Part shown: piece after piece, positions 1 through 64,000 of the stretch
Layout: each line of letters begins with the position of its first letter
Position numbering within the stretch: position 1 is the first letter of the stretch
Assembly: GCA_913055735.1 (NCBI GenBank)
Contig: CAJXKD010000001.1
Span: 2,080,281 to 2,144,280, forward strand
Direction: 5' to 3'
Source: an uncultured Rhodospirillales bacterium
GTDB lineage: Bacteria > Pseudomonadota > Alphaproteobacteria > Rhodospirillales > UBA2165
Length of the DNA stretch: 64,000 bases
Made by a program: the position numbers and the translations under genes
The notes under the pieces: model-generated
What the model was told of the DNA's origin: nothing
What the model saw: only the letters and a program-made list of their open reading frames with translations
Database searches by the model: none

Positions 1-40
1 AAATAGCGCCCCGGGCGCCTTTCTCCCTCGGGCGCCGATC

Positions 41-655
41 ATGTCCAATCGACATCGTTCCGCTCTTATCCTCGCCTCAGCATCGCCGAGGCGTCTCGAC
101 CTTTTGCGTCAAATCGGAATCGAACCGGCCGGCGTGCGGCCTGCCGGCGTTGATGAAACACCGCGCGCCAGGGAGTTGCCACGCGATGTGGCCGCGCGTT
201 TGGCGCAAGCCAAGGCGCAGTTGATCGCCGATCAGAACCCAGATTCATTTATCGTTGGCGCCGACACGGTTGTTGCTTGCGGACGCCGCATTCTGGGCAA
301 GGCTGAGACGCTGGATGAAGCGCGCGCCTTCCTGAAATTGCTCTCCGGCCGCCGTCATACGGTCATTGGCGGTGTCTGTGTCTGTACTCCCGATGGCCGG
401 TCGGGGACGCGGGTGGTCGAAACGACGGTCACCTTCAAACGTCTGACAAGTTCTGAGATCGATGCCTATCTCGCCACGGATGAGTGGCAGGGAAAAGCCG
501 GCGCCTATGCTATTCAGGGCCGCGCCGCCCTCTTCGTCAAATTTTTGCGCGGGTCGTATTCCAACGTCGTTGGTCTGCCGCTATTCGAAACGGCTGCGCT
601 TTTGCGCGGATACGGGTTCCAGTGGGATCAATCGGATGACGCCTCCCGCGATTGA
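41..655 (+). CDS. maf: Maf-family nucleotide pyrophosphatase
   Basis: Maf proteins are cytoplasmic nucleoside-triphosphate pyrophosphatases that remove non-canonical or modified nucleotides and were first linked to septum formation. The 204-residue product opens with the family signature LASASPRRLDLL near residue 11, carries the GADTVV metal/phosphate motif near residue 73, and ends with the GKAGAYAIQG and SYSNVVGLPL blocks. Length is normal for the family. The ATG at 41 starts the conserved N-terminus directly. The last 20 bases overlap the next gene (start 636), which implies translational coupling. The order maf, RNase E/G, yacG is a common alphaproteobacterial housekeeping arrangement, usually behind infA, which would lie just left of the window. 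Confidence 0.95.
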   Translation: MSNRHRSALILASASPRRLDLLRQIGIEPAGVRPAGVDETPRARELPRDVAARLAQAKAQLIADQNPDSFIVGADTVVACGRRILGKAETLDEARAFLKLLSGRRHTVIGGVCVCTPDGRSGTRVVETTVTFKRLTSSEIDAYLATDEWQGKAGAYAIQGRAALFVKFLRGSYSNVVGLPLFETAALLRGYGFQWDQSDDASRD

Positions 656-2012
656 AATTTTTATCGATGCGATTCCCGGTGAAACGCGCATGGCGCTGAC
701 CGAAGAAGGGCGTCTAACCGAGTTCCATGTCGGGCGAGATACGGACCGGTTTGTTGCCGAAGCGATTTTTCTCGGCCGTGTCATGCAGGCGGCGCCTGGG
801 CTGACGGGGGCTTTCGTTGACGTCGGGGGCGACCGCCCTGCTTTGCTCAACGGCAGCGATTGGCCCGATAAGAAATTACCCCCTGAAGGGACGCAGGTGC
901 TTGTGCAGGTAAGCCGCGAGCCTTTTCAGGATAAGGGCGCGACAGTTACCGGCAAGCTTTCTCTTCCGGGCCGTTATGCCGTCTACCTCCCCAGGGCAGG
1001 AGGCATGCGCTTTTCCAGGTCCATTGATGATCGCGCGGCGCTCGAGCAATTGTCGAAAGATCTGGCGGGTGTGGCCGGCGGGGTTGGCGGATTCATTGTC
1101 CGGCGCGCCGCGGTCGAGGAATCACCCGATCTGGTGCTCGCCGAAGCGCGCCGCTTGGTCGAGACGTGGCGGAAAATCGAGGAGCGGGTGGCGTTGGTGA
1201 AGGCACCGGACTTGCTGCATTCGGCCGCCGACATCGTCGAGCGGGTTATCCGCGACCAGGCCGACAATCGGTGGCAACGTATCGTTGCCGACGATCGCGC
1301 CATTTTGCGGCAGGCCAAGCAGTTGCTCGCCGCCTATTTACCCGGCGTGCCCGTAGAGACGGAGCTTTGGTCGAACCGTGCGCCGTTGTTTGAGGCGGAG
1401 GGTATCGAGGAGCAGTTGGCGCAAGCCCTTTCCGCGGAAGTCCCGTTGCCGTCAGGCGGCCGGATCGTGATCGCGGAAACACGGGCCCTTGTGGCCATCG
1501 ATGTAGACAGCGGTGCGTCGGGGGATGCGATCCAAACCAATCTGGAAGCGATTACCGAGACCATGCGCCAGATACGGTTGCGGGAACTTGCGGGTCAGGT
1601 CGTCATCGACGTTTTGGCCATGCCTGATCGCACCGACCGGGACTGTGTGCTCAATACACTGAAGGAAATCTGCGACGGTGATGACGATGTTTTCATTCAT
1701 GGGTATTCCAACCTTGGGCTGATGGAACTGACCCGTAAACGGCGGCGGCCGAGCCTGTCACAGATGGTCGGATCGGGTAGCGAACCACGTGCTGTGGAAA
1801 CCGGTGCGTTGAATGTCATCCGGTCGGTCCTGCGGCAGGCCGCGCATATGCACGGACGCTTAACGGTGACTGTCGCGCCGTCCGTTGCGCGAACGTTGCA
1901 GGAAGAACTTCGGGACGCTTGGGATCTTACCCAACGCCGATTGGGTCAGCCTGTTGAATTGACCCTCGATGCTGGCTTAGGCTATGAGCAATTCGAAATT
2001 GATTTAGCGTAA
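636..2012 (+). CDS. rng: Ribonuclease E/G family protein (RNase G-like)
   Basis: Endoribonuclease of the RNase E/G family, acting in rRNA maturation and mRNA decay. I chose the ATG at 636 (about 458 aa) because the protein then begins MTPPAIEIFIDAIPGETRMAL, the usual family start; the open frame runs further upstream but only antiparallel to maf sense. An S1-like RNA-binding segment follows (EAIFLGRVMQAAPGLTGAFV). The two catalytic aspartates are visible in the ALVAIDVDSG and VVIDVLAMPDR blocks, followed by LMELTRKRRRPSL. The CPxC zinc-link that normally comes after this arginine-rich block is absent, as in shorter RNase G-like forms. The gene overlaps maf by 20 bp and is followed 20 bp later by yacG. 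Confidence 0.93.
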   Translation: MTPPAIEIFIDAIPGETRMALTEEGRLTEFHVGRDTDRFVAEAIFLGRVMQAAPGLTGAFVDVGGDRPALLNGSDWPDKKLPPEGTQVLVQVSREPFQDKGATVTGKLSLPGRYAVYLPRAGGMRFSRSIDDRAALEQLSKDLAGVAGGVGGFIVRRAAVEESPDLVLAEARRLVETWRKIEERVALVKAPDLLHSAADIVERVIRDQADNRWQRIVADDRAILRQAKQLLAAYLPGVPVETELWSNRAPLFEAEGIEEQLAQALSAEVPLPSGGRIVIAETRALVAIDVDSGASGDAIQTNLEAITETMRQIRLRELAGQVVIDVLAMPDRTDRDCVLNTLKEICDGDDDVFIHGYSNLGLMELTRKRRRPSLSQMVGSGSEPRAVETGALNVIRSVLRQAAHMHGRLTVTVAPSVARTLQEELRDAWDLTQRRLGQPVELTLDAGLGYEQFEIDLA

Positions 2013-2032
2013 GACCGGATAGCGGGAAGGCA

Positions 2033-2245
2033 ATGAAGATCCATCACTTGCAGACGGTGGCAAAGGGGCGGCAATGTCCAAACTGCGGCGGACCTGTCGT
2101 GGCCCAGTTCCGGCCCTTCTGTTCCAAGCGGTGCGCCACGCTCGATCTCCATCGCTGGTTGAACGAGGACTATAGAATCCCCGCCGTCGAGGACGAAGAA
2201 ATCGACGACGACGATTTCGAGCAGGAAGATACCGCGGAAATCTAG
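2033..2245 (+). CDS. yacG: DNA gyrase inhibitor YacG (zinc-binding)
   Basis: YacG is a small zinc protein that inhibits DNA gyrase by binding GyrB. The 70-residue product has the expected four-cysteine zinc site, CPNC near residue 16 and CSKRC near residue 30, followed by the RWLNEDYRIP block that is typical of the family. The C-terminal tail is strongly acidic (EDEEIDDDDFEQED), also usual in alphaproteobacterial members. A GGGAAGG ribosome-binding site sits just upstream of the ATG. It is the last gene of the maf-rng-yacG unit and is followed by an imperfect hairpin at 2283-2319. Confidence 0.95.
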   Translation: MKIHHLQTVAKGRQCPNCGGPVVAQFRPFCSKRCATLDLHRWLNEDYRIPAVEDEEIDDDDFEQEDTAEI

Positions 2246-2565
2246 GCCCTGGCCCGCAAAGGGCAGTGAATGCGGGCTTGCGGCCGGGTGCCTATCCCCC
2301 CTTTAGGCGGCTGTCCGGCACCTCGACTCTCGTTAACTTTTATCAAATTTTACATCAAATTTTATGCTTCTCGGACCAGATAGGTCCGAAAATGGCGGAA
2401 AATTGCGGTATTTTGGAATCTGCCTAAATCCGCCAATGTGATGGCAGTCACAGGATGGTTGACCCCATATTTATACTATTGGCGTGCCGACTAAGACTTC
2501 TCCCCGCCGGGAACGACAATGATCGGACGGCGGGAAATGGTTGTTTCCAGGAAGGAGCCTGAAAC
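2246..2565. other. Leader region of the giant adhesin gene
   Basis: This 320-bp stretch holds no gene that I can support. It starts with an imperfect hairpin at 2283-2319 (arms GCCGG/CCGGC and GCCTA/TAGGC) that could end the yacG transcript. An AT-rich patch follows, with ATCAAATTTTA repeated at 2342-2352 and 2354-2364. Next is a perfect 7-bp inverted repeat TCGGACC/GGTCCGA at 2371-2389, then a perfect CRP-type box at 2437-2452. A strong AGGAAGGAG ribosome-binding site at 2550-2557 precedes the GTG start of the adhesin. The density of signals suggests regulated expression. Confidence 0.6.
2437..2452. promoter_or_regulatory. CRP/FNR-family binding site (TGTGA-N6-TCACA)
   Basis: TGTGA-TGGCAG-TCACA matches both half-sites of the enterobacterial CRP consensus with the exact 6-nt spacer. 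It lies 114 bp upstream of the adhesin GTG start, a plausible activator or repressor position. Which CRP-family protein would bind is not known from the window. Confidence 0.5.
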
Positions 2566-5500
2566 GTGGCACTTAAGCCGGTACCAAATATGACGGCGGT
2601 CGCAGTGGAAATTTCGCCCGATGCCCTGGTGGTGGATGCCACCGGACAAACATCTGTCACGTTGCCGGACGGTTTTTCGTTCGGCGATGCGCAGTTTGTT
2701 CAGCACGGGCCTGATCTGGTTCTGACGGCGCCGGACGGCACGCAGGTTGTCGTAAAGGGATTCTATGCCAATGCCGATGTCCCGGACCTTGTGACGGCCG
2801 AGGGAGGTCAGCTCTACGGCGACACGGCGGTTCGTCTCGCGCAGGCCAATTCACCGGTACAGGTTGCCCAGGACGGCACAGCGACGGCGGCACAGCCCAT
2901 CGGTGAAGTGGAAAGCGTCCGCGGCACGGTGATTGCCATCCGGTCGGACGGTACGCGCATCGAGCTGCAGGAAGGCGATCCGGTTTTCCAAGGTGACATT
3001 CTCGAATCGGGTAACGACGCGTCGGTGGGTATCGTGCTTGCCGACGATACGACCTTCTCCATGGCCAACAATGGCCGCATGGTTCTCGACGAGATGGTCT
3101 ACGACCCGGTCACGCAGGACGGCAATATTTCCATGTCGGTGCTGCAGGGGGTGTTCACTTTCGTGAGTGGCCAGGTGGCGAAGGTCGATCCCGACGCCAT
3201 GGTGCTCAAGACGCCGGTGGCGACCATCGGTGTGCGCGGGACGCAGGTGGGTATCGACCTGACCGGCGGTGCGTCGGGCACCGAGGGTATCAAGGTCGTG
3301 CTGATGACCGAGTCTGACGGTTTCGTCGGTGAGGTCGTCGTGACCAACAACGCTGGCGTCCAGATCCTGAACCAGCCCGAGCAGGGCCTGTCGGTTTTCA
3401 CCGCCAACGATCCGCCGAGCGACCCGCAGACCTTTACGCGAGGTGAGATTTCCCAATCCTTCGGTGGCGCATTGCGCAGCCTGCCGACCAGTGTCGGTAC
3501 GGGTAACACCTACGATGCCGATCAGGGTGGGAATACCGATCAGGAACAGGAGCAGGACGAAGAGCCTGAGCCGGGACAGGAAGAGGGCGCGGGTGACGGC
3601 GAACAGCAACAAGGCGCGGCCGAGGGTGAGCAGCAGCAAGCTGCTGCCGATTCTGGTGAGCCGGCGGGCGACGAAACCGGTGACGAGCCTGATGAAGAAC
3701 CTGATGAAGGACTTGGCGACGGCACCGAAGAGGGCGAATTTGAAACGGCGAGCGGTGAAGACGGCACCGATCTCGGTGACGATATTGCCGTAACGGAAGG
3801 CGAGCAGGTCACGACGGGCGAGACGGTCGTGCAAAATCAGACGACGCAGTTTGGCGGAGCTCCGACGGGACCTGCCGGTGGCGGAAATACCGCCGGTACG
3901 ACGAACACGCAGAACGATACGACGCAAAACACGGTGACCAATTCAGCGCCGGTTGCCGGTGCGTCGCCTAGCTTTTCGATGGACGAGGACGGTAGCGTCC
4001 AGATTACCAGCGCTCAGCTATTGGCTGGGACGACGGATCCCGACGGCGATACGCTGAGCATCACCAGTCTTTCGGCCGATGGCGGCAGTTTGACCCCGAA
4101 CGGGGCCGGTTCGTGGACCTTTACGCCCAATGCCAACTTTAACGGCCAAATCAACCTGACCTATACCATCAGCGATGGCACGGCGAATGTCGTGCAATCG
4201 GCGACGGTCAATGTTGCCGCGGTGAACGATGCGGCGAGCATCGGCGGCACGGTCACGGGCACGGTGACGGAAGACATGGCGACCCAACTGACGACTTCAG
4301 GTGCCTTGACCATCAGCGACCCCGACGCTGGCGAGGAAATCTTCGCTGCTCAGACCAATACCACAGGGACGTACGGCAGCTTCTCGGTAGATAGCTCGGG
4401 CAATTGGACTTATTCGGCTACCAACAGCCAGGATGCCATCCAGCAGCTCGGTGCCGGCGATACGCTGATGGATACATTTACCGTTGCAACGGCGGATGGC
4501 ACGACTAAGGCCGTCACCATCACCATCAATGGTACCAACGACATCCCTGTTGTGGGCGCCTCCCCGACCTTCTCGATGAACGAGGACGGGACGCTCGAGT
4601 TTACGGCGGCGCAACTTTTAGCAAATGCCAGTGACGTGGACGGCGATAGTCTAAGTGTTACGGGACTGACGGCGAACGGTGGCACCTTGACCCCCAACGA
4701 AGCCGGTACCGCTTGGACATTCGAGCCGGCCGCCAACTTTAACGGTCAGGTGACTCTGTCCTATGATGTGACAGATGGCACGGCGAATGTTGCGCAATCG
4801 GCAACGGTGACGGTGAATGCCGTCAATGACGCGCCGGTTGCAGGCGCATCCCCGTCGTTCTCCATGAATGAGGACGGCACGCTACAAATCACGGCGGCTC
4901 AATTGCTGGCTGGTGCCAGCGACGTCGACGGCGATGATTTAAGTGTCGCCAATCTGATGGCGAGTGGCGGCACCTTGACCCCCAACGAAGCCGGTACCGC
5001 TTGGACGTTCGAGCCGGCTGCCGACTTCAATGGCACGGTCACGTTGTCATATGATGTCAGCGACGGCACCGCGAGTGTTGCGCAGACGGCTGCGGTGACG
5101 GTGAACGCCGTAAACGACGCGCCCGTTGCCGGTGCCTCCCCGTCGTTTTCGATGAACGAAGACGGCGGTTTCATCGAGATCACCAAAGCACAACTGCTGG
5201 CAAACTCCAGCGATGTGGATGGCGACAGTTTGAGCGTTGCCAATCTGGCTGCCGATGGCGGTACATTGGTGGAAACCAGTGACGGGGTGTGGAAGTTCAC
5301 GCCGGCTGCCGATTTCAACGGCACGGTGACCCTGTCCTATGATGTCAGCGACGGCACCGCGAGCGTTGCGCAAACGGCGGCAGTGAATGTGGCAGCGGTC
5401 AACGACGCGCCGACAGTGTCGACGACGATTGCCGATCAGTCGACCAACGAGGACGCAGCCTACAGTTATGACGCGTCAGTTAATTTCGCTGACGTGGATA

Positions 5501-8500
5501 CGGGTGATACGTTGACCTTTTCGGCGCAACTTTCCGGCGGCGGTGGTCTGCCGGCTTGGCTGAGCATCGATACCAATACGGGTGTTCTCTCCGGGACACC
5601 TGAGAACAATGCCGTTGGTTCGATCTCGGTCGAGGTTACGGCGAGCGATGGTTCCGCTTCAGTTACTGACACCTATGTTCTGACCGTCAGCAACACCAAC
5701 GACGCGCCGACGGTGTCGACGGCAATTGCCGACCAATCCACCAACGAGGATGCTGCCTATTGCTATAACACTTCGGTCAACTTTACCGATGTGGATGCGG
5801 GCGACACATTGACCTATACCGCCGAGCTTTCCGGCGGCGGTGGTCTGCCGGCTTGGCTGAGCATCGATGCCGATACGGGCGTTCTATCCGGGACGCCGGA
5901 AAACGGCGATGTCGGTGCGATATCGGTCGAGGTGACGGCTACCGATGCGGCTGGCGCGACGGTCAGCGACACGTTCGTCCTGACCGTCAACAACACGAAC
6001 GATACCCCGACCATCGGTGGTGCGGCGGCTGGGGCGGTAACTGAAGATTCGAATGTTATCGACAATAATATCAGCACGTCGGGTGCACTGACGATCAGCG
6101 ATCCGGATGTTGGTGAAAGCAGCTTCACGGCGCAGACGAATACCGCCGGTACATATGGTTCCTTCTCCGTCGATACGTCGGGCAACTGGACCTATACGGC
6201 GGACAACACCCAGACGGAAATCCAGCAGCTGGGAGACAGCGACACGCTCACCGATACCTTCACGGTGACCTCCGCCGACGGCACCACCCAGAACGTCACG
6301 ATCACCATCAACGGCACCAACGATGCGCCGACCATTGGTGGTACGACGACCGGATTGGTCACCGAGGACACCAGCGTTACCAATGACAACATCAGCACCT
6401 CGGGCGTCCTCACCATTGCCGACACCGATGCTGGGGAAGCAAGCTTCACGGCGCAAAGCAACACCGCCGGTACGTACGGTTCCTTCTCGGTGGATACGTC
6501 GGGTAACTGGAGCTATTCGGCTGACAACACCCAGACGGCGATCCAGCAGCTGGGCGACGGCGATACGCTGACCGACACATTTACGGTAGCCTCCGCCGAT
6601 GGCACGACCCAGAATGTCACGATCACCATCAACGGCACCAACGATGCCCCGACCATCGGCGGTGTGTCGACCGGCTCGGTGACCGAGGATGCGAGCGTCA
6701 CCGACGACAACATCAGCACGTCGGGTGCGCTGACGATCAGTGATACGGACGCGGGTGAGGCGAGCTTCACGGCGCAGACGAACATCAGCGGTACCTACGG
6801 TACGTTCTCGGTAAACAGCGCCGGCGCGTGGACCTATGTCGCCGATAATACCCAGACGGCGATCCAACAGCTGGGCGACGGCGATACGCTGACCGACAAC
6901 TTCACGGTCACTTCCGCCGACGGCACCACCCAGTCGGTGACCATAACCATCAACGGCACGAACGACGCGCCCACCATTGGTGGTGTCTCGACGGGTTCCG
7001 TGACCGAGGACACCAGCGTCATCGACGACAATATCAGTGCCTCGGGCACGCTGACGATCAGCGACGCGGATGCGGGCCAAGCGAACTTCACCGCGCAGAC
7101 GAATACCGCCGGCACCTACGGCAGCTTATCGGTGGATACATCCGGCAACTGGAGCTATGTGGCGGACAACACCCAGACCGCCATCCAGCAGTTGGGCGAT
7201 GGTGACACGCTGACCGACACCTTCACGGTTGCGTCGGCGGACGGTACCACCCAGAACGTCACGATCACCATCAACGGCACCAACGACGCGCCGACCATCG
7301 GCGGTGTGTCGACCGGCTCGGTGACCGAGGATGCGAGCGTCATCGACGACAACATCAGCACGTCGGGTGCGCTGACGATCAGTGATACGGACGCGGGTGA
7401 AGCAAGCTTCACGGCGCAAACCAACACCGCCGGCACCTATGGTAGCTTCTCCGTCGATACATCCGGCAATTGGACCTACACCGCCGACAACACCCAGACC
7501 GCCATCCAGCAGTTGGGCGATGGTGATACGCTCACCGATAGCTTCACGGTAGCCTCCGCCGACGGCACCACCCAGAACGTCACGATCACCATCAACGGCA
7601 CCAACGACGCGCCGACCATCGGCGGTGTCTCGACGGGTTCCGTGACCGAGGACACCAGTGTTACCGACGGCAACATCAGCACGTCAGGCACTCTGACCAT
7701 CACCGACACGGATGCGAACGAGAGCAACTTTACCGCCCAAACGAATACTTCCGGCACCTATGGTAGCTTCTCCGTCGATACATCCGGCAACTGGACGTAC
7801 ACCGCCGACAATACCCAGAGTGCCATTCAGCAGCTTGGCGATGGTGACACGCTGACCGATACCTTCACGGTCACTTCCGCCGACGGCACCACCCAGTCGG
7901 TGACCATAACCATCAACGGCACCAATGACGCGCCTGTCATCGGCGGCGTGTCGACCGGCGCTGTGACGGAAGATAGCAGTGTTGCCGATGACAAGATAAG
8001 TACTTCCGGCGCGCTGACGATCACTGACGCCGACGCCGGGGAAGACAGCTTTACGGCGCAGACGAACACCAGCGGTACCTACGGTACGTTCTCGGTGGAT
8101 ACTTCCGGCAACTGGACCTACACCGCCGATAATACTCAAAGTGCCATTCAGCAGTTGGGCGACGGCGACACGCTGACCGATACCTTCACGGTGACTTCCG
8201 CCGACGGCACGACCCAGTCGGTGACCATCACTATCAACGGCACGAACGACGCGCCCACTCTTGGCGGCGCGACAACCGGCTCGGTGACCGAGGACATGAG
8301 CGTTACCGACGATAACATCAGCACTTCGGGTGCGCTCACCATCACGGACACCGATTCCGGTGAGGCGAGCTTCACGGCGCAGACGAATACCGCCGGTACT
8401 TACGGTTCCTTCTCTGTCGATACATCCGGCAACTGGAGCTACACCGCCGACAACAGCCAGACGGCGATCCAGCAACTCGGCGACGGCGATACGCTGACCG

Positions 8501-10341
8501 ATAGCTTCACCGTTGCGTCGGCCGACGGCACCACGACAACAGTGAGCGTAACGATCAACGGTACCAACGATGCCCCGACCATTGGGGGGGCGACGACCGG
8601 CTCCGTGACCGAGGACACCAGCGTCACAAACGACAATATCTCGACCTCCGGTGCCCTGACGATCAGTGATACCGATGCAGGCGAGGCCGTATTCACGGCG
8701 CAAAGCAACACCGCCGGTACCTACGGCTCTTTCACCGTCGACACCTCGGGCAATTGGACCTATACCGCTGATAATACCCAGACGGCGATCCAGCAGCTGG
8801 GCGATGGCGACACACTCACGGACACCTTCACGGTCGCGTCGGCCGACGGCACCACGCAATCGGTGACCATCACCATAAATGGGACCAACGACGCGCCGGT
8901 CGCGCAATCCAGCACAGCAACTGTATCGGAAGACGGTTCAGTCAGCGGCCAGTTGGTGGCGACGGACGTCGATTCCGGAGACACGCTGACCTACTCCATT
9001 GCGTCCACGGGCACCTCGCAAACGCTGTCTGCTGGTGGCGCTTACGCCAGCGAGGGCGATTGGAAAGGTAGCGGCGTCACCATCAACGCATTCAACTTCG
9101 GCACCGCCTATCTCGACGGGACGAGTAAGTTCGATGCCTCACTTGCGGACGGATCGCCGGTGTTCACCGTGGATGGCGTCGGTGTCGAGGGAACCCAGGG
9201 CACCGGTCAGGACGAGAACCAGATCGAATACGATCCGACGGCCGGGGAAACCGAGGCGTTGGCGATGACCTTCAATAGCCAGGTCAGCGAGGCCCGCTTT
9301 ACCATCGACCGCCTTTTCCACAGCGAAGGGGACGCAGGTGAAAAGGGTACGTGGCAGGCCTTTGATGCAGACGGTACCTTGGTTGGCACCGGCCTGCTTA
9401 ACAGCTCCACCGTGGATTACGATGGCAGTACCAACGAAGGTGTGCTGACGATCAATCTCGACGATACCGGAAATTCGGCCTTTCAGACGGTTGTGTTCAC
9501 CGCGAATGCGATCACGGGTAGCGTCAGTGACTATACGATCCGCGAGGTGTCATATGATACGGCACCCACGGACGGCAGCCCCGCTAACGGCACGGTGCAG
9601 ATCAATTCGGATGGCAGCTATACCTATACACCCGCCGATGATTTCTCGGGTACCGACAGCTTCACCTATCAGGTGACCGACGACAGCGGCGCCACCTCGA
9701 CGGCGACCGTGTCGGTCACCGTAACGGCGGATAACGATGTCTTAGCCGGGACCAGTTCGGTGGATACCCACGATGGCGGTGCCGGCAACGACACGATCTA
9801 TGGCGGCACCAAAGACGATATCCTCTATGGTGGGGCGGGCAACGACACGCTCTATGGCGAGAACCACGATGACACGCTCTACGGCGGTATCGGCAATGAC
9901 TTCCTCTATGGCGGAAATCACGATGATACACTCTATGGCGGTAGCGGCATCGACTATCTCGACGGCGGTGCACATAGCGACATCATCTATGGTGAAGAAG
10001 GGAATGACATCATCCTTGGTGGCACCGGTGACGACAGCTTCTACGGCGGTGACGGCAATGACGAGTTCATCTTCAATCTTGGTGACGGCGAGGACATTAT
10101 CTTCGATTTTGCCGATGGGGATAAGATGACCTTCAAAGAGGTATCGTCGACGGACGACGTCGAATTCAGCGTGAGCGGCGATGACGTCATCGTTACGGTC
10201 GGCGGCCCCGGCAACGGTAACTCGAGCACAGTTACCTTGAAGGACGCCGCGATCGGAATAGATCCCGATACCGTTGCGGACGGCTACACGGTTACCGACA
10301 CCGGCGACGACATCTCGGTCACGGTGGCGCCCGACTGCTAG
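2566..10341 (+). CDS. Giant RTX/VCBS-repeat adhesin, type I secreted
   Basis: A 2591-residue surface or extracellular protein, probably an adhesin exported by a type I (ABC) secretion system. Domains in order: N-terminal beta-rich module (1-115); FecR-like domain (about 115-225: VESVRGTV, FQGDILESG, VGIVLADDTTFSM); acidic Gln/Glu-rich linker (about 320-405); four cadherin-like repeats starting ASPSFSM.EDG, with one VCBS repeat among them; two dystroglycan-type Ig-like repeats (LPAWLSID.DTGVLSGTPE); nine tandem VCBS repeats (1147-2109); a cadherin-like repeat interrupted by a domain at about 2151-2330; RTX calcium-binding nonapeptides (GGAGNDTIYGG, about 2404-2500); and a C-terminal tail expected to hold the secretion signal. 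There is no Sec signal, consistent with type I export. The start is GTG at 2566 with AGGAAGGAG 9 nt upstream. TAAQ at residues 107-110 resembles the di-alanine LapG cleavage site of LapA-type adhesins (inference). Confidence 0.93.
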   Translation: MALKPVPNMTAVAVEISPDALVVDATGQTSVTLPDGFSFGDAQFVQHGPDLVLTAPDGTQVVVKGFYANADVPDLVTAEGGQLYGDTAVRLAQANSPVQVAQDGTATAAQPIGEVESVRGTVIAIRSDGTRIELQEGDPVFQGDILESGNDASVGIVLADDTTFSMANNGRMVLDEMVYDPVTQDGNISMSVLQGVFTFVSGQVAKVDPDAMVLKTPVATIGVRGTQVGIDLTGGASGTEGIKVVLMTESDGFVGEVVVTNNAGVQILNQPEQGLSVFTANDPPSDPQTFTRGEISQSFGGALRSLPTSVGTGNTYDADQGGNTDQEQEQDEEPEPGQEEGAGDGEQQQGAAEGEQQQAAADSGEPAGDETGDEPDEEPDEGLGDGTEEGEFETASGEDGTDLGDDIAVTEGEQVTTGETVVQNQTTQFGGAPTGPAGGGNTAGTTNTQNDTTQNTVTNSAPVAGASPSFSMDEDGSVQITSAQLLAGTTDPDGDTLSITSLSADGGSLTPNGAGSWTFTPNANFNGQINLTYTISDGTANVVQSATVNVAAVNDAASIGGTVTGTVTEDMATQLTTSGALTISDPDAGEEIFAAQTNTTGTYGSFSVDSSGNWTYSATNSQDAIQQLGAGDTLMDTFTVATADGTTKAVTITINGTNDIPVVGASPTFSMNEDGTLEFTAAQLLANASDVDGDSLSVTGLTANGGTLTPNEAGTAWTFEPAANFNGQVTLSYDVTDGTANVAQSATVTVNAVNDAPVAGASPSFSMNEDGTLQITAAQLLAGASDVDGDDLSVANLMASGGTLTPNEAGTAWTFEPAADFNGTVTLSYDVSDGTASVAQTAAVTVNAVNDAPVAGASPSFSMNEDGGFIEITKAQLLANSSDVDGDSLSVANLAADGGTLVETSDGVWKFTPAADFNGTVTLSYDVSDGTASVAQTAAVNVAAVNDAPTVSTTIADQSTNEDAAYSYDASVNFADVDTGDTLTFSAQLSGGGGLPAWLSIDTNTGVLSGTPENNAVGSISVEVTASDGSASVTDTYVLTVSNTNDAPTVSTAIADQSTNEDAAYCYNTSVNFTDVDAGDTLTYTAELSGGGGLPAWLSIDADTGVLSGTPENGDVGAISVEVTATDAAGATVSDTFVLTVNNTNDTPTIGGAAAGAVTEDSNVIDNNISTSGALTISDPDVGESSFTAQTNTAGTYGSFSVDTSGNWTYTADNTQTEIQQLGDSDTLTDTFTVTSADGTTQNVTITINGTNDAPTIGGTTTGLVTEDTSVTNDNISTSGVLTIADTDAGEASFTAQSNTAGTYGSFSVDTSGNWSYSADNTQTAIQQLGDGDTLTDTFTVASADGTTQNVTITINGTNDAPTIGGVSTGSVTEDASVTDDNISTSGALTISDTDAGEASFTAQTNISGTYGTFSVNSAGAWTYVADNTQTAIQQLGDGDTLTDNFTVTSADGTTQSVTITINGTNDAPTIGGVSTGSVTEDTSVIDDNISASGTLTISDADAGQANFTAQTNTAGTYGSLSVDTSGNWSYVADNTQTAIQQLGDGDTLTDTFTVASADGTTQNVTITINGTNDAPTIGGVSTGSVTEDASVIDDNISTSGALTISDTDAGEASFTAQTNTAGTYGSFSVDTSGNWTYTADNTQTAIQQLGDGDTLTDSFTVASADGTTQNVTITINGTNDAPTIGGVSTGSVTEDTSVTDGNISTSGTLTITDTDANESNFTAQTNTSGTYGSFSVDTSGNWTYTADNTQSAIQQLGDGDTLTDTFTVTSADGTTQSVTITINGTNDAPVIGGVSTGAVTEDSSVADDKISTSGALTITDADAGEDSFTAQTNTSGTYGTFSVDTSGNWTYTADNTQSAIQQLGDGDTLTDTFTVTSADGTTQSVTITINGTNDAPTLGGATTGSVTEDMSVTDDNISTSGALTITDTDSGEASFTAQTNTAGTYGSFSVDTSGNWSYTADNSQTAIQQLGDGDTLTDSFTVASADGTTTTVSVTINGTNDAPTIGGATTGSVTEDTSVTNDNISTSGALTISDTDAGEAVFTAQSNTAGTYGSFTVDTSGNWTYTADNTQTAIQQLGDGDTLTDTFTVASADGTTQSVTITINGTNDAPVAQSSTATVSEDGSVSGQLVATDVDSGDTLTYSIASTGTSQTLSAGGAYASEGDWKGSGVTINAFNFGTAYLDGTSKFDASLADGSPVFTVDGVGVEGTQGTGQDENQIEYDPTAGETEALAMTFNSQVSEARFTIDRLFHSEGDAGEKGTWQAFDADGTLVGTGLLNSSTVDYDGSTNEGVLTINLDDTGNSAFQTVVFTANAITGSVSDYTIREVSYDTAPTDGSPANGTVQINSDGSYTYTPADDFSGTDSFTYQVTDDSGATSTATVSVTVTADNDVLAGTSSVDTHDGGAGNDTIYGGTKDDILYGGAGNDTLYGENHDDTLYGGIGNDFLYGGNHDDTLYGGSGIDYLDGGAHSDIIYGEEGNDIILGGTGDDSFYGGDGNDEFIFNLGDGEDIIFDFADGDKMTFKEVSSTDDVEFSVSGDDVIVTVGGPGNGNSSTVTLKDAAIGIDPDTVADGYTVTDTGDDISVTVAPDC
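6004..8892 (+). repeat. Nine tandem 321-bp VCBS-repeat units
   Basis: Nine consecutive coding repeats begin at 6004, 6325, 6646, 6967, 7288, 7609, 7930, 8251 and 8572 and end at 8892. I checked the start codon of several units directly and each is exactly 321 bp (107 codons), with no indel. Every unit encodes a VCBS domain starting APTIGG...VTED and ending TITINGTND. The units are very similar to each other, so the array is a likely recombination and assembly hotspot. Confidence 0.95.
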
Positions 10342-10460
10342 GGCGCGCCGGACCCTCCGTCTCATCCCAGAAAGAACGATTTGACCTGACGTTTCTAGTC
10401 GCTATGACTGGGAAGGAAGCGCCTCCGCGCCAATAAGGGAGGCAAACAGGGAGGGGAAGT

Positions 10461-11453
10461 GTGATCAACGCCGCCATGATCGGCCTCGGATGGTGGGGCC
10501 GCCATATCGTCGGTTGTCTCAAGGAGAGTAACAAGATCAAAGTCGTGCGCGGCGTCGATATGGATGTCGCGCCGTTGGCGGGATTCGGCGCCGAACACGG
10601 GCTTGAATTGTCCACCGACCTGGCCGAGGTGCTTGCGGACCCGACAATCGGTGCGGTCCTCCTGGCGACGCCTCATTCCCTGCACGAACAACAAATCGTC
10701 GCGGCCGCCGAGGCGGGAAAGCATGTTTTTTGCGAAAAACCGCTGGCGCTATCGCGCGCGGCCGCCCAGCGGGCGGTCGATGCCTGCAATGCGGCGGGCG
10801 TACAGCTTGGCCTGGGGCACGAACGGCGCTTCGAGCCGGGCATGGTGGAGATCAAACGGCTCGTCGATACCGGTGCTCTCGGCACCGTGCTGCATGTGGA
10901 ATCGAGTTTTAGCCACGACATCCTTGCCAATGTGCCGAGCGAAGGCTGGCGGGCGTCGGCCAAGGAAGCCCCGGCGGCCGGCCTGACGGCGACCGGCATT
11001 CATCATTCGGATCTCTATCTTCACATGTTCGGCCCCATCGAAGAGGTCTACGCCCAAACCGCCAGGCGCGCCGCGAGTGCCAGCGCAGGTGATATCCTGT
11101 CCATCCAGTTCCGCTTCGAGAGCGGCATGACGGGCTATTTCTCGTCGCTTCTGACGACGCCGTTGTTTCTGCGCTATCGTGTGTTCGGGTCCGACGCATG
11201 GGTGGAAAGCCGGGACTCGACCCATCCCAGCGAGCTGGGGGTGACGACGCTTACCATCTGCCGCGGCAAGGGTGAGGAAAGCCGCACGCTTGATGACATC
11301 GATACTGTACGCGCCAACATCGAGGCATTTGCCGATGCTGTTGAGGGAAAGCAAAATTACCCCTTTACGGATGCGCAAAAGGTGCAGAACATAGCGGTTC
11401 TGGAGGCCGTCATCCGCTCAGCAGAAAGCGGAAAACCGATTCAAATCGAATAG
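10461..11453 (+). CDS. Gfo/Idh/MocA-family NAD(P)-dependent oxidoreductase
   Basis: A cytoplasmic dehydrogenase of the Gfo/Idh/MocA family, which oxidises or reduces sugars, inositols and related polyols with NAD(P). The 330-residue product has the Rossmann motif GLGWWGRH near residue 8 and the diagnostic EKP motif (HVFCEKPLALS, about residue 93), whose lysine is catalytic in the family. The alpha/beta C-terminal domain follows, with GIHHSDLYLHMFG supplying the usual histidine. The start is GTG at 10461, preceded by an AGGGAGGGGAAGTG stretch that serves as ribosome-binding site. It stands alone between the adhesin and the M24 group, and its substrate cannot be told from sequence. Two more members of the family occur at 43916 and 62155. 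Confidence 0.9.
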   Translation: MINAAMIGLGWWGRHIVGCLKESNKIKVVRGVDMDVAPLAGFGAEHGLELSTDLAEVLADPTIGAVLLATPHSLHEQQIVAAAEAGKHVFCEKPLALSRAAAQRAVDACNAAGVQLGLGHERRFEPGMVEIKRLVDTGALGTVLHVESSFSHDILANVPSEGWRASAKEAPAAGLTATGIHHSDLYLHMFGPIEEVYAQTARRAASASAGDILSIQFRFESGMTGYFSSLLTTPLFLRYRVFGSDAWVESRDSTHPSELGVTTLTICRGKGEESRTLDDIDTVRANIEAFADAVEGKQNYPFTDAQKVQNIAVLEAVIRSAESGKPIQIE

Positions 11454-11541
11454 ATGCGTTCCGGAACGGACCGAACCGTAAGTTGCGGACTTCAGAGGGT
11501 TTTTCACTGAGGGAGGACAATTTTCTGCCTGCGAAATGGCA

Positions 11542-11555
11542 GTCTTATAGAAGAA
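11542..11555. promoter_or_regulatory. Candidate operator, GTCTTATA-type palindrome
   Basis: GTCTTATAGAAGAA matches 12 of 14 positions of the palindrome seen perfectly at 40186-40199 (GTCTTATATAAGAC). It lies 113 bp upstream of the M24 gene at 11669, within a 215-bp intergenic gap. It is assigned to the same putative regulon as the sites at 42673 and 43844. Confidence 0.5.
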
Positions 11556-11668
11556 TGCGTTTGATTAGCCGGGGTAGTTATTTTATGTCTACTCCGCACT
11601 TCGCGCCAAAAATCATACCAGCAATGATGCCAATAACACGTAAGCGCTAAACACTAGGAGTTAACTAT

Positions 11669-12919
11669 ATGTCCGGCACTGCAAATTTCGGAATCACAGG
11701 GGTCGATTGGCAGGAGAGAGTCAATTGGGACCGCCTGCGTAAATATCGTCTGGAGCGCGCCAGAGAGCGCATGAAGGCCCACGGTCTGGGCGCCATGCTT
11801 CTGATGTACGATGAGAACGTCCGCTACGTCACCAGCACATTGACGCCGGGCTGGAACCGTCTGAAACCCGGCCTGCGTTATGCGATGCTGTGCGGTGACG
11901 GCGATCCGATCCTGTTCGAACAGGGCGACATCGGCGTGCAGATCGCCCGCCACGCACCGTGGATCCCGAAGGAAAACATCCGTTATTCCTATGCGTGGAT
12001 CAAGGGCGCCGCGGGTCCGGCATCGACCCAGCAGGTGACCAAATTCATCAATGCCGCCAAGGAAGAGATGAAGCGTCACGGCGTTGCCGGCGAAAAACTC
12101 GGTGTCGACTTCATCGACATCAACATGTTGCAGGCCTTCTCCGATCACGGCATTGACTGGGCCGACGGTATGACCCCGATGATGGAGGCCCGCGCGGTTA
12201 AGAACCAGGACGAGCATGAATGCATGCGCATCGTCGGTGCCATCGGCGACGCCGCCCACTGGGAGTGCATGAAGTTTCTGAAACCGGGTATCACCGAGAA
12301 CGAAGTGACCGCCCATATCATGGAATTCCTCTACAACATTCCGGGCATGGAAGACGTGGAGGACGTGATCGTGTCCTCGGGTCCGAACACCTGGCCGAAC
12401 TGGCGGAACTTCTCCGACCGGATCATCCAGCCGGGTGACATCGTGTTCATGGATTTGGCCGCTCTCACCTGGAACGGCTACAAGTCGTGCTACTACCGGA
12501 CCTACTGTGTGGGTGCCGAGCCGACCCAGGAGCAGAAGGACTACTACGCCCGTGCCCTGGAATGGCTGCAGGCTTCCATCGACGCGGTGAAGCCGGGCAC
12601 GACCACCCGCGAAATCGCCGAGAAGTGGCCGTCCGCCAAGGAAACCTGGGGCTACGAGGAAGAAGACCAAGCCGCCGCCAACCTGTGGGGCCACGGTCTC
12701 GGCCTTGCCCAGTACGACCCGCCGGTGATCTCGCGTATTTGGTCGCTCGACCATCCGATCGAGATCCAGGAAGGCATGGTCTTCGCGCTGGAAACCCAGC
12801 ACGGTAAGCCGCTTGAATGGGGCTGCCGGATCGAGGAAATGGTGATCGTTCACGCCGACAACACCGAGCTGATCACCCACTTCCCGATCGACCGTATCAT
12901 GCCGGTCGACGTCGTCTGA
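11669..12919 (+). CDS. M24-family (creatinase/aminopeptidase P-fold) protein with altered metal site
   Basis: A 416-residue protein of the pita-bread M24 family, which includes Xaa-Pro aminopeptidases, creatinase and the DMSP lyase DddP. The N-terminal creatinase-like domain (about 1-165) is followed by the catalytic domain. Four of the five usual metal ligands can be placed: D262 (VFMDLAA), H342 (WGHGLGL), E375 (FALETQ) and E389 (CRIEEM). The second aspartate, in the NGYxSD block, is replaced by cysteine (NGYKSC, C274). The paralogue at 15010 keeps aspartate in that column. The DxD pair of DddP is missing, so DMSP cleavage is not supported. A GTCTTATA-type palindrome lies upstream and a strong hairpin follows at 12967. 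The substrate is unknown; metal-independent or altered-metal chemistry is possible. Confidence 0.85.
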   Translation: MSGTANFGITGVDWQERVNWDRLRKYRLERARERMKAHGLGAMLLMYDENVRYVTSTLTPGWNRLKPGLRYAMLCGDGDPILFEQGDIGVQIARHAPWIPKENIRYSYAWIKGAAGPASTQQVTKFINAAKEEMKRHGVAGEKLGVDFIDINMLQAFSDHGIDWADGMTPMMEARAVKNQDEHECMRIVGAIGDAAHWECMKFLKPGITENEVTAHIMEFLYNIPGMEDVEDVIVSSGPNTWPNWRNFSDRIIQPGDIVFMDLAALTWNGYKSCYYRTYCVGAEPTQEQKDYYARALEWLQASIDAVKPGTTTREIAEKWPSAKETWGYEEEDQAAANLWGHGLGLAQYDPPVISRIWSLDHPIEIQEGMVFALETQHGKPLEWGCRIEEMVIVHADNTELITHFPIDRIMPVDVV

Positions 12920-12966
12920 CGTTAACGGCTTCTCCCTGCATTTGAGCGGGGAAACGGACAAGCGAC

Positions 12967-13000
12967 GCCGGCGGACTTTCGGATGCGAGAGTTCGCCGGC
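12967..13000 (+). terminator. Strong 14-bp hairpin after the M24 gene
   Basis: The arms start GCCGGCGGACT and end AGTTCGCCGGC and form a 14-bp stem with three G-T pairs around the loop GGATGC. A run of six T follows at 13021-13026, about 20 nt beyond the stem. It could be a terminator or an attenuator between 11669-12919 and the downstream phosphotransferase gene. Confidence 0.5.
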
Positions 13001-13052
13001 TGCCGCTTTAAGCAAACGAATTTTTTAGATATTGAAACGGGACTCGAGGGCC

Positions 13053-14342
13053 ATGACCCAGTTTGTGGTGCAATTGAATTCCAGTGAAGCGACGGACGCG
13101 GCGCGTTTCGGACCCAAGGCGGCCAATCAGGCGGCGTTGGGCCAGGCGGGCCTGCCCATTCCCGACGGATTTTGCATCGGTGCCGAGGTTTACCGCGCCC
13201 AGTTGAAGGCGTCGGGCGTCGAGGAAGATGCGCTCGGCTATTACGGTGCCGATTTCGAACAGGCGCGCGCCATGGCCAACCGGGTGCGCCTCGCCCTGTA
13301 CACCAAGGAAATCGCGCCGGAGATTAAGGCGCAACTGAGCCAGGCACGCCGCGACATGATCGAGCGCAACGGCCCGTTGGTCGTCGTGCGTTCCTCGGCG
13401 CTGGTCGAGGACCGCGAAGGCTCGACCTTCGCCGGCCAGTTCGAGAGCTTCCTCGGGCTCGAAACCGAAGAGGATTTCTTCACCGCCGTGCGCGCCTGTT
13501 GGGCGGCGCTGTGGGCGCCGCGCGCGTTGCGCTATATGGGCGTTCATGACATCGATCCCGGATCCACCGCCATGGCGCTTTTGGTGCAGCCGCTGGTCGA
13601 AGCGGTCGCCTCCGGCGGCGGGCTCAGCCGGACCGCCGACGGCGGCATGCTGGTGAGCGCGACCTGGGGCCTCGGTGAAGCCATCGCGCAAGGCGAAGTG
13701 GTCCCTGACCGTTACGATCTCGATGGGTCCGGCGAGGTGATCGATACCGAAACGGGTTTTAAGGAACACAGCGTCCATTGTCATCACCATCAGGCGCCGC
13801 AGCCGCGTGCCGAAACCCGCGAACGCCAGGCCGAAAGCTGCCTCACCCACGATCAGGCCAAGGAGCTTGGCGGTTACATGAAGGTGGCCGAAAAAATGCT
13901 TGGGCAGGCGGCCGAGGTCGAATGGGCCATGGACGCGGCGGGTATCAAGATGCTGCAGGCACGTCCGCTGCACATGGAAGAGGCCCCCGTGCCCGACGCC
14001 GAATGGGAGAAATATCCCGCTGTCCGCGGCCAGCCCGGCGGTGTCGGCTGGGGTGCCGGCCGCGCCGTGGTGATCAACTGCGAATGCGAGATCGGTCGTA
14101 TCGGTCCCGGCGACGTGCTGGTGACCAAGGTCGCCGGACCCGCGCTGGCACAGGTGTTGACCAAGGTCTCTGGCGTCGTCGCCGAACTGGGTGGCAGTAC
14201 GTCTCACCTGGCGTCCCTGTCACGCGAACGGCGCATCCCCATGGTGCTCGGCGTGCGCGACGCGACGACGCGCATTCCGGATGGCGTACAGGTCGGCGTT
14301 GATGGGGTTGCGGGGGTGGTGCGCTGGGCACAAGATGCCTAG
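13053..14342 (+). CDS. Shortened PEP-synthase-like phosphotransferase (ATP-grasp plus phosphohistidine domain)
   Basis: A 429-residue relative of PEP synthase and rifampin phosphotransferase. Residues about 1-315 form the PPDK/ATP-binding domain: GPKAANQAALGQAGLPIPDGF at the N-terminus, VVVRSSALVEDREG with the nucleotide-contacting arginine, FAGQFESFLG, and EVEWAMDAAG..LQARPL. Residues about 345-429 are the swivelling phosphohistidine domain, with the catalytic histidine H385 in GGSTSHLASL. The PEP/pyruvate-binding barrel of PEP synthase, and the separate acceptor domain of rifampin phosphotransferases, are both absent; only a short linker joins the two parts. It should therefore phosphorylate its own histidine from ATP and pass the phosphate to an unknown acceptor or partner. 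I chose the ATG at 13053 (GAGGG just upstream) over a TTG at 13032. The SnoaL-like gene begins 5 bp after its stop. Confidence 0.85.
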   Translation: MTQFVVQLNSSEATDAARFGPKAANQAALGQAGLPIPDGFCIGAEVYRAQLKASGVEEDALGYYGADFEQARAMANRVRLALYTKEIAPEIKAQLSQARRDMIERNGPLVVVRSSALVEDREGSTFAGQFESFLGLETEEDFFTAVRACWAALWAPRALRYMGVHDIDPGSTAMALLVQPLVEAVASGGGLSRTADGGMLVSATWGLGEAIAQGEVVPDRYDLDGSGEVIDTETGFKEHSVHCHHHQAPQPRAETRERQAESCLTHDQAKELGGYMKVAEKMLGQAAEVEWAMDAAGIKMLQARPLHMEEAPVPDAEWEKYPAVRGQPGGVGWGAGRAVVINCECEIGRIGPGDVLVTKVAGPALAQVLTKVSGVVAELGGSTSHLASLSRERRIPMVLGVRDATTRIPDGVQVGVDGVAGVVRWAQDA

Positions 14343-14347
14343 CGAAC

Positions 14348-14788
14348 ATGTCTAGCCAGATCAGCCTCGAAGACCGCTTCGGCATCTATGACGTTCTCGG
14401 CGCTTATGTGTGGGCGCTGGATACGGGCGACGTCGAGGGCGTGGTCAATGTTTTCACCCCGGACGGCCGTGCCATGGATACGGGCGGCAATGTGTTCGAG
14501 GGTTCCGACGGTATCCGCGATTTCGTCACTAAGTTCACTTCCCGGCCCGAGTTTAAGGGCCGCCAGCATTACGTCGAACATCTCAAGATCGAGCCTGCCG
14601 ACGGCGGCGGCTGGAAGGTGACCTCCTATTGGACGGTGCTGCAGTGGCACGCCGATACCGGCGTGCGCGAGATCTTCGTCAACGGTTATTCCCATGACAC
14701 CTGCGTCAAGCTCGACGGCCGCTGGTTGATCAAGGAACGGCTGCTCTATTACTGGAACAGCGAACAGCTTCCCTGGAAGGGCGCGTAG
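14348..14788 (+). CDS. NTF2/SnoaL-like protein
   Basis: A 146-residue protein of the NTF2-like superfamily, a cone-shaped fold used by small ketosteroid-isomerase, dehydratase and limonene-epoxide-hydrolase-type enzymes and by binding proteins. The typical start is visible, an N-terminal helix (ISLEDRFGIYDVLGAYVWALDTGD) and FTPDGRAMDT, followed by the GSDGIRDFV loop and the HYVEHLKIE, VTSYWTVLQW and WLIKERLLYYW strands. It starts 5 bp after the phosphotransferase stop, so the two are almost certainly co-transcribed. A hairpin terminator follows at 14807. The function is unknown; a small isomerase, or the acceptor-handling partner of the truncated phosphotransferase, are possibilities (inference). 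Confidence 0.8.
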   Translation: MSSQISLEDRFGIYDVLGAYVWALDTGDVEGVVNVFTPDGRAMDTGGNVFEGSDGIRDFVTKFTSRPEFKGRQHYVEHLKIEPADGGGWKVTSYWTVLQWHADTGVREIFVNGYSHDTCVKLDGRWLIKERLLYYWNSEQLPWKGA

Positions 14789-14806
14789 CTAAATCTCCAA
14801 AAAAGA

Positions 14807-14833
14807 TAGGCCGGAGAGCGGAACTCCGGCCTA
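14807..14833 (+). terminator. Hairpin terminator after the SnoaL-like gene
   Basis: TAGGCCGGAG and CTCCGGCCTA form a perfect 10-bp stem with a 7-nt loop, 18 nt after the stop of the gene at 14348. The following GTTTGC is only weakly T-rich, while an A-rich run precedes the stem. Confidence 0.65.
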
Positions 14834-14939
14834 GTTTGCACTGAATTATGTCCGGCGTCGGAAACCCAGCAAGTCCGCCGACGCGCCGACCGATGGCGCT
14901 TGCCAAAGGTGACGGCATCCATTAAATACTCGGCCCAAT

Positions 14940-14973
14940 CAGAAAATGCAATGTTATAACATATTATTTTCTG
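14940..14973. promoter_or_regulatory. 34-bp symmetrical operator-like dyad
   Basis: Outer arms CAGAAAAT (14940-14947) and ATTTTCTG (14966-14973) are perfectly symmetrical around the 12-bp palindrome ATGTTATAACAT (14951-14962). Only the two 3-nt spacers break the symmetry. The dyad ends 36 bp upstream of the M24 start at 15010. This is the geometry of a multi-dimer repressor or activator site. Confidence 0.6.
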
Positions 14974-15009
14974 CATGATCACACGGCGGACACAGATTGG
15001 GAGGGAACA

Positions 15010-16341
15010 ATGTCCTTCAACGCACACTATTCCGGCTACGACCTCGATACGTCCTTCATTCAGGAGCCGCATCATACGAACCCCCGGCGGCTTTACAGCC
15101 ATGTCGGAGCCGATTGGCAGTACCGGGTGGATCATGAACGCTTGCGCAAGGAACGGTTGGAACGCGCCCGGGCCGAGATGGAAGCGGACGATCTCGGCGC
15201 TTTGGTCGTCTTTGCGGGCGCGAACATTCGCTATCTGACCGGTTCGTACCAGGGCAACTGGAAATACAACATCAACATTCGCTATGCGGTCCTGCCGCGT
15301 GACGGCGAGCCGTACCTTTTCGAGACGGCGGGGTCCGACATGCGGAACGCCATGTTGGACTTGCCGTGGCTCGGCGAACGCATTCAGCCGGCGATGACTT
15401 GGCAGTGGGCCGAGGGCGCGGTAAGCGAAATGGCGGACAAGATGGTCGGCACGGTGCTCGAAGTCCTGAAGATGCACGGCGTTCAGGACGAGAAGATCGG
15501 CATCGACAATTTCGATATGCCGGCCCTGCACGCTTTCGAGAAGGCCGGCATTCGGGTGGTGAACGGCTGGCCCGCCATGTCACGGGCCCGCGTCGTCAAA
15601 ACCCGCGACGAGATCGAGCAGTTGAAAATGTCGGCGGCGATCGGCGATGCCGCCATGTGGCATATCAAGCATGAATGGCTGAAACCGGGCGTCACTGAGC
15701 GCCAGATCGAGGCCAAGGTGCATGAATTCATGCTCGAGCGCGGCTGCGAGATCATCTATGACATCATCGTTGCCTCGGGCGGCAACACGAGCCCCTACCG
15801 CCGCTGGGCGACGGACAAGCTCATCCAGCAGGGCGATCTCATGATCGTTGACATCAATGCGGTCGGCCCCGGCGGCTACTATGTGGATTTCGTGCGGACC
15901 CTCAAATGCGCGTCGAAGATGACGCTGCAGGAGCGGGATCTGTACCGAGAAACCTACGATTCGCTCTATGCCGGTCTTGAGAATCTCCGCCCGGGACTCA
16001 CCTCCGCGGATGTGGTGTCGAAGTTTCCCGAATATGATGACGACAAATTCGGCACAGTCACCTTGCAGCAATTCGCCCACTCAATTGGGATCACGCTCTA
16101 TGAAGGCATGTGGATGAGCCGGGCCTACTCCCTGAAATATCCCGCCGAAATCAAGGAGAACATGTACTTCGCCATCGAGACGTTCGCGGGGCATCCGGGC
16201 CTGCCCCAGACCTGCCGTCTCGAGGAGAACGTTCTCGTCTCGGCGGATGGGCCGGTGATCTTCACCAAGATGGAGCACATGGAAGAGGCGGTCGGCGATT
16301 ACCGCGTCGGGGAATTCCACCACCCGAGCCTGGCCCGGTAA
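15010..16341 (+). CDS. M24-family metallopeptidase-fold enzyme
   Basis: A 443-residue M24-family protein (aminopeptidase P/creatinase fold), paralogous to the product of 11669-12919. All five usual metal-ligand columns can be placed: D281 (MIVDINA), D293 (GYYVDFVRT), H357 (FAHSIG), E390 (FAIETF) and E405 (CRLEEN), so a dinuclear metal site is likely. The N-terminal creatinase-type domain contains RYLTGSYQGNWKYNINIRYAV-like strands shared with its paralogue. As in the paralogue, the aspartates are 12 apart instead of the usual 11. An excellent GGGAGGGAA site precedes the ATG, and a 34-bp dyad lies just upstream. Xaa-Pro peptidase, amidinohydrolase or lyase activity are all possible; the missing DxD argues against a true DddP. 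Confidence 0.87.
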   Translation: MSFNAHYSGYDLDTSFIQEPHHTNPRRLYSHVGADWQYRVDHERLRKERLERARAEMEADDLGALVVFAGANIRYLTGSYQGNWKYNINIRYAVLPRDGEPYLFETAGSDMRNAMLDLPWLGERIQPAMTWQWAEGAVSEMADKMVGTVLEVLKMHGVQDEKIGIDNFDMPALHAFEKAGIRVVNGWPAMSRARVVKTRDEIEQLKMSAAIGDAAMWHIKHEWLKPGVTERQIEAKVHEFMLERGCEIIYDIIVASGGNTSPYRRWATDKLIQQGDLMIVDINAVGPGGYYVDFVRTLKCASKMTLQERDLYRETYDSLYAGLENLRPGLTSADVVSKFPEYDDDKFGTVTLQQFAHSIGITLYEGMWMSRAYSLKYPAEIKENMYFAIETFAGHPGLPQTCRLEENVLVSADGPVIFTKMEHMEEAVGDYRVGEFHHPSLAR

Positions 16342-16360
16342 CCCACCGCCGCTGACCGTT

Positions 16361-17101
16361 ATGGAGAGGAATCCATTGATCGTGGTGTCGTCCAGCCTGG
16401 GCGGTGAGGGCGTGCCCTCCCGTTTCCAGACAGGCGCCCACAATGTTTCGACCGTCGTCGATGTCTGGAACGGGGTCCGGCAGGCGGAAATCGGCAGCGT
16501 GATCGTCGATTGTCTGGAAGACGGCGTGCAGGAAGCGTTACGCGAGGCGGGTGCCTATGCCGTTCGGACCGCGCCGAAGGATGTGCTGCGCCTGCACAAT
16601 CAGGAATCGCTGTCCGGTATGCGGCGGCTGGCGGGAACGGTCACCCGCTTCGACCGGTTCTGCAATCACGACCTCGTCATCAATGTGCCTGACGGCACAG
16701 TCGAACTCGAGCCTGTCCACGTTCAGGTGCTGATGTACGCGCTCGCCAGTTCGGACGTCGGCATCGCCACCTTCGTCATCGAAGAAGAACCGCAAGAAGG
16801 CGACGACAGCAGCGTATTCACCTCGGTCGCTTGGAACCCGGCGCGCCGGGTCTATGTTGCGCCGGACTGTCAAATCGGAACGGCAATGGATTTTCAGCGA
16901 CAGCCCATATCTTTTCCCGGGCCGCCGTTCTTTCGTCACGTGCCGATATTCGCCTACCGGCGATCGGTGCTTGATCGGTTGGCCCGGGTGCCGCCGACGG
17001 GAGAAGACCCGGAAACCGAAATCGAAATCCTGACGGCCCTGCGGGCGGGATTTCGTGTGGAGGTCTGCCTGATCACCGGTGACTTTACACGGATTGCATA
17101 G
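16361..17101 (+). CDS. KdsB-like nucleotidyltransferase-fold protein with eroded active site
   Basis: A 246-residue protein that follows the whole layout of CMP-KDO synthetase (KdsB), the cytidylyltransferase that activates KDO for lipopolysaccharide. Recognisable matches are IGSVIVDCLEDGVQEALREAGAYAV (shortened here), DLVINV, GIATFVI, FFRHVPIFAYRRSVLDRLARVPP and a final LTALRAGFRVEV. The catalytic signatures are lost: the IPARxxSTRLPGKPL nucleotide loop is replaced by VSSSLGGEGVPSRF, and the QGDEP metal motif by PDGTVE. Classical CTP-dependent transfer is therefore unlikely. The ATG at 16361 has a poor ribosome-binding site; a TTG at 16376, 5 nt after GGAGAGGA, would give the usual short KdsB N-terminus and may be the real start. 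It follows the M24 gene by 19 bp and meets the MFS gene tail to tail. Confidence 0.7.
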   Translation: MERNPLIVVSSSLGGEGVPSRFQTGAHNVSTVVDVWNGVRQAEIGSVIVDCLEDGVQEALREAGAYAVRTAPKDVLRLHNQESLSGMRRLAGTVTRFDRFCNHDLVINVPDGTVELEPVHVQVLMYALASSDVGIATFVIEEEPQEGDDSSVFTSVAWNPARRVYVAPDCQIGTAMDFQRQPISFPGPPFFRHVPIFAYRRSVLDRLARVPPTGEDPETEIEILTALRAGFRVEVCLITGDFTRIA

Positions 17102-17102
17102 A

Positions 17103-18311
17103 TCATTCCGCCGCCTCTGTAGAAACGCCCGTCACGGCCCGGGTGCGAGGCAGCATCAGGACGGTGATGAAGGTGACGCCCGCGGCGACGGCGAGCACCT
17201 GAAACAGCACTTCGAACCCCCACAGCGAATGGATCCAGCCGATTAACGGTACCGACGAGGCCATCACCGTGAAGGTGACGATGTAGCGCGCCGCCAGCAA
17301 GCGGCTGCGCCATTCGGGTTTGGACATGCGGCCCACCAGCACGTCATTGATGGGGATCTGGCCGAAGATCGCCAGCATGAAGCCGGTGGCGACCAGCAGC
17401 GCCGCCCAGCCGGTGAGCGAGACCATCAGCGCGAAGGTGACGATCTGGCAAAAGGCGACGGTGGCGAACACAGTGCGGATGGAACGGGTATCGAGCATCC
17501 AGCCGACGATCAGCTGGGCGATGGCGGCGATGGTGAAGACGATGAAAGCGTACCAGCCGACGAGCGTCGCAGTGCCCGCCAAATCGCCGAGGCGTTCGTC
17601 GAAAATCTTGGGGAGCGCGAAGGTGCCGCTCTGGAACAACAGTCCGCCGACGCAGGTGGAAATCAACACGATGGCGAGCAGACGGACGAAGATGCGGCGG
17701 CTCATCTCCATGGCGGGCGGCGGTGCCTTGCGCGCACTGCCGGCGGGCAGGGGACGTCGCTGCCACGCACGCAGGAACAGGGCATAAATCACGCCCGTTG
17801 CGGTTGCGATCGCGCCGGGCAGCGCGAAGGCCCACCGCCAATCGGCGAGATCGATGAGAAAGCCGGTGATCAGCGCCGCCGCGGCAACGCCCATATTGCC
17901 GAACACGCCGTTGACGGCGATGGCCATGCCCGTTTTCTCTCGGTCGTGCATGACCAGCGCAATGCCAACGGGATGGTAGATGGCGGCAAACAGGCCGATG
18001 GCGAACAGGCCGGTGGCCATCTCGACGGGCGTGGTTGCGAAAGCCGTGGCGACGGAGGACAGGCCGATGCCGAGGAAGAAAACCACCATCATGCCTTCGC
18101 GGCTCCATTTATCGGCGAGCCAACCGGCGGGCAGCGAGCCCACTCCGAAGGCGATGAAGCCGGGTGTCGCATAGGCGATCAACGCGCCGTAGCTGAGCCC
18201 CCAGTCGCCCGCCAGCGTGACGGCGGCGACGGTGGAGAAAATCAGCAGAAAGAAATGATCGTAGAAGTGCCCCACATTGAGAAAGGCGAACTGCAGGCTG
18301 CCACGCGTCAT
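17103..18311 (-). CDS. Major facilitator superfamily transporter
   Basis: A 402-residue inner-membrane transporter of the MFS, with about twelve hydrophobic helices. The loop between helices 2 and 3 carries the family signature (GSLPAGWLADKWSREGMMV), and helix 5 has GNMGVAAAALITGFLIDLADWRWAF, the antiporter-like region. A cytoplasmic central linker (RRPLPAGSARKAPPPAMEMSRR, shortened) separates the two halves. The likely substrate is a small metabolite, but specificity cannot be inferred. It is transcribed towards the KdsB-like gene, with one base between the two stop codons. The ATG at 18311 starts the first membrane segment. Confidence 0.88.
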   Translation of the reverse strand: MTRGSLQFAFLNVGHFYDHFFLLIFSTVAAVTLAGDWGLSYGALIAYATPGFIAFGVGSLPAGWLADKWSREGMMVVFFLGIGLSSVATAFATTPVEMATGLFAIGLFAAIYHPVGIALVMHDREKTGMAIAVNGVFGNMGVAAAALITGFLIDLADWRWAFALPGAIATATGVIYALFLRAWQRRPLPAGSARKAPPPAMEMSRRIFVRLLAIVLISTCVGGLLFQSGTFALPKIFDERLGDLAGTATLVGWYAFIVFTIAAIAQLIVGWMLDTRSIRTVFATVAFCQIVTFALMVSLTGWAALLVATGFMLAIFGQIPINDVLVGRMSKPEWRSRLLAARYIVTFTVMASSVPLIGWIHSLWGFEVLFQVLAVAAGVTFITVLMLPRTRAVTGVSTEAAE

Positions 18312-18456
18312 ATCCGGCCTATCTTATTTGACTGTCTACTGTTCATTGTTCTCCCCGAACGGGCGAACTGCAACCATTTCATGTTAACGATTTAAGTGCA
18401 GCGTAGAGACTTGCAATCCGCGATGGTGCTTGTTCCCATGTAAGTGGAGGACATGA

Positions 18457-19332
18457 ATGGATAAGATGCACAGGCTCGGCGTCGTTGTGGCGCTTGCCGC
18501 CTCGGTCGGCTTCGGGCTTTCCAACACGCTGGTGGGCTTGGCCTACGAAGGCGGCGCAGATCATCTGTCGGTATCGGGCACCCGGTTTTTCCTGCCGGTA
18601 ATCGTCTTGTTGGCGATCCTGCTCGTGCGTGGGCGAACAATCCTGATGCCGCGCCGCGACGGGGGTGTGGCGCTTCTACTAGGTATCGTGACGGCGCTCT
18701 ATACCATCGCGCTCTTGAAAGCCATCGACCTGGTGCCGGTGCCCATCGCCATTCTCGTGTTCTATCTGTTTCCCATATTCACCAGCTTCATCGTTGCCGC
18801 CTTCGGCTGGGCGCCGCTCCACCGGTCCACTATTGTTGCGGCCTTTGTCGCCTTCGCCGGGCTCGCGCTCACCCTTGGGGTCCATCTTCATGCCTACGAT
18901 GTTTGGGGTATCGTTCTGGCGGCATTTGCGGCGCTGGGGCTTGCCACCGTCTCGTCGGTCAGCGCCCGGGTCATCGGTGGCAGCGATCCTCGCCAGGCGA
19001 CCCTTTACTTGGCGTTGGGCGCGACCCTCTCCATGGCGGTCGTTATCATAGCGGCGGGCGACGCCACTTTACCCACATCGCCGCGCGGCTGGTGGGGGCT
19101 CGTTCTTTCCAATCTGTTTTATACCATCGCCATGATTTCGTTCTTCGGCGCCATTTCGTGGATCGGCGCACCCAAGACGACGCTGCTCTCCAATCTGGAG
19201 CCGCTGGTGGTGATTACTGTCGCTTATTTTCTGTTGGGGCAGGGCCTCGAGCCACTGCAACTGGTCGGCGCGTTAATCGTCGTCGGCGCCTTGTATATCT
19301 CCGTGCGCGCGAAACCGGCGGCCCAACACTAA
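18457..19332 (+). CDS. EamA/DMT-family transporter
   Basis: A 291-residue inner-membrane protein with about ten transmembrane helices in two EamA repeats, typical of drug/metabolite (DMT) exporters. The first repeat includes GLSNTLVGLAYEGGADHLSVSG and an early charged loop; the second ends with LLGQGLEPLQLVGALIVVGALY, the normal DMT C-terminal helix. GGAGG at 18446-18450 lies 6 nt ahead of the ATG at 18457 and fixes the start. Its stop codon abuts the hairpin that ends the convergent gene at 19388. The substrate is unknown. Confidence 0.88.
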   Translation: MDKMHRLGVVVALAASVGFGLSNTLVGLAYEGGADHLSVSGTRFFLPVIVLLAILLVRGRTILMPRRDGGVALLLGIVTALYTIALLKAIDLVPVPIAILVFYLFPIFTSFIVAAFGWAPLHRSTIVAAFVAFAGLALTLGVHLHAYDVWGIVLAAFAALGLATVSSVSARVIGGSDPRQATLYLALGATLSMAVVIIAAGDATLPTSPRGWWGLVLSNLFYTIAMISFFGAISWIGAPKTTLLSNLEPLVVITVAYFLLGQGLEPLQLVGALIVVGALYISVRAKPAAQH

Positions 19333-19360
19333 AAAAACCCGGCCTCTTTCGAGGCCGGGC
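19331..19360 (-). terminator. Rho-independent terminator of the DRE-TIM gene
   Basis: On the minus strand the stem GAGGCCGGG/CCCGGCCTC (9 bp with a 4-nt loop) is followed by seven T, a textbook terminator. It sits 27 bp after the stop of the gene at 19388-20623. The plus-strand gene ends at the same place and may share the stem. Confidence 0.85.
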
Positions 19361-19387
19361 TTCTTGCGCGTTATGACGCGATTTTTC

Positions 19388-20623
19388 TTAGGCGCTCTTC
19401 TTCTCGAGGAAGTCCTCGGCGAAGCGGCGGAACTCGTCGTCTTCCATGAGACGCTTGGCCTTGAGGCCCCATTCCTTGATCGCCATGAGCAGTTCCATCG
19501 CCTGCTCTTCGGTGTATTGGATCTGGAACTTGTCGAGGTAGTGTTTGACGTTGTCGATACCGCACCCCTTGCCGATAACGGCGACCGGGCTTTTCTGGCC
19601 GACCATGCTCGGACGGAAGGGAACGACGGTGGTCAGGTCTTCCTCGCCGCAGTTCAGCAGCCAAGTGGCGATGATGCCGGATTCGATCTTGAACAGATCG
19701 TCGCCGACAATCGGACGGTTGCGTGGCACGATGGCGCCGGAAACTTCGGCCACCATATCGGCGAGCGACTTCAACTTCTCGGTCTTGATGCCGCAGTCGA
19801 TGCCGTAAAGGGTCAGCAGTGCCATCACGGTTTCTTCCATCGGCACGTTACCGGCGCGTTCACCCAAGCCCAGAACCGTGGACTGGATGACCTCGACGCC
19901 TTCGGCGCAGGCCATAATGGTGTTGGCGACACCGAGACCGAAGTCCATATGGAAGTGAGCTTCCAGCGGCGTATCCGGGAAACGGGCTTTCACGGCACGC
20001 ACGAAGTACGGCATGGCGTGGATGGAGGTAACGCCCATGGTGTCGACCAGCGCGAGGCCATCCATGTGGCCTTCGTTGCCGACCTTTTCGATCAGATCCA
20101 TCACCCAGGAAAGGTCGGAGCGGGTGAAGTCGATGGGGAAGAACACGACCTCGAGACCCTGGTCATGGGCATACTTGGTCGATTCGATGGAGAGGTCGAT
20201 GGCGCGCTCCAGTTCCCAGCGATAGCCCTTTTCGATCAGGTGCTGAGACGAGGGCACTTCCATGATCACACCGCCGACGCCGGCATCGACGGCACGCTTG
20301 ACGTCGTCGACCATGCAGCGGGCGAAGGAATAAATCTTGGGGCCGAAGTTGCGCTTCGCGAGATCGGAAACCACCCGCGCGTCGTCCTTGGACACCACCG
20401 GCATGCCGGCTTCGATACGATGCACGCCTGCCTCGGCCAATCCTTCGGCGATCCGGATCTTGTCGTCATAGTCGAACGCGAGACCGGCCTGCTGTTCACC
20501 ATCGCGGAGCGTCACGTCGTGAATCTTGATCTGCTTCGGGAACTTCCAATCCTTGGTCACTTCGGGAGCGAAGTTCCACGGGCTGGTATGCCAGTTTTCG
20601 TTAAGCCAAGGGGTATCCGTCAT
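19388..20623 (-). CDS. DRE-TIM metallolyase (isopropylmalate/homocitrate synthase-like)
   Basis: A 411-residue TIM-barrel enzyme of the HMGL-like (DRE-TIM) family, which performs Claisen-type condensations or aldol cleavages through a divalent metal. The metal- and base-binding motif DVTLRDGEQQAG is near residue 36 and the HxH metal pair is in EAHFHMDFGLG. NGLGERAGN-like glycine-rich sequence (LGLGERAGNVPMEE) matches the synthase branch rather than HMG-CoA lyase. There is no C-terminal LeuA allosteric domain, so it resembles short homocitrate, citramalate or isopropylmalate synthases, or an orphan aldolase. A strong AAGGAGGAAAAC site precedes the ATG at 20623. It appears to be monocistronic, with its own terminator at 19331. 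Confidence 0.85.
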   Translation of the reverse strand: MTDTPWLNENWHTSPWNFAPEVTKDWKFPKQIKIHDVTLRDGEQQAGLAFDYDDKIRIAEGLAEAGVHRIEAGMPVVSKDDARVVSDLAKRNFGPKIYSFARCMVDDVKRAVDAGVGGVIMEVPSSQHLIEKGYRWELERAIDLSIESTKYAHDQGLEVVFFPIDFTRSDLSWVMDLIEKVGNEGHMDGLALVDTMGVTSIHAMPYFVRAVKARFPDTPLEAHFHMDFGLGVANTIMACAEGVEVIQSTVLGLGERAGNVPMEETVMALLTLYGIDCGIKTEKLKSLADMVAEVSGAIVPRNRPIVGDDLFKIESGIIATWLLNCGEEDLTTVVPFRPSMVGQKSPVAVIGKGCGIDNVKHYLDKFQIQYTEEQAMELLMAIKEWGLKAKRLMEDDEFRRFAEDFLEKKSA

Positions 20624-20816
20624 AAGTTTTCCTCCTTATTGGGACCGCGCCCAATAGTGCGTCCCTCAATTTGCACAAACCAATTCTGAAGCCCCTGTTT
20701 TTTGCGGTTCTTGTTGGAATCAGGTTTGAGAGGCGGCGAATGTAGGAAACGCCCCCAGGTGAGTCAACGCGGAACCAATTTGCAAAAGCAACGATTCCGC
20801 AGATGCGAAGCGGACT

Positions 20817-21566
20817 TTAAACTGCAGTGTATCCGCCGTCGAGAAGCAGATCCGAACCCGTCATGAACGACGAATCGTTGCTCGCCAAGAATGCGGCGCC
20901 GGCGGCGATTTCCTCGGGCGTGCCAAGACGGTCGAACATCGTACCGTTTCCCGCTTCAGCTTCGGCGCGGCTTGGCCATTGGCTGTAGAAACGTTCCGTG
21001 CCGACAGGTCCAGGCGACAAAGAGTTCACGCGGATATTCTGCGCGGCGTGATCGAGGGCGATGGCTTTTGCCATATTGATCAGGGCGCCTTTCTGCGCGC
21101 AATACCAGGCACGTCCTGGCTTGGCGACCTGACCTAACTGTGACGCGACTAGGATGATGCTGCCGCCGCCACGGCGTGCCAGCGCTGGGACAGCATGTTT
21201 GCAGAGAAGGAACGCGCTGGTCAGATTGACGTCCACGGACCGTTGCCAGTCGGCAAGCGAAATCTCGGTAACGGGCACATAGGCGAGATCATGGATGGCG
21301 TTGGAGACCAGAATGTCGAGCCCGCCGAATTCGCGGCCTGCCATTGCCACCGCGTCGATTGCCGTTTGTTCGTCGGCCACGTCAGCGGCCAGGGCGACGG
21401 CCTTGCCACCGGCCTGTTGGATGGCTTCCGCCGTCCCGGCCGCGGTTTCGGAATGAATATCGACGCAGATCACGGCGGCGCCTTCCTCGGCAAAACGGCG
21501 GCAAATGGCGCCACCGATCCCGCCGCCTGCGCCGGTGACGATGGCGGTTTTCTCCTTTAATCGCAT
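20817..21566 (-). CDS. Short-chain dehydrogenase/reductase (SDR)
   Basis: A 249-residue classical SDR, an NAD(P)-dependent oxidoreductase. It shows the cofactor motif TGAGGGIGG near residue 12, the conserved D in LAADVAD, the catalytic serine in ILVASQLG, and the YxxxK pair as YCAQK. The usual NNAG block is changed to SNAI. The C-terminus LDGGYTAV is typical. I chose the ATG at 21566, 7 nt after GGAGGGA; an adjacent ATG at 21569 is nearly as good, and the frame further upstream is not conserved-looking. It is divergent from the FCD-type GntR gene at 21825, with operator-like repeats in the gap, so that regulator probably controls it. The substrate is unknown. Confidence 0.88.
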   Translation of the reverse strand: MRLKEKTAIVTGAGGGIGGAICRRFAEEGAAVICVDIHSETAAGTAEAIQQAGGKAVALAADVADEQTAIDAVAMAGREFGGLDILVSNAIHDLAYVPVTEISLADWQRSVDVNLTSAFLLCKHAVPALARRGGGSIILVASQLGQVAKPGRAWYCAQKGALINMAKAIALDHAAQNIRVNSLSPGPVGTERFYSQWPSRAEAEAGNGTMFDRLGTPEEIAAGAAFLASNDSSFMTGSDLLLDGGYTAV

Positions 21567-21686
21567 CATAAGCTCCCTCCTGGTCCTCTCTTTTGACGCC
21601 AGCCCGGCAATTTTCGCGGTCTCAGCCCAGATATAGAATATCAGAAGACAAACATTCTGCATTAATTGATATGCGGAGCGGGGTTC

Positions 21687-21700
21687 CTGAAATATCAGAT
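21687..21700. promoter_or_regulatory. Operator-like repeat, copy 1
   Basis: CTGAAATATCAGAT is itself a near-palindrome (CTGA...TCAG) and is the exact reverse complement of the copy at 21830-21843. It lies in the gap between the divergent SDR and GntR genes. A weaker relative (AGAATATCAGA) occurs at 21635-21645. It is probably a binding site of the adjacent GntR regulator. Confidence 0.6.
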
Positions 21701-21824
21701 AGCAACCTCGAAAACCGTCCAGTCACACCATAATATATTGAAAAATAAATACTTTTTTCGATTTTATGGCGGTTTATCTCGCCGATTTTGGCCTTTACAG
21801 ACGAGGAATTTGAAGTGATAATAG

Positions 21825-22532
21825 ATGTCATCTGATATTTCAGTGGATTCTGAAATGCTCGAACGTACCCCCGGTCTCATTCGTGACAACGTCTACGACA
21901 AGATCCGCGCGGATATTCTCACCTGCGTGTTCGCGCCGGGTGTCCAGCTTCAGGAAAACGATCTCGCGGAACGCTACGCGGTGAGCAAGTCGCCGGTGCG
22001 CGATGCGTTGCTGCGTTTGCAGGAACAGGGATTGATCGAAGTATTGCCGCGCAAGGGATATCGGGTGCGTCCGATCTCCGTTTCCGATGCGCGCGAACTG
22101 TATGAAGTGCGGATCATGTTGGAAAAGGCCTGCGCGAAACGCGCCATCGAAACGGCAAGCGACGACGCGCTGCAGTCACTCGATGCGTTCCGCGGCAATG
22201 AGGAGCACGACAGTCTCGCTGCGTGGGTCACTTATAACGGCGATTTCCACAGTGCCATCGCCGATCTGTCCGGCAACTCGCGGCTATCGCGCATGACCCG
22301 TGACGTCATTGATCAGTTCGACCGTCTGACCTTCATGGGCGTATCGGGCTCTCCAAGTAACGGCTCAGGCTTTGACGACATGTCGGCCGATCTGGTCCAC
22401 GAACATGACGCCATCATCGACGCCATCCAGGCGCGCGACAAAAGCCGCGCCGCCAGTTTGATTGGTGCGCATATTAAGAAATCACAGAAGCGGGTGTTTG
22501 CCGTTTTGGAGAACCCGCCAATCGTTCAATAG
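21825..22532 (+). CDS. GntR-family transcriptional regulator (FCD/FadR type)
   Basis: A 235-residue DNA-binding regulator. The N-terminal winged helix-turn-helix (about 15-80) contains VYDKIRADIL, the recognition region LAERYAVSKSPVRDALLRLQEQGLI and the wing LPRKGYRVRPIS. The C-terminal FCD ligand domain includes ELYEVRIMLEKACAKRA, the FHSAIADLSGN helix and a late EHDAIIDAIQARD, where the metal-binding residues of the fold are expected. Ligands of this class are usually small organic acids. The ATG at 21825 has only a distant GAGGAA site; the ATG at 21855 is an alternative. It is divergent from the SDR and lies ahead of the quinone oxidoreductase and molybdenum hydroxylase genes, any of which may be its targets. 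Confidence 0.88.
   Translation: MSSDISVDSEMLERTPGLIRDNVYDKIRADILTCVFAPGVQLQENDLAERYAVSKSPVRDALLRLQEQGLIEVLPRKGYRVRPISVSDARELYEVRIMLEKACAKRAIETASDDALQSLDAFRGNEEHDSLAAWVTYNGDFHSAIADLSGNSRLSRMTRDVIDQFDRLTFMGVSGSPSNGSGFDDMSADLVHEHDAIIDAIQARDKSRAASLIGAHIKKSQKRVFAVLENPPIVQ
21830..21843. promoter_or_regulatory. Operator-like repeat, copy 2, inside the GntR gene start
   Basis: ATCTGATATTTCAG is the exact inverted copy of the 21687 site and overlaps codons 2-7 of the GntR gene. Binding here would block the gene's own transcription or elongation, which fits autorepression. Confidence 0.55.
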
Positions 22533-22625
22533 GCGCTCAACAGGCGTTCAATAAGCGTTCGCTCAAAAAGAGCGGCATCGACAACGCAAACGGGCCCACC
22601 GGCCCATCGAAGGAGGAAGACGACG

Positions 22626-23600
22626 GTGAAGACCAAGGCCGTGCATTTCGAGAAACAGGGCGACCCCTCGGTCCTCAAGATGATCGAGGCCGATCTGCCC
22701 GACCCGGGCGAGGGCGAGGCGCAGATCCGCCAATCGGCGATCGGCATCAATTTCATGGATGTCTATCAGCGGGGCGGTCAATACGACGTGGCGCTGCCGT
22801 TCCGCCCCGGCCTCGAAGGTGCGGGCGTGGTCGAGAAGCTCGGTGCCGGGGTTGACGGATTGGCGGTCGGTGACCGGGTGGCCTATGCCGGCGTGCCGGG
22901 CGGCTATGCCGAGGCCCGCAACATTCCGGCGGCCCGGCTGGTCAAAATCCCCGACGGAGTCAGCGACGAGCAGGCGGCGGCAGCGATCATGAAGGGCATG
23001 ACCGTCGAATATTTGATGGAACGGGCTTATCCGGTCAAAGCCGGCGAATGGGTGCTGTTCTATGCGGCGGCGGGCGGTGTCGGCCTTATCGCCGGTCAGT
23101 GGGGCAAGTTGCTGGGCGCCCGGATGATCGGCATTGCCGGTGGCGCCGACAAATGCCAGCTGGCGTTGGATAATGGCTACGAAGCGGCCCTCGACCGGCG
23201 GACGGAAAACATCGTCGAGCGGGTCAAGGAATTGACCGGTGGTGCGGGCGTCGCGGTGGCATACGATTCCATCGGCAAGGAAACCTATGAGCAGACACTC
23301 GATTGTTTGGCGCCGCGTGGTTTTTTCATGTCGTTCGGCACGACGTCGGGACCGGTGCCGCCGGTTTATGCCAAGGAACTGCAGAACCGCGGCTCGCTTT
23401 ATTTCTCGCGTCCGACGCTCGCGACCTACACGGCAGCGCGCGCCGGTCTGGAGCATTCGGCGAGCCGTGTGTTCGACATGATCGCCAGCGGCAAGGTGAA
23501 GATCGAGATCGGGCAAACCTACGCCCTCGATGACGTGGTGCAGGCGCATTTGGATTTGGAGGCGGGGAAGACCAAAGGGTCTTCGCTGCTGATCCCATAA
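22626..23600 (+). CDS. NADPH:quinone oxidoreductase-like MDR protein
   Basis: A 324-residue zinc-free medium-chain dehydrogenase/reductase of the quinone oxidoreductase (zeta-crystallin) branch. It begins KTKAVHFEKQGDPSVL, has the substrate-domain block IGINFMDVYQRGG, and the cofactor motif AAAGGVGLIAGQ near residue 150. The structural zinc cysteines of alcohol dehydrogenases are absent. It most likely reduces quinones or enoyl compounds with NADPH. The start is GTG at 22626 behind AGGAGG at 22611. It is 16 bp upstream of the FAD subunit of the molybdenum hydroxylase and so is probably the first gene of that operon. Confidence 0.9.
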   Translation: MKTKAVHFEKQGDPSVLKMIEADLPDPGEGEAQIRQSAIGINFMDVYQRGGQYDVALPFRPGLEGAGVVEKLGAGVDGLAVGDRVAYAGVPGGYAEARNIPAARLVKIPDGVSDEQAAAAIMKGMTVEYLMERAYPVKAGEWVLFYAAAGGVGLIAGQWGKLLGARMIGIAGGADKCQLALDNGYEAALDRRTENIVERVKELTGGAGVAVAYDSIGKETYEQTLDCLAPRGFFMSFGTTSGPVPPVYAKELQNRGSLYFSRPTLATYTAARAGLEHSASRVFDMIASGKVKIEIGQTYALDDVVQAHLDLEAGKTKGSSLLIP

Positions 23601-23616
23601 GATTGGAGTTGGAAAA

Positions 23617-24498
23617 ATGGTTATGAGAGCATTTGATCTCGTCAGCGCCGAAACCGCCGATCAGGCGGTGGCGCTGCTTGCCGAACACGGCTCCGAGGCG
23701 ATGATCCTCGCCGGCGGGACCGACATGCTGGTCGATCTCAAGCATGACAAGCACCGTCCGGCGGTGGTGGTCGACATCTCCCGTGCCGGCGATCTCAAAG
23801 GCATCGAGATCACGGATGAGGGCCTGCGCATCGGCGCGCTGGTCACCCATACGGAAATCATGAAATCACCAATCGTTCAGGAAAATTTCCCGGCGATGGT
23901 ACATGCCGCGCACACCATCGGCGCGGTGCAGACGCGCAATCTCGGTACCCTCGGCGGCAATCTGGTCACCTGCGTGCCGTCCATGGATTCGGGGCCAACG
24001 CTGATGGCGCTGGATGCCGAGGTCGCGGTGGCGGGCCCTGACGGCCGACGGCGCATGACCTTGGACGAATTTTTCGTCGGCCCCCGTAAGACGACCCTCA
24101 AAGAGAACGAGCTTTTGGTGGACATCCTTATCCCCAAGAAGAATGTCGGCAAACCGGTCGATTTCCTGAAATTCGGTTTGCGTAAGGGACAGGCACTGGC
24201 GCTGGTCAATGCGGCGTCGAGCTTCTGGGTCGATTGGGACAAGAACGCCTTCGTCGAACCGCGCATTAGCCTGGGTGCGGTGGCGCCGACGGTTATCCGC
24301 GTGCCGGAAGCCGAAGCCTATCTCGACGGGCGCGAGATCACGCCGGACGCGACGGCCGAAGCGGCGCGTCTTGCCGTCGAAGCCGCCAAACCTATTTCCG
24401 ATTTCCGGGCGTCGGCGGAATACCGCCGCGATCTGATCGCGGTGCTTACCCGCCGGACGCTGGAAAATGCCTACGACCTGGCGAAAGCCAAGAGATAA
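23617..24498 (+). CDS. Molybdenum hydroxylase, FAD-binding subunit (CoxM-like)
   Basis: The medium, FAD-binding subunit of a xanthine-dehydrogenase-family molybdenum hydroxylase, 293 residues. The first flavin loop is ILAGGTDMLVDLK (about residue 31) and the second TIGAVQTRNLGTLGGNL (about residue 103); together they bind the FAD pyrophosphate. The CO-dehydrogenase flavoprotein C-terminal domain follows. Electrons pass from the molybdenum site through the 2Fe-2S clusters of the next gene to this FAD. The start is ATG at 23617; the stop is 11 bp before the iron-sulfur subunit. Part of a tight four-gene set to 27433. Confidence 0.93.
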   Translation: MVMRAFDLVSAETADQAVALLAEHGSEAMILAGGTDMLVDLKHDKHRPAVVVDISRAGDLKGIEITDEGLRIGALVTHTEIMKSPIVQENFPAMVHAAHTIGAVQTRNLGTLGGNLVTCVPSMDSGPTLMALDAEVAVAGPDGRRRMTLDEFFVGPRKTTLKENELLVDILIPKKNVGKPVDFLKFGLRKGQALALVNAASSFWVDWDKNAFVEPRISLGAVAPTVIRVPEAEAYLDGREITPDATAEAARLAVEAAKPISDFRASAEYRRDLIAVLTRRTLENAYDLAKAKR

Positions 24499-24509
24499 GG
24501 AGAACCGAT

Positions 24510-24998
24510 ATGACGGATGTATCCATGACCGTAAACGGCGAGGAGCGGACGGCGTCGGTTCCGCCGGAAACGACGCTGCTTACCGTGCTGCGTGAAAATT
24601 TCTTTCTCACGGGCTCGAAGCTCGGCTGCGATGTCGGTGACTGCGGTGCGTGCACCGTGCTGGTCGATGGCATTCCGGTGAACGCTTGCCTGATGCTGGC
24701 GGGCCAGGCCGAGGGCCGTGATATCGTGACCATCGAGGGCTTGGCCAACCAGGACGGCATGCACCCGCTGCAGCAGGCCTTCGAGAATCTGGCGTCGCTG
24801 CAATGCGGTTTCTGTGGCCCGGGCGTTATCATTTCGGCCAAGGCGCTGTTGGAGGAGAACCCGGATCCCAGCGTCGACGATATCCGCGATGCCCTTTCCG
24901 GCAATCTCTGCCGCTGCACGGGCTACACCAAGATGATCGAAGCCGTTCAGGACGCTGCCCGCATCATGCGCGGCGAGAGCGCCGACGAAGCGGCTTAA
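24510..24998 (+). CDS. Molybdenum hydroxylase, 2Fe-2S subunit (CoxS-like)
   Basis: The small iron-sulfur subunit, 162 residues, with two [2Fe-2S] clusters. The plant-type ferredoxin domain has GCDVGDCGACTVLVDG plus a later cysteine (NACLML). The helical domain has the second cluster motif QCGFCGPG and CRCTGYTKM. All eight expected cysteines are present. It transfers electrons from the molybdenum cofactor to FAD. The gene is 11 bp after the FAD subunit and 24 bp before the first molybdopterin subunit. Length and motifs are standard for the family. Confidence 0.95.
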   Translation: MTDVSMTVNGEERTASVPPETTLLTVLRENFFLTGSKLGCDVGDCGACTVLVDGIPVNACLMLAGQAEGRDIVTIEGLANQDGMHPLQQAFENLASLQCGFCGPGVIISAKALLEENPDPSVDDIRDALSGNLCRCTGYTKMIEAVQDAARIMRGESADEAA

Positions 24999-25022
24999 CC
25001 GGAACCCCGAAAGGATCTGATC

Positions 25023-26417
25023 ATGGACGAGAAAGTTAAAGTCGCCGACCGGGGAAAAACCCTCGAGGACCTGAAGCAGACCGATGCCGATCTGCGGTTA
25101 CCGTCGGTCGTCGAGCCCGCCCATTTCCCCATCGAGACGCTGGCCCCGGAAGCGCGCCAGCAAACCCCGGCGGTCGGTCAAAGGGCCACCCGCCCCGATG
25201 GACGTTTGCATGGACTGGGGCAGACCAAATATATCGACGACATCACCTTCCCCAACATGCTCCATGCCAAGATCAAACGCGCCGGCATCGCCGCCGCTCT
25301 GATCAAAAGCATCGATACGAGCGAAGCGGAGAAAATGCCTGGCGTGATGGCCGTGCTCACCGGTAATGAGATTCCGGTGAACTCCTTCGGTCCGTCCTAT
25401 CAGGATCAGCCGGTGCTTGCCTACGAGCGCGTCTTCCATGCCGGCGACGGTGTTGCCGCCGTGGCCGCGCTGACCGAGCAGATCGCCGTGGAGGCGCTCG
25501 ATAAGATCAAGGTCGAGTATGAGCCGATCGAGGCCGTGTTCGACCCGATGTTGGCCATGCAGGAGGATGCGCCCAAGGTGCACCCGCCGCACGACAACGT
25601 CTATGCCACTAAGGCGATCAAGAAAGGTGACGTGGAGAAAGGTTTCGCGGAAGCCGATAAGATCTTCGAAGGGCGCTTTTCGACCCAGATGATCGAGCAC
25701 GTGCCCTTGGAACCCCACGCGTCGATCGCCGAGTGGGACGGCAATGGCCGGGTGACCTTGTGGTCGAGCTTGGGCCGGATCACGCTCGGCCGGGCGGATA
25801 TTTCCCGCACGCTCAACATGCCGATCAACAAGATCCGTATCGTCGGCACGGTTGTCGGCGGCAACTTCGGCGGCAAGAACGAGATCACCACCGAGCCGGT
25901 GTTGGCACTGTTGTCGAAGAAAACAGGGCGTCCGGTGAAGATGATCTATTCCCGCGAAGAGGAGTTTATCGCCTCGACCACCCGTCACCCGTTCATCATG
26001 GACTATAAGACGGGCGTCATGAACGACGGTAGGATCGTCGCCCGTAAGGTTCGTTTGGTGCTCGACGGCGGCGCCTATTGCTCCTGGAGCGAAACCACGC
26101 TCGGCAAGGCCTGCATCCTGTCGGCGGGGCCGTACAACATTGATAATCTGCATGTCGAGGCCTTCTGCACCTACACCAACAAAACCATGGCCGGTGCCAT
26201 GCGCGGCTTCGGGGCCCCGCAGGTGTGCTTTGCCTATGAATCGCATATGGACGATATCGCCCATGATCTCGGTATCGATCCGCTGGAAATCCGTATGCTC
26301 AATGCCTTCGAGGAAGGTTCGTTGAGCCCCACCGGTCAGGTTCTGCAAAGTGTCGTGGTCAAGGAGTCGCTGCAAACAGCGGCGGAACGCTTTGGTTGGA
26401 AGGAGTTCAGCAAATGA
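25023..26417 (+). CDS. Molybdenum hydroxylase, molybdopterin subunit, N-terminal half
   Basis: A 464-residue protein equal to roughly the first 60 per cent of a normal single-chain molybdopterin subunit (usually about 770-800 aa). It contains the a/b hammerhead domain (GRLHGLGQTKYIDDI) and the first molybdopterin-binding part (VVGGNFGGKNE, MAGAMRGFGAPQ). It stops at TGA 26415-26417, inside an ATGA overlap with the following gene that codes for the remainder. A short N-terminal extension (about 50 aa) before the hammerhead is longer than usual. The separation into two chains recalls the large and medium molybdopterin subunits of nicotinate dehydrogenase from Eubacterium barkeri. The substrate is not deducible; an N-heterocycle or aldehyde is likely. 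Confidence 0.92.
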   Translation: MDEKVKVADRGKTLEDLKQTDADLRLPSVVEPAHFPIETLAPEARQQTPAVGQRATRPDGRLHGLGQTKYIDDITFPNMLHAKIKRAGIAAALIKSIDTSEAEKMPGVMAVLTGNEIPVNSFGPSYQDQPVLAYERVFHAGDGVAAVAALTEQIAVEALDKIKVEYEPIEAVFDPMLAMQEDAPKVHPPHDNVYATKAIKKGDVEKGFAEADKIFEGRFSTQMIEHVPLEPHASIAEWDGNGRVTLWSSLGRITLGRADISRTLNMPINKIRIVGTVVGGNFGGKNEITTEPVLALLSKKTGRPVKMIYSREEEFIASTTRHPFIMDYKTGVMNDGRIVARKVRLVLDGGAYCSWSETTLGKACILSAGPYNIDNLHVEAFCTYTNKTMAGAMRGFGAPQVCFAYESHMDDIAHDLGIDPLEIRMLNAFEEGSLSPTGQVLQSVVVKESLQTAAERFGWKEFSK

Positions 26418-27433
26418 AACACCGCGGAAAAGGCATCGGCTGCATGTGGTACCCGATCGGCTTCACGGTCGCGGCCAACCCCAGCGCTGCCACGGTAAAG
26501 GTCAACGAAGACGGCACGGCGACGCTGCTCACCGGCACTGTCGAGACCGGCCAGGGGTCGTTGACCGTCCTCGGGCAGATCGCTGCCGAGGAACTCGGTA
26601 TCTCTACCGAAGACGTGCATGTGGTGTCAGCGGATACCGACGCAACGCCCATGGACACGGGCGCCATCGCCAGCCGCACAACCTATGTCACCGGCAACGC
26701 CATCCAACTGGCGGCGGAGCGCGCCAAGAACATCCTGTTCGAGGTTGCCGCGCCGATGCTGGGCGTACGGCCCGATCAGCTGGAAGCCCGCGACCGCAAG
26801 ATCCAGGTGAAGGGCTATCCGCAATCGGCGTTGCCCGTCGGCGAGGTGGCCAATCACGCCCAGAACGGTGCCGGCACGCCGGCCATCGGCAGCGCATCCT
26901 ACAACCCGCCGACCGTGGCGATGGATCCCGAAACCGGACAAGGCAAGCCGTTCTCCACCTATGTCTATGCGACCCAGATCGCCGAGGTGGAAGTGGACGA
27001 CGAGACGGGCGAGGTGCAAGTGATCCGGATCGCCGCTGCCCACGATTGCGGCACGGCAATCAATCCCATGCTGGTCGAAGGTCAGGTTCAGGGCGGCATT
27101 TCCATGGGGGTCGGCATGGCTCTCGAGGAGGAAATGCTGTTCGACGATCAGGGCCGCCAGATTAACCCCAACCTGACCAACTACATCATGCCGACCAGTC
27201 TCGACATGCCGCATATCGATGTCGACATCGTCGAAAATTTCGATCCGACGGGGCCGTTCGGCGCGAAGGGTGTTGGCGAGCCGACGGCGGTGGCGACGTC
27301 GGCGGCGATCCTTAACGCGGTATATGACGCGGTCGGCGTACGTGTGCCCAATTTGCCCGCAACATCGGAAAAGGTGCTGGCGGCGATCAAAGCGAAACGG
27401 AACGCCGATCCCAAGCGAGTGTCCGCAAGCTAA
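26414..27433 (+). CDS. Molybdenum hydroxylase, molybdopterin subunit, C-terminal half
   Basis: A 339-residue protein holding the second half of the molybdopterin subunit. It carries GTVETGQGSLTVLGQIAAEEL near residue 36 (cofactor contact), DTDATPMDTGAIASR, and the active-site glutamate E289 in GAKGVGEPTA, the general base of this family. The ATG at 26414 overlaps the preceding stop as ATGA, and AAGGAG at 26401-26406 lies 7 nt upstream, so it is independently translated and coupled, not a frameshift remnant. The two halves must assemble to complete one active site. A strong terminator at 27456 closes the operon. Confidence 0.92.
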   Translation: MKHRGKGIGCMWYPIGFTVAANPSAATVKVNEDGTATLLTGTVETGQGSLTVLGQIAAEELGISTEDVHVVSADTDATPMDTGAIASRTTYVTGNAIQLAAERAKNILFEVAAPMLGVRPDQLEARDRKIQVKGYPQSALPVGEVANHAQNGAGTPAIGSASYNPPTVAMDPETGQGKPFSTYVYATQIAEVEVDDETGEVQVIRIAAAHDCGTAINPMLVEGQVQGGISMGVGMALEEEMLFDDQGRQINPNLTNYIMPTSLDMPHIDVDIVENFDPTGPFGAKGVGEPTAVATSAAILNAVYDAVGVRVPNLPATSEKVLAAIKAKRNADPKRVSAS

Positions 27434-27455
27434 GGCTAGTTCTTACGAATGGAGA

Positions 27456-27486
27456 AAGCCGCGCCGGGTTTGGCGCGGCTTTTTTT
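27456..27486 (+). terminator. Rho-independent terminator of the molybdenum hydroxylase operon
   Basis: AAGCCGCGCC and GGCGCGGCTT form a 10-bp stem with the 6-nt loop GGGTTT, followed by a run of T. It touches the stop codon of the convergent Hpt gene at 27485. Confidence 0.9.
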
Positions 27487-28282
27487 ATGACGGTTTGCCG
27501 AGTTTCCCGAATAGGCCGGCATCCATCAAATAGCTGGTCATATTCTCGAGAAAATTCGTGTCCTTGTGGATAATGCCGACAGGACGCGCTGGATCTCGGT
27601 TCTTCAGGCCGGGCGCGTCGTGCGCCGTCATCACCGCAAAGGGAATGTCACGCGTGAGCTTGATGGCGCCGAAAACGTCAGACAATTCCAGGCCCGAAAC
27701 ACCCGCGAACTCTATGTTGGAGAGGATCGCTTTCGGCTTGAGGACAACGGCAAGTTCCACGGCGCGCATCGGCGAGTCGCAGAACGAAACGTCGAACCCG
27801 CAGGCGGCGAGTTCGCTGCCGACGATCTTGCGCTGCACGCCCATGGGCATGACCACCAGAATGGTAACATGCCGCCGTTCCTGGCCGGTGAATTCCCGTT
27901 GGGCGCTGGACGGCAGCGCGGCGAGGATTTCGCTTTGCCGGTCGTCGTCCGGATCATCGCCGAGGTCGACGACGCCACGAATGGCGTCAATGAAGGCGAT
28001 GACGTCTTGCCAATGGGAGTGTTCGCGCAACGGTGACGTTTCTAAATAGTCTTCTAATCGATGCGCGATCACCGAGACGAGGTTCAGCCCATAGGATCCG
28101 GCCGACCCCTTCAGACTGTGAACATAGAGCCGCACATCATGGAGCAGATCGCCGACATTGCCGTCCTCACGTACGATTTTGTCGATGGTGAGTTCGACTT
28201 CGTCCAATCTGTCACGGGTCGAATCGAGGAACTCGGCTTTCAGCCGGGCAAGTGCTTCCTCGAATTCCAAGGGCATTTCCAT
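27485..28282 (-). CDS. Hpt domain protein with degenerate receiver domain
   Basis: A 265-residue cytoplasmic signalling protein. The N-terminal histidine phosphotransfer (Hpt) domain keeps the phosphorylatable histidine H55 in HSLKGSAGSYGL. The C-terminal receiver-like domain (about 139-260) has lost the key residues: the phosphoacceptor column is asparagine, N189 in AILSNIEF, and the acidic pair after the first strand is missing (ILVVMPMG). It is therefore a pseudo-receiver fused to an active-looking Hpt domain. I chose the ATG at 28282 because its N-terminus MEMP.EFEEAL matches the paralogue at 28441-29226; a TTG 6 nt upstream is also possible. The cognate kinases are not in the window. Confidence 0.82.
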   Translation of the reverse strand: MEMPLEFEEALARLKAEFLDSTRDRLDEVELTIDKIVREDGNVGDLLHDVRLYVHSLKGSAGSYGLNLVSVIAHRLEDYLETSPLREHSHWQDVIAFIDAIRGVVDLGDDPDDDRQSEILAALPSSAQREFTGQERRHVTILVVMPMGVQRKIVGSELAACGFDVSFCDSPMRAVELAVVLKPKAILSNIEFAGVSGLELSDVFGAIKLTRDIPFAVMTAHDAPGLKNRDPARPVGIIHKDTNFLENMTSYLMDAGLFGKLGKPS

Positions 28283-28440
28283 CGGCAAGGACCTTCATAA
28301 AATACAAGGAGGCCCCCCCAACCGAGGTCAAATATCTTTATCCAATATGCCTAATATATATGGTGCGCGTCTCTGGCGGTTTCCATGGACTTTCATTGGC
28401 AGAAAAAGCCAAGGAATCCGCTAAAAATGCGGAAATTGGC

Positions 28441-29226
28441 TCAAAATTCGGCTTTTTCGAAAAGACCGCAGTCTTTGAGGTAGATCACCACGTTTTCAAC
28501 GAATTCCGGGCCTTTTTGGATGACGCCAATGGTCCGCTCCCCGATCTCGCCTTCAATATCGGCGCGATCCTCCGGGATGATGACCGCGAAGGGGATATGC
28601 TTGGTGGCGCTCATGCTGGCCAGCATATCGGCAAGTTCCAGACCGGACGTTTCGGGCAGATCGAGGTCGGCCAAGATCGCGCGCGGTTTGAGGGCAATCG
28701 CCGTTTCGACCGATTTTACCGGTGCATCCTCGAACGATACCGTAAAGCCGCATGAGGAGAGCGTCTTTTCAAGGGTGTCGCGCTGGCTATTGGCTTCCAC
28801 GACGACGAGAACCGTACCGTTTTCAGCCAGCACCACTTGACCGCCGCCATTGGTGGGGAGACTGGACAGGATGGCGGCGTGATCCGCTTCATCCGGTTCT
28901 TCGCCGGCATCGACGATCTTTCGCATCTCCGCGACAAAAATTCCAACCTCTAGCAGTTGGTCGTCGTCGAGGCGATTGGAGGAAAGGAGATATTTGTCGA
29001 AACGTTCTGCGATGGCCGATAGGAGATGGAGGCCATAAGAACCGGCCGATCCCTTCATGTCGTGGGCATGTTGTTTGACGCTATGGAAGATGTCGCCGCG
29101 GTCGCCTTCCTTGCGCTGGATTTTGCCGACGGAGGATTCGATATCGTCCAGCCGTTCCTTGGCTCCCTGGAGAAACTCCACTTTCAGTGCGGAGAGAGCC
29201 TCCTCGAATTCTGGCGGCATTTCCAT
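28441..29226 (-). CDS. Hpt domain protein with receiver domain
   Basis: A 261-residue paralogue of the neighbouring gene at 27485, in tandem on the same strand. The Hpt histidine is H55 in HDMKGSAGSYGL. The receiver domain keeps its phosphoacceptor aspartate, D187 in AILADLDLPETSG, but the first-strand acidic pair is not obvious (VLVVVEAN). Phosphate could move between the Hpt and receiver domains of this protein or to its paralogue. The ATG at 29226 was chosen because both paralogues then share the same start; the upstream frame to 29340 lacks conservation. The 158-bp gap to the downstream paralogue holds nothing convincing. Confidence 0.83.
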   Translation of the reverse strand: MEMPPEFEEALSALKVEFLQGAKERLDDIESSVGKIQRKEGDRGDIFHSVKQHAHDMKGSAGSYGLHLLSAIAERFDKYLLSSNRLDDDQLLEVGIFVAEMRKIVDAGEEPDEADHAAILSSLPTNGGGQVVLAENGTVLVVVEANSQRDTLEKTLSSCGFTVSFEDAPVKSVETAIALKPRAILADLDLPETSGLELADMLASMSATKHIPFAVIIPEDRADIEGEIGERTIGVIQKGPEFVENVVIYLKDCGLFEKAEF

Positions 29227-29382
29227 TAGTGTCTTTCCCCGGATCGGACGGCATAGAGGGCTTTCTTGAAGATTTATATGGGAACCTCCGCGCCCCTTTC
29301 CAACCCGAGTATTCCCCGTTAACCGCAGAAAACGGGGCATTTATAAGTAGAAACCGAATGTCGAGATAACAGGGATGGTTGA

Positions 29383-29868
29383 ATGAAAACGCTTGCTGGA
29401 ATGGCTGAAGCGGTCGGGAAACTGCTCAAGGAACGTCAGGAAACGGTCGCCGTATCGGAATCATCCACCGGCGGGATCGTCTCGGCGGCGCTGCTCGCGG
29501 TGCCCGGGGCCTCGGCTTATTTCATGGGCGGTGGGATAATCTACACGCAAGCCGCACGGGAGACCTTGTTGGGGATCGATTTCGACGACCACCCGGGAGT
29601 GCGTTCGGCGAGCGAGGCCTATGCGCAGCTTGCGGCAGCGGCCATTCGCGATCGGCTGGGAACCACGTGGGGGGTGAGCGAGACGGGGGCGGCGGGGCCG
29701 AGCGGCAACCGGTACGGGGACGCGGCGGGACACAGCTGTATCGCGGTCGCGGGGCCGTCGGCACGGGTCCTTACCATCGAAACGGGCTCGGCCGATCGGG
29801 AAGCCAATATGTGGGTCTTTGCCGAACGGACGCTCGAACTTTTTGCCGAGGTTCTGAGGAAAACTTAG
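29383..29868 (+). CDS. pncC: CinA C-terminal domain protein (nicotinamide-nucleotide amidase)
   Basis: A 161-residue stand-alone CinA C-terminal domain. These PncC amidases deamidate nicotinamide mononucleotide to nicotinate mononucleotide and so recycle NAD by-products. The catalytic serine region is VSESSTGGIVSAAL near residue 25, followed by the GGGIIYTQAARETLLGI block and SETGAAGPSG. There is no N-terminal molybdopterin-binding-like CinA domain, as in many proteobacteria. The stop overlaps the stop of livM on the other strand. It sits alone between the Hpt genes and the ABC importer. Confidence 0.9.
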   Translation: MKTLAGMAEAVGKLLKERQETVAVSESSTGGIVSAALLAVPGASAYFMGGGIIYTQAARETLLGIDFDDHPGVRSASEAYAQLAAAAIRDRLGTTWGVSETGAAGPSGNRYGDAAGHSCIAVAGPSARVLTIETGSADREANMWVFAERTLELFAEVLRKT

Positions 29869-30953
29869 CCGTCCTTGTCTTGGCCGTGCTTGTTTACGAA
29901 CAGGCGCCGGCGTACGGGAAACAGGTGCAGGTCGTAATGTTTGACCATAAGGCCCCAAAGACCCTGCGGCGCGACCAGCATGACAACTGTCGCCAACGCA
30001 CCGAGTAGCATCAAATACCAAGTGCCGTAGTCGGCTAGGTAATTCTGCAGCACATAGAAAATGATGACGCCGATAATCGGACCCTCGATGGTCCCGATTC
30101 CGCCAATGACGACGATAAACACGACAAAGGCCGTCCAATCGATGACCGAGAAGGCGGCGTCGGGAGAAATACGCGCCTTCTGAAAGAGAACGAGCGCACC
30201 GGTAATGCCGGTGCCGAAGGAAGCGATGATGAAAATCCACAATTTGGTACGGAAGTTGCGCACGCCCAGGCTGCCTGCCGCCGGTTCCGAATCCCGGATG
30301 GCGGAAAGGGCGAGACCGAACCGCGAGCGCAGAAGGACATAGACGAGAACGATGGTTCCGGCCGCGACCAGCAACGCCAGCCAATAAGCCTCGATATCTT
30401 TCGCCGCGGAGGTCTTGGCGCCGAACAGGTCCTTGATGAACTCGATGCCCCAAATGTCACGGGTCGCGCTACGGGGCAACGAGGTGCCCGTGCCGCCGCC
30501 GAGCGTTTTCCACTGGGCGGCAAGCAAGCGGAACACTTCCGCCGCGACCCAAGTGCCGATGGCGAAATAGGCACCGCGCAAGCGGAAAATGACCAAGGCT
30601 GTCGGTATTGCCAGGATCATAGCGACGAAACCAGCGAGGAAAATAGCAACCAAGGCATTGGTGCCGGTCAGGATCGTGAAGGCGAAAAGCGTATAGGCGC
30701 CGATGCCGACGAACGCTTGCTGTCCCACCGACACGAGGCCCGCATATCCGGCAAGGAGATTCCAGTACTGGGCGAGGGCCAGCATGGTGAGAACAAAAAA
30801 CAGATCCTGGATGACACTGCGTGACACGAAAGCGGGCGCGGCCGCCAGCAAGGCGAATACGGCGATGCCGACGATGACCGTTACCGTCGACACGCGGGTA
30901 CGGGTCTGAACGCGGAACCGTTTGGCGGCGGGAGTGGATATGCTGTCGGTCAT
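29865..30953 (-). CDS. livM: Branched-chain-type ABC transporter permease LivM
   Basis: An inner-membrane permease of the HAAT (branched-chain amino acid type) ABC importer, 362 residues with about nine to ten helices. It has the LivM signature AQYWNLLAGYAGLVSVGQQAFVGIG (shortened), RLRGAYFAIGTW and SEPAAGSLGVRN, the loop that contacts the ATPase. The ATG at 30953 starts a short cytoplasmic tail before helix 1; the frame continues upstream into livH antisense sequence that is not coding. It is the last gene of the minus-strand operon that begins with the HpaB-like gene at 36331. The substrate is probably a carboxylate or aromatic compound, given that neighbour (inference). Confidence 0.92.
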   Translation of the reverse strand: MTDSISTPAAKRFRVQTRTRVSTVTVIVGIAVFALLAAAPAFVSRSVIQDLFFVLTMLALAQYWNLLAGYAGLVSVGQQAFVGIGAYTLFAFTILTGTNALVAIFLAGFVAMILAIPTALVIFRLRGAYFAIGTWVAAEVFRLLAAQWKTLGGGTGTSLPRSATRDIWGIEFIKDLFGAKTSAAKDIEAYWLALLVAAGTIVLVYVLLRSRFGLALSAIRDSEPAAGSLGVRNFRTKLWIFIIASFGTGITGALVLFQKARISPDAAFSVIDWTAFVVFIVVIGGIGTIEGPIIGVIIFYVLQNYLADYGTWYLMLLGALATVVMLVAPQGLWGLMVKHYDLHLFPVRRRLFVNKHGQDKDG

Positions 30954-30970
30954 GATTCTAATCCACTGCC

Positions 30971-31840
30971 CTAATCTACGGCCCTGGGGAACAGACCTCG
31001 TGGCCGCACCACGAGGACGACCAGGAAAACGACGTGCCCGGCGAGGATCTGCCATTCCGGGTTGATCTTGGCGCCGATGGTCTGTGCGACGCCGAGAATA
31101 ATGCCGCCTGCCAAGGTGCCCCATAGACTGCCGAGGCCGCCGATGATGACGGCTTCGAACGCATAGAGCAGCCGGAACGAGCCGATGGTCGGATCGAACT
31201 GCGCCCGGTTGCCGAAGTAAAGCGCCGACAGAGTGATGACGACAAAGGCGATGCCGGTTGCCGCGGCGAAAACCTTGTGGTTGTCGATGCCCATCAGCTG
31301 TGCCGTCGATGGGTCGTCGGAAGTTGCCCGAAAGCCTCTGCCAAGCTCCGTCCGGTACATGATCCAATTGAGCGCCAGAATGGCGATGACCGCCGAGGCG
31401 AACGTCAGGGTCGGCATGACGCCCACGGCAATACCGCCGCCCAGGGACCAGGATTGGGTTTCGATCCCAAACGCCTGAAGGCGCTGATTGTCAGCGCTGA
31501 AAGTTTCCAAAAGACCGTTCTGGATCACGATGGAAATACCGAAGGTGACCAGCAGCGGCGGCAAGATATCCTTGCCCAACGTCCGGTTCAGGAGATACCG
31601 CTGCAGGACAAAGCCGACCGCGAACATGATGGGCAGGGTGACGGCCGTCGCGACGAAAATATTGGCGCCGAGCAGATCGGCAATGACCAGGATGATAAAG
31701 GCGGCGAACACGATCAAATCGCCGTGCGCCAAATTGACCAGACGCATAATGCCGAACATCAGCGACAGGCCGGCGGCGAACAAGGCATAAAGCCCGCCGA
31801 GCAGCACTCCCTGTAGTATTGCGTCAATCCAACTTAGCAT
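30971..31840 (-). CDS. livH: Branched-chain-type ABC transporter permease LivH
   Basis: The partner permease of livM, 289 residues and about eight helices. Family features are GGLYALFAAGLSLMFGIMRLVNLAHGD near the N-terminus, the EAA-like loop RGFRATSDDPSTAQLMGID, and GGLGSLWGTLAGGIILG near the C-terminus. I chose the ATG at 31840; a TTG two codons earlier is possible and neither has a strong ribosome-binding site. It lies 17 bp upstream of livM and 21 bp downstream of livF, so the set is co-transcribed. Confidence 0.92.
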   Translation of the reverse strand: MLSWIDAILQGVLLGGLYALFAAGLSLMFGIMRLVNLAHGDLIVFAAFIILVIADLLGANIFVATAVTLPIMFAVGFVLQRYLLNRTLGKDILPPLLVTFGISIVIQNGLLETFSADNQRLQAFGIETQSWSLGGGIAVGVMPTLTFASAVIAILALNWIMYRTELGRGFRATSDDPSTAQLMGIDNHKVFAAATGIAFVVITLSALYFGNRAQFDPTIGSFRLLYAFEAVIIGGLGSLWGTLAGGIILGVAQTIGAKINPEWQILAGHVVFLVVLVVRPRGLFPRAVD

Positions 31841-31861
31841 GGCCAACTCAACATACGTGTC

Positions 31862-32563
31862 TCATGTTCCGAAATAGGCGCTGCGGATGGTGGCGTGATC
31901 GAACTCGGACGGATGGCCTGAGAGAGTAACCCGGCCTTCCATGAAACAATAAACGCGGTCGGCAACCCCGAGCGCGCGTTGCACATCTTGTTCGACCAGC
32001 ATGATCGAGGCGCCGCTTTCCTTGATCACCGGCAGCGCCTCATAAATGTCCTTGATGACCGTCGGGGCCAAGCCGAGTGATACTTCATCGCACAGCAGCA
32101 AGCGCGGATTGGAAATCAGGGCGCGGCCGAACGCGACCATCTGCTGTTGCCCGCCGGAAAGCGACGTCGCGGGAGAGCGACGCAATTGCCTAAGCACAGG
32201 GAACAGCTCGAAAATCGTCTCCAACGTCCAATGGCCGGTTTTCTTCTGGCCGTAGGCACCGATAAGGAGATTTTCCTCGACACTCAACGATGGAAACAGA
32301 CGGCGGCCTTCCGGCACCAGGGCGATGCCCAGCTTGACGATCTCGGCGGCGGGCAGGTGACCAACGGGGCGGCCGTCGAATTGAACGGCTTCGCCGGCAC
32401 CGGCATGCAATCCGGTGATGTTGTGCAGAAAGGTGGACTTGCCGGCGCCGTTGGCCCCGATGATGGCCACTGTCTCACCTTCGTCGACATAGGTGTCGAT
32501 GCCGTAGAGGGCTTGAAAGTCGCCGTAGAATGCGACGAGGTCGTGGGTTTCGAGAAGGGCCAT
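31862..32563 (-). CDS. livF: Branched-chain-type ABC transporter ATPase LivF
   Basis: An ABC ATPase of 233 residues. Walker A is GANGAGKST (about residue 36), the Q-loop region follows, the signature is LSGGQQQM, and Walker B is LLLCDEVSLGL, with the switch histidine column occupied by glutamine in MLVEQDV. LivF-type features are VPEGRRLFPSLSVEENL and the short C-terminal YFGT. It energises uptake together with LivG. A GGGGAGAAGAG site precedes the ATG at 32563, 15 bp after livG. Confidence 0.93.
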   Translation of the reverse strand: MALLETHDLVAFYGDFQALYGIDTYVDEGETVAIIGANGAGKSTFLHNITGLHAGAGEAVQFDGRPVGHLPAAEIVKLGIALVPEGRRLFPSLSVEENLLIGAYGQKKTGHWTLETIFELFPVLRQLRRSPATSLSGGQQQMVAFGRALISNPRLLLCDEVSLGLAPTVIKDIYEALPVIKESGASIMLVEQDVQRALGVADRVYCFMEGRVTLSGHPSEFDHATIRSAYFGT

Positions 32564-32578
32564 TTCTCTTCTCCCCGC

Positions 32579-33295
32579 TCAGTCCGACATGCCCATGTAG
32601 ATCTCCTGCACGTCACGTGAATTCATGACGGTATGGGGATCCCCTTCGGCGATGATACTGCCGAAGTTGAGGACAAACAGGTGATGGACGGCGGCGAGCA
32701 GGGCATGCACCACATGCTCGATCCAGACGACGGTGACGCCGGAGCGATGGATGTCGCTGATGGCGGTCACCAGTTCTTCACATTCATGTTCGGTAAGGCC
32801 GCCGGCGATTTCATCCAGCAACAAAATGCGTGGTTCGGTGGCCAGCGCCCGGGCCATTTCCAGCCGCTTGCGCTCGAGAAGCGAGAGTGAGCCCGCGACC
32901 CGGTTTGCTTTCTCGAGGAGGCCGGTACGTTCAAGGATGTCGCCGCACCGTTCGGTCGCTTGCGCTTCGGTCAGTCCATTGCCGTAGACCGCGCCGACGA
33001 GAAGGTTCTCGAAGACGGTCAGCGTCTCGAACGGGTGGGGGATTTGGTACGAGCGGCCGATGCCGGCATTGCACCGCGCCGGCGGCGGGGAACTGGTGAT
33101 GTCGTGCCCGTCCAAATGGATGGAGCCGGAATCGGGGGAAAGCTCCCCGGTGATCAAGTTGAACAACGACGATTTGCCCGCGCCATTCGGCCCGATAATC
33201 CCCACGGCGGCGCCTTCGTCGATGCCCAGATTGATATTTTCCGCGACGACGATGGAGCCGAACGCCTTGGAGAGGCCCTTGAGTTCGAGGAGCAT
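32579..33295 (-). CDS. livG: Branched-chain-type ABC transporter ATPase LivG
   Basis: An ABC ATPase of 238 residues, partner of LivF. Walker A is GPNGAGKSS. The LivG-specific stretch NAGIGRSYQIPHPFETLTVFEN (shortened) follows. The signature is unusual, LSLLERKRLEMARA instead of LSGGQ, and Walker B is LLLDEIAGGL with the switch histidine in WIEHVV. This signature variant occurs in a branch of HAAT ATPases, so it is not a sign of decay. The ATG at 33295 is preceded by a hairpin at 33322-33351 that separates it from the binding-protein gene. Confidence 0.92.
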   Translation of the reverse strand: MLLELKGLSKAFGSIVVAENINLGIDEGAAVGIIGPNGAGKSSLFNLITGELSPDSGSIHLDGHDITSSPPPARCNAGIGRSYQIPHPFETLTVFENLLVGAVYGNGLTEAQATERCGDILERTGLLEKANRVAGSLSLLERKRLEMARALATEPRILLLDEIAGGLTEHECEELVTAISDIHRSGVTVVWIEHVVHALLAAVHHLFVLNFGSIIAEGDPHTVMNSRDVQEIYMGMSD

Positions 33296-33321
33296 TATCG
33301 TTGTTGAAAAAGAAAAATGAC

Positions 33322-33351
33322 GGGAGCGGGTATGCTTATCATCCCGCTCCC
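33322..33351 (-). terminator. Intra-operon terminator/attenuator behind the binding-protein gene
   Basis: GGGAGCGGG and CCCGCTCCC form a 9-bp GC-rich stem. On the minus strand it is followed by a T-rich tract (TTTTTCTTTTT). It lies between the binding protein (stop 33362) and livG, and would let the binding protein be made in excess over the membrane and ATPase subunits. Confidence 0.75.
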
Positions 33352-33361
33352 GCTTGTGCGA

Positions 33362-34687
33362 CTACGAAATCGCTTGCATGTCGCTGGTGACCGGAATCTC
33401 CGGCGCGGTCCGGTTGTCGGTGATGACAAGATCGTACTTGCCGCCGCCGACATGGCGCCATTGACCACCGACCAGTGGTGTTTTGGTGATGTTTTTCGCG
33501 GCGAAGGGCGGCACGCCTTCCCCGTTCCATTGCACCTTACCGACGATGGTGTCGGCATTCGACGAGGCAATGGCATCGCGGATCGCAACGCTATCGCCGA
33601 CATCCTCGGTCCGTTTCAGGACATCGACCGCCATTTCGAACAGGCTGTGGACGAAGCCGATGGGCTGGGTCCACTGTTTGCCCGTTGCCTTGGTGTAGGC
33701 GTCGGCCAGTTCCTTGGCCGATTGACCGGTCAGCGAGGACTTGTAGGGGTGTGCAGGTGACCACCAAACTTCGGACGACAGGTTGTTGCCTGCTGCGCCC
33801 AGCGCCTCGACCGACACGGGGAACAGGATCGCCTTGCCGACGCTTGCCGCTTTCGGGCGGAAGCCCTGTTGACTCGCCTGCGTCCAGAAAGTGGTGAAAT
33901 CCGGCGGCAGCATCACGCCCGTCATGATCTCTGCATCGGCATTCTTGAACGCCGTGATCTGGGCGGTGAAGTCGTCCGTCAGGTTCTGATACCGGCCCGG
34001 ATCGATCAAGTTGTAGCCTTTGGCCTTGAGGGCCGGCGGCAGACCCACATTGGGATCGCCCCAGGCATTGCCGTCGGCGTCGTTGGGGAACGCCCCGCCG
34101 ACCACTTTGTTGGTGTCGAGTTGCGACCACATGTTGGTGAACACGGCGATTACGTCTTCGAGGCCCCAGAAATAGTGGAACGCCCAATCGAAAGGCTTCC
34201 AGCTGCCCGGATCGCCGGGGTTGCCTTGCTGACCGATGAACCAGGGCTGCCACGGGCAGTTGGTCGAGATGCAAGGTACTTCCTCGATCTCGCACTGGGT
34301 GGCAACCGGGTTGGTCGTTTCCGGCGTGTTGGCGACCATCATCAGGTCGACCTCGTCATCGACGATCAGTTCTTTGGCGACTTCTGCGGCGCGGTTCGGA
34401 TTCGATTGCGAATCTTTGACGATGACCTCGATATTGTAGGTCTTCCCGCCAAGCTTCAGGCCATTGCGCATGGCGGCGCGGAAGTTGTCGGCGTTGAAGT
34501 TGTCGGATTCGCCGAACGCGGCCAACGGTCCGGATTGCGGGCTGACGTAACCGATCTTGATGGTGTGCGTCTGCGCGATGGCCGGCATCGGCAGGTGGGT
34601 TGCCGCGGCGGCGACCGCACCGGTCGCCGCTGAGGTAGCGATAAATTTCCGGCGGCTAATGCCGGATTTGGTTTTCTTGGTCGACAT
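33362..34687 (-). CDS. ABC transporter substrate-binding protein, Tat-exported (HAAT type)
   Basis: A periplasmic receptor of the branched-chain-type importer, about 441 residues. The N-terminus has a twin-arginine signal, SRRKFIATSAATG, followed by a hydrophobic stretch and AIAQ, a likely cleavage site. The mature protein begins HTIKIGYVSPQSGPLAAFGE, the classical periplasmic binding fold type I start. I chose the ATG at 34687, with GGGGAGAG just upstream, over a frame start at 34717. It lies 36 bp downstream of the HpaB-like monooxygenase. Tat export suggests folding, or a cofactor, before translocation. Its aromatic-rich sequence (many Trp) may reflect an aromatic ligand (inference). Confidence 0.9.
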   Translation of the reverse strand: MSTKKTKSGISRRKFIATSAATGAVAAAATHLPMPAIAQTHTIKIGYVSPQSGPLAAFGESDNFNADNFRAAMRNGLKLGGKTYNIEVIVKDSQSNPNRAAEVAKELIVDDEVDLMMVANTPETTNPVATQCEIEEVPCISTNCPWQPWFIGQQGNPGDPGSWKPFDWAFHYFWGLEDVIAVFTNMWSQLDTNKVVGGAFPNDADGNAWGDPNVGLPPALKAKGYNLIDPGRYQNLTDDFTAQITAFKNADAEIMTGVMLPPDFTTFWTQASQQGFRPKAASVGKAILFPVSVEALGAAGNNLSSEVWWSPAHPYKSSLTGQSAKELADAYTKATGKQWTQPIGFVHSLFEMAVDVLKRTEDVGDSVAIRDAIASSNADTIVGKVQWNGEGVPPFAAKNITKTPLVGGQWRHVGGGKYDLVITDNRTAPEIPVTSDMQAIS

Positions 34688-34723
34688 AAAACTCTCCCCT
34701 ATAAGCAGATGTCCCAAAGAACG

Positions 34724-36331
34724 TTATTTGGCGTCTTTCATGACGTGATAGCTCAATTCGCCCGGATCGGTAAGGTCCGGCACAGTCCAGCCATCAAGGT
34801 TGTATTCATCCATACAGGATTCGGCGAAGCCCTTCATCTTTTCAGCGTCGCCGTTGGCCATGGCGCCGAACAGGCAATAGCGGCGGATTTCTTCGGTCGA
34901 GCCTGAGTAGTTGATTTCGTACAACTCGTGACGACCGCCGAACTCGGTGCCGATGGCATCCCACAACAGTTTCATCAGCTTGACCCGGTCCTCGGCGGAA
35001 TAACCGTTGGAGCCGCGCAAATATTGGTCGAGGTAGGGCCGGATTTCCGGGCTCTTGAAATCGCGTGCGTGCGAATTCAGGAAGATCAGACCGGAAGCTG
35101 CTGTTTCCTCGATGATGTATTTGACCTTGGAATAGGCAAAGCTCATCAGCACCTGATAGGCGCTGGCCGGTACCATGTTCGGCAGCAGGTGTTTGCCGAT
35201 CCACGGTTCGGGGTTGCGGACCATGGCCTCGGTCAGCGACCAGAACATGTTTCGCCACGCGATGATCTCACCGACATTCGCTTGAACGCCACGGAAGTCC
35301 TTGGTGCCTGCCGCGTCGATGGCCTTGAGGATAAGGCCAGCAATGAAGTCCAGCTTGACCGACAGCCGCGTGCAGCCGTGCAGCAAGGCGCGCGGCAGGA
35401 AGCCGGTCTGCGGGAAGAAGTTGTTCGCCCTGTCGACGTCGCCATAGACGAAGACGTTTTCCCAGGGGATCAACACCTTATCGAGGACAAATACCGCGTC
35501 GTTCTCGTCCAAGCGGCTGGACAGCGGATAGTCGAAAGGACTGCCCATGACGGTCGACGTCATTTCGTAGGATGGGCGGCAGATGAATTTCACCCCCGGC
35601 GCGTTCGACGGGATCATGAAGACCGCCGCGAAGTCCTTGTCCTGGACAGGGATCAGACCGTGGTGAGCGACGAAGGTGTAGTTTGTCAGCACCGAGCCGG
35701 TGGCGACCACCTTGGCGCCTGACACGATGATGCCGGCGTCGGTTTCCTTCTCGACATGGACGCAGACATCGGCCACTTCGTTCGGCGGCTTGTTGCGGTC
35801 CATGGGCGGGTGGATGATCGCGTGGTTCACGAAAGGCACGCGTTCCTGGCTGAATTTGTACCAGCGCTTGGCGTTTTCCTGATAGGGCGCGTAAAAATCG
35901 GAGTTGGCGCCCAATGTCGCCAGGAAGGCCGCCTTGTAGTCAGGTGCGCGGCCGGCCCAGCCATAGACCAAACGGGCCCAGGCGGCGATGGCATCGCGGC
36001 CGGCGATCGCTTCTTCGACGCTGGTCGGGGCTTTGAAGTAGGCCTGCGTCATGCCGCCGTTGCCGGTATCGGTCGGAAGTAGGAGCTCGTCTTTCTTGGC
36101 GGGATCGTGCAGCGCGTCGAAAAAGCGGGCCGTCATCCGCGCGGTATTACGGAAGGCCGGGTGCTCGATGGGCCGCTTGACCCGCTCGCCGTAGATATAG
36201 ACTTCCCGTCCGTCGTCGATGGATTCGAGGAACTCTTCCCCGTTCATCGGTTGCGAGACGCTGATATTTCCGGTGGCTTCCGGCTTGGCCGCGAAGGCTT
36301 TTTTCTCGTCGAATTGAGCGATGTCGTCCAT
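34724..36331 (-). CDS. HpaB-family flavin-dependent monooxygenase
   Basis: A 535-residue protein of the 4-hydroxyphenylacetate 3-monooxygenase (HpaB) family, the large oxygenase component that uses reduced flavin from a separate reductase. It shows the N-terminal [21 protein letters not shown] block, the central acyl-CoA-dehydrogenase-like fold ([25 protein letters not shown], shortened) and the C-terminal ASGLIFLNS region. Length fits the family (about 480-540). No HpaC-type reductase is nearby, so it would rely on one elsewhere. The ATG at 36331 has AGGGAG 6 nt upstream. It heads the operon with the importer, so the imported compound is probably its phenolic or related substrate (inference). 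Confidence 0.9.
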
Positions 36332-36395
36332 CACGCGCTCCCTGATATTGTTTCGTCTTTTGTGAAGATCGCCTGATACGTGTTTAGGTATTATT

Positions 36396-36410
36396 GTTCG
36401 TATATCGAAC
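36396..36410. promoter_or_regulatory. Inverted repeat upstream of the HpaB-like operon
   Basis: GTTCG-TATAT-CGAAC is a perfect 5-bp inverted repeat with a 5-nt spacer, 65 bp upstream of the HpaB-like start and within the divergent gap to the selenoprotein gene. It looks like a small operator. Confidence 0.4.
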
Positions 36411-36564
36411 GATCATGCTTACCCGAGGGTACGGTTTCCCAATTAACTGGGCAAGAGCTTAATACGGTTCAGGCACTGCCGACAAACAGGTTTGTGGAAT
36501 TCGTGAAGTCGGTAAAATAGCAGTTCGAAACCACTATTTTGAAAGACTATAGGGGAGGGACGAA

Positions 36565-37017
36565 ATGGCGTTGATTGACGCGGGTCAAAAGGCACCAGCC
36601 TTTTCCTTGCCGAACCAGGACGGCAAGTCGGTCGGTTTGGATCAATTCTCGGGCAAATACGTGCTGCTGTGGTGGTATCCCAAGGCCGATACGCCCGGCT
36701 GAACCATCGAAGGCAATGGGTTCCGTGATCGAATCCAAGATTTCCAAAAATCCAACGCGGTGATCCTCGGTGTCAGTTTCGACAGCCAGGAGGCCAATGG
36801 CGCCTTTAAGGAGAAGTTCGGTTTTCCCTATGACCTATTGAGCGATACCGGCGGCGCCATGTCGCAAGCCTATGGCGCGGCGGAACCGGGCGCTGCCGTG
36901 GCAAGCCGGGTTTCGGTGCTTATCGGTCCCGACGGGAACGTGGCGAAGGCCTATGCGACGGTCAAACCCGCCGACCACCCGGATGAGGTGCTGGCGGATT
37001 TATCGGCGCTCAGTTAG
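36565..37017 (+). CDS. Selenocysteine-containing peroxiredoxin (in-frame TGA at 36700-36702)
   Basis: A thiol/selenol peroxidase of the AhpC/TSA-BCP type that reduces peroxides. Reading from the ATG at 36565 (GGGGAGGGA 4 nt upstream) to TAG at 37015-37017 gives a 150-residue peroxiredoxin with one in-frame TGA at codon 46. That codon sits exactly at the peroxidatic cysteine: PKADTPG-Sec-T matches the family PxxxTxxC motif. Both flanks are fully conserved: FSLPNQDGKSVGLDQFSGKY before, and GVSFDSQEANGAFKEKFGFPYD (shortened) after, with the catalytic arginine in ASRVSVLIGPDG. There is no other stop or frame change. A SECIS-like hairpin follows at 36717-36737. Automatic calling would keep only the C-terminal part starting near 36760. 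It ends 8 bp from the convergent rhodanese gene. A decayed gene is the alternative, but is less likely given the second case at 49882. Confidence 0.9.
36717..36737 (+). promoter_or_regulatory. Candidate bacterial SECIS element (peroxiredoxin)
   Basis: TGGGTTC and GAATCCA form a 7-bp stem with one G-T pair around the loop CGTGATC. The loop begins 22 nt after the TGA and has G as its second base. This fits the known bacterial SECIS rules: a short stem, a G among the first two loop bases, and a UGA-to-loop distance of about 16-37 nt. Confidence 0.7.
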
Positions 37018-37025
37018 GGGAGCGT

Positions 37026-37871
37026 TTATTTCTCGACGGGGAAACCGACGATGGAGCCCCACTCGGTCCACGACCCGTCGTAGATTTTGACGTTCGGCCA
37101 GCCGAGGATGAAATGCATCGCCGTCCAGGCAAGGGTGGCGCGGTGCGACAGCCGGCAATAGCAGACGATCTCATTCACCTTATCGGGATCGGCGCCGATG
37201 CCTTTCAGGATGGCGGCAAGTTCTTCCGGATTTTTATAGGTGTCGTCGTCGTTGAGCAGTTCGCGGAAGAACAGATGTTTGGCGCCAGGGATGCGCCCGC
37301 CGCGCTCGGCGCCGTGATCGAACTTGCCGTATTCCATCACCCGTTCGCCGGAATATTCTTCCGGGGAGCGCACATCGAGCAGGAAACGGCCGGCGTCTCC
37401 GAGGTGCGCGCGCACATCGTCGCGGCCAAGGCGCATGGAATGATCCGTGGCGCCCGGCGTGTAGTCGACAGGCGTGGTGGACGGCACGTCATGGGTCATG
37501 GCATGGCCGTCTGCGACCCATTTCTTGCGGCTGCCGTCGAGCAGTCGAAGATCCTTATGGCCTGCCATTTTCAATGCCCAAAAGGCGTAATTGCCGTACT
37601 GAACGGGATCACCGTAAAGCACCAGCGTATCGTCCGCCGCAACGCCGCAACCGCCTAGCCGCTTCGCCAATGTTTCCGGGGTGACGAACTCCCGGTCGGT
37701 ATCGTGCCAGCACAGGTCCTTCCAGAACCAGCGGATGGCGCCGGGAATATGCCCTGAATCGTAAGCGGCACCCTCGGGATCGGATTCCACTTCGATGATC
37801 TTCACCTTGGGATCGTTGAGATGCTCGGCCAGCCAGGCGGTGGTCACCATCGGGGAAGTTGCGTCGGCCAT
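37026..37871 (-). CDS. Two-domain rhodanese-like sulfurtransferase
   Basis: A 281-residue sulfurtransferase with two rhodanese domains, which moves a sulfane sulfur from thiosulfate or 3-mercaptopyruvate to an acceptor such as cyanide or a thiol. The inactive N-terminal domain contains YDSGHIPGAIRWFWKDL; the C-terminal domain has the DVRSPEEYSG and GRIPGAKHL signatures and the active-site loop CRLSHR, whose cysteine carries the persulfide. The loop differs from both the CRKGVT (thiosulfate) and CGSGVT (mercaptopyruvate) types, so the donor is uncertain. It lies 4 bp downstream of nothing on its own strand but starts 4 bp before the dehydrogenase stop at 37876, suggesting one transcript with it. 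Confidence 0.9.
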   Translation of the reverse strand: MADATSPMVTTAWLAEHLNDPKVKIIEVESDPEGAAYDSGHIPGAIRWFWKDLCWHDTDREFVTPETLAKRLGGCGVAADDTLVLYGDPVQYGNYAFWALKMAGHKDLRLLDGSRKKWVADGHAMTHDVPSTTPVDYTPGATDHSMRLGRDDVRAHLGDAGRFLLDVRSPEEYSGERVMEYGKFDHGAERGGRIPGAKHLFFRELLNDDDTYKNPEELAAILKGIGADPDKVNEIVCYCRLSHRATLAWTAMHFILGWPNVKIYDGSWTEWGSIVGFPVEK

Positions 37872-37875
37872 GTTC

Positions 37876-38883
37876 CTATGCCTCGTGGTCCAGAATGATT
37901 TTGATGCCCTTGCCTTGTTCGAGCATGTCGAGGGCGCGTTTCATTTCGGCGAGGGGCACCACGTCGGTGATCAACTTGTCGAGGTTGACGATACCGCGCT
38001 CGACGAAGTCAATGCTTGCCGGGTAATCCTCGGGTTTGGCGACACGTGCGTTCACCACTTGGATTTCCTTGAAATAGAGATCGTAGAACGGCAACGCGCC
38101 TTCGCTCACGGTCAGGATGCCGAACGGCAGAATGCGGCCGCCCAGACGGACAATGTCGATGGCCTGCGCGAGCACCGACAGTTGGCCGACCGATTCGATC
38201 ACCAGATCTGCGCCACCTTTGTCGCCGGTGACCTCAAGAATCTTGTCCTTCACGTCGTCACCGGGGGCAAAGGTATAGTCGGCACCGAGTTCTTCGGCGA
38301 GGTCCCGCTTCCATTCGCTACGGGTGATACCGATCACCGGATAAGCACCATGTGCCTTGGCCAATTGAACGTGCAACAGACCGGTAACGCCGAGACCGAT
38401 CACGACCACCGCTTCGCCAGGGAAAATCTTGGCGAGACGCTGGGCGTGCAGGCAGGTCGTCATCGGCTGTACCAGCGGCGCATGGGTCAGGTTCATGTCC
38501 GGGGGCAGCGGGTGCACGTTGTGCGTCGGGGCGAGCACGTAGTCGGCGAAACCGCCATCCACATCGCGGCCGATCAAGCCACCATTGGGGCACAGATGGG
38601 TTTGGCCGTTGTGGCAATGGAAACAATCGCCGCAGTAATAGGCGGGGTCGACGATTACCGGCGTTCCCGGTTCCAATTCGCCGCCCGCCGCGACGGTGCC
38701 CACCGATTCATGACCCATCACCCGGGGGTAGGCGACGGGAATGCCGCCTTGATAGATCTTGAGATCGGTGCCGCAGATGCCGGTTTTGGTCACCTTGACG
38801 AGGGCTTTGCCGTCGCCGGGGACCGGCTGGGCGACATCCTCTTCGCCAATGGTCTTGGGTGCGCTGAGCACCATCGCCTTCAT
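37876..38883 (-). CDS. Zinc-dependent alcohol/polyol dehydrogenase
   Basis: A 335-residue medium-chain dehydrogenase with zinc. The catalytic zinc site is visible as GICGTD (about residue 36) and GHES (about 60), and the structural zinc as the four-cysteine cluster CGDCFHCHNGQTHLC (about 83-97). The cofactor loop is VVIGLGVTGLLHVQLAK. It resembles threonine, sorbitol or galactitol dehydrogenases, which oxidise secondary alcohols with NAD. I chose the ATG at 38883; the frame extends further but without homology. It is 25 bp downstream of the hydroxyacid dehydrogenase gene and 4 bp upstream of the rhodanese, so the three form a minus-strand unit, probably under the site at 39939. Confidence 0.9.
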   Translation of the reverse strand: MKAMVLSAPKTIGEEDVAQPVPGDGKALVKVTKTGICGTDLKIYQGGIPVAYPRVMGHESVGTVAAGGELEPGTPVIVDPAYYCGDCFHCHNGQTHLCPNGGLIGRDVDGGFADYVLAPTHNVHPLPPDMNLTHAPLVQPMTTCLHAQRLAKIFPGEAVVVIGLGVTGLLHVQLAKAHGAYPVIGITRSEWKRDLAEELGADYTFAPGDDVKDKILEVTGDKGGADLVIESVGQLSVLAQAIDIVRLGGRILPFGILTVSEGALPFYDLYFKEIQVVNARVAKPEDYPASIDFVERGIVNLDKLITDVVPLAEMKRALDMLEQGKGIKIILDHEA

Positions 38884-38908
38884 GGGTTTTCCCCTTTTGC
38901 CGCGTTTC

Positions 38909-39874
38909 TTACGTGCGGGGTTTGACCGGATATTTGGGTGCTTCGCCTGCCAGCACGGCGGCAACATCGGTGGCCACGGTGGTTTGCAGGTCGAGCAGCG
39001 CATCTTCCGAGTAGAAGCCGGTGTGCGGCGTGATGATGACGTCGTCGCGCCCGACCACCGGATTGTCCGCCGTCGGCGGTTCGCTCGGCAGCACGTCCAG
39101 TGCCGCGCCCGCGATCTCACCCGCGTCCAGCGCCTTGGCGAGGGCGTCGACATCGACAAGCGGCCCCCGCGCCGTGTTGATCAGTAGCGCGGAGGATTTC
39201 ATCTTCTTGAATGCCTCGGTCGAGAACATGTTCTCCGTTTCCGGCGTCAGCGGCGCATGAACGGAAATGTAATCGGAGCGGGCAAGCAGATCGTCCAACT
39301 CGACTTTCTCGACGTTCAGTCGCTTGAACACCTCGTCGGGAGCGTAAGGGTCGGCGGCAATGACCTTCATGCCGAAGGCCTGGGCCTTGGGCACGATCTG
39401 CTGCGGGATGTTGCCGATACCGACCAGGCCCATGGTGCGGCCGCGGAAGCGCGCGATCGGCACTACCGCCGGCATTTCCCAGCGGCCTTCGGAAACCAGC
39501 TTGTTGGAATAGGGGATCTTGCGCGCCAGCGACAGCAACAGTGCCATGGCGTGATCCGACACTTCGTCGAGGCAATAGACCGGCGCGTAGGTGACCGTGA
39601 TACCGGCCTTGGTCGCGGCGGGGATATCGATGTTATCGATGCCGATACCGAAACGTCCGATCACCTTGCAGTTCTTCATCCCGGCGATGACGTCTGCAGT
39701 GATCTTGCCGTAGGTGACGAGAAGCGCATCGGCATCGGCAGCCACTTCGAGGATCGCTTGCGGCGTCGGTTCGGAGGCGAGTTTCAACTCTCCATTGACC
39801 CGGGCGAGTGCTTTTTTTGCGGGATCGAGGGTCGGGAAGGGTGTGTCGGCCACGGCTACAAGGGTGGTGCTCAT
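38909..39874 (-). CDS. D-isomer-specific 2-hydroxyacid dehydrogenase
   Basis: A 321-residue NAD-dependent dehydrogenase of the D-2-hydroxyacid family (phosphoglycerate, glyoxylate and hydroxypyruvate reductases). It shows VIGRFGIGIDNID, the Rossmann glycine loop LVGIGNIPQQIV (a slightly altered GxGxxG), the catalytic arginine in LINTARGPLVD, the glutamate-containing GEIAGAALDVLPSEPP block and the catalytic histidine in ITPHTGFYSE. I chose the ATG at 39874 (GAGGAA about 10 nt upstream) over a TTG at 39898. It is the first gene of a minus-strand unit with the zinc dehydrogenase and rhodanese. Its upstream gap contains a palindrome related to the tct operators. Confidence 0.9.
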   Translation of the reverse strand: MSTTLVAVADTPFPTLDPAKKALARVNGELKLASEPTPQAILEVAADADALLVTYGKITADVIAGMKNCKVIGRFGIGIDNIDIPAATKAGITVTYAPVYCLDEVSDHAMALLLSLARKIPYSNKLVSEGRWEMPAVVPIARFRGRTMGLVGIGNIPQQIVPKAQAFGMKVIAADPYAPDEVFKRLNVEKVELDDLLARSDYISVHAPLTPETENMFSTEAFKKMKSSALLINTARGPLVDVDALAKALDAGEIAGAALDVLPSEPPTADNPVVGRDDVIITPHTGFYSEDALLDLQTTVATDVAAVLAGEAPKYPVKPRT

Positions 39875-39938
39875 GCTAATCAGTTCCTCACCAGTCAATT
39901 TCGGTCGCCGCGCATGACGGCGGTCTTTTTATTTTGCA

Positions 39939-39960
39939 GGAGGTCTTGTACAAAACCTCC
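39939..39960. promoter_or_regulatory. 22-bp operator-like dyad
   Basis: Arms GGAGGT and ACCTCC flank an inner TTGTACAA; ten of the eleven base pairs of the dyad match. Its core GTCTTGTACAAAAC agrees with the tct palindrome (GTCTTATATAAGAC) at 11 of 14 positions. It lies about 65 bp upstream of the hydroxyacid dehydrogenase start on the minus strand. Confidence 0.55.
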
Positions 39961-40184
39961 ATGGGCGACATACCATCGCGTTTCCGCAGTTGCCAGAGAA
40001 AAGTACCGGAGAAAATTCCGCGATGGCATGCCGTCAACTGGCCCCTTACCGAACCTGTGCTGGTATCCGGAAAGGCTCGAAAAGTCCGGAAAATTGACGA
40101 TAGAAAGATTTTGTTTTTTCTATGTGTCAGTGCCGGAAAGGTGCCGTGTTGACAACGGTCTACGGGCGTTTTATTGCTCTTTCA

Positions 40185-40200
40185 AGTCTTATATAAGACT
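40185..40200. promoter_or_regulatory. Perfect 16-bp palindromic operator upstream of tctB
   Basis: AGTCTTATATAAGACT is a perfect palindrome and the best copy of the motif shared with 11542, 42673 and 43844. It lies upstream of the tct transporter genes and is probably the binding site of a GntR-family regulator. Confidence 0.7.
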
Positions 40201-40202
40201 GA

Positions 40203-40252
40203 GGCTCGGGTTGCCCGGTTTCTGCTGACCCGGTTGCCGGAACACCCGAGCC
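40203..40252 (+). other. Hairpin in the tctB leader
   Basis: GGCTCGGGT (40203-40211) and ACCCGAGCC (40244-40252) form perfect 9-bp arms, starting two bases after the operator palindrome. The interior contains further CCGG segments that could extend the structure. It is either leader RNA structure or a terminator without a T-run. Confidence 0.45.
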
Positions 40253-40361
40253 GCAAGAACGTTATCAATAGCCGCCTTTGCGGAATACGCGCCATACGAA
40301 CGCGTTATACTTAGCGGGGCTGGTGACGAGGGTCGTGACAGGGGCTTAAAGCCCGGACTAA

Positions 40362-40393
40362 GGTAACGCTCCATTGGGGTAACGTTCCATTGG
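40362..40393. repeat. Tandem 16-bp direct repeat ahead of tctB
   Basis: GGTAACGCTCCATTGG (40362-40377) is followed directly by GGTAACGTTCCATTGG (40378-40393), with one mismatch. Two adjacent copies, about 68 bp upstream of the chosen tctB start, could be binding sites for a second regulator, or a small duplication. Confidence 0.6.
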
Positions 40394-40460
40394 TCAGGTG
40401 GCCTAAGAAGCTGCCGGTTTGTGGCGCGATAAACGACTAAACAGGGTAGGAACGCTTGAA

Positions 40461-41036
40461 TTGATCGACACCCCGGCACCAAACGGCCCCGCAATTGGGC
40501 GTCAGTTCAATTTCAACACGGTTGCGGCGGTCATTTTCATCGTCCTCGCGGTCGTCTTGTTTTTCATTATCCCCGATCAGATCGACGAACCGCTGATCAA
40601 GATCGGTAATCAGAACAAGCTGTCCCCGGAATTGTTCCCGCGTATGGTTGCGGCCGGCTTCTTTCTGTTGGGCATCTGGCTGTTTTTCAAAAGCTTCTCC
40701 GTTCGGCAACACAACGAGCTGCGCGATTTGGACCGCGAAGCCATTACCAATGTTGTGGTGACGCTGGCGATTATGGCGGGGTATGTCTTCTTGATGGTCA
40801 ACGTCGGCTTTGTGATCGGCAGCGCCGTCATGATCATGGTGATGTCGACCTATTTCGGGAACCGCAATTATGGTTTGGGCGCGGCGGTATCGATCATCGT
40901 GCCGACGATCGTTTTCGTGCTCTTCACCAAGGTTCTGGTGACGTCTTTGCCGCCTTTCCCCCTGGATGACGTCCTTTCCAGCGACTCGTTCCTGTACGGC
41001 CCGCTCAACTACCTCAGCAACCATTCGATCTTCTAG
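40461..41036 (+). CDS. tctB: Tripartite tricarboxylate transporter TctB (small permease)
   Basis: The small membrane subunit of a TTT (tripartite tricarboxylate) importer, which uses a periplasmic binding protein and an ion gradient. The product of about 191 residues has four predicted helices (TVAAVIFIVLAVVLFFI, MVAAGFFLLGIWLFF, VTLAIMAGYVFLMVNVG, AAVSIIVPTIVFVLFTKVL) and no other domain, as in TctB. The start is uncertain: I chose the TTG at 40461, 8 nt after TAGGAA; a TTG at 40419 would add 14 residues. The gene is followed 50 bp later by tctA. Confidence 0.88.
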   Translation: MIDTPAPNGPAIGRQFNFNTVAAVIFIVLAVVLFFIIPDQIDEPLIKIGNQNKLSPELFPRMVAAGFFLLGIWLFFKSFSVRQHNELRDLDREAITNVVVTLAIMAGYVFLMVNVGFVIGSAVMIMVMSTYFGNRNYGLGAAVSIIVPTIVFVLFTKVLVTSLPPFPLDDVLSSDSFLYGPLNYLSNHSIF

Positions 41037-41086
41037 ACGATCTTTTAGGCACGAGTTCGCGTGCGTCAGCAACTTTAGGCATCTCC

Positions 41087-42604
41087 ATGTTTGAATCCTT
41101 CCTCGGCGGCTTCGGCATTCTGTTCAATCCGGAAACGGTGCTGATGACATTCCTGCTTCTCGCGGCGGGTTTATTCCTCGGTATGTTTGTCGGTGCGTTG
41201 CCCGGATTTACCACGCTCATGGCGATGGCGATCTTGCTCCCCATCTCGTTCTTCCTACATCCCTTGCTCGGTATTCCGTTTCTCATCGGTGTCTATAAGG
41301 GCGGCATATACGGAGGCAGTATACCGGCGATCCTTGTATCAATGCCGGGGACCGGCGCCGCCGTGGCGACGACCTTTGACGGACCGGCGCTGACCAAGAA
41401 GGGCCAGGCTCGCAAGGCGCTGGAAGTCGCACTGTTCTCGTCGGTGGCGGGTGATTTCACCAGCGATGTCGTCACCATCGCTATGATCGGGCCCATTGCC
41501 GCGGTTGCCTTGCTCATGGGGCCGCCCGAGTTGGCCGCCATTCTGTTTCTCGCCCTGATCGTCATTTCGGCGACGTCCAGCGGGGTATTCGTCAAAGGTC
41601 TATTGATGCTGGCGCTGGGCCTGTTCTTCGGCATGGTTGGCCAGGATCCCATCGGCGCTCTGTCGCGCTTTTCTTTCGGTATGCCGGAGATCGAATCGGG
41701 TATTCCGCTGCTGCCGATGCTGATCGGTGTGTTTGCCTTGCCGGAGATTTTCGTCGGTATCGAGCGCAAAGCGTCGCAGATCATTCAGTCGTCGGGGCTC
41801 AAGGTCACTGGAGAGCGGTTGACCTGGCCCGAATTCAGGGGGTGCATTCGGACCATTTGCCGGTCGACCGTCATCGGCACGAGCATCGGTGTCATTCCTG
41901 GCGTCGGGCAGGTGGTCGCGGCTTTCATGGGCTATGCCGCGGCGAAAAGCGCGTCCAAACATCCGGAACGGTTCGGCCAGGGTGAGCTCGAGGGCGTTGC
42001 CGCCGCCGAGTCCGCCAACAATGCGGTCAATGGCCCGACGCTCGTGCCGCTGCTCACTCTCGGTATTCCGGGGGACAACCTCACCGTTATTCTGGTTGGC
42101 GCGTTCATCGCCCATGGCCTGCGGCCAGGACCGCAGTTGATGCAGGAACAGGGCGATCTGGTGTTCGCCATTCTTCTGGCGATGGTGTTTGCCAATATCC
42201 TCTTCATTTTCATCGGCTATGTCTGCATCCCGATGTTCGCCAAGGTGGTGACCATCCGCAAATCGCTGTTGTTACCGCTGACGCTGATCTTCGCCTTTGC
42301 CGGTTCCTGGGTGTTCCGCTCGCAGCCGTTCGATTTGGCGGTTCTCGTCTTTTTCGGTGCTTTCGGGTACATGGCGAAGAAGCTCCATTTCGACGTGACG
42401 CCGATGGCGATGGGCTTCATTCTTGGGCCGACCCTCGAATATTCCTTCGGTCAGACGGTTATTTTGTCGGCCGGCAACATGCCCCACTATATTTTCGTCG
42501 AACGGCCCTTCACCGCCGGGATTTTGGTCTTAACCCCAATCCTGACGTTCCTGATGTGGCGGCGAAGCGTGCGGCTCAGACGGCAGTTCGGAACCACCGA
42601 TTAG
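41087..42604 (+). CDS. tctA: Tripartite tricarboxylate transporter TctA (large permease)
   Basis: The large permease of the TTT importer, 505 residues with about twelve helices. Diagnostic TctA blocks are GMFVGALPGFTTLMAMAILLP near residue 32, YKGGIYGGSIPAILVSMPGTGAAVATTFDG (shortened), AAESANNAVNGPTLVPLLTLGIPGD and the late VDVTPMAMGFILGP-like segment. The duplicated glycine/proline-rich loops are the ion and substrate path. It works with TctB and the binding protein encoded at 42768, which has its own operator-like site in the gap. Confidence 0.94.
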   Translation: MFESFLGGFGILFNPETVLMTFLLLAAGLFLGMFVGALPGFTTLMAMAILLPISFFLHPLLGIPFLIGVYKGGIYGGSIPAILVSMPGTGAAVATTFDGPALTKKGQARKALEVALFSSVAGDFTSDVVTIAMIGPIAAVALLMGPPELAAILFLALIVISATSSGVFVKGLLMLALGLFFGMVGQDPIGALSRFSFGMPEIESGIPLLPMLIGVFALPEIFVGIERKASQIIQSSGLKVTGERLTWPEFRGCIRTICRSTVIGTSIGVIPGVGQVVAAFMGYAAAKSASKHPERFGQGELEGVAAAESANNAVNGPTLVPLLTLGIPGDNLTVILVGAFIAHGLRPGPQLMQEQGDLVFAILLAMVFANILFIFIGYVCIPMFAKVVTIRKSLLLPLTLIFAFAGSWVFRSQPFDLAVLVFFGAFGYMAKKLHFDVTPMAMGFILGPTLEYSFGQTVILSAGNMPHYIFVERPFTAGILVLTPILTFLMWRRSVRLRRQFGTTD

Positions 42605-42672
42605 GAGGCCTTTGGCCGGAAAAGGTGTTAATATGTCAGTGGTTGCCCTTGACGGACGGCATTGCAGATGGT

Positions 42673-42686
42673 GTCTTATAGAAGAC
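42673..42686. promoter_or_regulatory. Operator palindrome upstream of tctC
   Basis: GTCTTATAGAAGAC matches 13 of 14 positions of the shared consensus, with perfect GTCTT/AAGAC arms. It lies 82 bp upstream of the binding-protein gene, which therefore can be regulated separately from tctBA. Confidence 0.65.
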
Positions 42687-42767
42687 TAATAAACGGCTCC
42701 ACTGCGAACTATGAGAGCGTCCCTGCGAGCAGGGTAGAATTTTAACTCGATCAGAGAGGTAGAAAAC

Positions 42768-43733
42768 ATGCGGATAGCACATTTATCCAAGCTAGCTCTG
42801 GGAGCGCTTCTTGCGGTTGGCATTCTTGCCAGCGCACCGGTGCGCGCCGAATACCCGGAAAAACCGATTACGTTGATTCTGCCGCTGGGTGCCGGCGGAT
42901 CGCACGACCGCAACGCCCGCGTCTTCACCAGCGTGATCCCGCAATATCTTGGCAATGCCATAATCGTGAAGCTGATGCCGGGCGCGTCCGGTCAGACCGG
43001 CACCGCGGCTGCGGCGAAAGCGAAGCCGGATGGGTACACGCTGCTGTTCACGCACAACTATTTCGATCAGCTGCAGCAGAACGTGAAAAAACTGCCCTAC
43101 AATACGCTCGATGCGTTTGTGACCGTCGGTAAGCTGAATTCAGGCAGCTTCTCGGTGATCGTTAAGTCCGATAGCCCCTTTAAGAAATGGCAGGACATCG
43201 TCGACTATGCCAACGCCAATCCGGGCAAGCTGAAGTTCGCTCATTCCGGCGATTGGGGTGCGACCCACGTTCCCGGTCTGCAACTGTTCACTGAAGCGGG
43301 CATTGCCGACAAGATCGTGATGGTGCCCTACAAGGGCGGCGGGCCTTCGATGCGCGGCTTCCTTGCCGGTGAAGCTGACTTCACGCTGCAGTTCAAATCG
43401 ACCATCCTGGCTCAAGGCGATAAGGTTCGGGTGTTGATCAGTGCGGGCGAGCAAACCGCGTTCCCCGGTGCACCGACCTTTAAGGAGCTTGGCTACTCCG
43501 CCAATATCGGTTCGATGGACCGCATCATTCAGGCGCCGAAGGGAACCCCGGACGCGGTACTGAATAAGCTCCGTACGGCCTTGAAGGAACTTCAAAACGA
43601 TAAGACCTACAAGACGCTGATTAAGCAGATCGGTGAGACCACTGACTTTGTGGACGGCCCCGATTACGACGCCATTCGTCCGGCGCGGGTCGAAGCCTAT
43701 AAGAAGATGGTTCAGAGTCTGGCCAGCAATTAA
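42768..43733 (+). CDS. tctC: Tripartite tricarboxylate transporter substrate-binding protein TctC
   Basis: The periplasmic receptor of the TTT importer (Bug/TctC family), 321 residues. It has a Sec signal peptide (KLALGALLAVGILASAPVRAEY, shortened) with likely cleavage after VRA. The mature start YPEKPITLILPLGAGGSHD matches the family, whose conserved loop holds the carboxylate-binding residues; GWGATHVPG-like (GDWGATHVPGLQ) and MVPYKGGGPSMRGFLAGE follow. Ligands of this family are di- and tricarboxylates, nicotinate, aromatic acids and similar. A 12-bp terminator hairpin follows at 43753. Confidence 0.94.
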   Translation: MRIAHLSKLALGALLAVGILASAPVRAEYPEKPITLILPLGAGGSHDRNARVFTSVIPQYLGNAIIVKLMPGASGQTGTAAAAKAKPDGYTLLFTHNYFDQLQQNVKKLPYNTLDAFVTVGKLNSGSFSVIVKSDSPFKKWQDIVDYANANPGKLKFAHSGDWGATHVPGLQLFTEAGIADKIVMVPYKGGGPSMRGFLAGEADFTLQFKSTILAQGDKVRVLISAGEQTAFPGAPTFKELGYSANIGSMDRIIQAPKGTPDAVLNKLRTALKELQNDKTYKTLIKQIGETTDFVDGPDYDAIRPARVEAYKKMVQSLASN

Positions 43734-43752
43734 TCACGCTACAACGTTTGGG

Positions 43753-43787
43753 AATGGCATCTCCCGTTCAGGAGATGCCATTTCTCA
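43753..43787 (+). terminator. Terminator after tctC
   Basis: AATGGCATCTCC and GGAGATGCCATT form a perfect 12-bp stem with a 6-nt loop, followed by a T-rich TCTCATT. It lies 20 bp after the tctC stop. Confidence 0.85.
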
Positions 43788-43843
43788 TTCCGGACAAAAT
43801 TACCGAAAGCCGTTGCCGCATACGGCGGTTACGTCTAATAAAA

Positions 43844-43857
43844 CTCTTATATAAGAC
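43844..43857. promoter_or_regulatory. Operator palindrome upstream of the Gfo/Idh gene
   Basis: CTCTTATATAAGAC contains the perfect 12-bp palindrome TCTTATATAAGA and matches 13 of 14 positions of the shared consensus. It lies 59 bp upstream of the Gfo/Idh start at 43916, close to where a promoter would be. Confidence 0.65.
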
Positions 43858-43915
43858 CGGTTAGCAGGATGCCGCTGGGGTGCGGCCAACGAAGAAACCC
43901 GAAGGACATAAGGAT

Positions 43916-44980
43916 ATGATGACACCGATCGACGTGGGAATTATCGGCACCGGCTGGTGCGGCGGCATTCGCGCCACGACCTGTGCCAACAACGCCATGG
44001 TCGGCGCCTTGCACATTGCAGAGATCAAGCCGGAGCGGCTCAAGGAAGTCGCGGAGGAAACCGGTGCCGCGACGGCGACCACCGATTATCGTGAGCTTCT
44101 CAAGAACGATAATATCCAGGCGATTTTCATTTCCGCGACGCCGGAGGATGCCCACTATCCGATGGCCAAGGCGTGTCTCGAAGCGGGCAAGCACGTGTTC
44201 CTCGAAAAACCCATTTCCCTGCGTCTTACCGAAGCCGACGAGCTGTGCGCTCTGGCTGAGCAGAAAGGCCTGAAGTTCACCATCGGGTATTCGCAGCGGT
44301 TCAATCCAAAGTTCGCCTACGTACAGAAATGTGTCGAGGACGGCACCATCGGCAAGCCCGTCAGTGCCATTATCAGCCGTCACATCACCCGTGGTCTCGG
44401 CGATAAGATTTCCGGCCGCATTACCCTGTCGCCGGCGGCGATGGAAGCGACCCACGATCTCGATTTCGCGCTGTGGTGTTTGGCCCCGGCCAAGCCGGTG
44501 CGCGTCTATTCCCAATCCGCCTTTGGTGTGATGAAGGACAAGACCGGTGTCGAGGATACCCAATACATCATGGTGACTCTCGACAATGGCGTGGTGATCA
44601 CCGTCGGCGCCGGCTGGACCATGCCGCCGGGCTATCCCAACTATTCGGGAACCTGGATTGAATTCATCGGCACGGACGGCATGTTGGTGATCGACGACAC
44701 CCACCGCGACGTGATCGTCAACACCATGGACAAGGGTATCCAACTGCCCATGTCGACCATGCCCGGCGAGTTCGTCAATCACGTCTATGCCGGTCCGATG
44801 GCGCACGAAACTGTGCACTTCCTCGAAGCGGTGGCGCGGGACAAACCTGTGCTGGTGACGCCGCAGCAGGCGACGACGGTGATGGAAGTTTATCTTGCCG
44901 CCGATATTTCGGCGGAGACCAACGAGCCCGTTAATCTGCCGCTCAACACCCGTGATCTGCCGCGCATCGCGGCCGAATAA
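43916..44980 (+). CDS. Gfo/Idh/MocA-family oxidoreductase
   Basis: A 354-residue NAD(P)-dependent dehydrogenase with the Rossmann loop GIIGTGWCGG and the diagnostic HVFLEKPISLR (catalytic lysine). The C-terminal alpha/beta domain includes GYSQRFNPKFAYVQKCVEDG, typical of inositol and sugar dehydrogenases, and MEATHDLDFALW with the usual aspartate/histidine pair. I chose the ATG at 43916 (GAAGGA 9 nt upstream); a second ATG follows at once. It has its own operator copy and so should be co-induced with the Tct importer, making it a good candidate for the first catabolic step on the imported compound (inference). It ends directly against the convergent gene at 44981. Confidence 0.9.
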   Translation: MMTPIDVGIIGTGWCGGIRATTCANNAMVGALHIAEIKPERLKEVAEETGAATATTDYRELLKNDNIQAIFISATPEDAHYPMAKACLEAGKHVFLEKPISLRLTEADELCALAEQKGLKFTIGYSQRFNPKFAYVQKCVEDGTIGKPVSAIISRHITRGLGDKISGRITLSPAAMEATHDLDFALWCLAPAKPVRVYSQSAFGVMKDKTGVEDTQYIMVTLDNGVVITVGAGWTMPPGYPNYSGTWIEFIGTDGMLVIDDTHRDVIVNTMDKGIQLPMSTMPGEFVNHVYAGPMAHETVHFLEAVARDKPVLVTPQQATTVMEVYLAADISAETNEPVNLPLNTRDLPRIAAE

Positions 44981-45889
44981 TTATTTCTTCGACTTGATCT
45001 TGTCGAAATCCTTGTAGACCCGCGTAAAATCCTGGTCCTCCATGCCGAGGGCCAGGGCGCGGGCAAAGAAGTCATGGGTATCGGCGCCGAGTTTGGCGTC
45101 CACCTTTAGGGTCTTCGCCAATGCGACGGCCATCCCCGTATCCTTATAGAGATTGTAGACCCGCGAGCGGCCATCCCATTTGCCGCTGATGATGTGGTTG
45201 GGGAAACGCACTTCGCTGATGAAGCTGCGCGCATTCGACGCGTTGAAGACATCGATCAAATCGGCGACGTCGATCCCGGCTTTCTCCGCCATCTTGCCGC
45301 CCTCGCAGGTGGCGAGAAAAATGGTGTGGCAAACCATGTTGTGGATCAGTTTGCAGGTATGCCCCGCGCCCGACTTGCCAAGATAGAAAACATCCGCCGC
45401 GATGGCGTCGAGAATTTTGCGGGTGCGGCGGAATGCTTTTTCGTCGCCGCCCACCATCAATGACAGATTTCCCGTATCGGCGCCCCGCGCGCCGCCGCTC
45501 ATGCCCGCATCCAAATAAGTAACGTTCTTTTTGGCGGCGCGGCGGGCGAGCTTTTTGGTTTCGATCGGATCCGAGGTGGTGAGATCGTAAAGCACCAAAT
45601 TTTTCTTGGCGTGCGCCAAGACGCCGTCACGTCCGCCGAGACAGGCGGCCACCTGAGGTGAGGCAGGCACGACGAAGAAAATAAGGGCGGACTTAGCCGC
45701 CATCTCAGCCGGCGGCGCGATCGCTATGTTCCGGGCCGTTTCGAAGGGCGCGCGGGCGGCCTCGTTCAGATCCCAGACAAGAACAGGATGACCTGCTTTG
45801 GCGAGATTGCGGGCGATGCCGGGCCCCATGTTGCCGAGGCCGATGACGCCAACGGTTGGTTTTTTTCGTGCGGGTTTCTGCTTTCCCAT
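44981..45889 (-). CDS. Beta-hydroxyacid dehydrogenase (3-hydroxyisobutyrate/tartronate semialdehyde reductase type)
   Basis: A 302-residue NAD(P)-dependent enzyme of the 3-hydroxyisobutyrate dehydrogenase family, which also holds tartronate semialdehyde reductases. The cofactor motif GVIGLGNMGPGIARNLAKAGH is near residue 13 (shortened in practice), the substrate block is DAGMSGGARGADTGNLSLMVGG (family form DAPVSGG), and the catalytic lysine is in GAGHTCKLIHNMV. A lysine-rich N-terminal tail precedes it. The ATG at 45889 overlaps the stop of the upstream paralogue by one base (TGATG), with GGAAAGG before it, so the pair is translationally coupled. Confidence 0.9.
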   Translation of the reverse strand: MGKQKPARKKPTVGVIGLGNMGPGIARNLAKAGHPVLVWDLNEAARAPFETARNIAIAPPAEMAAKSALIFFVVPASPQVAACLGGRDGVLAHAKKNLVLYDLTTSDPIETKKLARRAAKKNVTYLDAGMSGGARGADTGNLSLMVGGDEKAFRRTRKILDAIAADVFYLGKSGAGHTCKLIHNMVCHTIFLATCEGGKMAEKAGIDVADLIDVFNASNARSFISEVRFPNHIISGKWDGRSRVYNLYKDTGMAVALAKTLKVDAKLGADTHDFFARALALGMEDQDFTRVYKDFDKIKSKK

Positions 45890-46776
45890 CAGCCTTTCCC
45901 GCGTTCGCAATTGGCGGCGCGTTCGACGGCGGCACAGACGGCGGCGGCATCCTCATGCATGTGGCCCTGCGCCACGGCTGCGTAATAGGTTTGCAACGCC
46001 GCCTGATAGATTGGCGTCGGCACGGCCAAGGACGCCGCATGTTCGGAAATGAACCGCGCGTCCTTGATGGGGATCGAGAAATTGGACCCTTCGTGTTCGT
46101 AGTCGTTCTTGACCATCAACGCACCGCGGGTTTCGAACATGGAAGAGCTTGAGCCAGAGCCACTGATCACATCGTGAAATTGCTGTAGATCGAGCCCCGA
46201 TTTCATCGCCAGGACCATTACTTCGGCCGCGACCGCATTGTGCACCAGATTGAGAATATTGCCGCACAGTTTGAAGGTGGTGCCGCAACCGAAATCACCG
46301 ACATGGAAGGCACGGTGGGCGAAGGCTGAAATAATCGGCTCGACCCGCTCGTAGATTTGCTTGTCGCCGCTGCCGAAGGCCGTGAGCTGGCCTTTGACGG
46401 CAAGCATGCGATTTCCACTGACCGGGCAGTCGAGCACATCGTACCCGGCGAGGATCAGCGTATCTCGGAAGGCTTCCTTTTCGCGTACCGGGAAGGTGCT
46501 CGTTTCGATCACCACTTTTCCCGCCCCGTTTGTCTGGATCAGATCGTTCGCGACGGCGTGCAGCGCATCGATGGACGGCAGGCAGGTGATGATGACCTCG
46601 GATTTTTCCGCGACATCGTGGGGGGAGGTGCCGGCTTCCATGCCGGCCTCGACCATTTTGCTCACGGCATCGTCACGGAGATCGAAACCGATGACCTCGA
46701 AACCTCCTTTGATGACGTTTGGGGCCATGGCGGAGCCCAAGACTCCCAACCCGATAAACCCGACCTTCTGGCTCAT
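45889..46776 (-). CDS. Beta-hydroxyacid dehydrogenase, paralogue
   Basis: A 295-residue member of the same family as the coupled gene downstream. Features are GFIGLGVLGSAMAPNVIKGG (cofactor), DCPVSGNRML (substrate loop, with N in place of the second G) and the catalytic lysine in GCGTTFKLCGNIL. The two paralogues differ throughout, so they probably act on different substrates or form a mixed complex. It lies 39 bp downstream of the GntR/UTRA regulator gene on the same strand and is likely co-transcribed with it. Confidence 0.9.
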   Translation of the reverse strand: MSQKVGFIGLGVLGSAMAPNVIKGGFEVIGFDLRDDAVSKMVEAGMEAGTSPHDVAEKSEVIITCLPSIDALHAVANDLIQTNGAGKVVIETSTFPVREKEAFRDTLILAGYDVLDCPVSGNRMLAVKGQLTAFGSGDKQIYERVEPIISAFAHRAFHVGDFGCGTTFKLCGNILNLVHNAVAAEVMVLAMKSGLDLQQFHDVISGSGSSSSMFETRGALMVKNDYEHEGSNFSIPIKDARFISEHAASLAVPTPIYQAALQTYYAAVAQGHMHEDAAAVCAAVERAANCERGKG

Positions 46777-46815
46777 GTCGGTTCCTCCGTTTGCGTGTGG
46801 ATGAGAGGTGAAACG

Positions 46816-47604
46816 CTAGGAGCCGCGTTCCGTCACGTATTCGTGGTTGGCCGTGTTACAGCGGCTGATGCGCCGCTCCATCGGGCGTCCGTCGAGTAGC
46901 ATGGAGACCCGGTCGATCTGGAGTAGCGGGTGGCCCGGTCTTATCCCCAGGAGCTTCGCCTCCTCGGGAGTTGCCGCGACCGCCGTGATGTGCTCCTCGG
47001 CCTTGGCGACGCTCACGCCGTAAACGGTCTGATAAAAGCGGAACAGGTTGTTCGGCGGCTGCATCTCGATGCCGAAGTCGGGGAACATTTCCTGGGGAAG
47101 GGTGATCGTTTCGACGATGGTCGGCACATCCTGGAACCAGCGCACGCGGGTGAAGCGTACGACCTTGGCGCCCGCGCCGAGTTTCAAGCGCTCGATCTCC
47201 TCTTCCGTCGGATCGGTTTGCTCGCACTCGAGGACCTTGCTTTCGGGAAGGGCCCGCGAGCCGTCCTTGCCCATGAGCTTGAAGAAAAAGAACAGTGCCC
47301 GCCGTTCCGTGTGCTCCGAAACGAAGGTGCCGAGGCCTTGGCGGCGGTACAAAAGGTTCTCCGCAACCAGGTCGTTGAGGGCCTTGCGGACCGTGCCTTG
47401 GCTGACCTCCAACTCGGCCGCCAATTGCATTTCGCTGGGCAGCGCCTCGCCCGGTTTCCAGACATTATCGATCAGACGCTGGCGGATAATATTATCCACC
47501 TGCTGGTAGAGGGGCAGGCTGTTGGCCCGGGCCTTTTTTGTCCCGCGTTTCCGCGTTTTTTTTGCGGTTCTGGCCCTGGTTTGCTTGCGTGCAGAAGTTG
47601 CCAT
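46816..47604 (-). CDS. GntR-family regulator with UTRA ligand domain (HutC type)
   Basis: A 262-residue transcription factor. A very basic N-terminal tail (KQTRARTAKKTRKRGTKK) is followed by a winged helix-turn-helix (LPLYQQVDNIIRQRLID, LPSEMQLAAELEVSQGTVRKAL, YRRQGLGTFV) and a UTRA ligand-binding domain to the end. The HutC branch senses sugar acids, amino-acid derivatives or phosphonates. I chose the ATG at 47604 (GGAGGAA about 12 nt upstream); the frame beyond lacks homology. It is divergent from the cupin gene and in line with the two beta-hydroxyacid dehydrogenases. The regulator of the GTCTTATATAAGAC sites may be this protein, since HutC-type operators often have GTCT/AGAC arms (inference). 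Confidence 0.9.
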   Translation of the reverse strand: MATSARKQTRARTAKKTRKRGTKKARANSLPLYQQVDNIIRQRLIDNVWKPGEALPSEMQLAAELEVSQGTVRKALNDLVAENLLYRRQGLGTFVSEHTERRALFFFFKLMGKDGSRALPESKVLECEQTDPTEEEIERLKLGAGAKVVRFTRVRWFQDVPTIVETITLPQEMFPDFGIEMQPPNNLFRFYQTVYGVSVAKAEEHITAVAATPEEAKLLGIRPGHPLLQIDRVSMLLDGRPMERRISRCNTANHEYVTERGS

Positions 47605-47644
47605 TTTCGGGTGTCTTTCCTCCCGCAATCCGGTTTTTTTCGCT

Positions 47645-47656
47645 ATACTGGAGTAT
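47645..47656. promoter_or_regulatory. Small inverted repeat in the GntR/cupin divergent gap
   Basis: ATACT-GG-AGTAT is a perfect 5-bp inverted repeat, 41 bp upstream of the GntR start and 70 bp upstream of the cupin start. It may be the autoregulatory site of the GntR protein, but it does not resemble the tct palindrome. Confidence 0.35.
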
Positions 47657-47725
47657 GCGCTCTGCACCCCCGGGCCGCAATCTTCATGATGCTCTCGGGA
47701 GTAGCAAGGAAAACGAGAGGAAGTC

Positions 47726-48136
47726 ATGTCGAAAACAACGATTTTGAGCATCGAAAAAGCCCCCGTGCACAAACGGGGCGACGGCGTCGAATCCACTTTG
47801 CTGATGTCCAAGGAGCGGTGCGGCGCACCCTTCACCTCCGGCATCACGAAATTTCCAGCCGGTCAGAAGGTGCCCATGCATTCGCACAACTGCGATGAAC
47901 AGGTGACCATTCTCGAAGGCCAGGCGGATGTCGAACTCGATGGCAATCTTACGCCGGTGAAGGAGATGGACACCACCTATATCGAGGCCAACAAGCCGCA
48001 CCGGTTCATCAACACGGGCGACGGACCGCTGGTGATCTTGTGGGTTTACGCCTCAACGGAGGTTACCCGGACGTTCGCCGAGAGCGGTAAGACCGTTCCC
48101 CACTTGTCCGAGCAGGATCTGGTAACGCCCGTCTAA
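47726..48136 (+). CDS. Single-domain cupin protein
   Basis: A 136-residue small beta-barrel (cupin 2) protein. The metal-binding motif 1 is seen as PMHSHNCDEQVTILEG (His, His and Glu/Gln positions) and motif 2 as ANKPHRFINTG, with the final histidine. Such proteins are isomerases, dioxygenases or sugar-acid-modifying enzymes, or bind small ligands. GAGAGGAAGTC precedes the ATG. It is divergent from the GntR/UTRA gene and is followed 74 bp later by the Ldh2-type dehydrogenase, with which it may be co-transcribed. Confidence 0.85.
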   Translation: MSKTTILSIEKAPVHKRGDGVESTLLMSKERCGAPFTSGITKFPAGQKVPMHSHNCDEQVTILEGQADVELDGNLTPVKEMDTTYIEANKPHRFINTGDGPLVILWVYASTEVTRTFAESGKTVPHLSEQDLVTPV

Positions 48137-48210
48137 CGACACGTTTCTTTCTTTCAACGCCGGGGCATTCGGTCCCGCATCAAAAAGACCTAATAAGGGG
48201 AGGATACCCA

Positions 48211-49278
48211 ATGGCCGATGGCAGCGAGGCTGTTGCCAGATATTCCGCGCAGCAATTGCAGGACTTCATTCAACGCGCCCTGAGCACGGTGGGGATGCCC
48301 GATGACAACGCCGCGGCGATTGCCGCCTTGATGGCGGAGGCGGATCTCAACGGCGCCGACGGGCACGGCATTTTCCGTCTGCCCGGATACGTCAAGCGGA
48401 TGAAGCTGGGCGGCCTCAATCTTACCCCCAACATCCGTATCGAGCGGGAAAAGCCGGGCATGGCATTGGTCGACGGTGACAATGCACAGGGCCATCTGGT
48501 GATGAAGTACTGTGCCGAAATAGCCATCGAAAAGGCGCGCACGACGGGTGTTGCATGGGTGGGTTCGCATCACAGCAACCATGCCGGGCCCGCGAGCCTG
48601 TATGCCAAGATGCCGCTCGCTCACGACATGATCGGTCTCTATGTCGCCATCGGCAACGCCAACCATCTGCCGCCGTGGGGCGGCATGGAAATGTTGTTGA
48701 GCACCAATCCCATCGCCATCGCAGTTCCGGCCGATCAGGAACCGGACGTGGTGCTCGATATGGCGACGACCGTTGCCGCTTACGGCAAGGTGAAAACCGC
48801 AGCGCAGCGGGGTGAACAGATGCCCGAAGGCTGGATGATCGACCGCCAGGGTAAGCCGCTCACCGATCCCAACAAGGCGAATGAAGGTTTTCTGCTGCCC
48901 ATCGGCGGGCCTAAGGGCTATGGCCTTGCCCTGATGTTCGGTCTCTTGGCCGGCACCCTCAACGGCGCGGCCTTCGGCAAGGACGTCGTCGATTTCAATG
49001 CCGACTTCGAAACCGTGACCAACACGGGCCAGTTCATCGTCGCTGTCGATATTTCGGCATTCGGCGATGTTGCCGGGTTCAAGCGCCAGGTGGACGCGGT
49101 TATCCGTCAAATGAAAGGCTCGCCGACCTTGCCGGGCTTTGACGAAGTGCTGCTGCCCGGTGAACAAAGCCACCGCAAGCGTCAGGACCGGGAGACCAAC
49201 GGGATTCCCATGCATACGGGCTTGCTCGATGCGCTTGCGGCCTTGGCCGACGAATTGGGTATCGAGAAGCTGAGTTAG
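48211..49278 (+). CDS. Ldh2/MdhG-family malate/lactate-type dehydrogenase
   Basis: A 355-residue NAD(P)-dependent oxidoreductase of the Ldh_2 family (ureidoglycolate, malate, sulfolactate and 2,3-diketogulonate reductases), a fold unrelated to classical lactate dehydrogenase. Family signatures are AEADLNGADGHGIFRLPGYVKR (shortened), with the catalytic histidine in DGHGIFR, VGSHHSNHAGP, LSTNPIAIAVP and GGPKGYGLALM. GGGGAGG precedes the ATG at 48211. The likely substrate is a 2-oxo or 2-hydroxy acid, which suits the neighbouring carboxylate importers. DUF1993 follows 6 bp later. Confidence 0.92.
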   Translation: MADGSEAVARYSAQQLQDFIQRALSTVGMPDDNAAAIAALMAEADLNGADGHGIFRLPGYVKRMKLGGLNLTPNIRIEREKPGMALVDGDNAQGHLVMKYCAEIAIEKARTTGVAWVGSHHSNHAGPASLYAKMPLAHDMIGLYVAIGNANHLPPWGGMEMLLSTNPIAIAVPADQEPDVVLDMATTVAAYGKVKTAAQRGEQMPEGWMIDRQGKPLTDPNKANEGFLLPIGGPKGYGLALMFGLLAGTLNGAAFGKDVVDFNADFETVTNTGQFIVAVDISAFGDVAGFKRQVDAVIRQMKGSPTLPGFDEVLLPGEQSHRKRQDRETNGIPMHTGLLDALAALADELGIEKLS

Positions 49279-49284
49279 CGAAAA

Positions 49285-49809
49285 ATGGCGGTATCCACGT
49301 ATCGGGCGTCAGTGCCCGCGATTGAACAGATGATGACGTCGCTCTCGACCTGTCTCGATTACATGGCGGCATTTTGCGAGGAACGCGGGATCGATCCGGC
49401 GAACATCCTCGCCATGCGTTTGGCGCCGGACATGTTCACCCTGACCGAACAGGTACAGCGGGCCACCCAACACGCGCAACGGATCATCGCGGGGCTCGCC
49501 GGTCTGCCCGATCCGGTGCTGGACGACAGCAAGACGTCGTTTGCCGACCTCAAGCAACGCATCGACGACACCCTCGCCTTTGTGCGCGGCTTCACGCCCG
49601 AACAATTGGAAGGGGGAGAGGATCGCGTCGTGAGTTTCGAAATCCGCGTCGGTCCCGTGCAATTCAAAGGCGCGGATTGTCTGTTCCACTATTCCTTGCC
49701 GCAGATGTATTTCCACGTGACCACCGCTTACGACATCATGCGCCACGCCGGCGTGCAGTTGCGTAAGATGGACTATTTGGGCACCGGCATGCAGAAACGT
49801 ATTGGGTGA
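49285..49809 (+). CDS. DUF1993 family protein
   Basis: A 174-residue cytoplasmic protein that matches the DUF1993 family, a four-helix DinB-like fold of unknown function. It opens with the typical MAVSTYRASVPAIEQMMTSL and ends with FHYSLPQMYFHVTTAYDIMRHAGV, the conserved helix with paired histidines seen across DUF1993. It starts 6 bp after the dehydrogenase stop and ends 72 bp before the DsbA/FrnE-like selenoprotein, so the three are probably one transcript. A thiol-related or metal-binding role is possible from the DinB relationship, but is not shown. Confidence 0.88.
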   Translation: MAVSTYRASVPAIEQMMTSLSTCLDYMAAFCEERGIDPANILAMRLAPDMFTLTEQVQRATQHAQRIIAGLAGLPDPVLDDSKTSFADLKQRIDDTLAFVRGFTPEQLEGGEDRVVSFEIRVGPVQFKGADCLFHYSLPQMYFHVTTAYDIMRHAGVQLRKMDYLGTGMQKRIG

Positions 49810-49881
49810 TCCCAATTTGCACGACGTGCGACGCACCCACTAGGATACGCCAAGTTTAACCCCCAGCTTAGGATCCGATAG

Positions 49882-50505
49882 ATGGCCGAACCGATCGTTC
49901 TGGAGGTCCTCTCCGACTACGTGTGACCGTGGTGTTATCTCAGTACCGGGCGTATTGAAAAACTCACGCAAAACTTCGACATCGAGGTCGCGCTCGTTCA
50001 CTTCCCCCTGCATCCCGACACACCGGCTGACGGCTTAGCGCTTGCCGAGCTGTTCGCCGGGCGCAATGTCGACATCGATGCCATGAACACCCGCATGAAA
50101 GGACTGATGGAGGCCGAAGGGCTGCCCTACGGGACGCGCACCCACACCTACAATAGCCGCTTGGCTCAGGAACTAGGCAAATGGGCGGAGACGCAGGAAG
50201 GCGGTGCGGCCATCCATAAGCCGTTGTACCAGGCCTACTTTGTCGAGAGCCGCAACATCGGCGACGTCGAGGTGCTGGTCGATATCGCGGCGAGCGCGGG
50301 ATTATCCGCGGAAACCGCGCGCCAAGTGCTCGAGGAACGTTTGTTCAGCGACATGATCGATGCCGACTGGGACAAATCGCGCCAGTACGGCGTTACCGGC
50401 GTGCCGACCTTCGTTGCCGCGCGTCAGGGCGTTGTTGGTGCGCAACCTTATGAGGCATTGGAAGAATTTCTGACCTCGGTTGGGGCGCAACGCAAATCCC
50501 CGTAA
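49882..50505 (+). CDS. DsbA/FrnE-like thioredoxin-fold selenoprotein (in-frame TGA at 49924-49926)
   Basis: A thiol-disulfide oxidoreductase of the DsbA superfamily, FrnE branch. Translation from the ATG at 49882 gives MAEPIVLEVLSDYV, then TGA at codon 15, then PWCYLSTGRIEKL. The TGA sits exactly at the first cysteine of the CPWC active site, giving a Sec-P-W-C centre, and C18 is kept. The rest is intact over 207 codons: VHFPLHPDTPADG matches the FrnE F.L.PD.P.EG block, and the cis-proline loop is GVTGVPTF. There is no signal peptide, so it is cytoplasmic. A SECIS-like hairpin follows at 49940-49958. Automatic calling would start at 50083 and lose the whole active site. The gene follows DUF1993 and the Ldh2-type dehydrogenase. 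Confidence 0.9.
49940..49958 (+). promoter_or_regulatory. Candidate bacterial SECIS element (DsbA/FrnE-like)
   Basis: TCAGTAC and GTATTGA form a 7-bp stem with one G-T pair around the loop CGGGC. The loop begins 21 nt after the TGA, with G as its second base. Stem length, loop start (C-G) and spacing are nearly the same as for the candidate at 36717. Confidence 0.7.
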
Positions 50506-50593
50506 CACGGATTTCGCGTCAAAGTTTGTCCTGAATCATCAGGTTCCCTGTCGTTCTAGTTGATATTAAACAAAATAGTTTCAACGGACAGTT

Positions 50594-50624
50594 GACTCGC
50601 ACACGTGAAGTGCGGCTATGATTT
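50594..50624 (+). promoter_or_regulatory. Possible sigma70 promoter of the TRAP operon
   Basis: TTGACT (50594-50599) and TATGAT (50619-50624) resemble -35 and -10 boxes but are 19 nt apart, slightly longer than ideal. An inverted GCAC/GTGC repeat lies between them. The binding-protein gene starts 70 bp downstream. Confidence 0.4.
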
Positions 50625-50693
50625 CGTCGGCGCCGGGTCAGCACGTGCGTCGGCAACACGTCGGTCAACAACGACGACAGGGAGCATTTAGTC

Positions 50694-51860
50694 ATGAAGT
50701 CTGAGTCAAAAGGTACCGCGCGGTCGTCCAAAGCCGCCGGTAAGACGAAAGCCACACGCAGAAAATTCCTCAAAGGCGCCGCGGTAACGGGCGGTTTCGC
50801 CGGTCTGTTGGCGGCATCCGATAAACTCGGGGCGCCGTTCATCGGCACCGCGAAGGGCCAAACCACGACCTGGCGGATTCAAACATCCTGGCCGGGCGGT
50901 GTCGGTCTCGAAATATTCAAGGATTGGGCCAACAGCATCGTCGAAAAGACAGACGGTGAATTGGCGTTCCAGCCTTTCGGCGCCCAGGACGTTGTCGGTG
51001 ACTTCCAGCTTTTCGATGCCGTGAAGAACGGCGTGCTGGAAGCCATGAACCCGTTCACCCTTTATTGGGCGGGCCGCATGCCGGCGTCGGTGTTCCTGAG
51101 TTCCTATCCGTTGGGGCTCCGCAATCCGCACGAGTGGGATGTGTTCTATTACGGTCTCGGCGGGCTGGAGATTGCCCGTGACCTGTTTGCGAAGCAGGGC
51201 ATGTATTATGTCGGGCCCATTCACCATGGTCCGAATATTATCCACTCCAAGGTGCCGATCCGGTCGATCGAAGACTTCCGGGGCCGCAAAATGCGTCTTC
51301 CGGGCGGTATGGTGGCCGAGGTTTTCCAGGCGGCGGGCGCCAAGACGACCCTGCTTCCGGGTAGCGAAATCTTCCCGGCATTGGAAAAGGGCACCATCGA
51401 TGTCGCCGACTATGTGGGCCCCGCGGTCAACTACGCCCTTGGGTTCCATCAGGTGACCAAATACATTTCCATGGGCCCTCCCGGTTTCATGTCCCTTTAT
51501 CAACCGGTTGACTTGATGGATCTGACGGTTGCCATGCCGGCATGGAATGCCTTGTCGCCGCAGATGAAGAAGTTCGTCGAAGCCGAGGTGCACGTCTATT
51601 CCGACTGGCATCACGCTCAGATTCAGAAGGCCGATCAGGAAGCCTGGAAGAAATTCGAAGAAGCGGGAACCATTATTTCCCGCCTCGGCGAAGAGGACGT
51701 CGAAGCTTTCACCAAGCTTGCCGTTCCGCGTTGGTACGCTTGGGCCAACAAGGACAAGGACGCGGCGCGGGTCTTCAAGATCCAGCTCGACTACATGATG
51801 TCGGGAAGCTTGGGTTACGTGAATCCCGACATGGTTCAAGGGCAGGCCCTAAACCTGTAG
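50694..51860 (+). CDS. TRAP transporter substrate-binding protein, Tat-exported
   Basis: The periplasmic receptor (DctP/TAXI-like, DctP branch) of a TRAP importer, 388 residues. A long basic N-terminus contains the twin-arginine signal ATRRKFLKGAAVTGG, with the hydrophobic core and a likely cleavage before QTTTWRIQTSWPGG, the normal mature start. The ligand-carboxylate arginine is expected in FRGRKMRLPGGM. TIDVADYVGPAVNYALGF is a motif of receptors for 2-oxo acids such as lactate, pyruvate or mannitol-like compounds. It is followed by both permeases on the same strand. The ATG at 50694 has AGGGAGC upstream. Confidence 0.92.
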   Translation: MKSESKGTARSSKAAGKTKATRRKFLKGAAVTGGFAGLLAASDKLGAPFIGTAKGQTTTWRIQTSWPGGVGLEIFKDWANSIVEKTDGELAFQPFGAQDVVGDFQLFDAVKNGVLEAMNPFTLYWAGRMPASVFLSSYPLGLRNPHEWDVFYYGLGGLEIARDLFAKQGMYYVGPIHHGPNIIHSKVPIRSIEDFRGRKMRLPGGMVAEVFQAAGAKTTLLPGSEIFPALEKGTIDVADYVGPAVNYALGFHQVTKYISMGPPGFMSLYQPVDLMDLTVAMPAWNALSPQMKKFVEAEVHVYSDWHHAQIQKADQEAWKKFEEAGTIISRLGEEDVEAFTKLAVPRWYAWANKDKDAARVFKIQLDYMMSGSLGYVNPDMVQGQALNL

Positions 51861-51976
51861 GGCATGTATCCTTCGGCCGAATGACAGTGTGCGGGGAAGG
51901 CACCGGCGCCCGGTGTCTTCCCTTGCGCTGACATAAACTTCGATTTCAAAAACCCACAACGCGGCGTCCCCCGTTT

Positions 51977-53089
51977 ATGCCCAACCTTACCTTCGTCCTT
52001 CCGCACTGGCTTTATTGGTCGGGACTTATCGTCTTTCCCATCATGGCCATGGTCATTGTCCGCCGCCGCGCGGCGCAGCCGGATCGCAAACGCCCAGCGG
52101 TCACGCTGCCCATTGCTTATCTTCTCTGGGTGGGCGGCGGGTTTGTCGGCCTGCACCGGTTCTATGTCAAAAGCTGGTGGGGGTTCATTTTCATCCCGCT
52201 GTTTGTGCTGATCCTTTTCGGTAATGTTGAGCACCGCGTCGTCCGCGAAGAGGTGTCGATCGCGCGAACCAATGTGTCCAGTCTGGAGAATTTGGAAAAC
52301 CGCTACGAACGCCGGTTAGCGCAAGGGCGTTCCGGCGCCCAGCGACAGCTCGATCAGATCCGCTCGGAGATGGCACCCGCCCGGGAAGCGCTCGCCGCTG
52401 CCCAGGAGAAATTCGATTTCTGGTCGAACTTCTCGGGCTGGGTCGCGGCGGCGATCGCGGTCCTCCTGCTTTTTGACGCAGCCATACTGCCCAAGCTCGT
52501 GCGCCGGACCAACGATATCGAGGGTGAGGCACCGCCGCCTGTGGAGGTGCCTAGCGAAAACATCGATCAGCACGACCCGGCCCTTAAAATCCATACTGGG
52601 TTCACCAACGTCATTGACGGCGTGAACGGCTGGGTCGGCGAATTCGTTGCCTTCTGGTCGATCGTTGCCGTGTTCGCCTATTACTACGAAGTAGTGGCCC
52701 GGTATGTCTTCAATTCGCCGACCAACTGGGCGCATGAGGCCATGTTCCTCATGTTCGGCATGCAGTATCTGATCGCCGGCGCCTATGCGCTGCGGGAAGA
52801 TGCGCATGTCCGTGTCGACGTTATTTACCTGATGCTCTCGGACCGGGCAAAGGTCATCACCGATATCGTCACGTCGTTCTTCTTTTTCGTGTTTGCCGTC
52901 ACCTTGCTGGTGACGGGCTGGATATTCTTCGTCGACGCGTTCGAGGTGAGAGAAGTGTCGTTCACCGAATGGGCGATCCAATACTGGCCGGTCAAAGCGA
53001 CCATGGCCATCGGGGCGGCGCTTTTGGTCCTGCAAGGCATCTCGAAATTGATCAAAGACGTCATTCTTCTCAAGCAAAGGCTCGCCTAA
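51977..53089 (+). CDS. dctQ: TRAP small permease (DctQ) fused to a TM2/coiled-coil N-terminal module
   Basis: A 370-residue membrane protein about twice the size of a normal DctQ (about 160-200 aa). The C-terminal part (about 205-370) is DctQ: WVGEFVAFWSIVAVFAYYYEVVARYVFNSP and HEAMFLMFGMQYLIAGAYALREDAHVRVDV (shortened) with the family block. The N-terminal part has one helix (8-28), a TM2-like hairpin with GGGFVGLHRFY (53-63) and a following helix, then a charged, Gln/Glu/Arg-rich coiled coil (about 88-147), and another helix (152-172). The coiled coil should project into the cytoplasm or periplasm. The start at 51977 is the first ATG of the frame and keeps the whole extension. dctM starts 2 bp after its stop. 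Confidence 0.88.
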   Translation: MPNLTFVLPHWLYWSGLIVFPIMAMVIVRRRAAQPDRKRPAVTLPIAYLLWVGGGFVGLHRFYVKSWWGFIFIPLFVLILFGNVEHRVVREEVSIARTNVSSLENLENRYERRLAQGRSGAQRQLDQIRSEMAPAREALAAAQEKFDFWSNFSGWVAAAIAVLLLFDAAILPKLVRRTNDIEGEAPPPVEVPSENIDQHDPALKIHTGFTNVIDGVNGWVGEFVAFWSIVAVFAYYYEVVARYVFNSPTNWAHEAMFLMFGMQYLIAGAYALREDAHVRVDVIYLMLSDRAKVITDIVTSFFFFVFAVTLLVTGWIFFVDAFEVREVSFTEWAIQYWPVKATMAIGAALLVLQGISKLIKDVILLKQRLA

Positions 53090-53091
53090 TC

Positions 53092-54456
53092 ATGGGACTG
53101 CAAATCGGCATCGAATGGCTGACGGTCCTCATGTTCGGATCGTTGTTGATCCTGTTAATGGCGGGGCTGCCCTTAGCCTTCGTTACCGGCGGGCTCGCCT
53201 GTATTTTCCTGTTCGTGTTCGGGGATTTGAGCCTCCTCAATATCGTGCCATCGCGCGTTTTCCCTTACATGACGAACTTCCAGCTGTCGGCCATACCGTT
53301 GTTCATCTTCATGGCGACCATGCTGGAACGCGCCGGCCTAATCGAACAGCTGTTCGACGTCATTTATAAATTTCTGGGCGGGCTCAAGGGCGGGTTGGCG
53401 TCGGCCACCATCATCGCCGCGACCATCCTAGCCGCCATGGTCGGCGTTATCGGCGCGACCGAAGTGACCATGGGGATTATTGCCCTGCCCGCCATGCTGG
53501 CGCGCAGATACAATCCCGAGATGGCCTGCGGTGCCATCCTCGCGGGCGGCACGCTCGGTATCCTTATTCCGCCGTCGATTCTCGCCATCCTGTTCGCCGT
53601 CATCGCGCAGCAGTCGGTTGGCGAATTGTTCATCGGCGCCGTGATTCCGGGGCTTATCCTGTCCGGGCTCTATATCATCTATGTAACGTCGCGCAGCTAT
53701 ATCAACCCAACCTTCGGCCCCGCCTTGCCGCTCGAGGAGCGGGTCACCTTCCGCGAGAAACTCCGTCTGCTGAAAGGTGTCATCGCGCCGTTGATCCTCG
53801 TTGTTTTGGTCTTGGGCGTGATCTTTACCGGTGTTGCGACTCCGGTGGAGGCGGCCGGTATCGGTACCTTCGGCGCCCTGGTGGTGTCGGCGCTTTACCG
53901 CCGTTTGACATGGGAAGCGGTACGCGAGGCGGCGCTGACCACCCTCAAGGCCTCGGCCATGGTGCTGTGGATCATCTTCGGCGCGTCCATTTTTGTCGGC
54001 TTCTACATCGTCAACGGCGGCCAGCAGTTCGTTTCCGAGACCATGCTGGCCACGGGTCTCGGCCCCTATGGCATTCTGATCATGATGATGGTGATTCTGG
54101 TGATCCTCGGCATGTTCCTCGATTGGGTAGGGATCCTGCTGCTGGCCGTGCCGATTTTCCTGCCGATCGCCAAGAGCCTGCCGTGGGATGGCGTCTTCGG
54201 CCTGCCCGGTGTGGCGCCTGCCGACGTGCCGCTTTGGTTCGGCGTGATCTACATGGTGAACATGCAGATGTCGTTCCTCAGCCCGCCCTTCGGCTATGCG
54301 CTGTTCTATTTGAAGAGCGTCGCGCCGCCGCAGGTTTCGATGGCGATGATCTTCCGCTCGGCCATCCCATTCCTGTTCCTGCAGGCGGTGGGCCTCGCCC
54401 TGGTGATCATCTTCCCACAGTTGATTTTGTGGCTTCCCCGGCTAGTTTACGGCTAA
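53092..54456 (+). CDS. dctM: TRAP large permease DctM
   Basis: The large, ion-coupled permease of the TRAP importer, 454 residues with about twelve helices. It shows the family features MAGLPLAFVTGGLACIF, AIPLFIFMATMLERAGL, the GVIGATEVTMGIIALPAML first re-entrant region, ILAGGTLGILIPPSILAILF and LGMFLDWVGILLLAVPIFLPI in the second half. I chose the ATG at 53092, 2 bp after dctQ; the frame extends upstream within dctQ but without homology. Together with the receptor at 50694 it imports a carboxylate with sodium. Confidence 0.95.
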   Translation: MGLQIGIEWLTVLMFGSLLILLMAGLPLAFVTGGLACIFLFVFGDLSLLNIVPSRVFPYMTNFQLSAIPLFIFMATMLERAGLIEQLFDVIYKFLGGLKGGLASATIIAATILAAMVGVIGATEVTMGIIALPAMLARRYNPEMACGAILAGGTLGILIPPSILAILFAVIAQQSVGELFIGAVIPGLILSGLYIIYVTSRSYINPTFGPALPLEERVTFREKLRLLKGVIAPLILVVLVLGVIFTGVATPVEAAGIGTFGALVVSALYRRLTWEAVREAALTTLKASAMVLWIIFGASIFVGFYIVNGGQQFVSETMLATGLGPYGILIMMMVILVILGMFLDWVGILLLAVPIFLPIAKSLPWDGVFGLPGVAPADVPLWFGVIYMVNMQMSFLSPPFGYALFYLKSVAPPQVSMAMIFRSAIPFLFLQAVGLALVIIFPQLILWLPRLVYG

Positions 54457-54539
54457 GCGGTCGCACCGGTATGGAAAATACGGTAGCATTCGGATAACCG
54501 ATAAAGTTGTCATTTTGAACCGACTGCAGGGAGGCCTTA

Positions 54540-55460
54540 ATGGCGGACGGAAGCTCACAGGATGCACTTGCCTGGCCCGTAAAAACACGGGAGATGGAAA
54601 GCAATCATTTCAATTCGACCATTTGGAACGATTTCGAATTCCGCGACGACGACATCGTCATTTCAACCTATGCTAAGGCCGGTACGACCTGGGTGCAGCA
54701 GATCGTTAGCCAGCTTCTGTTCAACGGCGAGGAGGGGCTGCCCGTCGCGGACATGTCGCCCTGGATGGATTTGCGTGTCCCGCCAAAGGAAGTGACGCTT
54801 GCCGCGGTTGCCGCGCAAACCCATCGTCGGTTCATGAAAACCCATCTGCCCGTCGACGCCTTGGTCTATTCACCGCAGGCAAAATACATCTATATCGGCC
54901 GCGATGGCCGCGACGTGTTATGGAGTCTCTACAATCACCATTCCACGGCGAATGATTTGTGGTACGAGGCGCTCAATGACTCGCCGGGACTCGTTGGGCC
55001 ACCTATGCCGAGGCCGGAAAAAGAAATCGTCGGATATTACCACGAGTGGCTCGACCGGGACGGCTATCCCTTCTGGTCGTTTTGGGACAATGTCCGCAGC
55101 TGGTGGGAGATCCGCGATTTGCCGAACCTCTACATGCTGCATTTCGGTAAGCTGAAAGCGGATATGCCCGGTGAAATCCGGCGCATGGCGGCGTTTCTCG
55201 ACATTCCCATCGACGAGACGAAATGGGACGCAATTCTTGAGCATTGCAGCTTCGATTATATGAAGCAGAATGCAACGCCATCGGTCCCGCTGGGCGGCAT
55301 CTTCTGGGAGGGGGGCGCCAAGACCTTTATCAACCAAGGCGAAAACGGCCGCTGGCGCGATCGGCTCAGCGATGAGGAATCGGCCAAATACGAAAGGCTG
55401 GCGGTCGAAAAGCTGGGCGAGGACTGCGCCCGTTGGCTTGCCACGGGCCAAATGCCTTAA
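54540..55460 (+). CDS. PAPS-dependent sulfotransferase
   Basis: A 306-residue cytoplasmic sulfotransferase of the aryl/alcohol (SULT1) type that moves sulfate from PAPS to a hydroxyl or amine. The PAPS 5-prime-phosphosulfate loop is STYAKAGTTWVQQI (family form TYPKSGTTW) and the 3-prime-phosphate motif is YIYIGRDGRDVLWSLYNH. The catalytic-base histidine column is in THLPVD. The late RKGxxGDW motif is altered to GENGRWRD. GGGAGG precedes the ATG at 54540. It follows the TRAP genes by 83 bp and stands before a group of glycan-modifying-type genes, so sulfation of a surface glycan or small alcohol is plausible (inference). Confidence 0.9.
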   Translation: MADGSSQDALAWPVKTREMESNHFNSTIWNDFEFRDDDIVISTYAKAGTTWVQQIVSQLLFNGEEGLPVADMSPWMDLRVPPKEVTLAAVAAQTHRRFMKTHLPVDALVYSPQAKYIYIGRDGRDVLWSLYNHHSTANDLWYEALNDSPGLVGPPMPRPEKEIVGYYHEWLDRDGYPFWSFWDNVRSWWEIRDLPNLYMLHFGKLKADMPGEIRRMAAFLDIPIDETKWDAILEHCSFDYMKQNATPSVPLGGIFWEGGAKTFINQGENGRWRDRLSDEESAKYERLAVEKLGEDCARWLATGQMP

Positions 55461-55622
55461 AGGTCGAGATTCGTCCCGAATTCTGCGCTCTCCGCAGCGG
55501 TGCGATCCACTTAATAACTCGTAAACCCTACGCCATCACTATTCGTCACGGGCCGGCCGCAGGCAATTTGTTGCCGAAACATGTATGCGGTCCGGCTAAC
55601 CCTGATGGGAACGGGAGATGGC

Positions 55623-56687
55623 ATGGTCTTAGCAATCGATACCTACGATCGCGAAGAACGGGAAGTACGTGAACGGATCGGTTACACCGAGTATTCCGCT
55701 TTCGGGACAAAGACATTCGACGATTTCGGGTTTCCTACTCGGATGGCCCGAGATGATCAGATTTTTCGGTTTGTCGATTGGTACAACCAACAAGATCCCC
55801 AGCGGCTTGAACCGAACCTTTTTTTCCGGGATGCGGCACTTGAGACGAATTACACCCTCGATGAAGTGCAGCTGCTGACGAAACTGTCCCAGGCAACCTA
55901 TGCCATAACGGAAAAATACTGCGAGAAACCGATTCGGGTTCACTTCAATCACCAAGGGTCCGTCGGTCTGTTTCGAGTGACGCAGGCGATCGCCGATATT
56001 TCGGGGAAAGAGCAGCTATCCGTGTTCGAAGTCGGGCCTGGATGCGGTTACATGGGCGCCATGATCGGATTCGCGGGCCACAACTATTGCTCATACGACG
56101 TGACCCAAGGATATTACATCTGGCAAAGCAGATTGCATGAACATCTCTTCGGCAACGAGTTTTCGGAATTTGTAGGAAACCCAGAAGTACGGCTCGACCA
56201 ACGAGGCCGTATCGCACATATCCCATGGTGGGTGTATATGACCTTATACCGGAATTGCCCGATTGAGGCCGACGTCGTCATCTCGAATTCCAATCTCGGT
56301 GAGATGAGTTACGACTGTCTTCGCTATGTTCTCCAGCTTTCCAAGCAGATGTTGGAACGGTCGGATATTTCTTTGTTCGTTTTCGCCAACCCCGGCGCCT
56401 GCCACATGAACATGGAAATCCTTATCTGGAAAGAGCTTGAAAAAGCCGGTTATGAACGCATTACGGAGAAGAACGTTTATGCGTTCGTGCCCCCAGGTAA
56501 GACGCCTCCGCCGGGTATCACGGAAATATTGGAGGAGCGCATTCCGCTATATGATCCGTCGGGATTGGGAAAAACGGTTGGCGTCGAAGATTTCGTCGAT
56601 TTTACCGACGACGATATGGGCGACGAATTCTATTTCAATGCCTTTATTTCGGGATGGCGGGAATTCACGGTGCCGGGTCGCGGTTAG
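55623..56687 (+). CDS. Putative SAM-dependent methyltransferase (sugar O-methyltransferase type)
   Basis: A 354-residue protein with a Rossmann-type methyltransferase core. The SAM motif I is LSVFEVGPGCGYMGAMIGFAG near residue 138 (family E-G-G pattern), followed by the acidic and post-I positions NYCSYDVTQGYY, and motif IV-like ADVVISNSNLGEM. This layout is seen in putative sugar O-methyltransferases found in surface polysaccharide clusters. The N-terminal 100 residues are not recognised. I chose the ATG at 55623 (GGGAGAT 6 nt upstream). Its neighbours are a TPR/glycosyltransferase-like gene and two SGNH-type genes, which supports a role in decorating a glycan. The family assignment is moderate. 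Confidence 0.65.
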   Translation: MVLAIDTYDREEREVRERIGYTEYSAFGTKTFDDFGFPTRMARDDQIFRFVDWYNQQDPQRLEPNLFFRDAALETNYTLDEVQLLTKLSQATYAITEKYCEKPIRVHFNHQGSVGLFRVTQAIADISGKEQLSVFEVGPGCGYMGAMIGFAGHNYCSYDVTQGYYIWQSRLHEHLFGNEFSEFVGNPEVRLDQRGRIAHIPWWVYMTLYRNCPIEADVVISNSNLGEMSYDCLRYVLQLSKQMLERSDISLFVFANPGACHMNMEILIWKELEKAGYERITEKNVYAFVPPGKTPPPGITEILEERIPLYDPSGLGKTVGVEDFVDFTDDDMGDEFYFNAFISGWREFTVPGRG

Positions 56688-56735
56688 AACTCGCGAAGGT
56701 CAGGTCCGCAGGCAAGACGATATCGTGTGCTGACG

Positions 56736-58349
56736 TCAGGCAGCCGTAGCTAATCTCTGCCGCAAGACTTCTATCTCGGGGCTGGAAAGTCCCTGGTTGC
56801 GCCAGAAATCGCAAAGCTCTATCGCAGCTGCCGGTGTTCTGGTGACAGCGTAAAGATCGATAAGCTCCAGCACGACACGTGTGCTCCGCATGCCGGCATG
56901 CAGCATGGCTTCGAGTACGGTTGTGGCCCTATCCAAATCGGGGATATTTCTGTAGGCCATGGCAAGCCGGAATAGGACGCCGGGAGACGTATCGCCGGAA
57001 TCTATGGTTCTTTGATATAATTCTGCGGCTTTGGCATATTGGCCCAGGGCGTCGAGTATCATTCCAAAGCGGAGGCAGTGGACTGGCGTTAGTTCGATGT
57101 CCTTATCCAAGCTCTCGAGGGTTTTCAATGCCGAGACCAGATCGTTCTCGTGCATGTGGTTATTGACCTGCTGGAACGTTTTCTCGCGTATTAAAAGCTG
57201 TTGCAAACGTGCCTTCTCTTCGGACTCCCGTGATAGTTCCAGACATTTTTCGACCAGTTCCAACTCTTGGATGGTTGGACTGCCGCTAAATATAGAAGCG
57301 ATCCAATTCAGGATCAGTTCCCCCATCCTCGTGAGTGACCGGCGGTTGTCGGCGTCCGTAATGAGTTCAGCTTCAAACCTATGGTCGGAAAGACTTTCAT
57401 TGATATCCCGGTCGAGCCGGTTGAACTCCTCCATTAGGTTGTCGGGGTCTTGTTCTTTCCATATCCAGCGTTGGAAGCGATTGGCAAAGGGAGAATGATC
57501 TCCGACGTCGATACCGATACGGTTAAACGGGGTGGGGGAATCATTTAGCCAATCGCCGGTGACCTGATAGAGAAACGGGATGTTCTTGTTGTAGAAGCAG
57601 ACCTGGGCAGGCCCGTTCGCGACGAACGCGCAGATATGTGCCTCTTCATACAACCCGAGGCGGAGTTCGAGATTGAAAACGCCCTCCGGAAAGAACGTGA
57701 ATTCTTGATATTCGCGGGGCGGTGACTCGAGCGCCGTATCGATATCCCGGAGGATTACCGGAAAAAATCCCTTCTCGGTGAGCTGTCGGGCGAATGCCGA
57801 CCATACACCTGGATCCGAGTCGCGGTTGTTGGTGAAACGGGCTTCGCGCAAGGTGAGGGCGACGACTTTGCGGCCCCCGGCGTGCTCTTCTATCCATTGG
57901 CGGGCGTAGTTTCTGGCTTCGGGCGTTGCTCGCAGATGCTGGAGATTGCGGCCGGAGTTGGCCGCGAGGACCGACCATCCCGTATGGTGGCGCTCGATCG
58001 GGCGTTCAATGGTGTAGCCTTCCGGGAAAATGTTGCCGGCCGGCCGTTTATAGAACGGCATCGCCTGTTCGCGGGAATTACAAATTGTGAAACCTTTACA
58101 GGAAGGCAAAAGCCGGGTGAGCGGGAAGACAACGTTGTTCAGGCGCCACATGGAGTGGTCGAGCCCAAACTGCGTATTGTTCCAGTGACCGACACCTTCG
58201 TCGAAGGGGACGACAACGATGTGAATGTCCTCGAGTGCTTCCTTAAGCCTCGCTTCTTCAGCAATGATCAGGAAACTGACGAAGTCGTAGGACAGAGGTG
58301 AGACGGTCAGGTCGTAGAAAGCGAACAGAGTATTCTCGTCCGACGCCAT
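56736..58349 (-). CDS. TPR-containing protein with glycosyltransferase-like N-terminal domain
   Basis: A 537-residue protein of unknown function. Residues about 1-340 look like a GT-B-type nucleotide-sugar-binding region: YDFVSFLIIAEEARLKE, VVALTLREARFTN, GFFPVILRDID and EAHICAFVANGPAQVCFYN, as in glycan-modifying proteins. Residues about 395-537 are TPR-like helical repeats (AKAAELYQRTIDSGDTSPG, RLAMAYRNIPDLDRATTVLE). I chose the ATG at 58349 (GGGAG 9 nt upstream); an ATG at 58364 is possible. It is divergent from the SGNH gene at 58446, with only 96 bp between. Together with its neighbours it probably acts in glycosylation of a surface structure or flagellin (inference). Confidence 0.6.
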   Translation of the reverse strand: MASDENTLFAFYDLTVSPLSYDFVSFLIIAEEARLKEALEDIHIVVVPFDEGVGHWNNTQFGLDHSMWRLNNVVFPLTRLLPSCKGFTICNSREQAMPFYKRPAGNIFPEGYTIERPIERHHTGWSVLAANSGRNLQHLRATPEARNYARQWIEEHAGGRKVVALTLREARFTNNRDSDPGVWSAFARQLTEKGFFPVILRDIDTALESPPREYQEFTFFPEGVFNLELRLGLYEEAHICAFVANGPAQVCFYNKNIPFLYQVTGDWLNDSPTPFNRIGIDVGDHSPFANRFQRWIWKEQDPDNLMEEFNRLDRDINESLSDHRFEAELITDADNRRSLTRMGELILNWIASIFSGSPTIQELELVEKCLELSRESEEKARLQQLLIREKTFQQVNNHMHENDLVSALKTLESLDKDIELTPVHCLRFGMILDALGQYAKAAELYQRTIDSGDTSPGVLFRLAMAYRNIPDLDRATTVLEAMLHAGMRSTRVVLELIDLYAVTRTPAAAIELCDFWRNQGLSSPEIEVLRQRLATAA

Positions 58350-58445
58350 TTTCACGGCTCCCATGCGTTCAGGCTTCTGTCGCAATGCGCCTAATCCCCC
58401 GGTTTAGAGCCAATTTGTTAACAAACTGCTCCTAAACTTTTTCCC

Positions 58446-60362
58446 ATGGAAATCCTGCTTTTGGGCGATTCAACCAGCTTCACGGGTGGATGGGCCGGCT
58501 CTGCCTATCCGGCGCATCTGGCCGATATGGCGGTATGGAAGGCGGGGTCACGTATGATCAACCCGTCGGTTGCGGGATTTACCTCGGCCGACGCCTATCT
58601 CTATTTTTCCGACTACCTGAAAGAAAACCGGGCGCCGGACGCCGTTCTCGTTTTCCTGGGCAACTGTGATGCGTGTGCGACCCATTGGCCGAAGGGCCAG
58701 CCCACGCCGTTTCGTCGATATTTGACGAAATTTCTGAAACTGTTTCGACCTGCCTCACGCCGGAATTTATTCCGCCCCTATACGTTCGATCCCAACTATC
58801 GACACGATTTGGAGCATCCCGAGAAGGTCACGGATTTTTCGGCAAATCTCCGTCGTATCATCGCCACGGCGTTGAAACGCGACGCCAAGGTCGTTCTTGT
58901 GTCTCCTGTCGCAAATACGTCGTTTGTAGCCGGAAGCGGTAAGGGCAACTTCATATTTTATGATGTCTTCGGGTTGGATAGTGACTGCTTGCCGTATTGC
59001 GACGCCGTCCCGCCCGACTTGGAGGCGCCGCTTCGGGCGGCATGCGAGGGCGACAAAATCAGGGCCAAAGACCTTTACAGAGAACTTCTCGATCCGGATG
59101 GCCCGCCTTCGGTGTCCGGCCAAGAGGTGCGGCAGATAGCCGCGAACAATCTGGCCGTTCTTCTGGCCGAGGAGGGCGCGTTCGACCAAGCCCTGGCCCT
59201 CCTGGATAAGTTGATTGGTCAACCGGGGGCGCGCCGCGAAATAGCCTTGTTCAATCAATCGCGGATATGCCGCGCCGCGGGTCAAATAGATCGAGCTGAC
59301 ATGCTGCAGGAGAAAGCGTTCAATACGGATGCGTCCATGTATCGGATACGGCAAGTGTATCGGGACGCACTACGTAAGCTGGCCGAAGACTTTCCGGCGA
59401 TCACGCACTTGGATATGGCGGACCATGTTTCGGATACCGACTTTGTCGATCATTGCCATGTCATGCCCACGGCCCAGGCCAAACTGGCTACCAGATTGGC
59501 TGCCGTACTGGCGCCGTTAGATCCTGGCACGGATCAACTGACGCTGGTCTCCTGTCCGATGACCCCCGAATATTCAATCGGCAACAAACATCCGCTAGCA
59601 GATTTCCTCTATCGGCTGCGGAACAATTCGGACGACCAACGTCAAAAAGCGGCCCTACGGATTGCCGAGGCCGCCGGTCGGCATCCGCTATTCAACGACG
59701 GCACCGAAATCGACCAGCGTCCCCCTATTCATGATTTTGAGCTCGGCCGTTTTCCCGACGTCTATCTGACGAGATTGCTTGCGCCGTATCTGTCAGCGAT
59801 TCGGTCCGACGCCGAACAGCCGCAGTTTGCGGAAGTAGACATGCTTCCGTCGCTGGAGGCACGTTTGTCCATCCTTCCTGGGCCGGTCAAATCAACGATC
59901 ATGGCCGATGCCGGCATGCCCGTGGATGGGTCGGCCGAGCGTATTGAACGGGTAAAGAGGGCGGTTATCGATCTGCTTACACAGCATTTAACCGCGGGGC
60001 CGTCGATCGGCCTTCGATACCGCTCGACCATCTACTGGTACTTCAAGGAAAGCGTCAAATTCGGGAGCCCGAGCCGATGGTCGATGCTCTATCAGCGGTC
60101 GGACCTCGACGCAGCATTAGAAGGTGTCTTGGGGGTACGCGTTTTGGCGTTGGCGCTGGGGCACGAAGAGCATGCGTGGTGCGACGCGATGGTGCAGCTG
60201 ATCTCCGCAATCATATGCGCCCATGAGGAAGCCGGGCGGCGGTGGCTTGAAAACTATCGTAAGGCGCTAGGGTGTGCGGACCCGGCGTATGGCCGTGACC
60301 GGAACGATCTGCTGAAGAGGCTGCAACTCCTTGGAAAAGAACAAGTTTTTTCTCACGCATAG
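58446..60362 (+). CDS. SGNH/GDSL-type hydrolase with helical-repeat insert
   Basis: A 638-residue protein. The SGNH blocks are spread over a long sequence: block I is LLLGDSTSFTGG (residue 4 onward, catalytic serine), block III the asparagine in FLGNCDAC (about 73), and block V the Asp-His pair DTDFVDHCHVM (about 330). The region between (about 200-310) is alpha-helical and TPR-like (EVRQIAANNLAVLLAEEGAFDQALALLDKL, shortened). The final 270 residues are not recognised. SGNH enzymes deacetylate or acylate sugars and lipids, so O-acetyl removal or transfer on a glycan fits the neighbours. No signal peptide is seen. The next gene at 60481 has a related layout. Confidence 0.65.
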   Translation: MEILLLGDSTSFTGGWAGSAYPAHLADMAVWKAGSRMINPSVAGFTSADAYLYFSDYLKENRAPDAVLVFLGNCDACATHWPKGQPTPFRRYLTKFLKLFRPASRRNLFRPYTFDPNYRHDLEHPEKVTDFSANLRRIIATALKRDAKVVLVSPVANTSFVAGSGKGNFIFYDVFGLDSDCLPYCDAVPPDLEAPLRAACEGDKIRAKDLYRELLDPDGPPSVSGQEVRQIAANNLAVLLAEEGAFDQALALLDKLIGQPGARREIALFNQSRICRAAGQIDRADMLQEKAFNTDASMYRIRQVYRDALRKLAEDFPAITHLDMADHVSDTDFVDHCHVMPTAQAKLATRLAAVLAPLDPGTDQLTLVSCPMTPEYSIGNKHPLADFLYRLRNNSDDQRQKAALRIAEAAGRHPLFNDGTEIDQRPPIHDFELGRFPDVYLTRLLAPYLSAIRSDAEQPQFAEVDMLPSLEARLSILPGPVKSTIMADAGMPVDGSAERIERVKRAVIDLLTQHLTAGPSIGLRYRSTIYWYFKESVKFGSPSRWSMLYQRSDLDAALEGVLGVRVLALALGHEEHAWCDAMVQLISAIICAHEEAGRRWLENYRKALGCADPAYGRDRNDLLKRLQLLGKEQVFSHA

Positions 60363-60480
60363 TCAGTTCTGCCGAAACGACGGTTAAGACAAATTAAAGA
60401 TAGCGCCGCCATAGTCGATGCTTGGCGCCGGCCTGGTTTACCCTGGAAATCCGATACATGCGCCCGTCGAGCGAGGAAGG

Positions 60481-61935
60481 ATGAAAACGCAAGCCGTACA
60501 GGTGCCCGACCTCGTGGAGAAGCTATTTCGGCGGCACTCCTACAAGCTTTGCGAAGAGCTGCTTCACGAACATATCCGGGCTAACGAGACCGACATTGAG
60601 TCGCGTATGCTCTTGTCGGAGGTCTACGAGCGCCTTGGTCTTCCGGACTATGCGCTGCAGAACTACCGCAATCTTCTGTTGTTTGCGCCGGCACTGCCGG
60701 TCGATGTCGATCGGGTAAACACCGAGATCACGCGGCTGGAGGGTATGGGGTCGCGATCGGAAGACAATGGCGACCGGGCGACTTGGCAATTGCCTGAACC
60801 TCAGGATGACGGTGTCGCTCGGGTCAAAATCGCCAGGCGGTTCTCGCCCTATTTTGGCTTTCCCGAATACCCGACGACCGAGCAACATTCGAACTATGGG
60901 TTTGTCGTTCCGGAAGGCGCGGAGGGCCGCGTCTTGCCTTATGTTCCGGCGGATCCCGAAAAGGAATTCATCGTCGGCGTCTTTGGGGGATCTATTGCCA
61001 GTGGATTTTTTCAATTCGTATCCGAGATCATTGCTGACGGATTGGCGGCGCATCCGGATTTGAAGGGCCGAAATGTTGTGGTCCTCAATTTTGCGATGGG
61101 TGCGCTGAAGCAACCTCAAACACTTATCTACCTCGCGTACTTTGCCAGTATCGGACAAAAGCTGGATATGGTCGTCAATATCGATGGCCTGAACGATCTT
61201 GCGGGATGTACCGGCAATCTAAACCACGGGCATCACATGGCGATGCCGCCGGCGGATATCACGAAAGTCTTTTCTTCCCTACTGGCAGTTCCGAAACTGG
61301 ATGAAGAAGTTCTGACCTATTTCCTACGGGTCTTACGATACGATCGTTGGATCGAGAAATTGGAGACGGGGTCGATTCCGTTTGTCGGCGCGCTCGGTCT
61401 AACCAATTACCTTAAGAGAAAACGCCATCTCGCGGCATCCGCGAAACCGGACCTCGAAAATCAGGACAGTATGCTGTGGATTCAACGGGTGGCGCCGGTG
61501 AACCACACGAAACTAGATGACGCCGAGTTCACCAAGTTGATGGAGAACATCGCGGATTTCTGGCTCCGGTCGTCGCGGTTAATGTTGGATATTTGCCGGG
61601 GTATGGGGACGATCTATGTTCACAGCCTCCATCCTCATCATTCCCTGATGAAACGTCCGCTTTCCAAAGCGGACCAGGAGATGTTGAAGAGCGCACCTGG
61701 CCAAGATCAGGTCCGCCGGATGGTCGCCCTGGGCTATCCCTGTTTGCTCGAGCGAATGGATAAGCTGACCGACGCTTGGGACCATGCGCACTATTGTCCC
61801 ATGTTGGACGTGCTCGAGGATATCAACGACGACATTCTCGTAGACGCGATAGCGCACCTCAAACCGATTGGACTGGAGGCGATGGGCCACCGTCTTGTCG
61901 AATACCTCTCAAACCAGAAACTTACCCTTTCATAG
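60481..61935 (+). CDS. TPR-SGNH-like protein
   Basis: A 484-residue protein, not clearly recognised. The N-terminal 90 residues look like TPR repeats (LVEKLFRRHSYKLCEELLHEHIRAN, SRMLLSEVYERLGLPDYALQNYRNLL; each shortened). An SGNH-like core follows: GVFGGSIASGFFQF around residue 170 (block I serine in GGS), VVVLNFAMGALKQPQTL, and NIDGLNDLAG (block III asparagine). Block V is not obvious, though HYCPMLDVLEDIND near the end may take its place. I chose the ATG at 60481 behind GAGGAAGG; the frame opens 63 bp earlier. It stands 118 bp after the related SGNH protein and 18 bp before a small membrane protein gene. Confidence 0.6.
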   Translation: MKTQAVQVPDLVEKLFRRHSYKLCEELLHEHIRANETDIESRMLLSEVYERLGLPDYALQNYRNLLLFAPALPVDVDRVNTEITRLEGMGSRSEDNGDRATWQLPEPQDDGVARVKIARRFSPYFGFPEYPTTEQHSNYGFVVPEGAEGRVLPYVPADPEKEFIVGVFGGSIASGFFQFVSEIIADGLAAHPDLKGRNVVVLNFAMGALKQPQTLIYLAYFASIGQKLDMVVNIDGLNDLAGCTGNLNHGHHMAMPPADITKVFSSLLAVPKLDEEVLTYFLRVLRYDRWIEKLETGSIPFVGALGLTNYLKRKRHLAASAKPDLENQDSMLWIQRVAPVNHTKLDDAEFTKLMENIADFWLRSSRLMLDICRGMGTIYVHSLHPHHSLMKRPLSKADQEMLKSAPGQDQVRRMVALGYPCLLERMDKLTDAWDHAHYCPMLDVLEDINDDILVDAIAHLKPIGLEAMGHRLVEYLSNQKLTLS

Positions 61936-61953
61936 CTAGAAGGAACCGATGTC

Positions 61954-62082
61954 ATGGAAATGGCAAACATCGTACTTATCGCGGTTGCAGCACTGATCGT
62001 TGTTGGCGCCGGTATCTTGGTGGCGCGGCGAGTGAAAAACCGGACCAATGACGGAACCGGAGATATTTATCCGCTGTTCTAG
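61954..62082 (+). CDS. Small single-helix membrane protein
   Basis: A 42-residue open frame with the content of a real small gene: AAGGAACC about 9 nt upstream of the ATG, one hydrophobic helix (ANIVLIAVAALIVVGAGILVA, shortened), then a basic stop-transfer ARRVKNR and a short polar tail. It lies 18 bp after the SGNH-like gene and directly before a strong terminator, so it is the last gene of that transcript. The function is unknown; a membrane partner for its neighbours is possible. Confidence 0.55.
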   Translation: MEMANIVLIAVAALIVVGAGILVARRVKNRTNDGTGDIYPLF

Positions 62083-62097
62083 TTGCCAAATCCGAAC

Positions 62098-62137
62098 AAA
62101 AAAGGCGCTGTAACCGGCCGGTACAGCGCCTTTTTAT
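62098..62137 (+). terminator. Rho-independent terminator
   Basis: GGCGCTGTA (62104-62112) and TACAGCGCC (62122-62130) form a 9-bp stem followed by TTTTTATTTT. The matching A-run before the stem also allows it to work on the minus strand, for the convergent Gfo/Idh gene. Confidence 0.9.
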
Positions 62138-62154
62138 TTTCTCGTCTCGAACAA

Positions 62155-63273
62155 TTACTCGTAGAACATCTCCGGATCGATGGGCAGGGGGATTTCCTCG
62201 CCCCGTGCCGCCGACAGGTCCATCGCCATCGTGTGCATCAGGTTATTGTGGCCGTCGCGTGCCGAGGCGTGCGGCGTCGGCAAGCCCATCATGATGCGCC
62301 CGAACCAGCCGATGGTTTCCTCGCGCATCGGTCCATAGAGCTGATTGTTCCAAAGATCGCCGGGCGGATAGCTGGTCATGAATTCGACGTGGCGCTCGGC
62401 CGGCTTGAACCCATCGGGCACATAGCCGCCGCCGAGCTCCTCGCTTGTGGCAACCACGAGATCGCGGTGTGTATCCTCGATGTCGATGACGCCCTTGGTG
62501 CCGACGATACCGATTTCCAAACCGTAAACGGCGCCAGGCCATACCTCGGGAAGGCCCCAGGAAATATTCATCGAGAAAATGGTGCCGTCATCCATGGTGA
62601 AGATGCCGAAGGTGCTGTCCTTGGTGCCCCATTCGCGCAGAACCGGATCGACCGACTTGGCGTAGATGGATTTGGGTGTTTTGCCTTCCATCAGCCACAT
62701 GGACATGTCGAGGGAGTGGGTGCCCGACACGACCATCGGTGTCAGGTTGTGCCGCTCGTTGGTCTTGGCAATGGTGGCAATGGGGACCATGCGGTTCATG
62801 AAGGCACGAGTGGCGACGGAATGGACGCTGCCGATCTGACCTTTCTGCAGGCGTTCCTTCACGGTCAGGAAGCGCCGGCGGAAGCGCTGCGTGTAACCGA
62901 TACAGGCATCGAGACCGGCACCTTCGATGGCATCCAGGATCTGTTTCGACTCCCGTGCCTCGGTGGCCAGCGGCTTTTCGATGAACAGCTTGTGGCCCTG
63001 TTCCACGGCCATCAACGTCGGCTCGGTGTGCTTGTTCTCCTCGGTGATGATCATCACCGCATTGACCTCGGACCGTTTGATCAGTTCCTCGGCGTTGGTC
63101 GTAAAGAAATCGGCCTTGGTGTCTTCGGCCAGGCGCTTTCCGAGATCCTCGTTGATGTCGCACAGGCCCAGCCATTTGACGCCCGGATATTCGCGGGCGT
63201 ACTTTGCCCGGATGCGGCCGATGGTACCGCAGCCGATGATGGCCAGTCCGATTTCGTTCACAGTATCGGTCAT
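62155..63273 (-). CDS. Gfo/Idh/MocA-family oxidoreductase
   Basis: A 372-residue NAD(P)-dependent dehydrogenase. The Rossmann loop is AIIGCGTIGRIRAKY near residue 12, and the catalytic lysine is in KLFIEKPLATEAR. The C-terminal domain has IGYTQRFRRRFLTVKERLQKGQIG (shortened) and VVSGTHSLDMSMW, with the usual histidine and aspartate. It is longer than the 330-residue member at 10461. ATG at 63273. A hydroxypyruvate-isomerase-like gene diverges from it at 63493, which suggests a shared sugar or inositol degradation theme. A weak relative of the tct palindrome lies between them, at 63316. Confidence 0.9.
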   Translation of the reverse strand: MTDTVNEIGLAIIGCGTIGRIRAKYAREYPGVKWLGLCDINEDLGKRLAEDTKADFFTTNAEELIKRSEVNAVMIITEENKHTEPTLMAVEQGHKLFIEKPLATEARESKQILDAIEGAGLDACIGYTQRFRRRFLTVKERLQKGQIGSVHSVATRAFMNRMVPIATIAKTNERHNLTPMVVSGTHSLDMSMWLMEGKTPKSIYAKSVDPVLREWGTKDSTFGIFTMDDGTIFSMNISWGLPEVWPGAVYGLEIGIVGTKGVIDIEDTHRDLVVATSEELGGGYVPDGFKPAERHVEFMTSYPPGDLWNNQLYGPMREETIGWFGRIMMGLPTPHASARDGHNNLMHTMAMDLSAARGEEIPLPIDPEMFYE

Positions 63274-63492
63274 GATCTTCCCCTTGGTGCTTTTCTCTTC
63301 CCCGGCGAAAAACGAGTCTTATACATGTTTCCGCAGGGTGCGTAAGGGTTGGGCCAGTAAGTCCTTTTAAACATAGGATATTTTCTAGCCTGTTCCTTTC
63401 GGCAATGCTTTATTAAGCTGCTAGAACGTCCAGGTAAAGGGCACAAAAATCCCGGCCTCCACGTAAGGCCGAAATGACAGGGAGAGACCGCA

Positions 63493-64000
63493 ATGCCACT
63501 CAAATTCTCGGCCAATCTGACCATGATGTTCACCGAGGTGGACGACCGTATCGCCCGCATCGGCGAGGCCGCGGAGGCCGGGTTTGGTGCCTGCGAGTAC
63601 ATTTTTATCTATGACTTGCCCGTCGACGATATCCGGCGTGAGATGGACCGCACGGGCCTCGAGATGTCGGTGATCAACATCGCGGTCGGTGAGGGCGTTC
63701 AGATGGGCGATTTGGTGGCTGCTGTTCCGGGCAAGGAGGACAAGTTCCGCGAAAACGTCGACGCCGCCGTCAAATATTGCGCCGCGTTGCGCCCGACGGC
63801 GATGGTCATTCCCGCGTACCGGCCGCCCGAAGGAATTTCACGGGAGGTCGCAGTGGAAACGTTCAAGAAGAATGTCCCCTATGCCGCCGACGCCCTTGGC
63901 GAGATCGGTATCCCCGTTCTAATCGAAGCCTTGAGCCCAAAGCTTCGGCCGAATTCCATTTTGACCACGACGGCCGAGGTCATGGAGGTGCTGGAAGAGG
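63493..64000 (+). CDS. Hydroxypyruvate isomerase-like TIM-barrel protein (cut by window end)
   Basis: The first 169 residues of a sugar-phosphate-isomerase/AP-endonuclease-type TIM barrel. The start MPLKFSANLTMMFTEVDDRIARIGEAAEAGF matches hydroxypyruvate isomerase (Hyi), including FSANL.MMFTE and the EAGFGACEYIFIYDLP strand; a conserved glutamate in VLIEALSP is an expected metal ligand. The gene runs off the right edge, so the catalytic C-terminal half is not seen. A GGGAGAGACCGCA site precedes the ATG. It is divergent from the Gfo/Idh gene at 62155. Conversion of hydroxypyruvate to tartronate semialdehyde would feed the beta-hydroxyacid dehydrogenases at 44981-46776 (inference). Confidence 0.85.
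   Translation, partial: MPLKFSANLTMMFTEVDDRIARIGEAAEAGFGACEYIFIYDLPVDDIRREMDRTGLEMSVINIAVGEGVQMGDLVAAVPGKEDKFRENVDAAVKYCAALRPTAMVIPAYRPPEGISREVAVETFKKNVPYAADALGEIGIPVLIEALSPKLRPNSILTTTAEVMEVLEE

Follow-up and report, generated by a model that had tools for sequence, protein, structure and literature searches.

A probable selenocysteine-containing FrnE-type oxidoreductase encoded by an alphaproteobacterial gene with an in-frame UGA

The gene at positions 49882-50505 of the window, i.e., of the whole stretch of 64,000 nucleotides that was analysed, very probably (we would put it at roughly 0.95) encodes a cytoplasmic, selenocysteine-containing thiol/selenol oxidoreductase of the FrnE type, which belongs to the DsbA superfamily. 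SelB, tRNA-Sec and a hairpin in the message would insert the selenocysteine (Sec) at an in-frame UGA. The view builds on what can be read directly: the position of the codon, its conservation as Sec or Cys, a SECIS-like RNA, the Sec machinery of the genome and the predicted fold. The pertinent features are these:

49882..50505, + strand: coding sequence of a predicted 207-residue Sec-containing FrnE/DsbA-like protein, UGA as Sec at codon 15 (PF01323, 4e-35; AlphaFold pLDDT 96; FrnE 5coh, TMq 0.87)
49924..49926, + strand: in-frame TGA, putative selenocysteine codon (Sec15) replacing the first Cys of CPWC (orthologues: 27 TGA, 72 TGT/TGC, 0 other)
49933..49935, + strand: TGT for Cys18, the presumed resolving Cys of UPWC and sole Cys of the protein (invariant in alignments A3 and A4; translation)
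49940..49958, + strand: predicted bacterial SECIS hairpin with a 7-bp stem (49940-49946 with 49952-49958) and the loop CGGGC (49947-49951), G second (folds, covariation, synonymous constraint)
50083..50505, + strand: short ORF expected from a conventional gene caller, without the active site (standard ORF list)
50401..50406, + strand: Val174-Pro175, cis-Pro-loop position (G-V-P-T) of the thioredoxin fold (V174 and P175 invariant in alignments A3 and A4)

The frame opens with ATG at 49882, closes with TAA at 50503-50505 and comprises 208 codons, the TGA at 49924-49926 being the only internal stop. The initial annotation had read it as LSDYV, TGA, PWCYLSTG and had placed the TGA on the first active-site Cys, with the second one kept. 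Rereading gave the same result: with UGA as Sec the peptide around codon 15 is LSDYV-U-PWCYLSTG, and in an alignment with FrnE of D. radiodurans, Sec15 falls on the first Cys of CPWCY. The D. radiodurans protein and SCO1869 of S. coelicolor are the top phmmer matches in the PDB. The read-through product contains a full DSBA domain (PF01323, residues 7-197, E 4e-35) that scores 121.8 bits against a cut-off of 25.6. PF01323 has seven matches in the same genome, and only the one at 49882-50505 has a TGA inside.

A usual gene caller had been expected to start at 50083 and to lose 67 codons. Indeed, the standard ORF list offers 50083-50505, a product of 140 amino acids from which these codons, active site included, are left out. 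Since no NCBIfam model reaches its cut-off with the protein (best 33.6 vs 190 bits), the N-terminus of the gene is likely missed in routine annotation. That the short ORF is the real product, a protein without active site, has the output of the ORF finder in its favour, yet such a protein would be devoid of the first strand and the redox helix of the fold. Moreover, the orthologue alignments show conservation of codons 1-14 at the protein level (LEVFSDYV) along with synonymous changes. A start at 50083 is thus very improbable. A promoter scan found none, and comparison of gene neighbourhoods revealed no stable partner beyond close relatives.

The AlphaFold model of the read-through product has a mean pLDDT of 96 and a pTM of 0.92. 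Residue 15 lies in a loop that leads directly into helix 16-31, at the N-terminus of the redox helix. In Foldseek the FrnE structures 5coh and 5cnw rank first and second (TMq 0.87/0.86), followed by YjbH, kappa GST and HCCA isomerase. By analogy with the fold family, Pro175 is presumably the cis proline. Apart from Sec15 the protein has Cys18 as its one Cys, and a C-terminal CXXXXC is absent.

Among 60 related genomes, close orthologues (54-71% identity) from 18, the source genome counted, contain one in-frame stop, which is TGA; those of four genomes contain no stop. An order-wide search together with named GTDB genomes extended the set to 115 genes with a readable active-site codon, and this was TGA in 27, TGT in 46 and TGC in 42. 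The named relatives are metagenome-assembled genomes (MAGs) labelled Rhodospirillaceae/Rhodospirillales, SAR116, Betaproteobacteria, Gammaproteobacteria and Desulfobacterota. Collapsing identical genes leaves 27 Sec and 72 Cys rows. The comparison at column 15 that the initial annotation had proposed therefore has a clear outcome: the codon is TGA, TGT or TGC in all 99 distinct orthologues and nothing else. The gene from one MAG labelled Klebsiella pneumoniae (L071, CAMDRJ010000045.1) is almost identical to that from a Betaproteobacteria MAG (L078); the Klebsiella label is probably wrong.

Taken alone, an in-frame TGA could also stem from a nonsense mutation. The gene could then be decaying: a former TGC or TGT would have turned into TGA, and the ORF that follows would be a relic. 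However, in all 27 TGA orthologues the stop sits at exactly the codon aligned to Sec15, the other 72 have TGT or TGC there, and chance, which had been considered very unlikely from the outset, does not produce such a pattern. These 27 distinct genes are at 53-73% identity; their frames are intact, their catalytic residues are invariant, and no other in-frame stop occurs in those checked. A pseudogene is hardly conceivable. The same can be said of a sequencing or assembly error for TGC or TGT. The source genome is a single assembly (three contigs, 94.8% complete), but independent assemblies of several genera share the TGA, and a SECIS-like constraint is present only where the TGA is present. 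A misread TGC or TGT had been named as what would overturn the initial annotation; independent orthologues with both the TGA and the conserved SECIS-like hairpin exclude it.

The hairpin itself follows the UGA closely, its loop beginning 20 nt 3' of the codon. In the Sec rows, codons +4 to +11 show a synonymous codon identity of 0.86, while 0.38 is expected from codon use; in the Cys rows the same codons give 0.39 against an expected 0.39. Further downstream, at codons 13-39, the Sec rows also fall back to expectation (0.38 vs 0.37). In a scan of codons -12 to +43, the stretch +4 to +11 was the top 8-codon window of the Sec rows, with 0.57 as compared to a median of 0.08. Pairing is kept in 98.9% of the pair cells of 26 sequences, and drops to 25-45% if the partner is slid by 1-3 columns as a control. 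At two stem pairs both partners have changed: four sequences have C-G in place of U-A, and one has U-A in place of A-U.

Bacterial SECIS elements are described as having a stem of 4-16 bp, a loop of 3-9 nt with a G in the first two positions, a distance of 16-37 nt from the UGA and a minimum free energy of at most -7.5 kcal/mol (PMC13188914). With its 7-bp stem, its 5-nt loop, G in the second loop position and a spacing of 20 nt, the hairpin lies within these limits. The energy is -8.9 kcal/mol for a stretch of 44 nt and -11.7 kcal/mol for one of 57 nt, both of which satisfy the limit; the 7-bp hairpin alone, at -5.9 kcal/mol, falls short of it. Single-sequence folding revealed no significant extra stability over shuffles (z -0.1 to -1.7), and support for the hairpin accordingly comes from the comparative data. 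A search with a SECIS covariance model (R1) brought up no further convincing site, either in the window or in the genome. This was to be expected, because R1 includes coding columns of one family; its result says nothing on other selenoproteins. An Rfam scan of the window yielded no match. Rfam is not known to have a generic bacterial SECIS model, and the blank is therefore uninformative.

The source genome (3.73 Mb) also has the machinery, the absence of which would have spoken against the initial annotation. A tRNA-Sec with the anticodon UCA lies at C1:6503-6593. The genes of SelB (C1:13476-15356, 461 bits) and SelA (C1:15401-16744, 614 bits) adjoin each other, and SelD is encoded at C1:343417-344343 (404 bits); all three score above cut-off. 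SelD is a selenoprotein candidate itself, with an in-frame TGA in the motif HGGGUGCK. Another one is a peroxiredoxin of 150 amino acids within the window (36565-37017, + strand, PF00578), which has its TGA at 36700-36702 in the motif TPGU (TxxU). The initial annotation had pointed to this companion gene, and its TGA is in fact retained in many relatives; it is absent in two genomes, G001 and G011, both without selA.

An open frame would equally result if UGA were read as another amino acid, be it by genome-wide use as Trp or by suppression. Against this stand the orthologues, which have Cys at the site and never Trp or any other residue, the UGA-decoding tRNA-Sec with SelA and SelB, and the element 3' of the codon, which is conserved in TGA members only. 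The probability of such a reading is negligible. In short, decay, sequencing error, the start at 50083 and a residue other than Sec were all rejected.

Across genomes, the TGA goes along with selA. Of the TGA genomes, 14 of 18 have selA above cut-off; of the Cys genomes, 4 of 28 do (Fisher p 2.8e-5, a value that overstates independence because the genomes share ancestry). If only genomes of at least 90% completeness are considered, the figures are 9/9 and 3/21. On a tree, the Sec/Cys label changes four times, as compared to a mean of 24 after shuffling, and all Sec rows group in a single supported part of it, within which Cys genes are nested; the tree is midpoint-rooted with some long rows and does not in general fix gain versus loss. 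G001 and G011 lack the TGA in the FrnE-like gene as well as in the peroxiredoxin. Their Cys orthologues (L037 and L035) are nested among Sec relatives. The Cys gene of G001 retains a SECIS-like remnant (TATCTCAATACCGGGCG) and is likely a Sec-to-Cys reversion.

Four TGA genomes (G005, G008, G021 and G023; 57-89% complete) yielded neither selA nor a selB above cut-off. Their TGA and SECIS-like stretch are intact, and G005 and G008 (L032, L036) have a TGA in the peroxiredoxin as well as in the FrnE-like gene, which makes assembly gaps likelier than loss of the machinery. Altogether, we favour, with moderate confidence, a well-defined clade of alphaproteobacterial and some beta- and gammaproteobacterial Sec-FrnE proteins, nested among Cys relatives, whose SECIS hardly varies and in which Sec reverted to Cys where the Sec machinery was lost; no NCBIfam model recognises it above cut-off, and current annotation probably truncates its members or treats them as pseudogenes.

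The initial annotation had called the protein an unrecognised selenoprotein. This holds in so far as the gene may be unannotated; the family is published. Sec-containing DsbA-like UXXC proteins, assigned to COG2761, were reported from the Sargasso Sea in 2005 (PMC1088965), "DsbA 1" (pfam01323, UxxC) was listed among the GOS selenoprotein families in 2008 (PMC2398784), and "DsbA-like protein form 1" (PF01323, UxxC) appears in a 2026 inventory, where the selenoperoxiredoxin (TxxU) is also established (PMC13188914). The kind has thus been known since 2005, and the gene at 49882-50505 is a sound further member. Shared with the family are PF01323, a single Sec in first position of UxxC, Cys homologues, a SECIS directly downstream and an origin from marine and environmental bacteria. 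As in the family, the UGA lies under the first Cys of the CxxC of Cys homologues, and the second Cys is kept. NIP15863.1 is an example of a published member. Judged by the published descriptions, there is no difference of principle.

Within the superfamily, the FrnE fold with a CPWC-type motif at the redox helix (TMq 0.86-0.87) assigns the protein to the FrnE subfamily. With D. radiodurans FrnE (DR_0659; 5cnw, 5coh) it shares the fold (TMq 0.87), the position of CPWC, the cis-Pro region and the predicted role of a cytoplasmic oxidoreductase. The identity is 33%, and the D. radiodurans protein has its first Cys where the gene has Sec. That enzyme is described as a cytoplasmic disulfide reductase regenerated by its C-terminal CXXXXC (PMC8945050). 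The lack of this motif does not disqualify the Sec protein as FrnE, since some FrnE proteins do without it (PMC8945050), e.g., those of S. roseofulvus and D. maricopensis; it does imply that regeneration must differ from that in D. radiodurans. SCO1869 of Streptomyces coelicolor (3gl5) likewise has the FrnE-type fold (TMq 0.87), but is a Cys protein of 32% identity. A paralogue in the same genome (L150, C2:603618-604211) shares PF01323, domain type and CPWC motif, but has Cys at the site, no TGA and about 29% identity.

How might the enzyme work? SelB and Sec-tRNA(UCA) would bind to the stem-loop 49940-49958, whereby Sec, as the sequence suggests, would be incorporated at UGA 49924-49926. Sitting where the redox helix begins, Sec15 could then attack substrate disulfides or oxidised thiols with its selenolate. 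Cys18 would resolve the mixed selenosulfide and leave a Sec15-Cys18 selenenylsulfide. With no further Cys in the protein, regeneration of the enzyme would depend on a reductant from outside, presumably glutathione or thioredoxin. It probably operates in the reductase/isomerase direction, and a cytoplasmic location is suggested by the N-terminus, where no signal is seen.

All this indicates that at least three genes of this alphaproteobacterium, those of SelD, the peroxiredoxin and Sec-FrnE, have a UGA that is decoded as Sec. In a survey of 2006, FdhA was the only selenoprotein in the then-known Sec-decoding genomes of Alpha- and Betaproteobacteria and Pseudomonadales (PMC1794560). A family that has no NCBIfam model at cut-off easily loses its catalytic centre when genomes are annotated routinely. 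The Sec/Cys pairs, including the Cys gene with a SECIS-like remnant, are a natural experiment on the retention of Sec at the FrnE active site. Elsewhere in the window, at 51977-53089 (+ strand), a DctQ component of a TRAP transporter has an extra N-terminal part and a weak match to a TM2 domain (20.7 bits, below the cut-off of 27.9).
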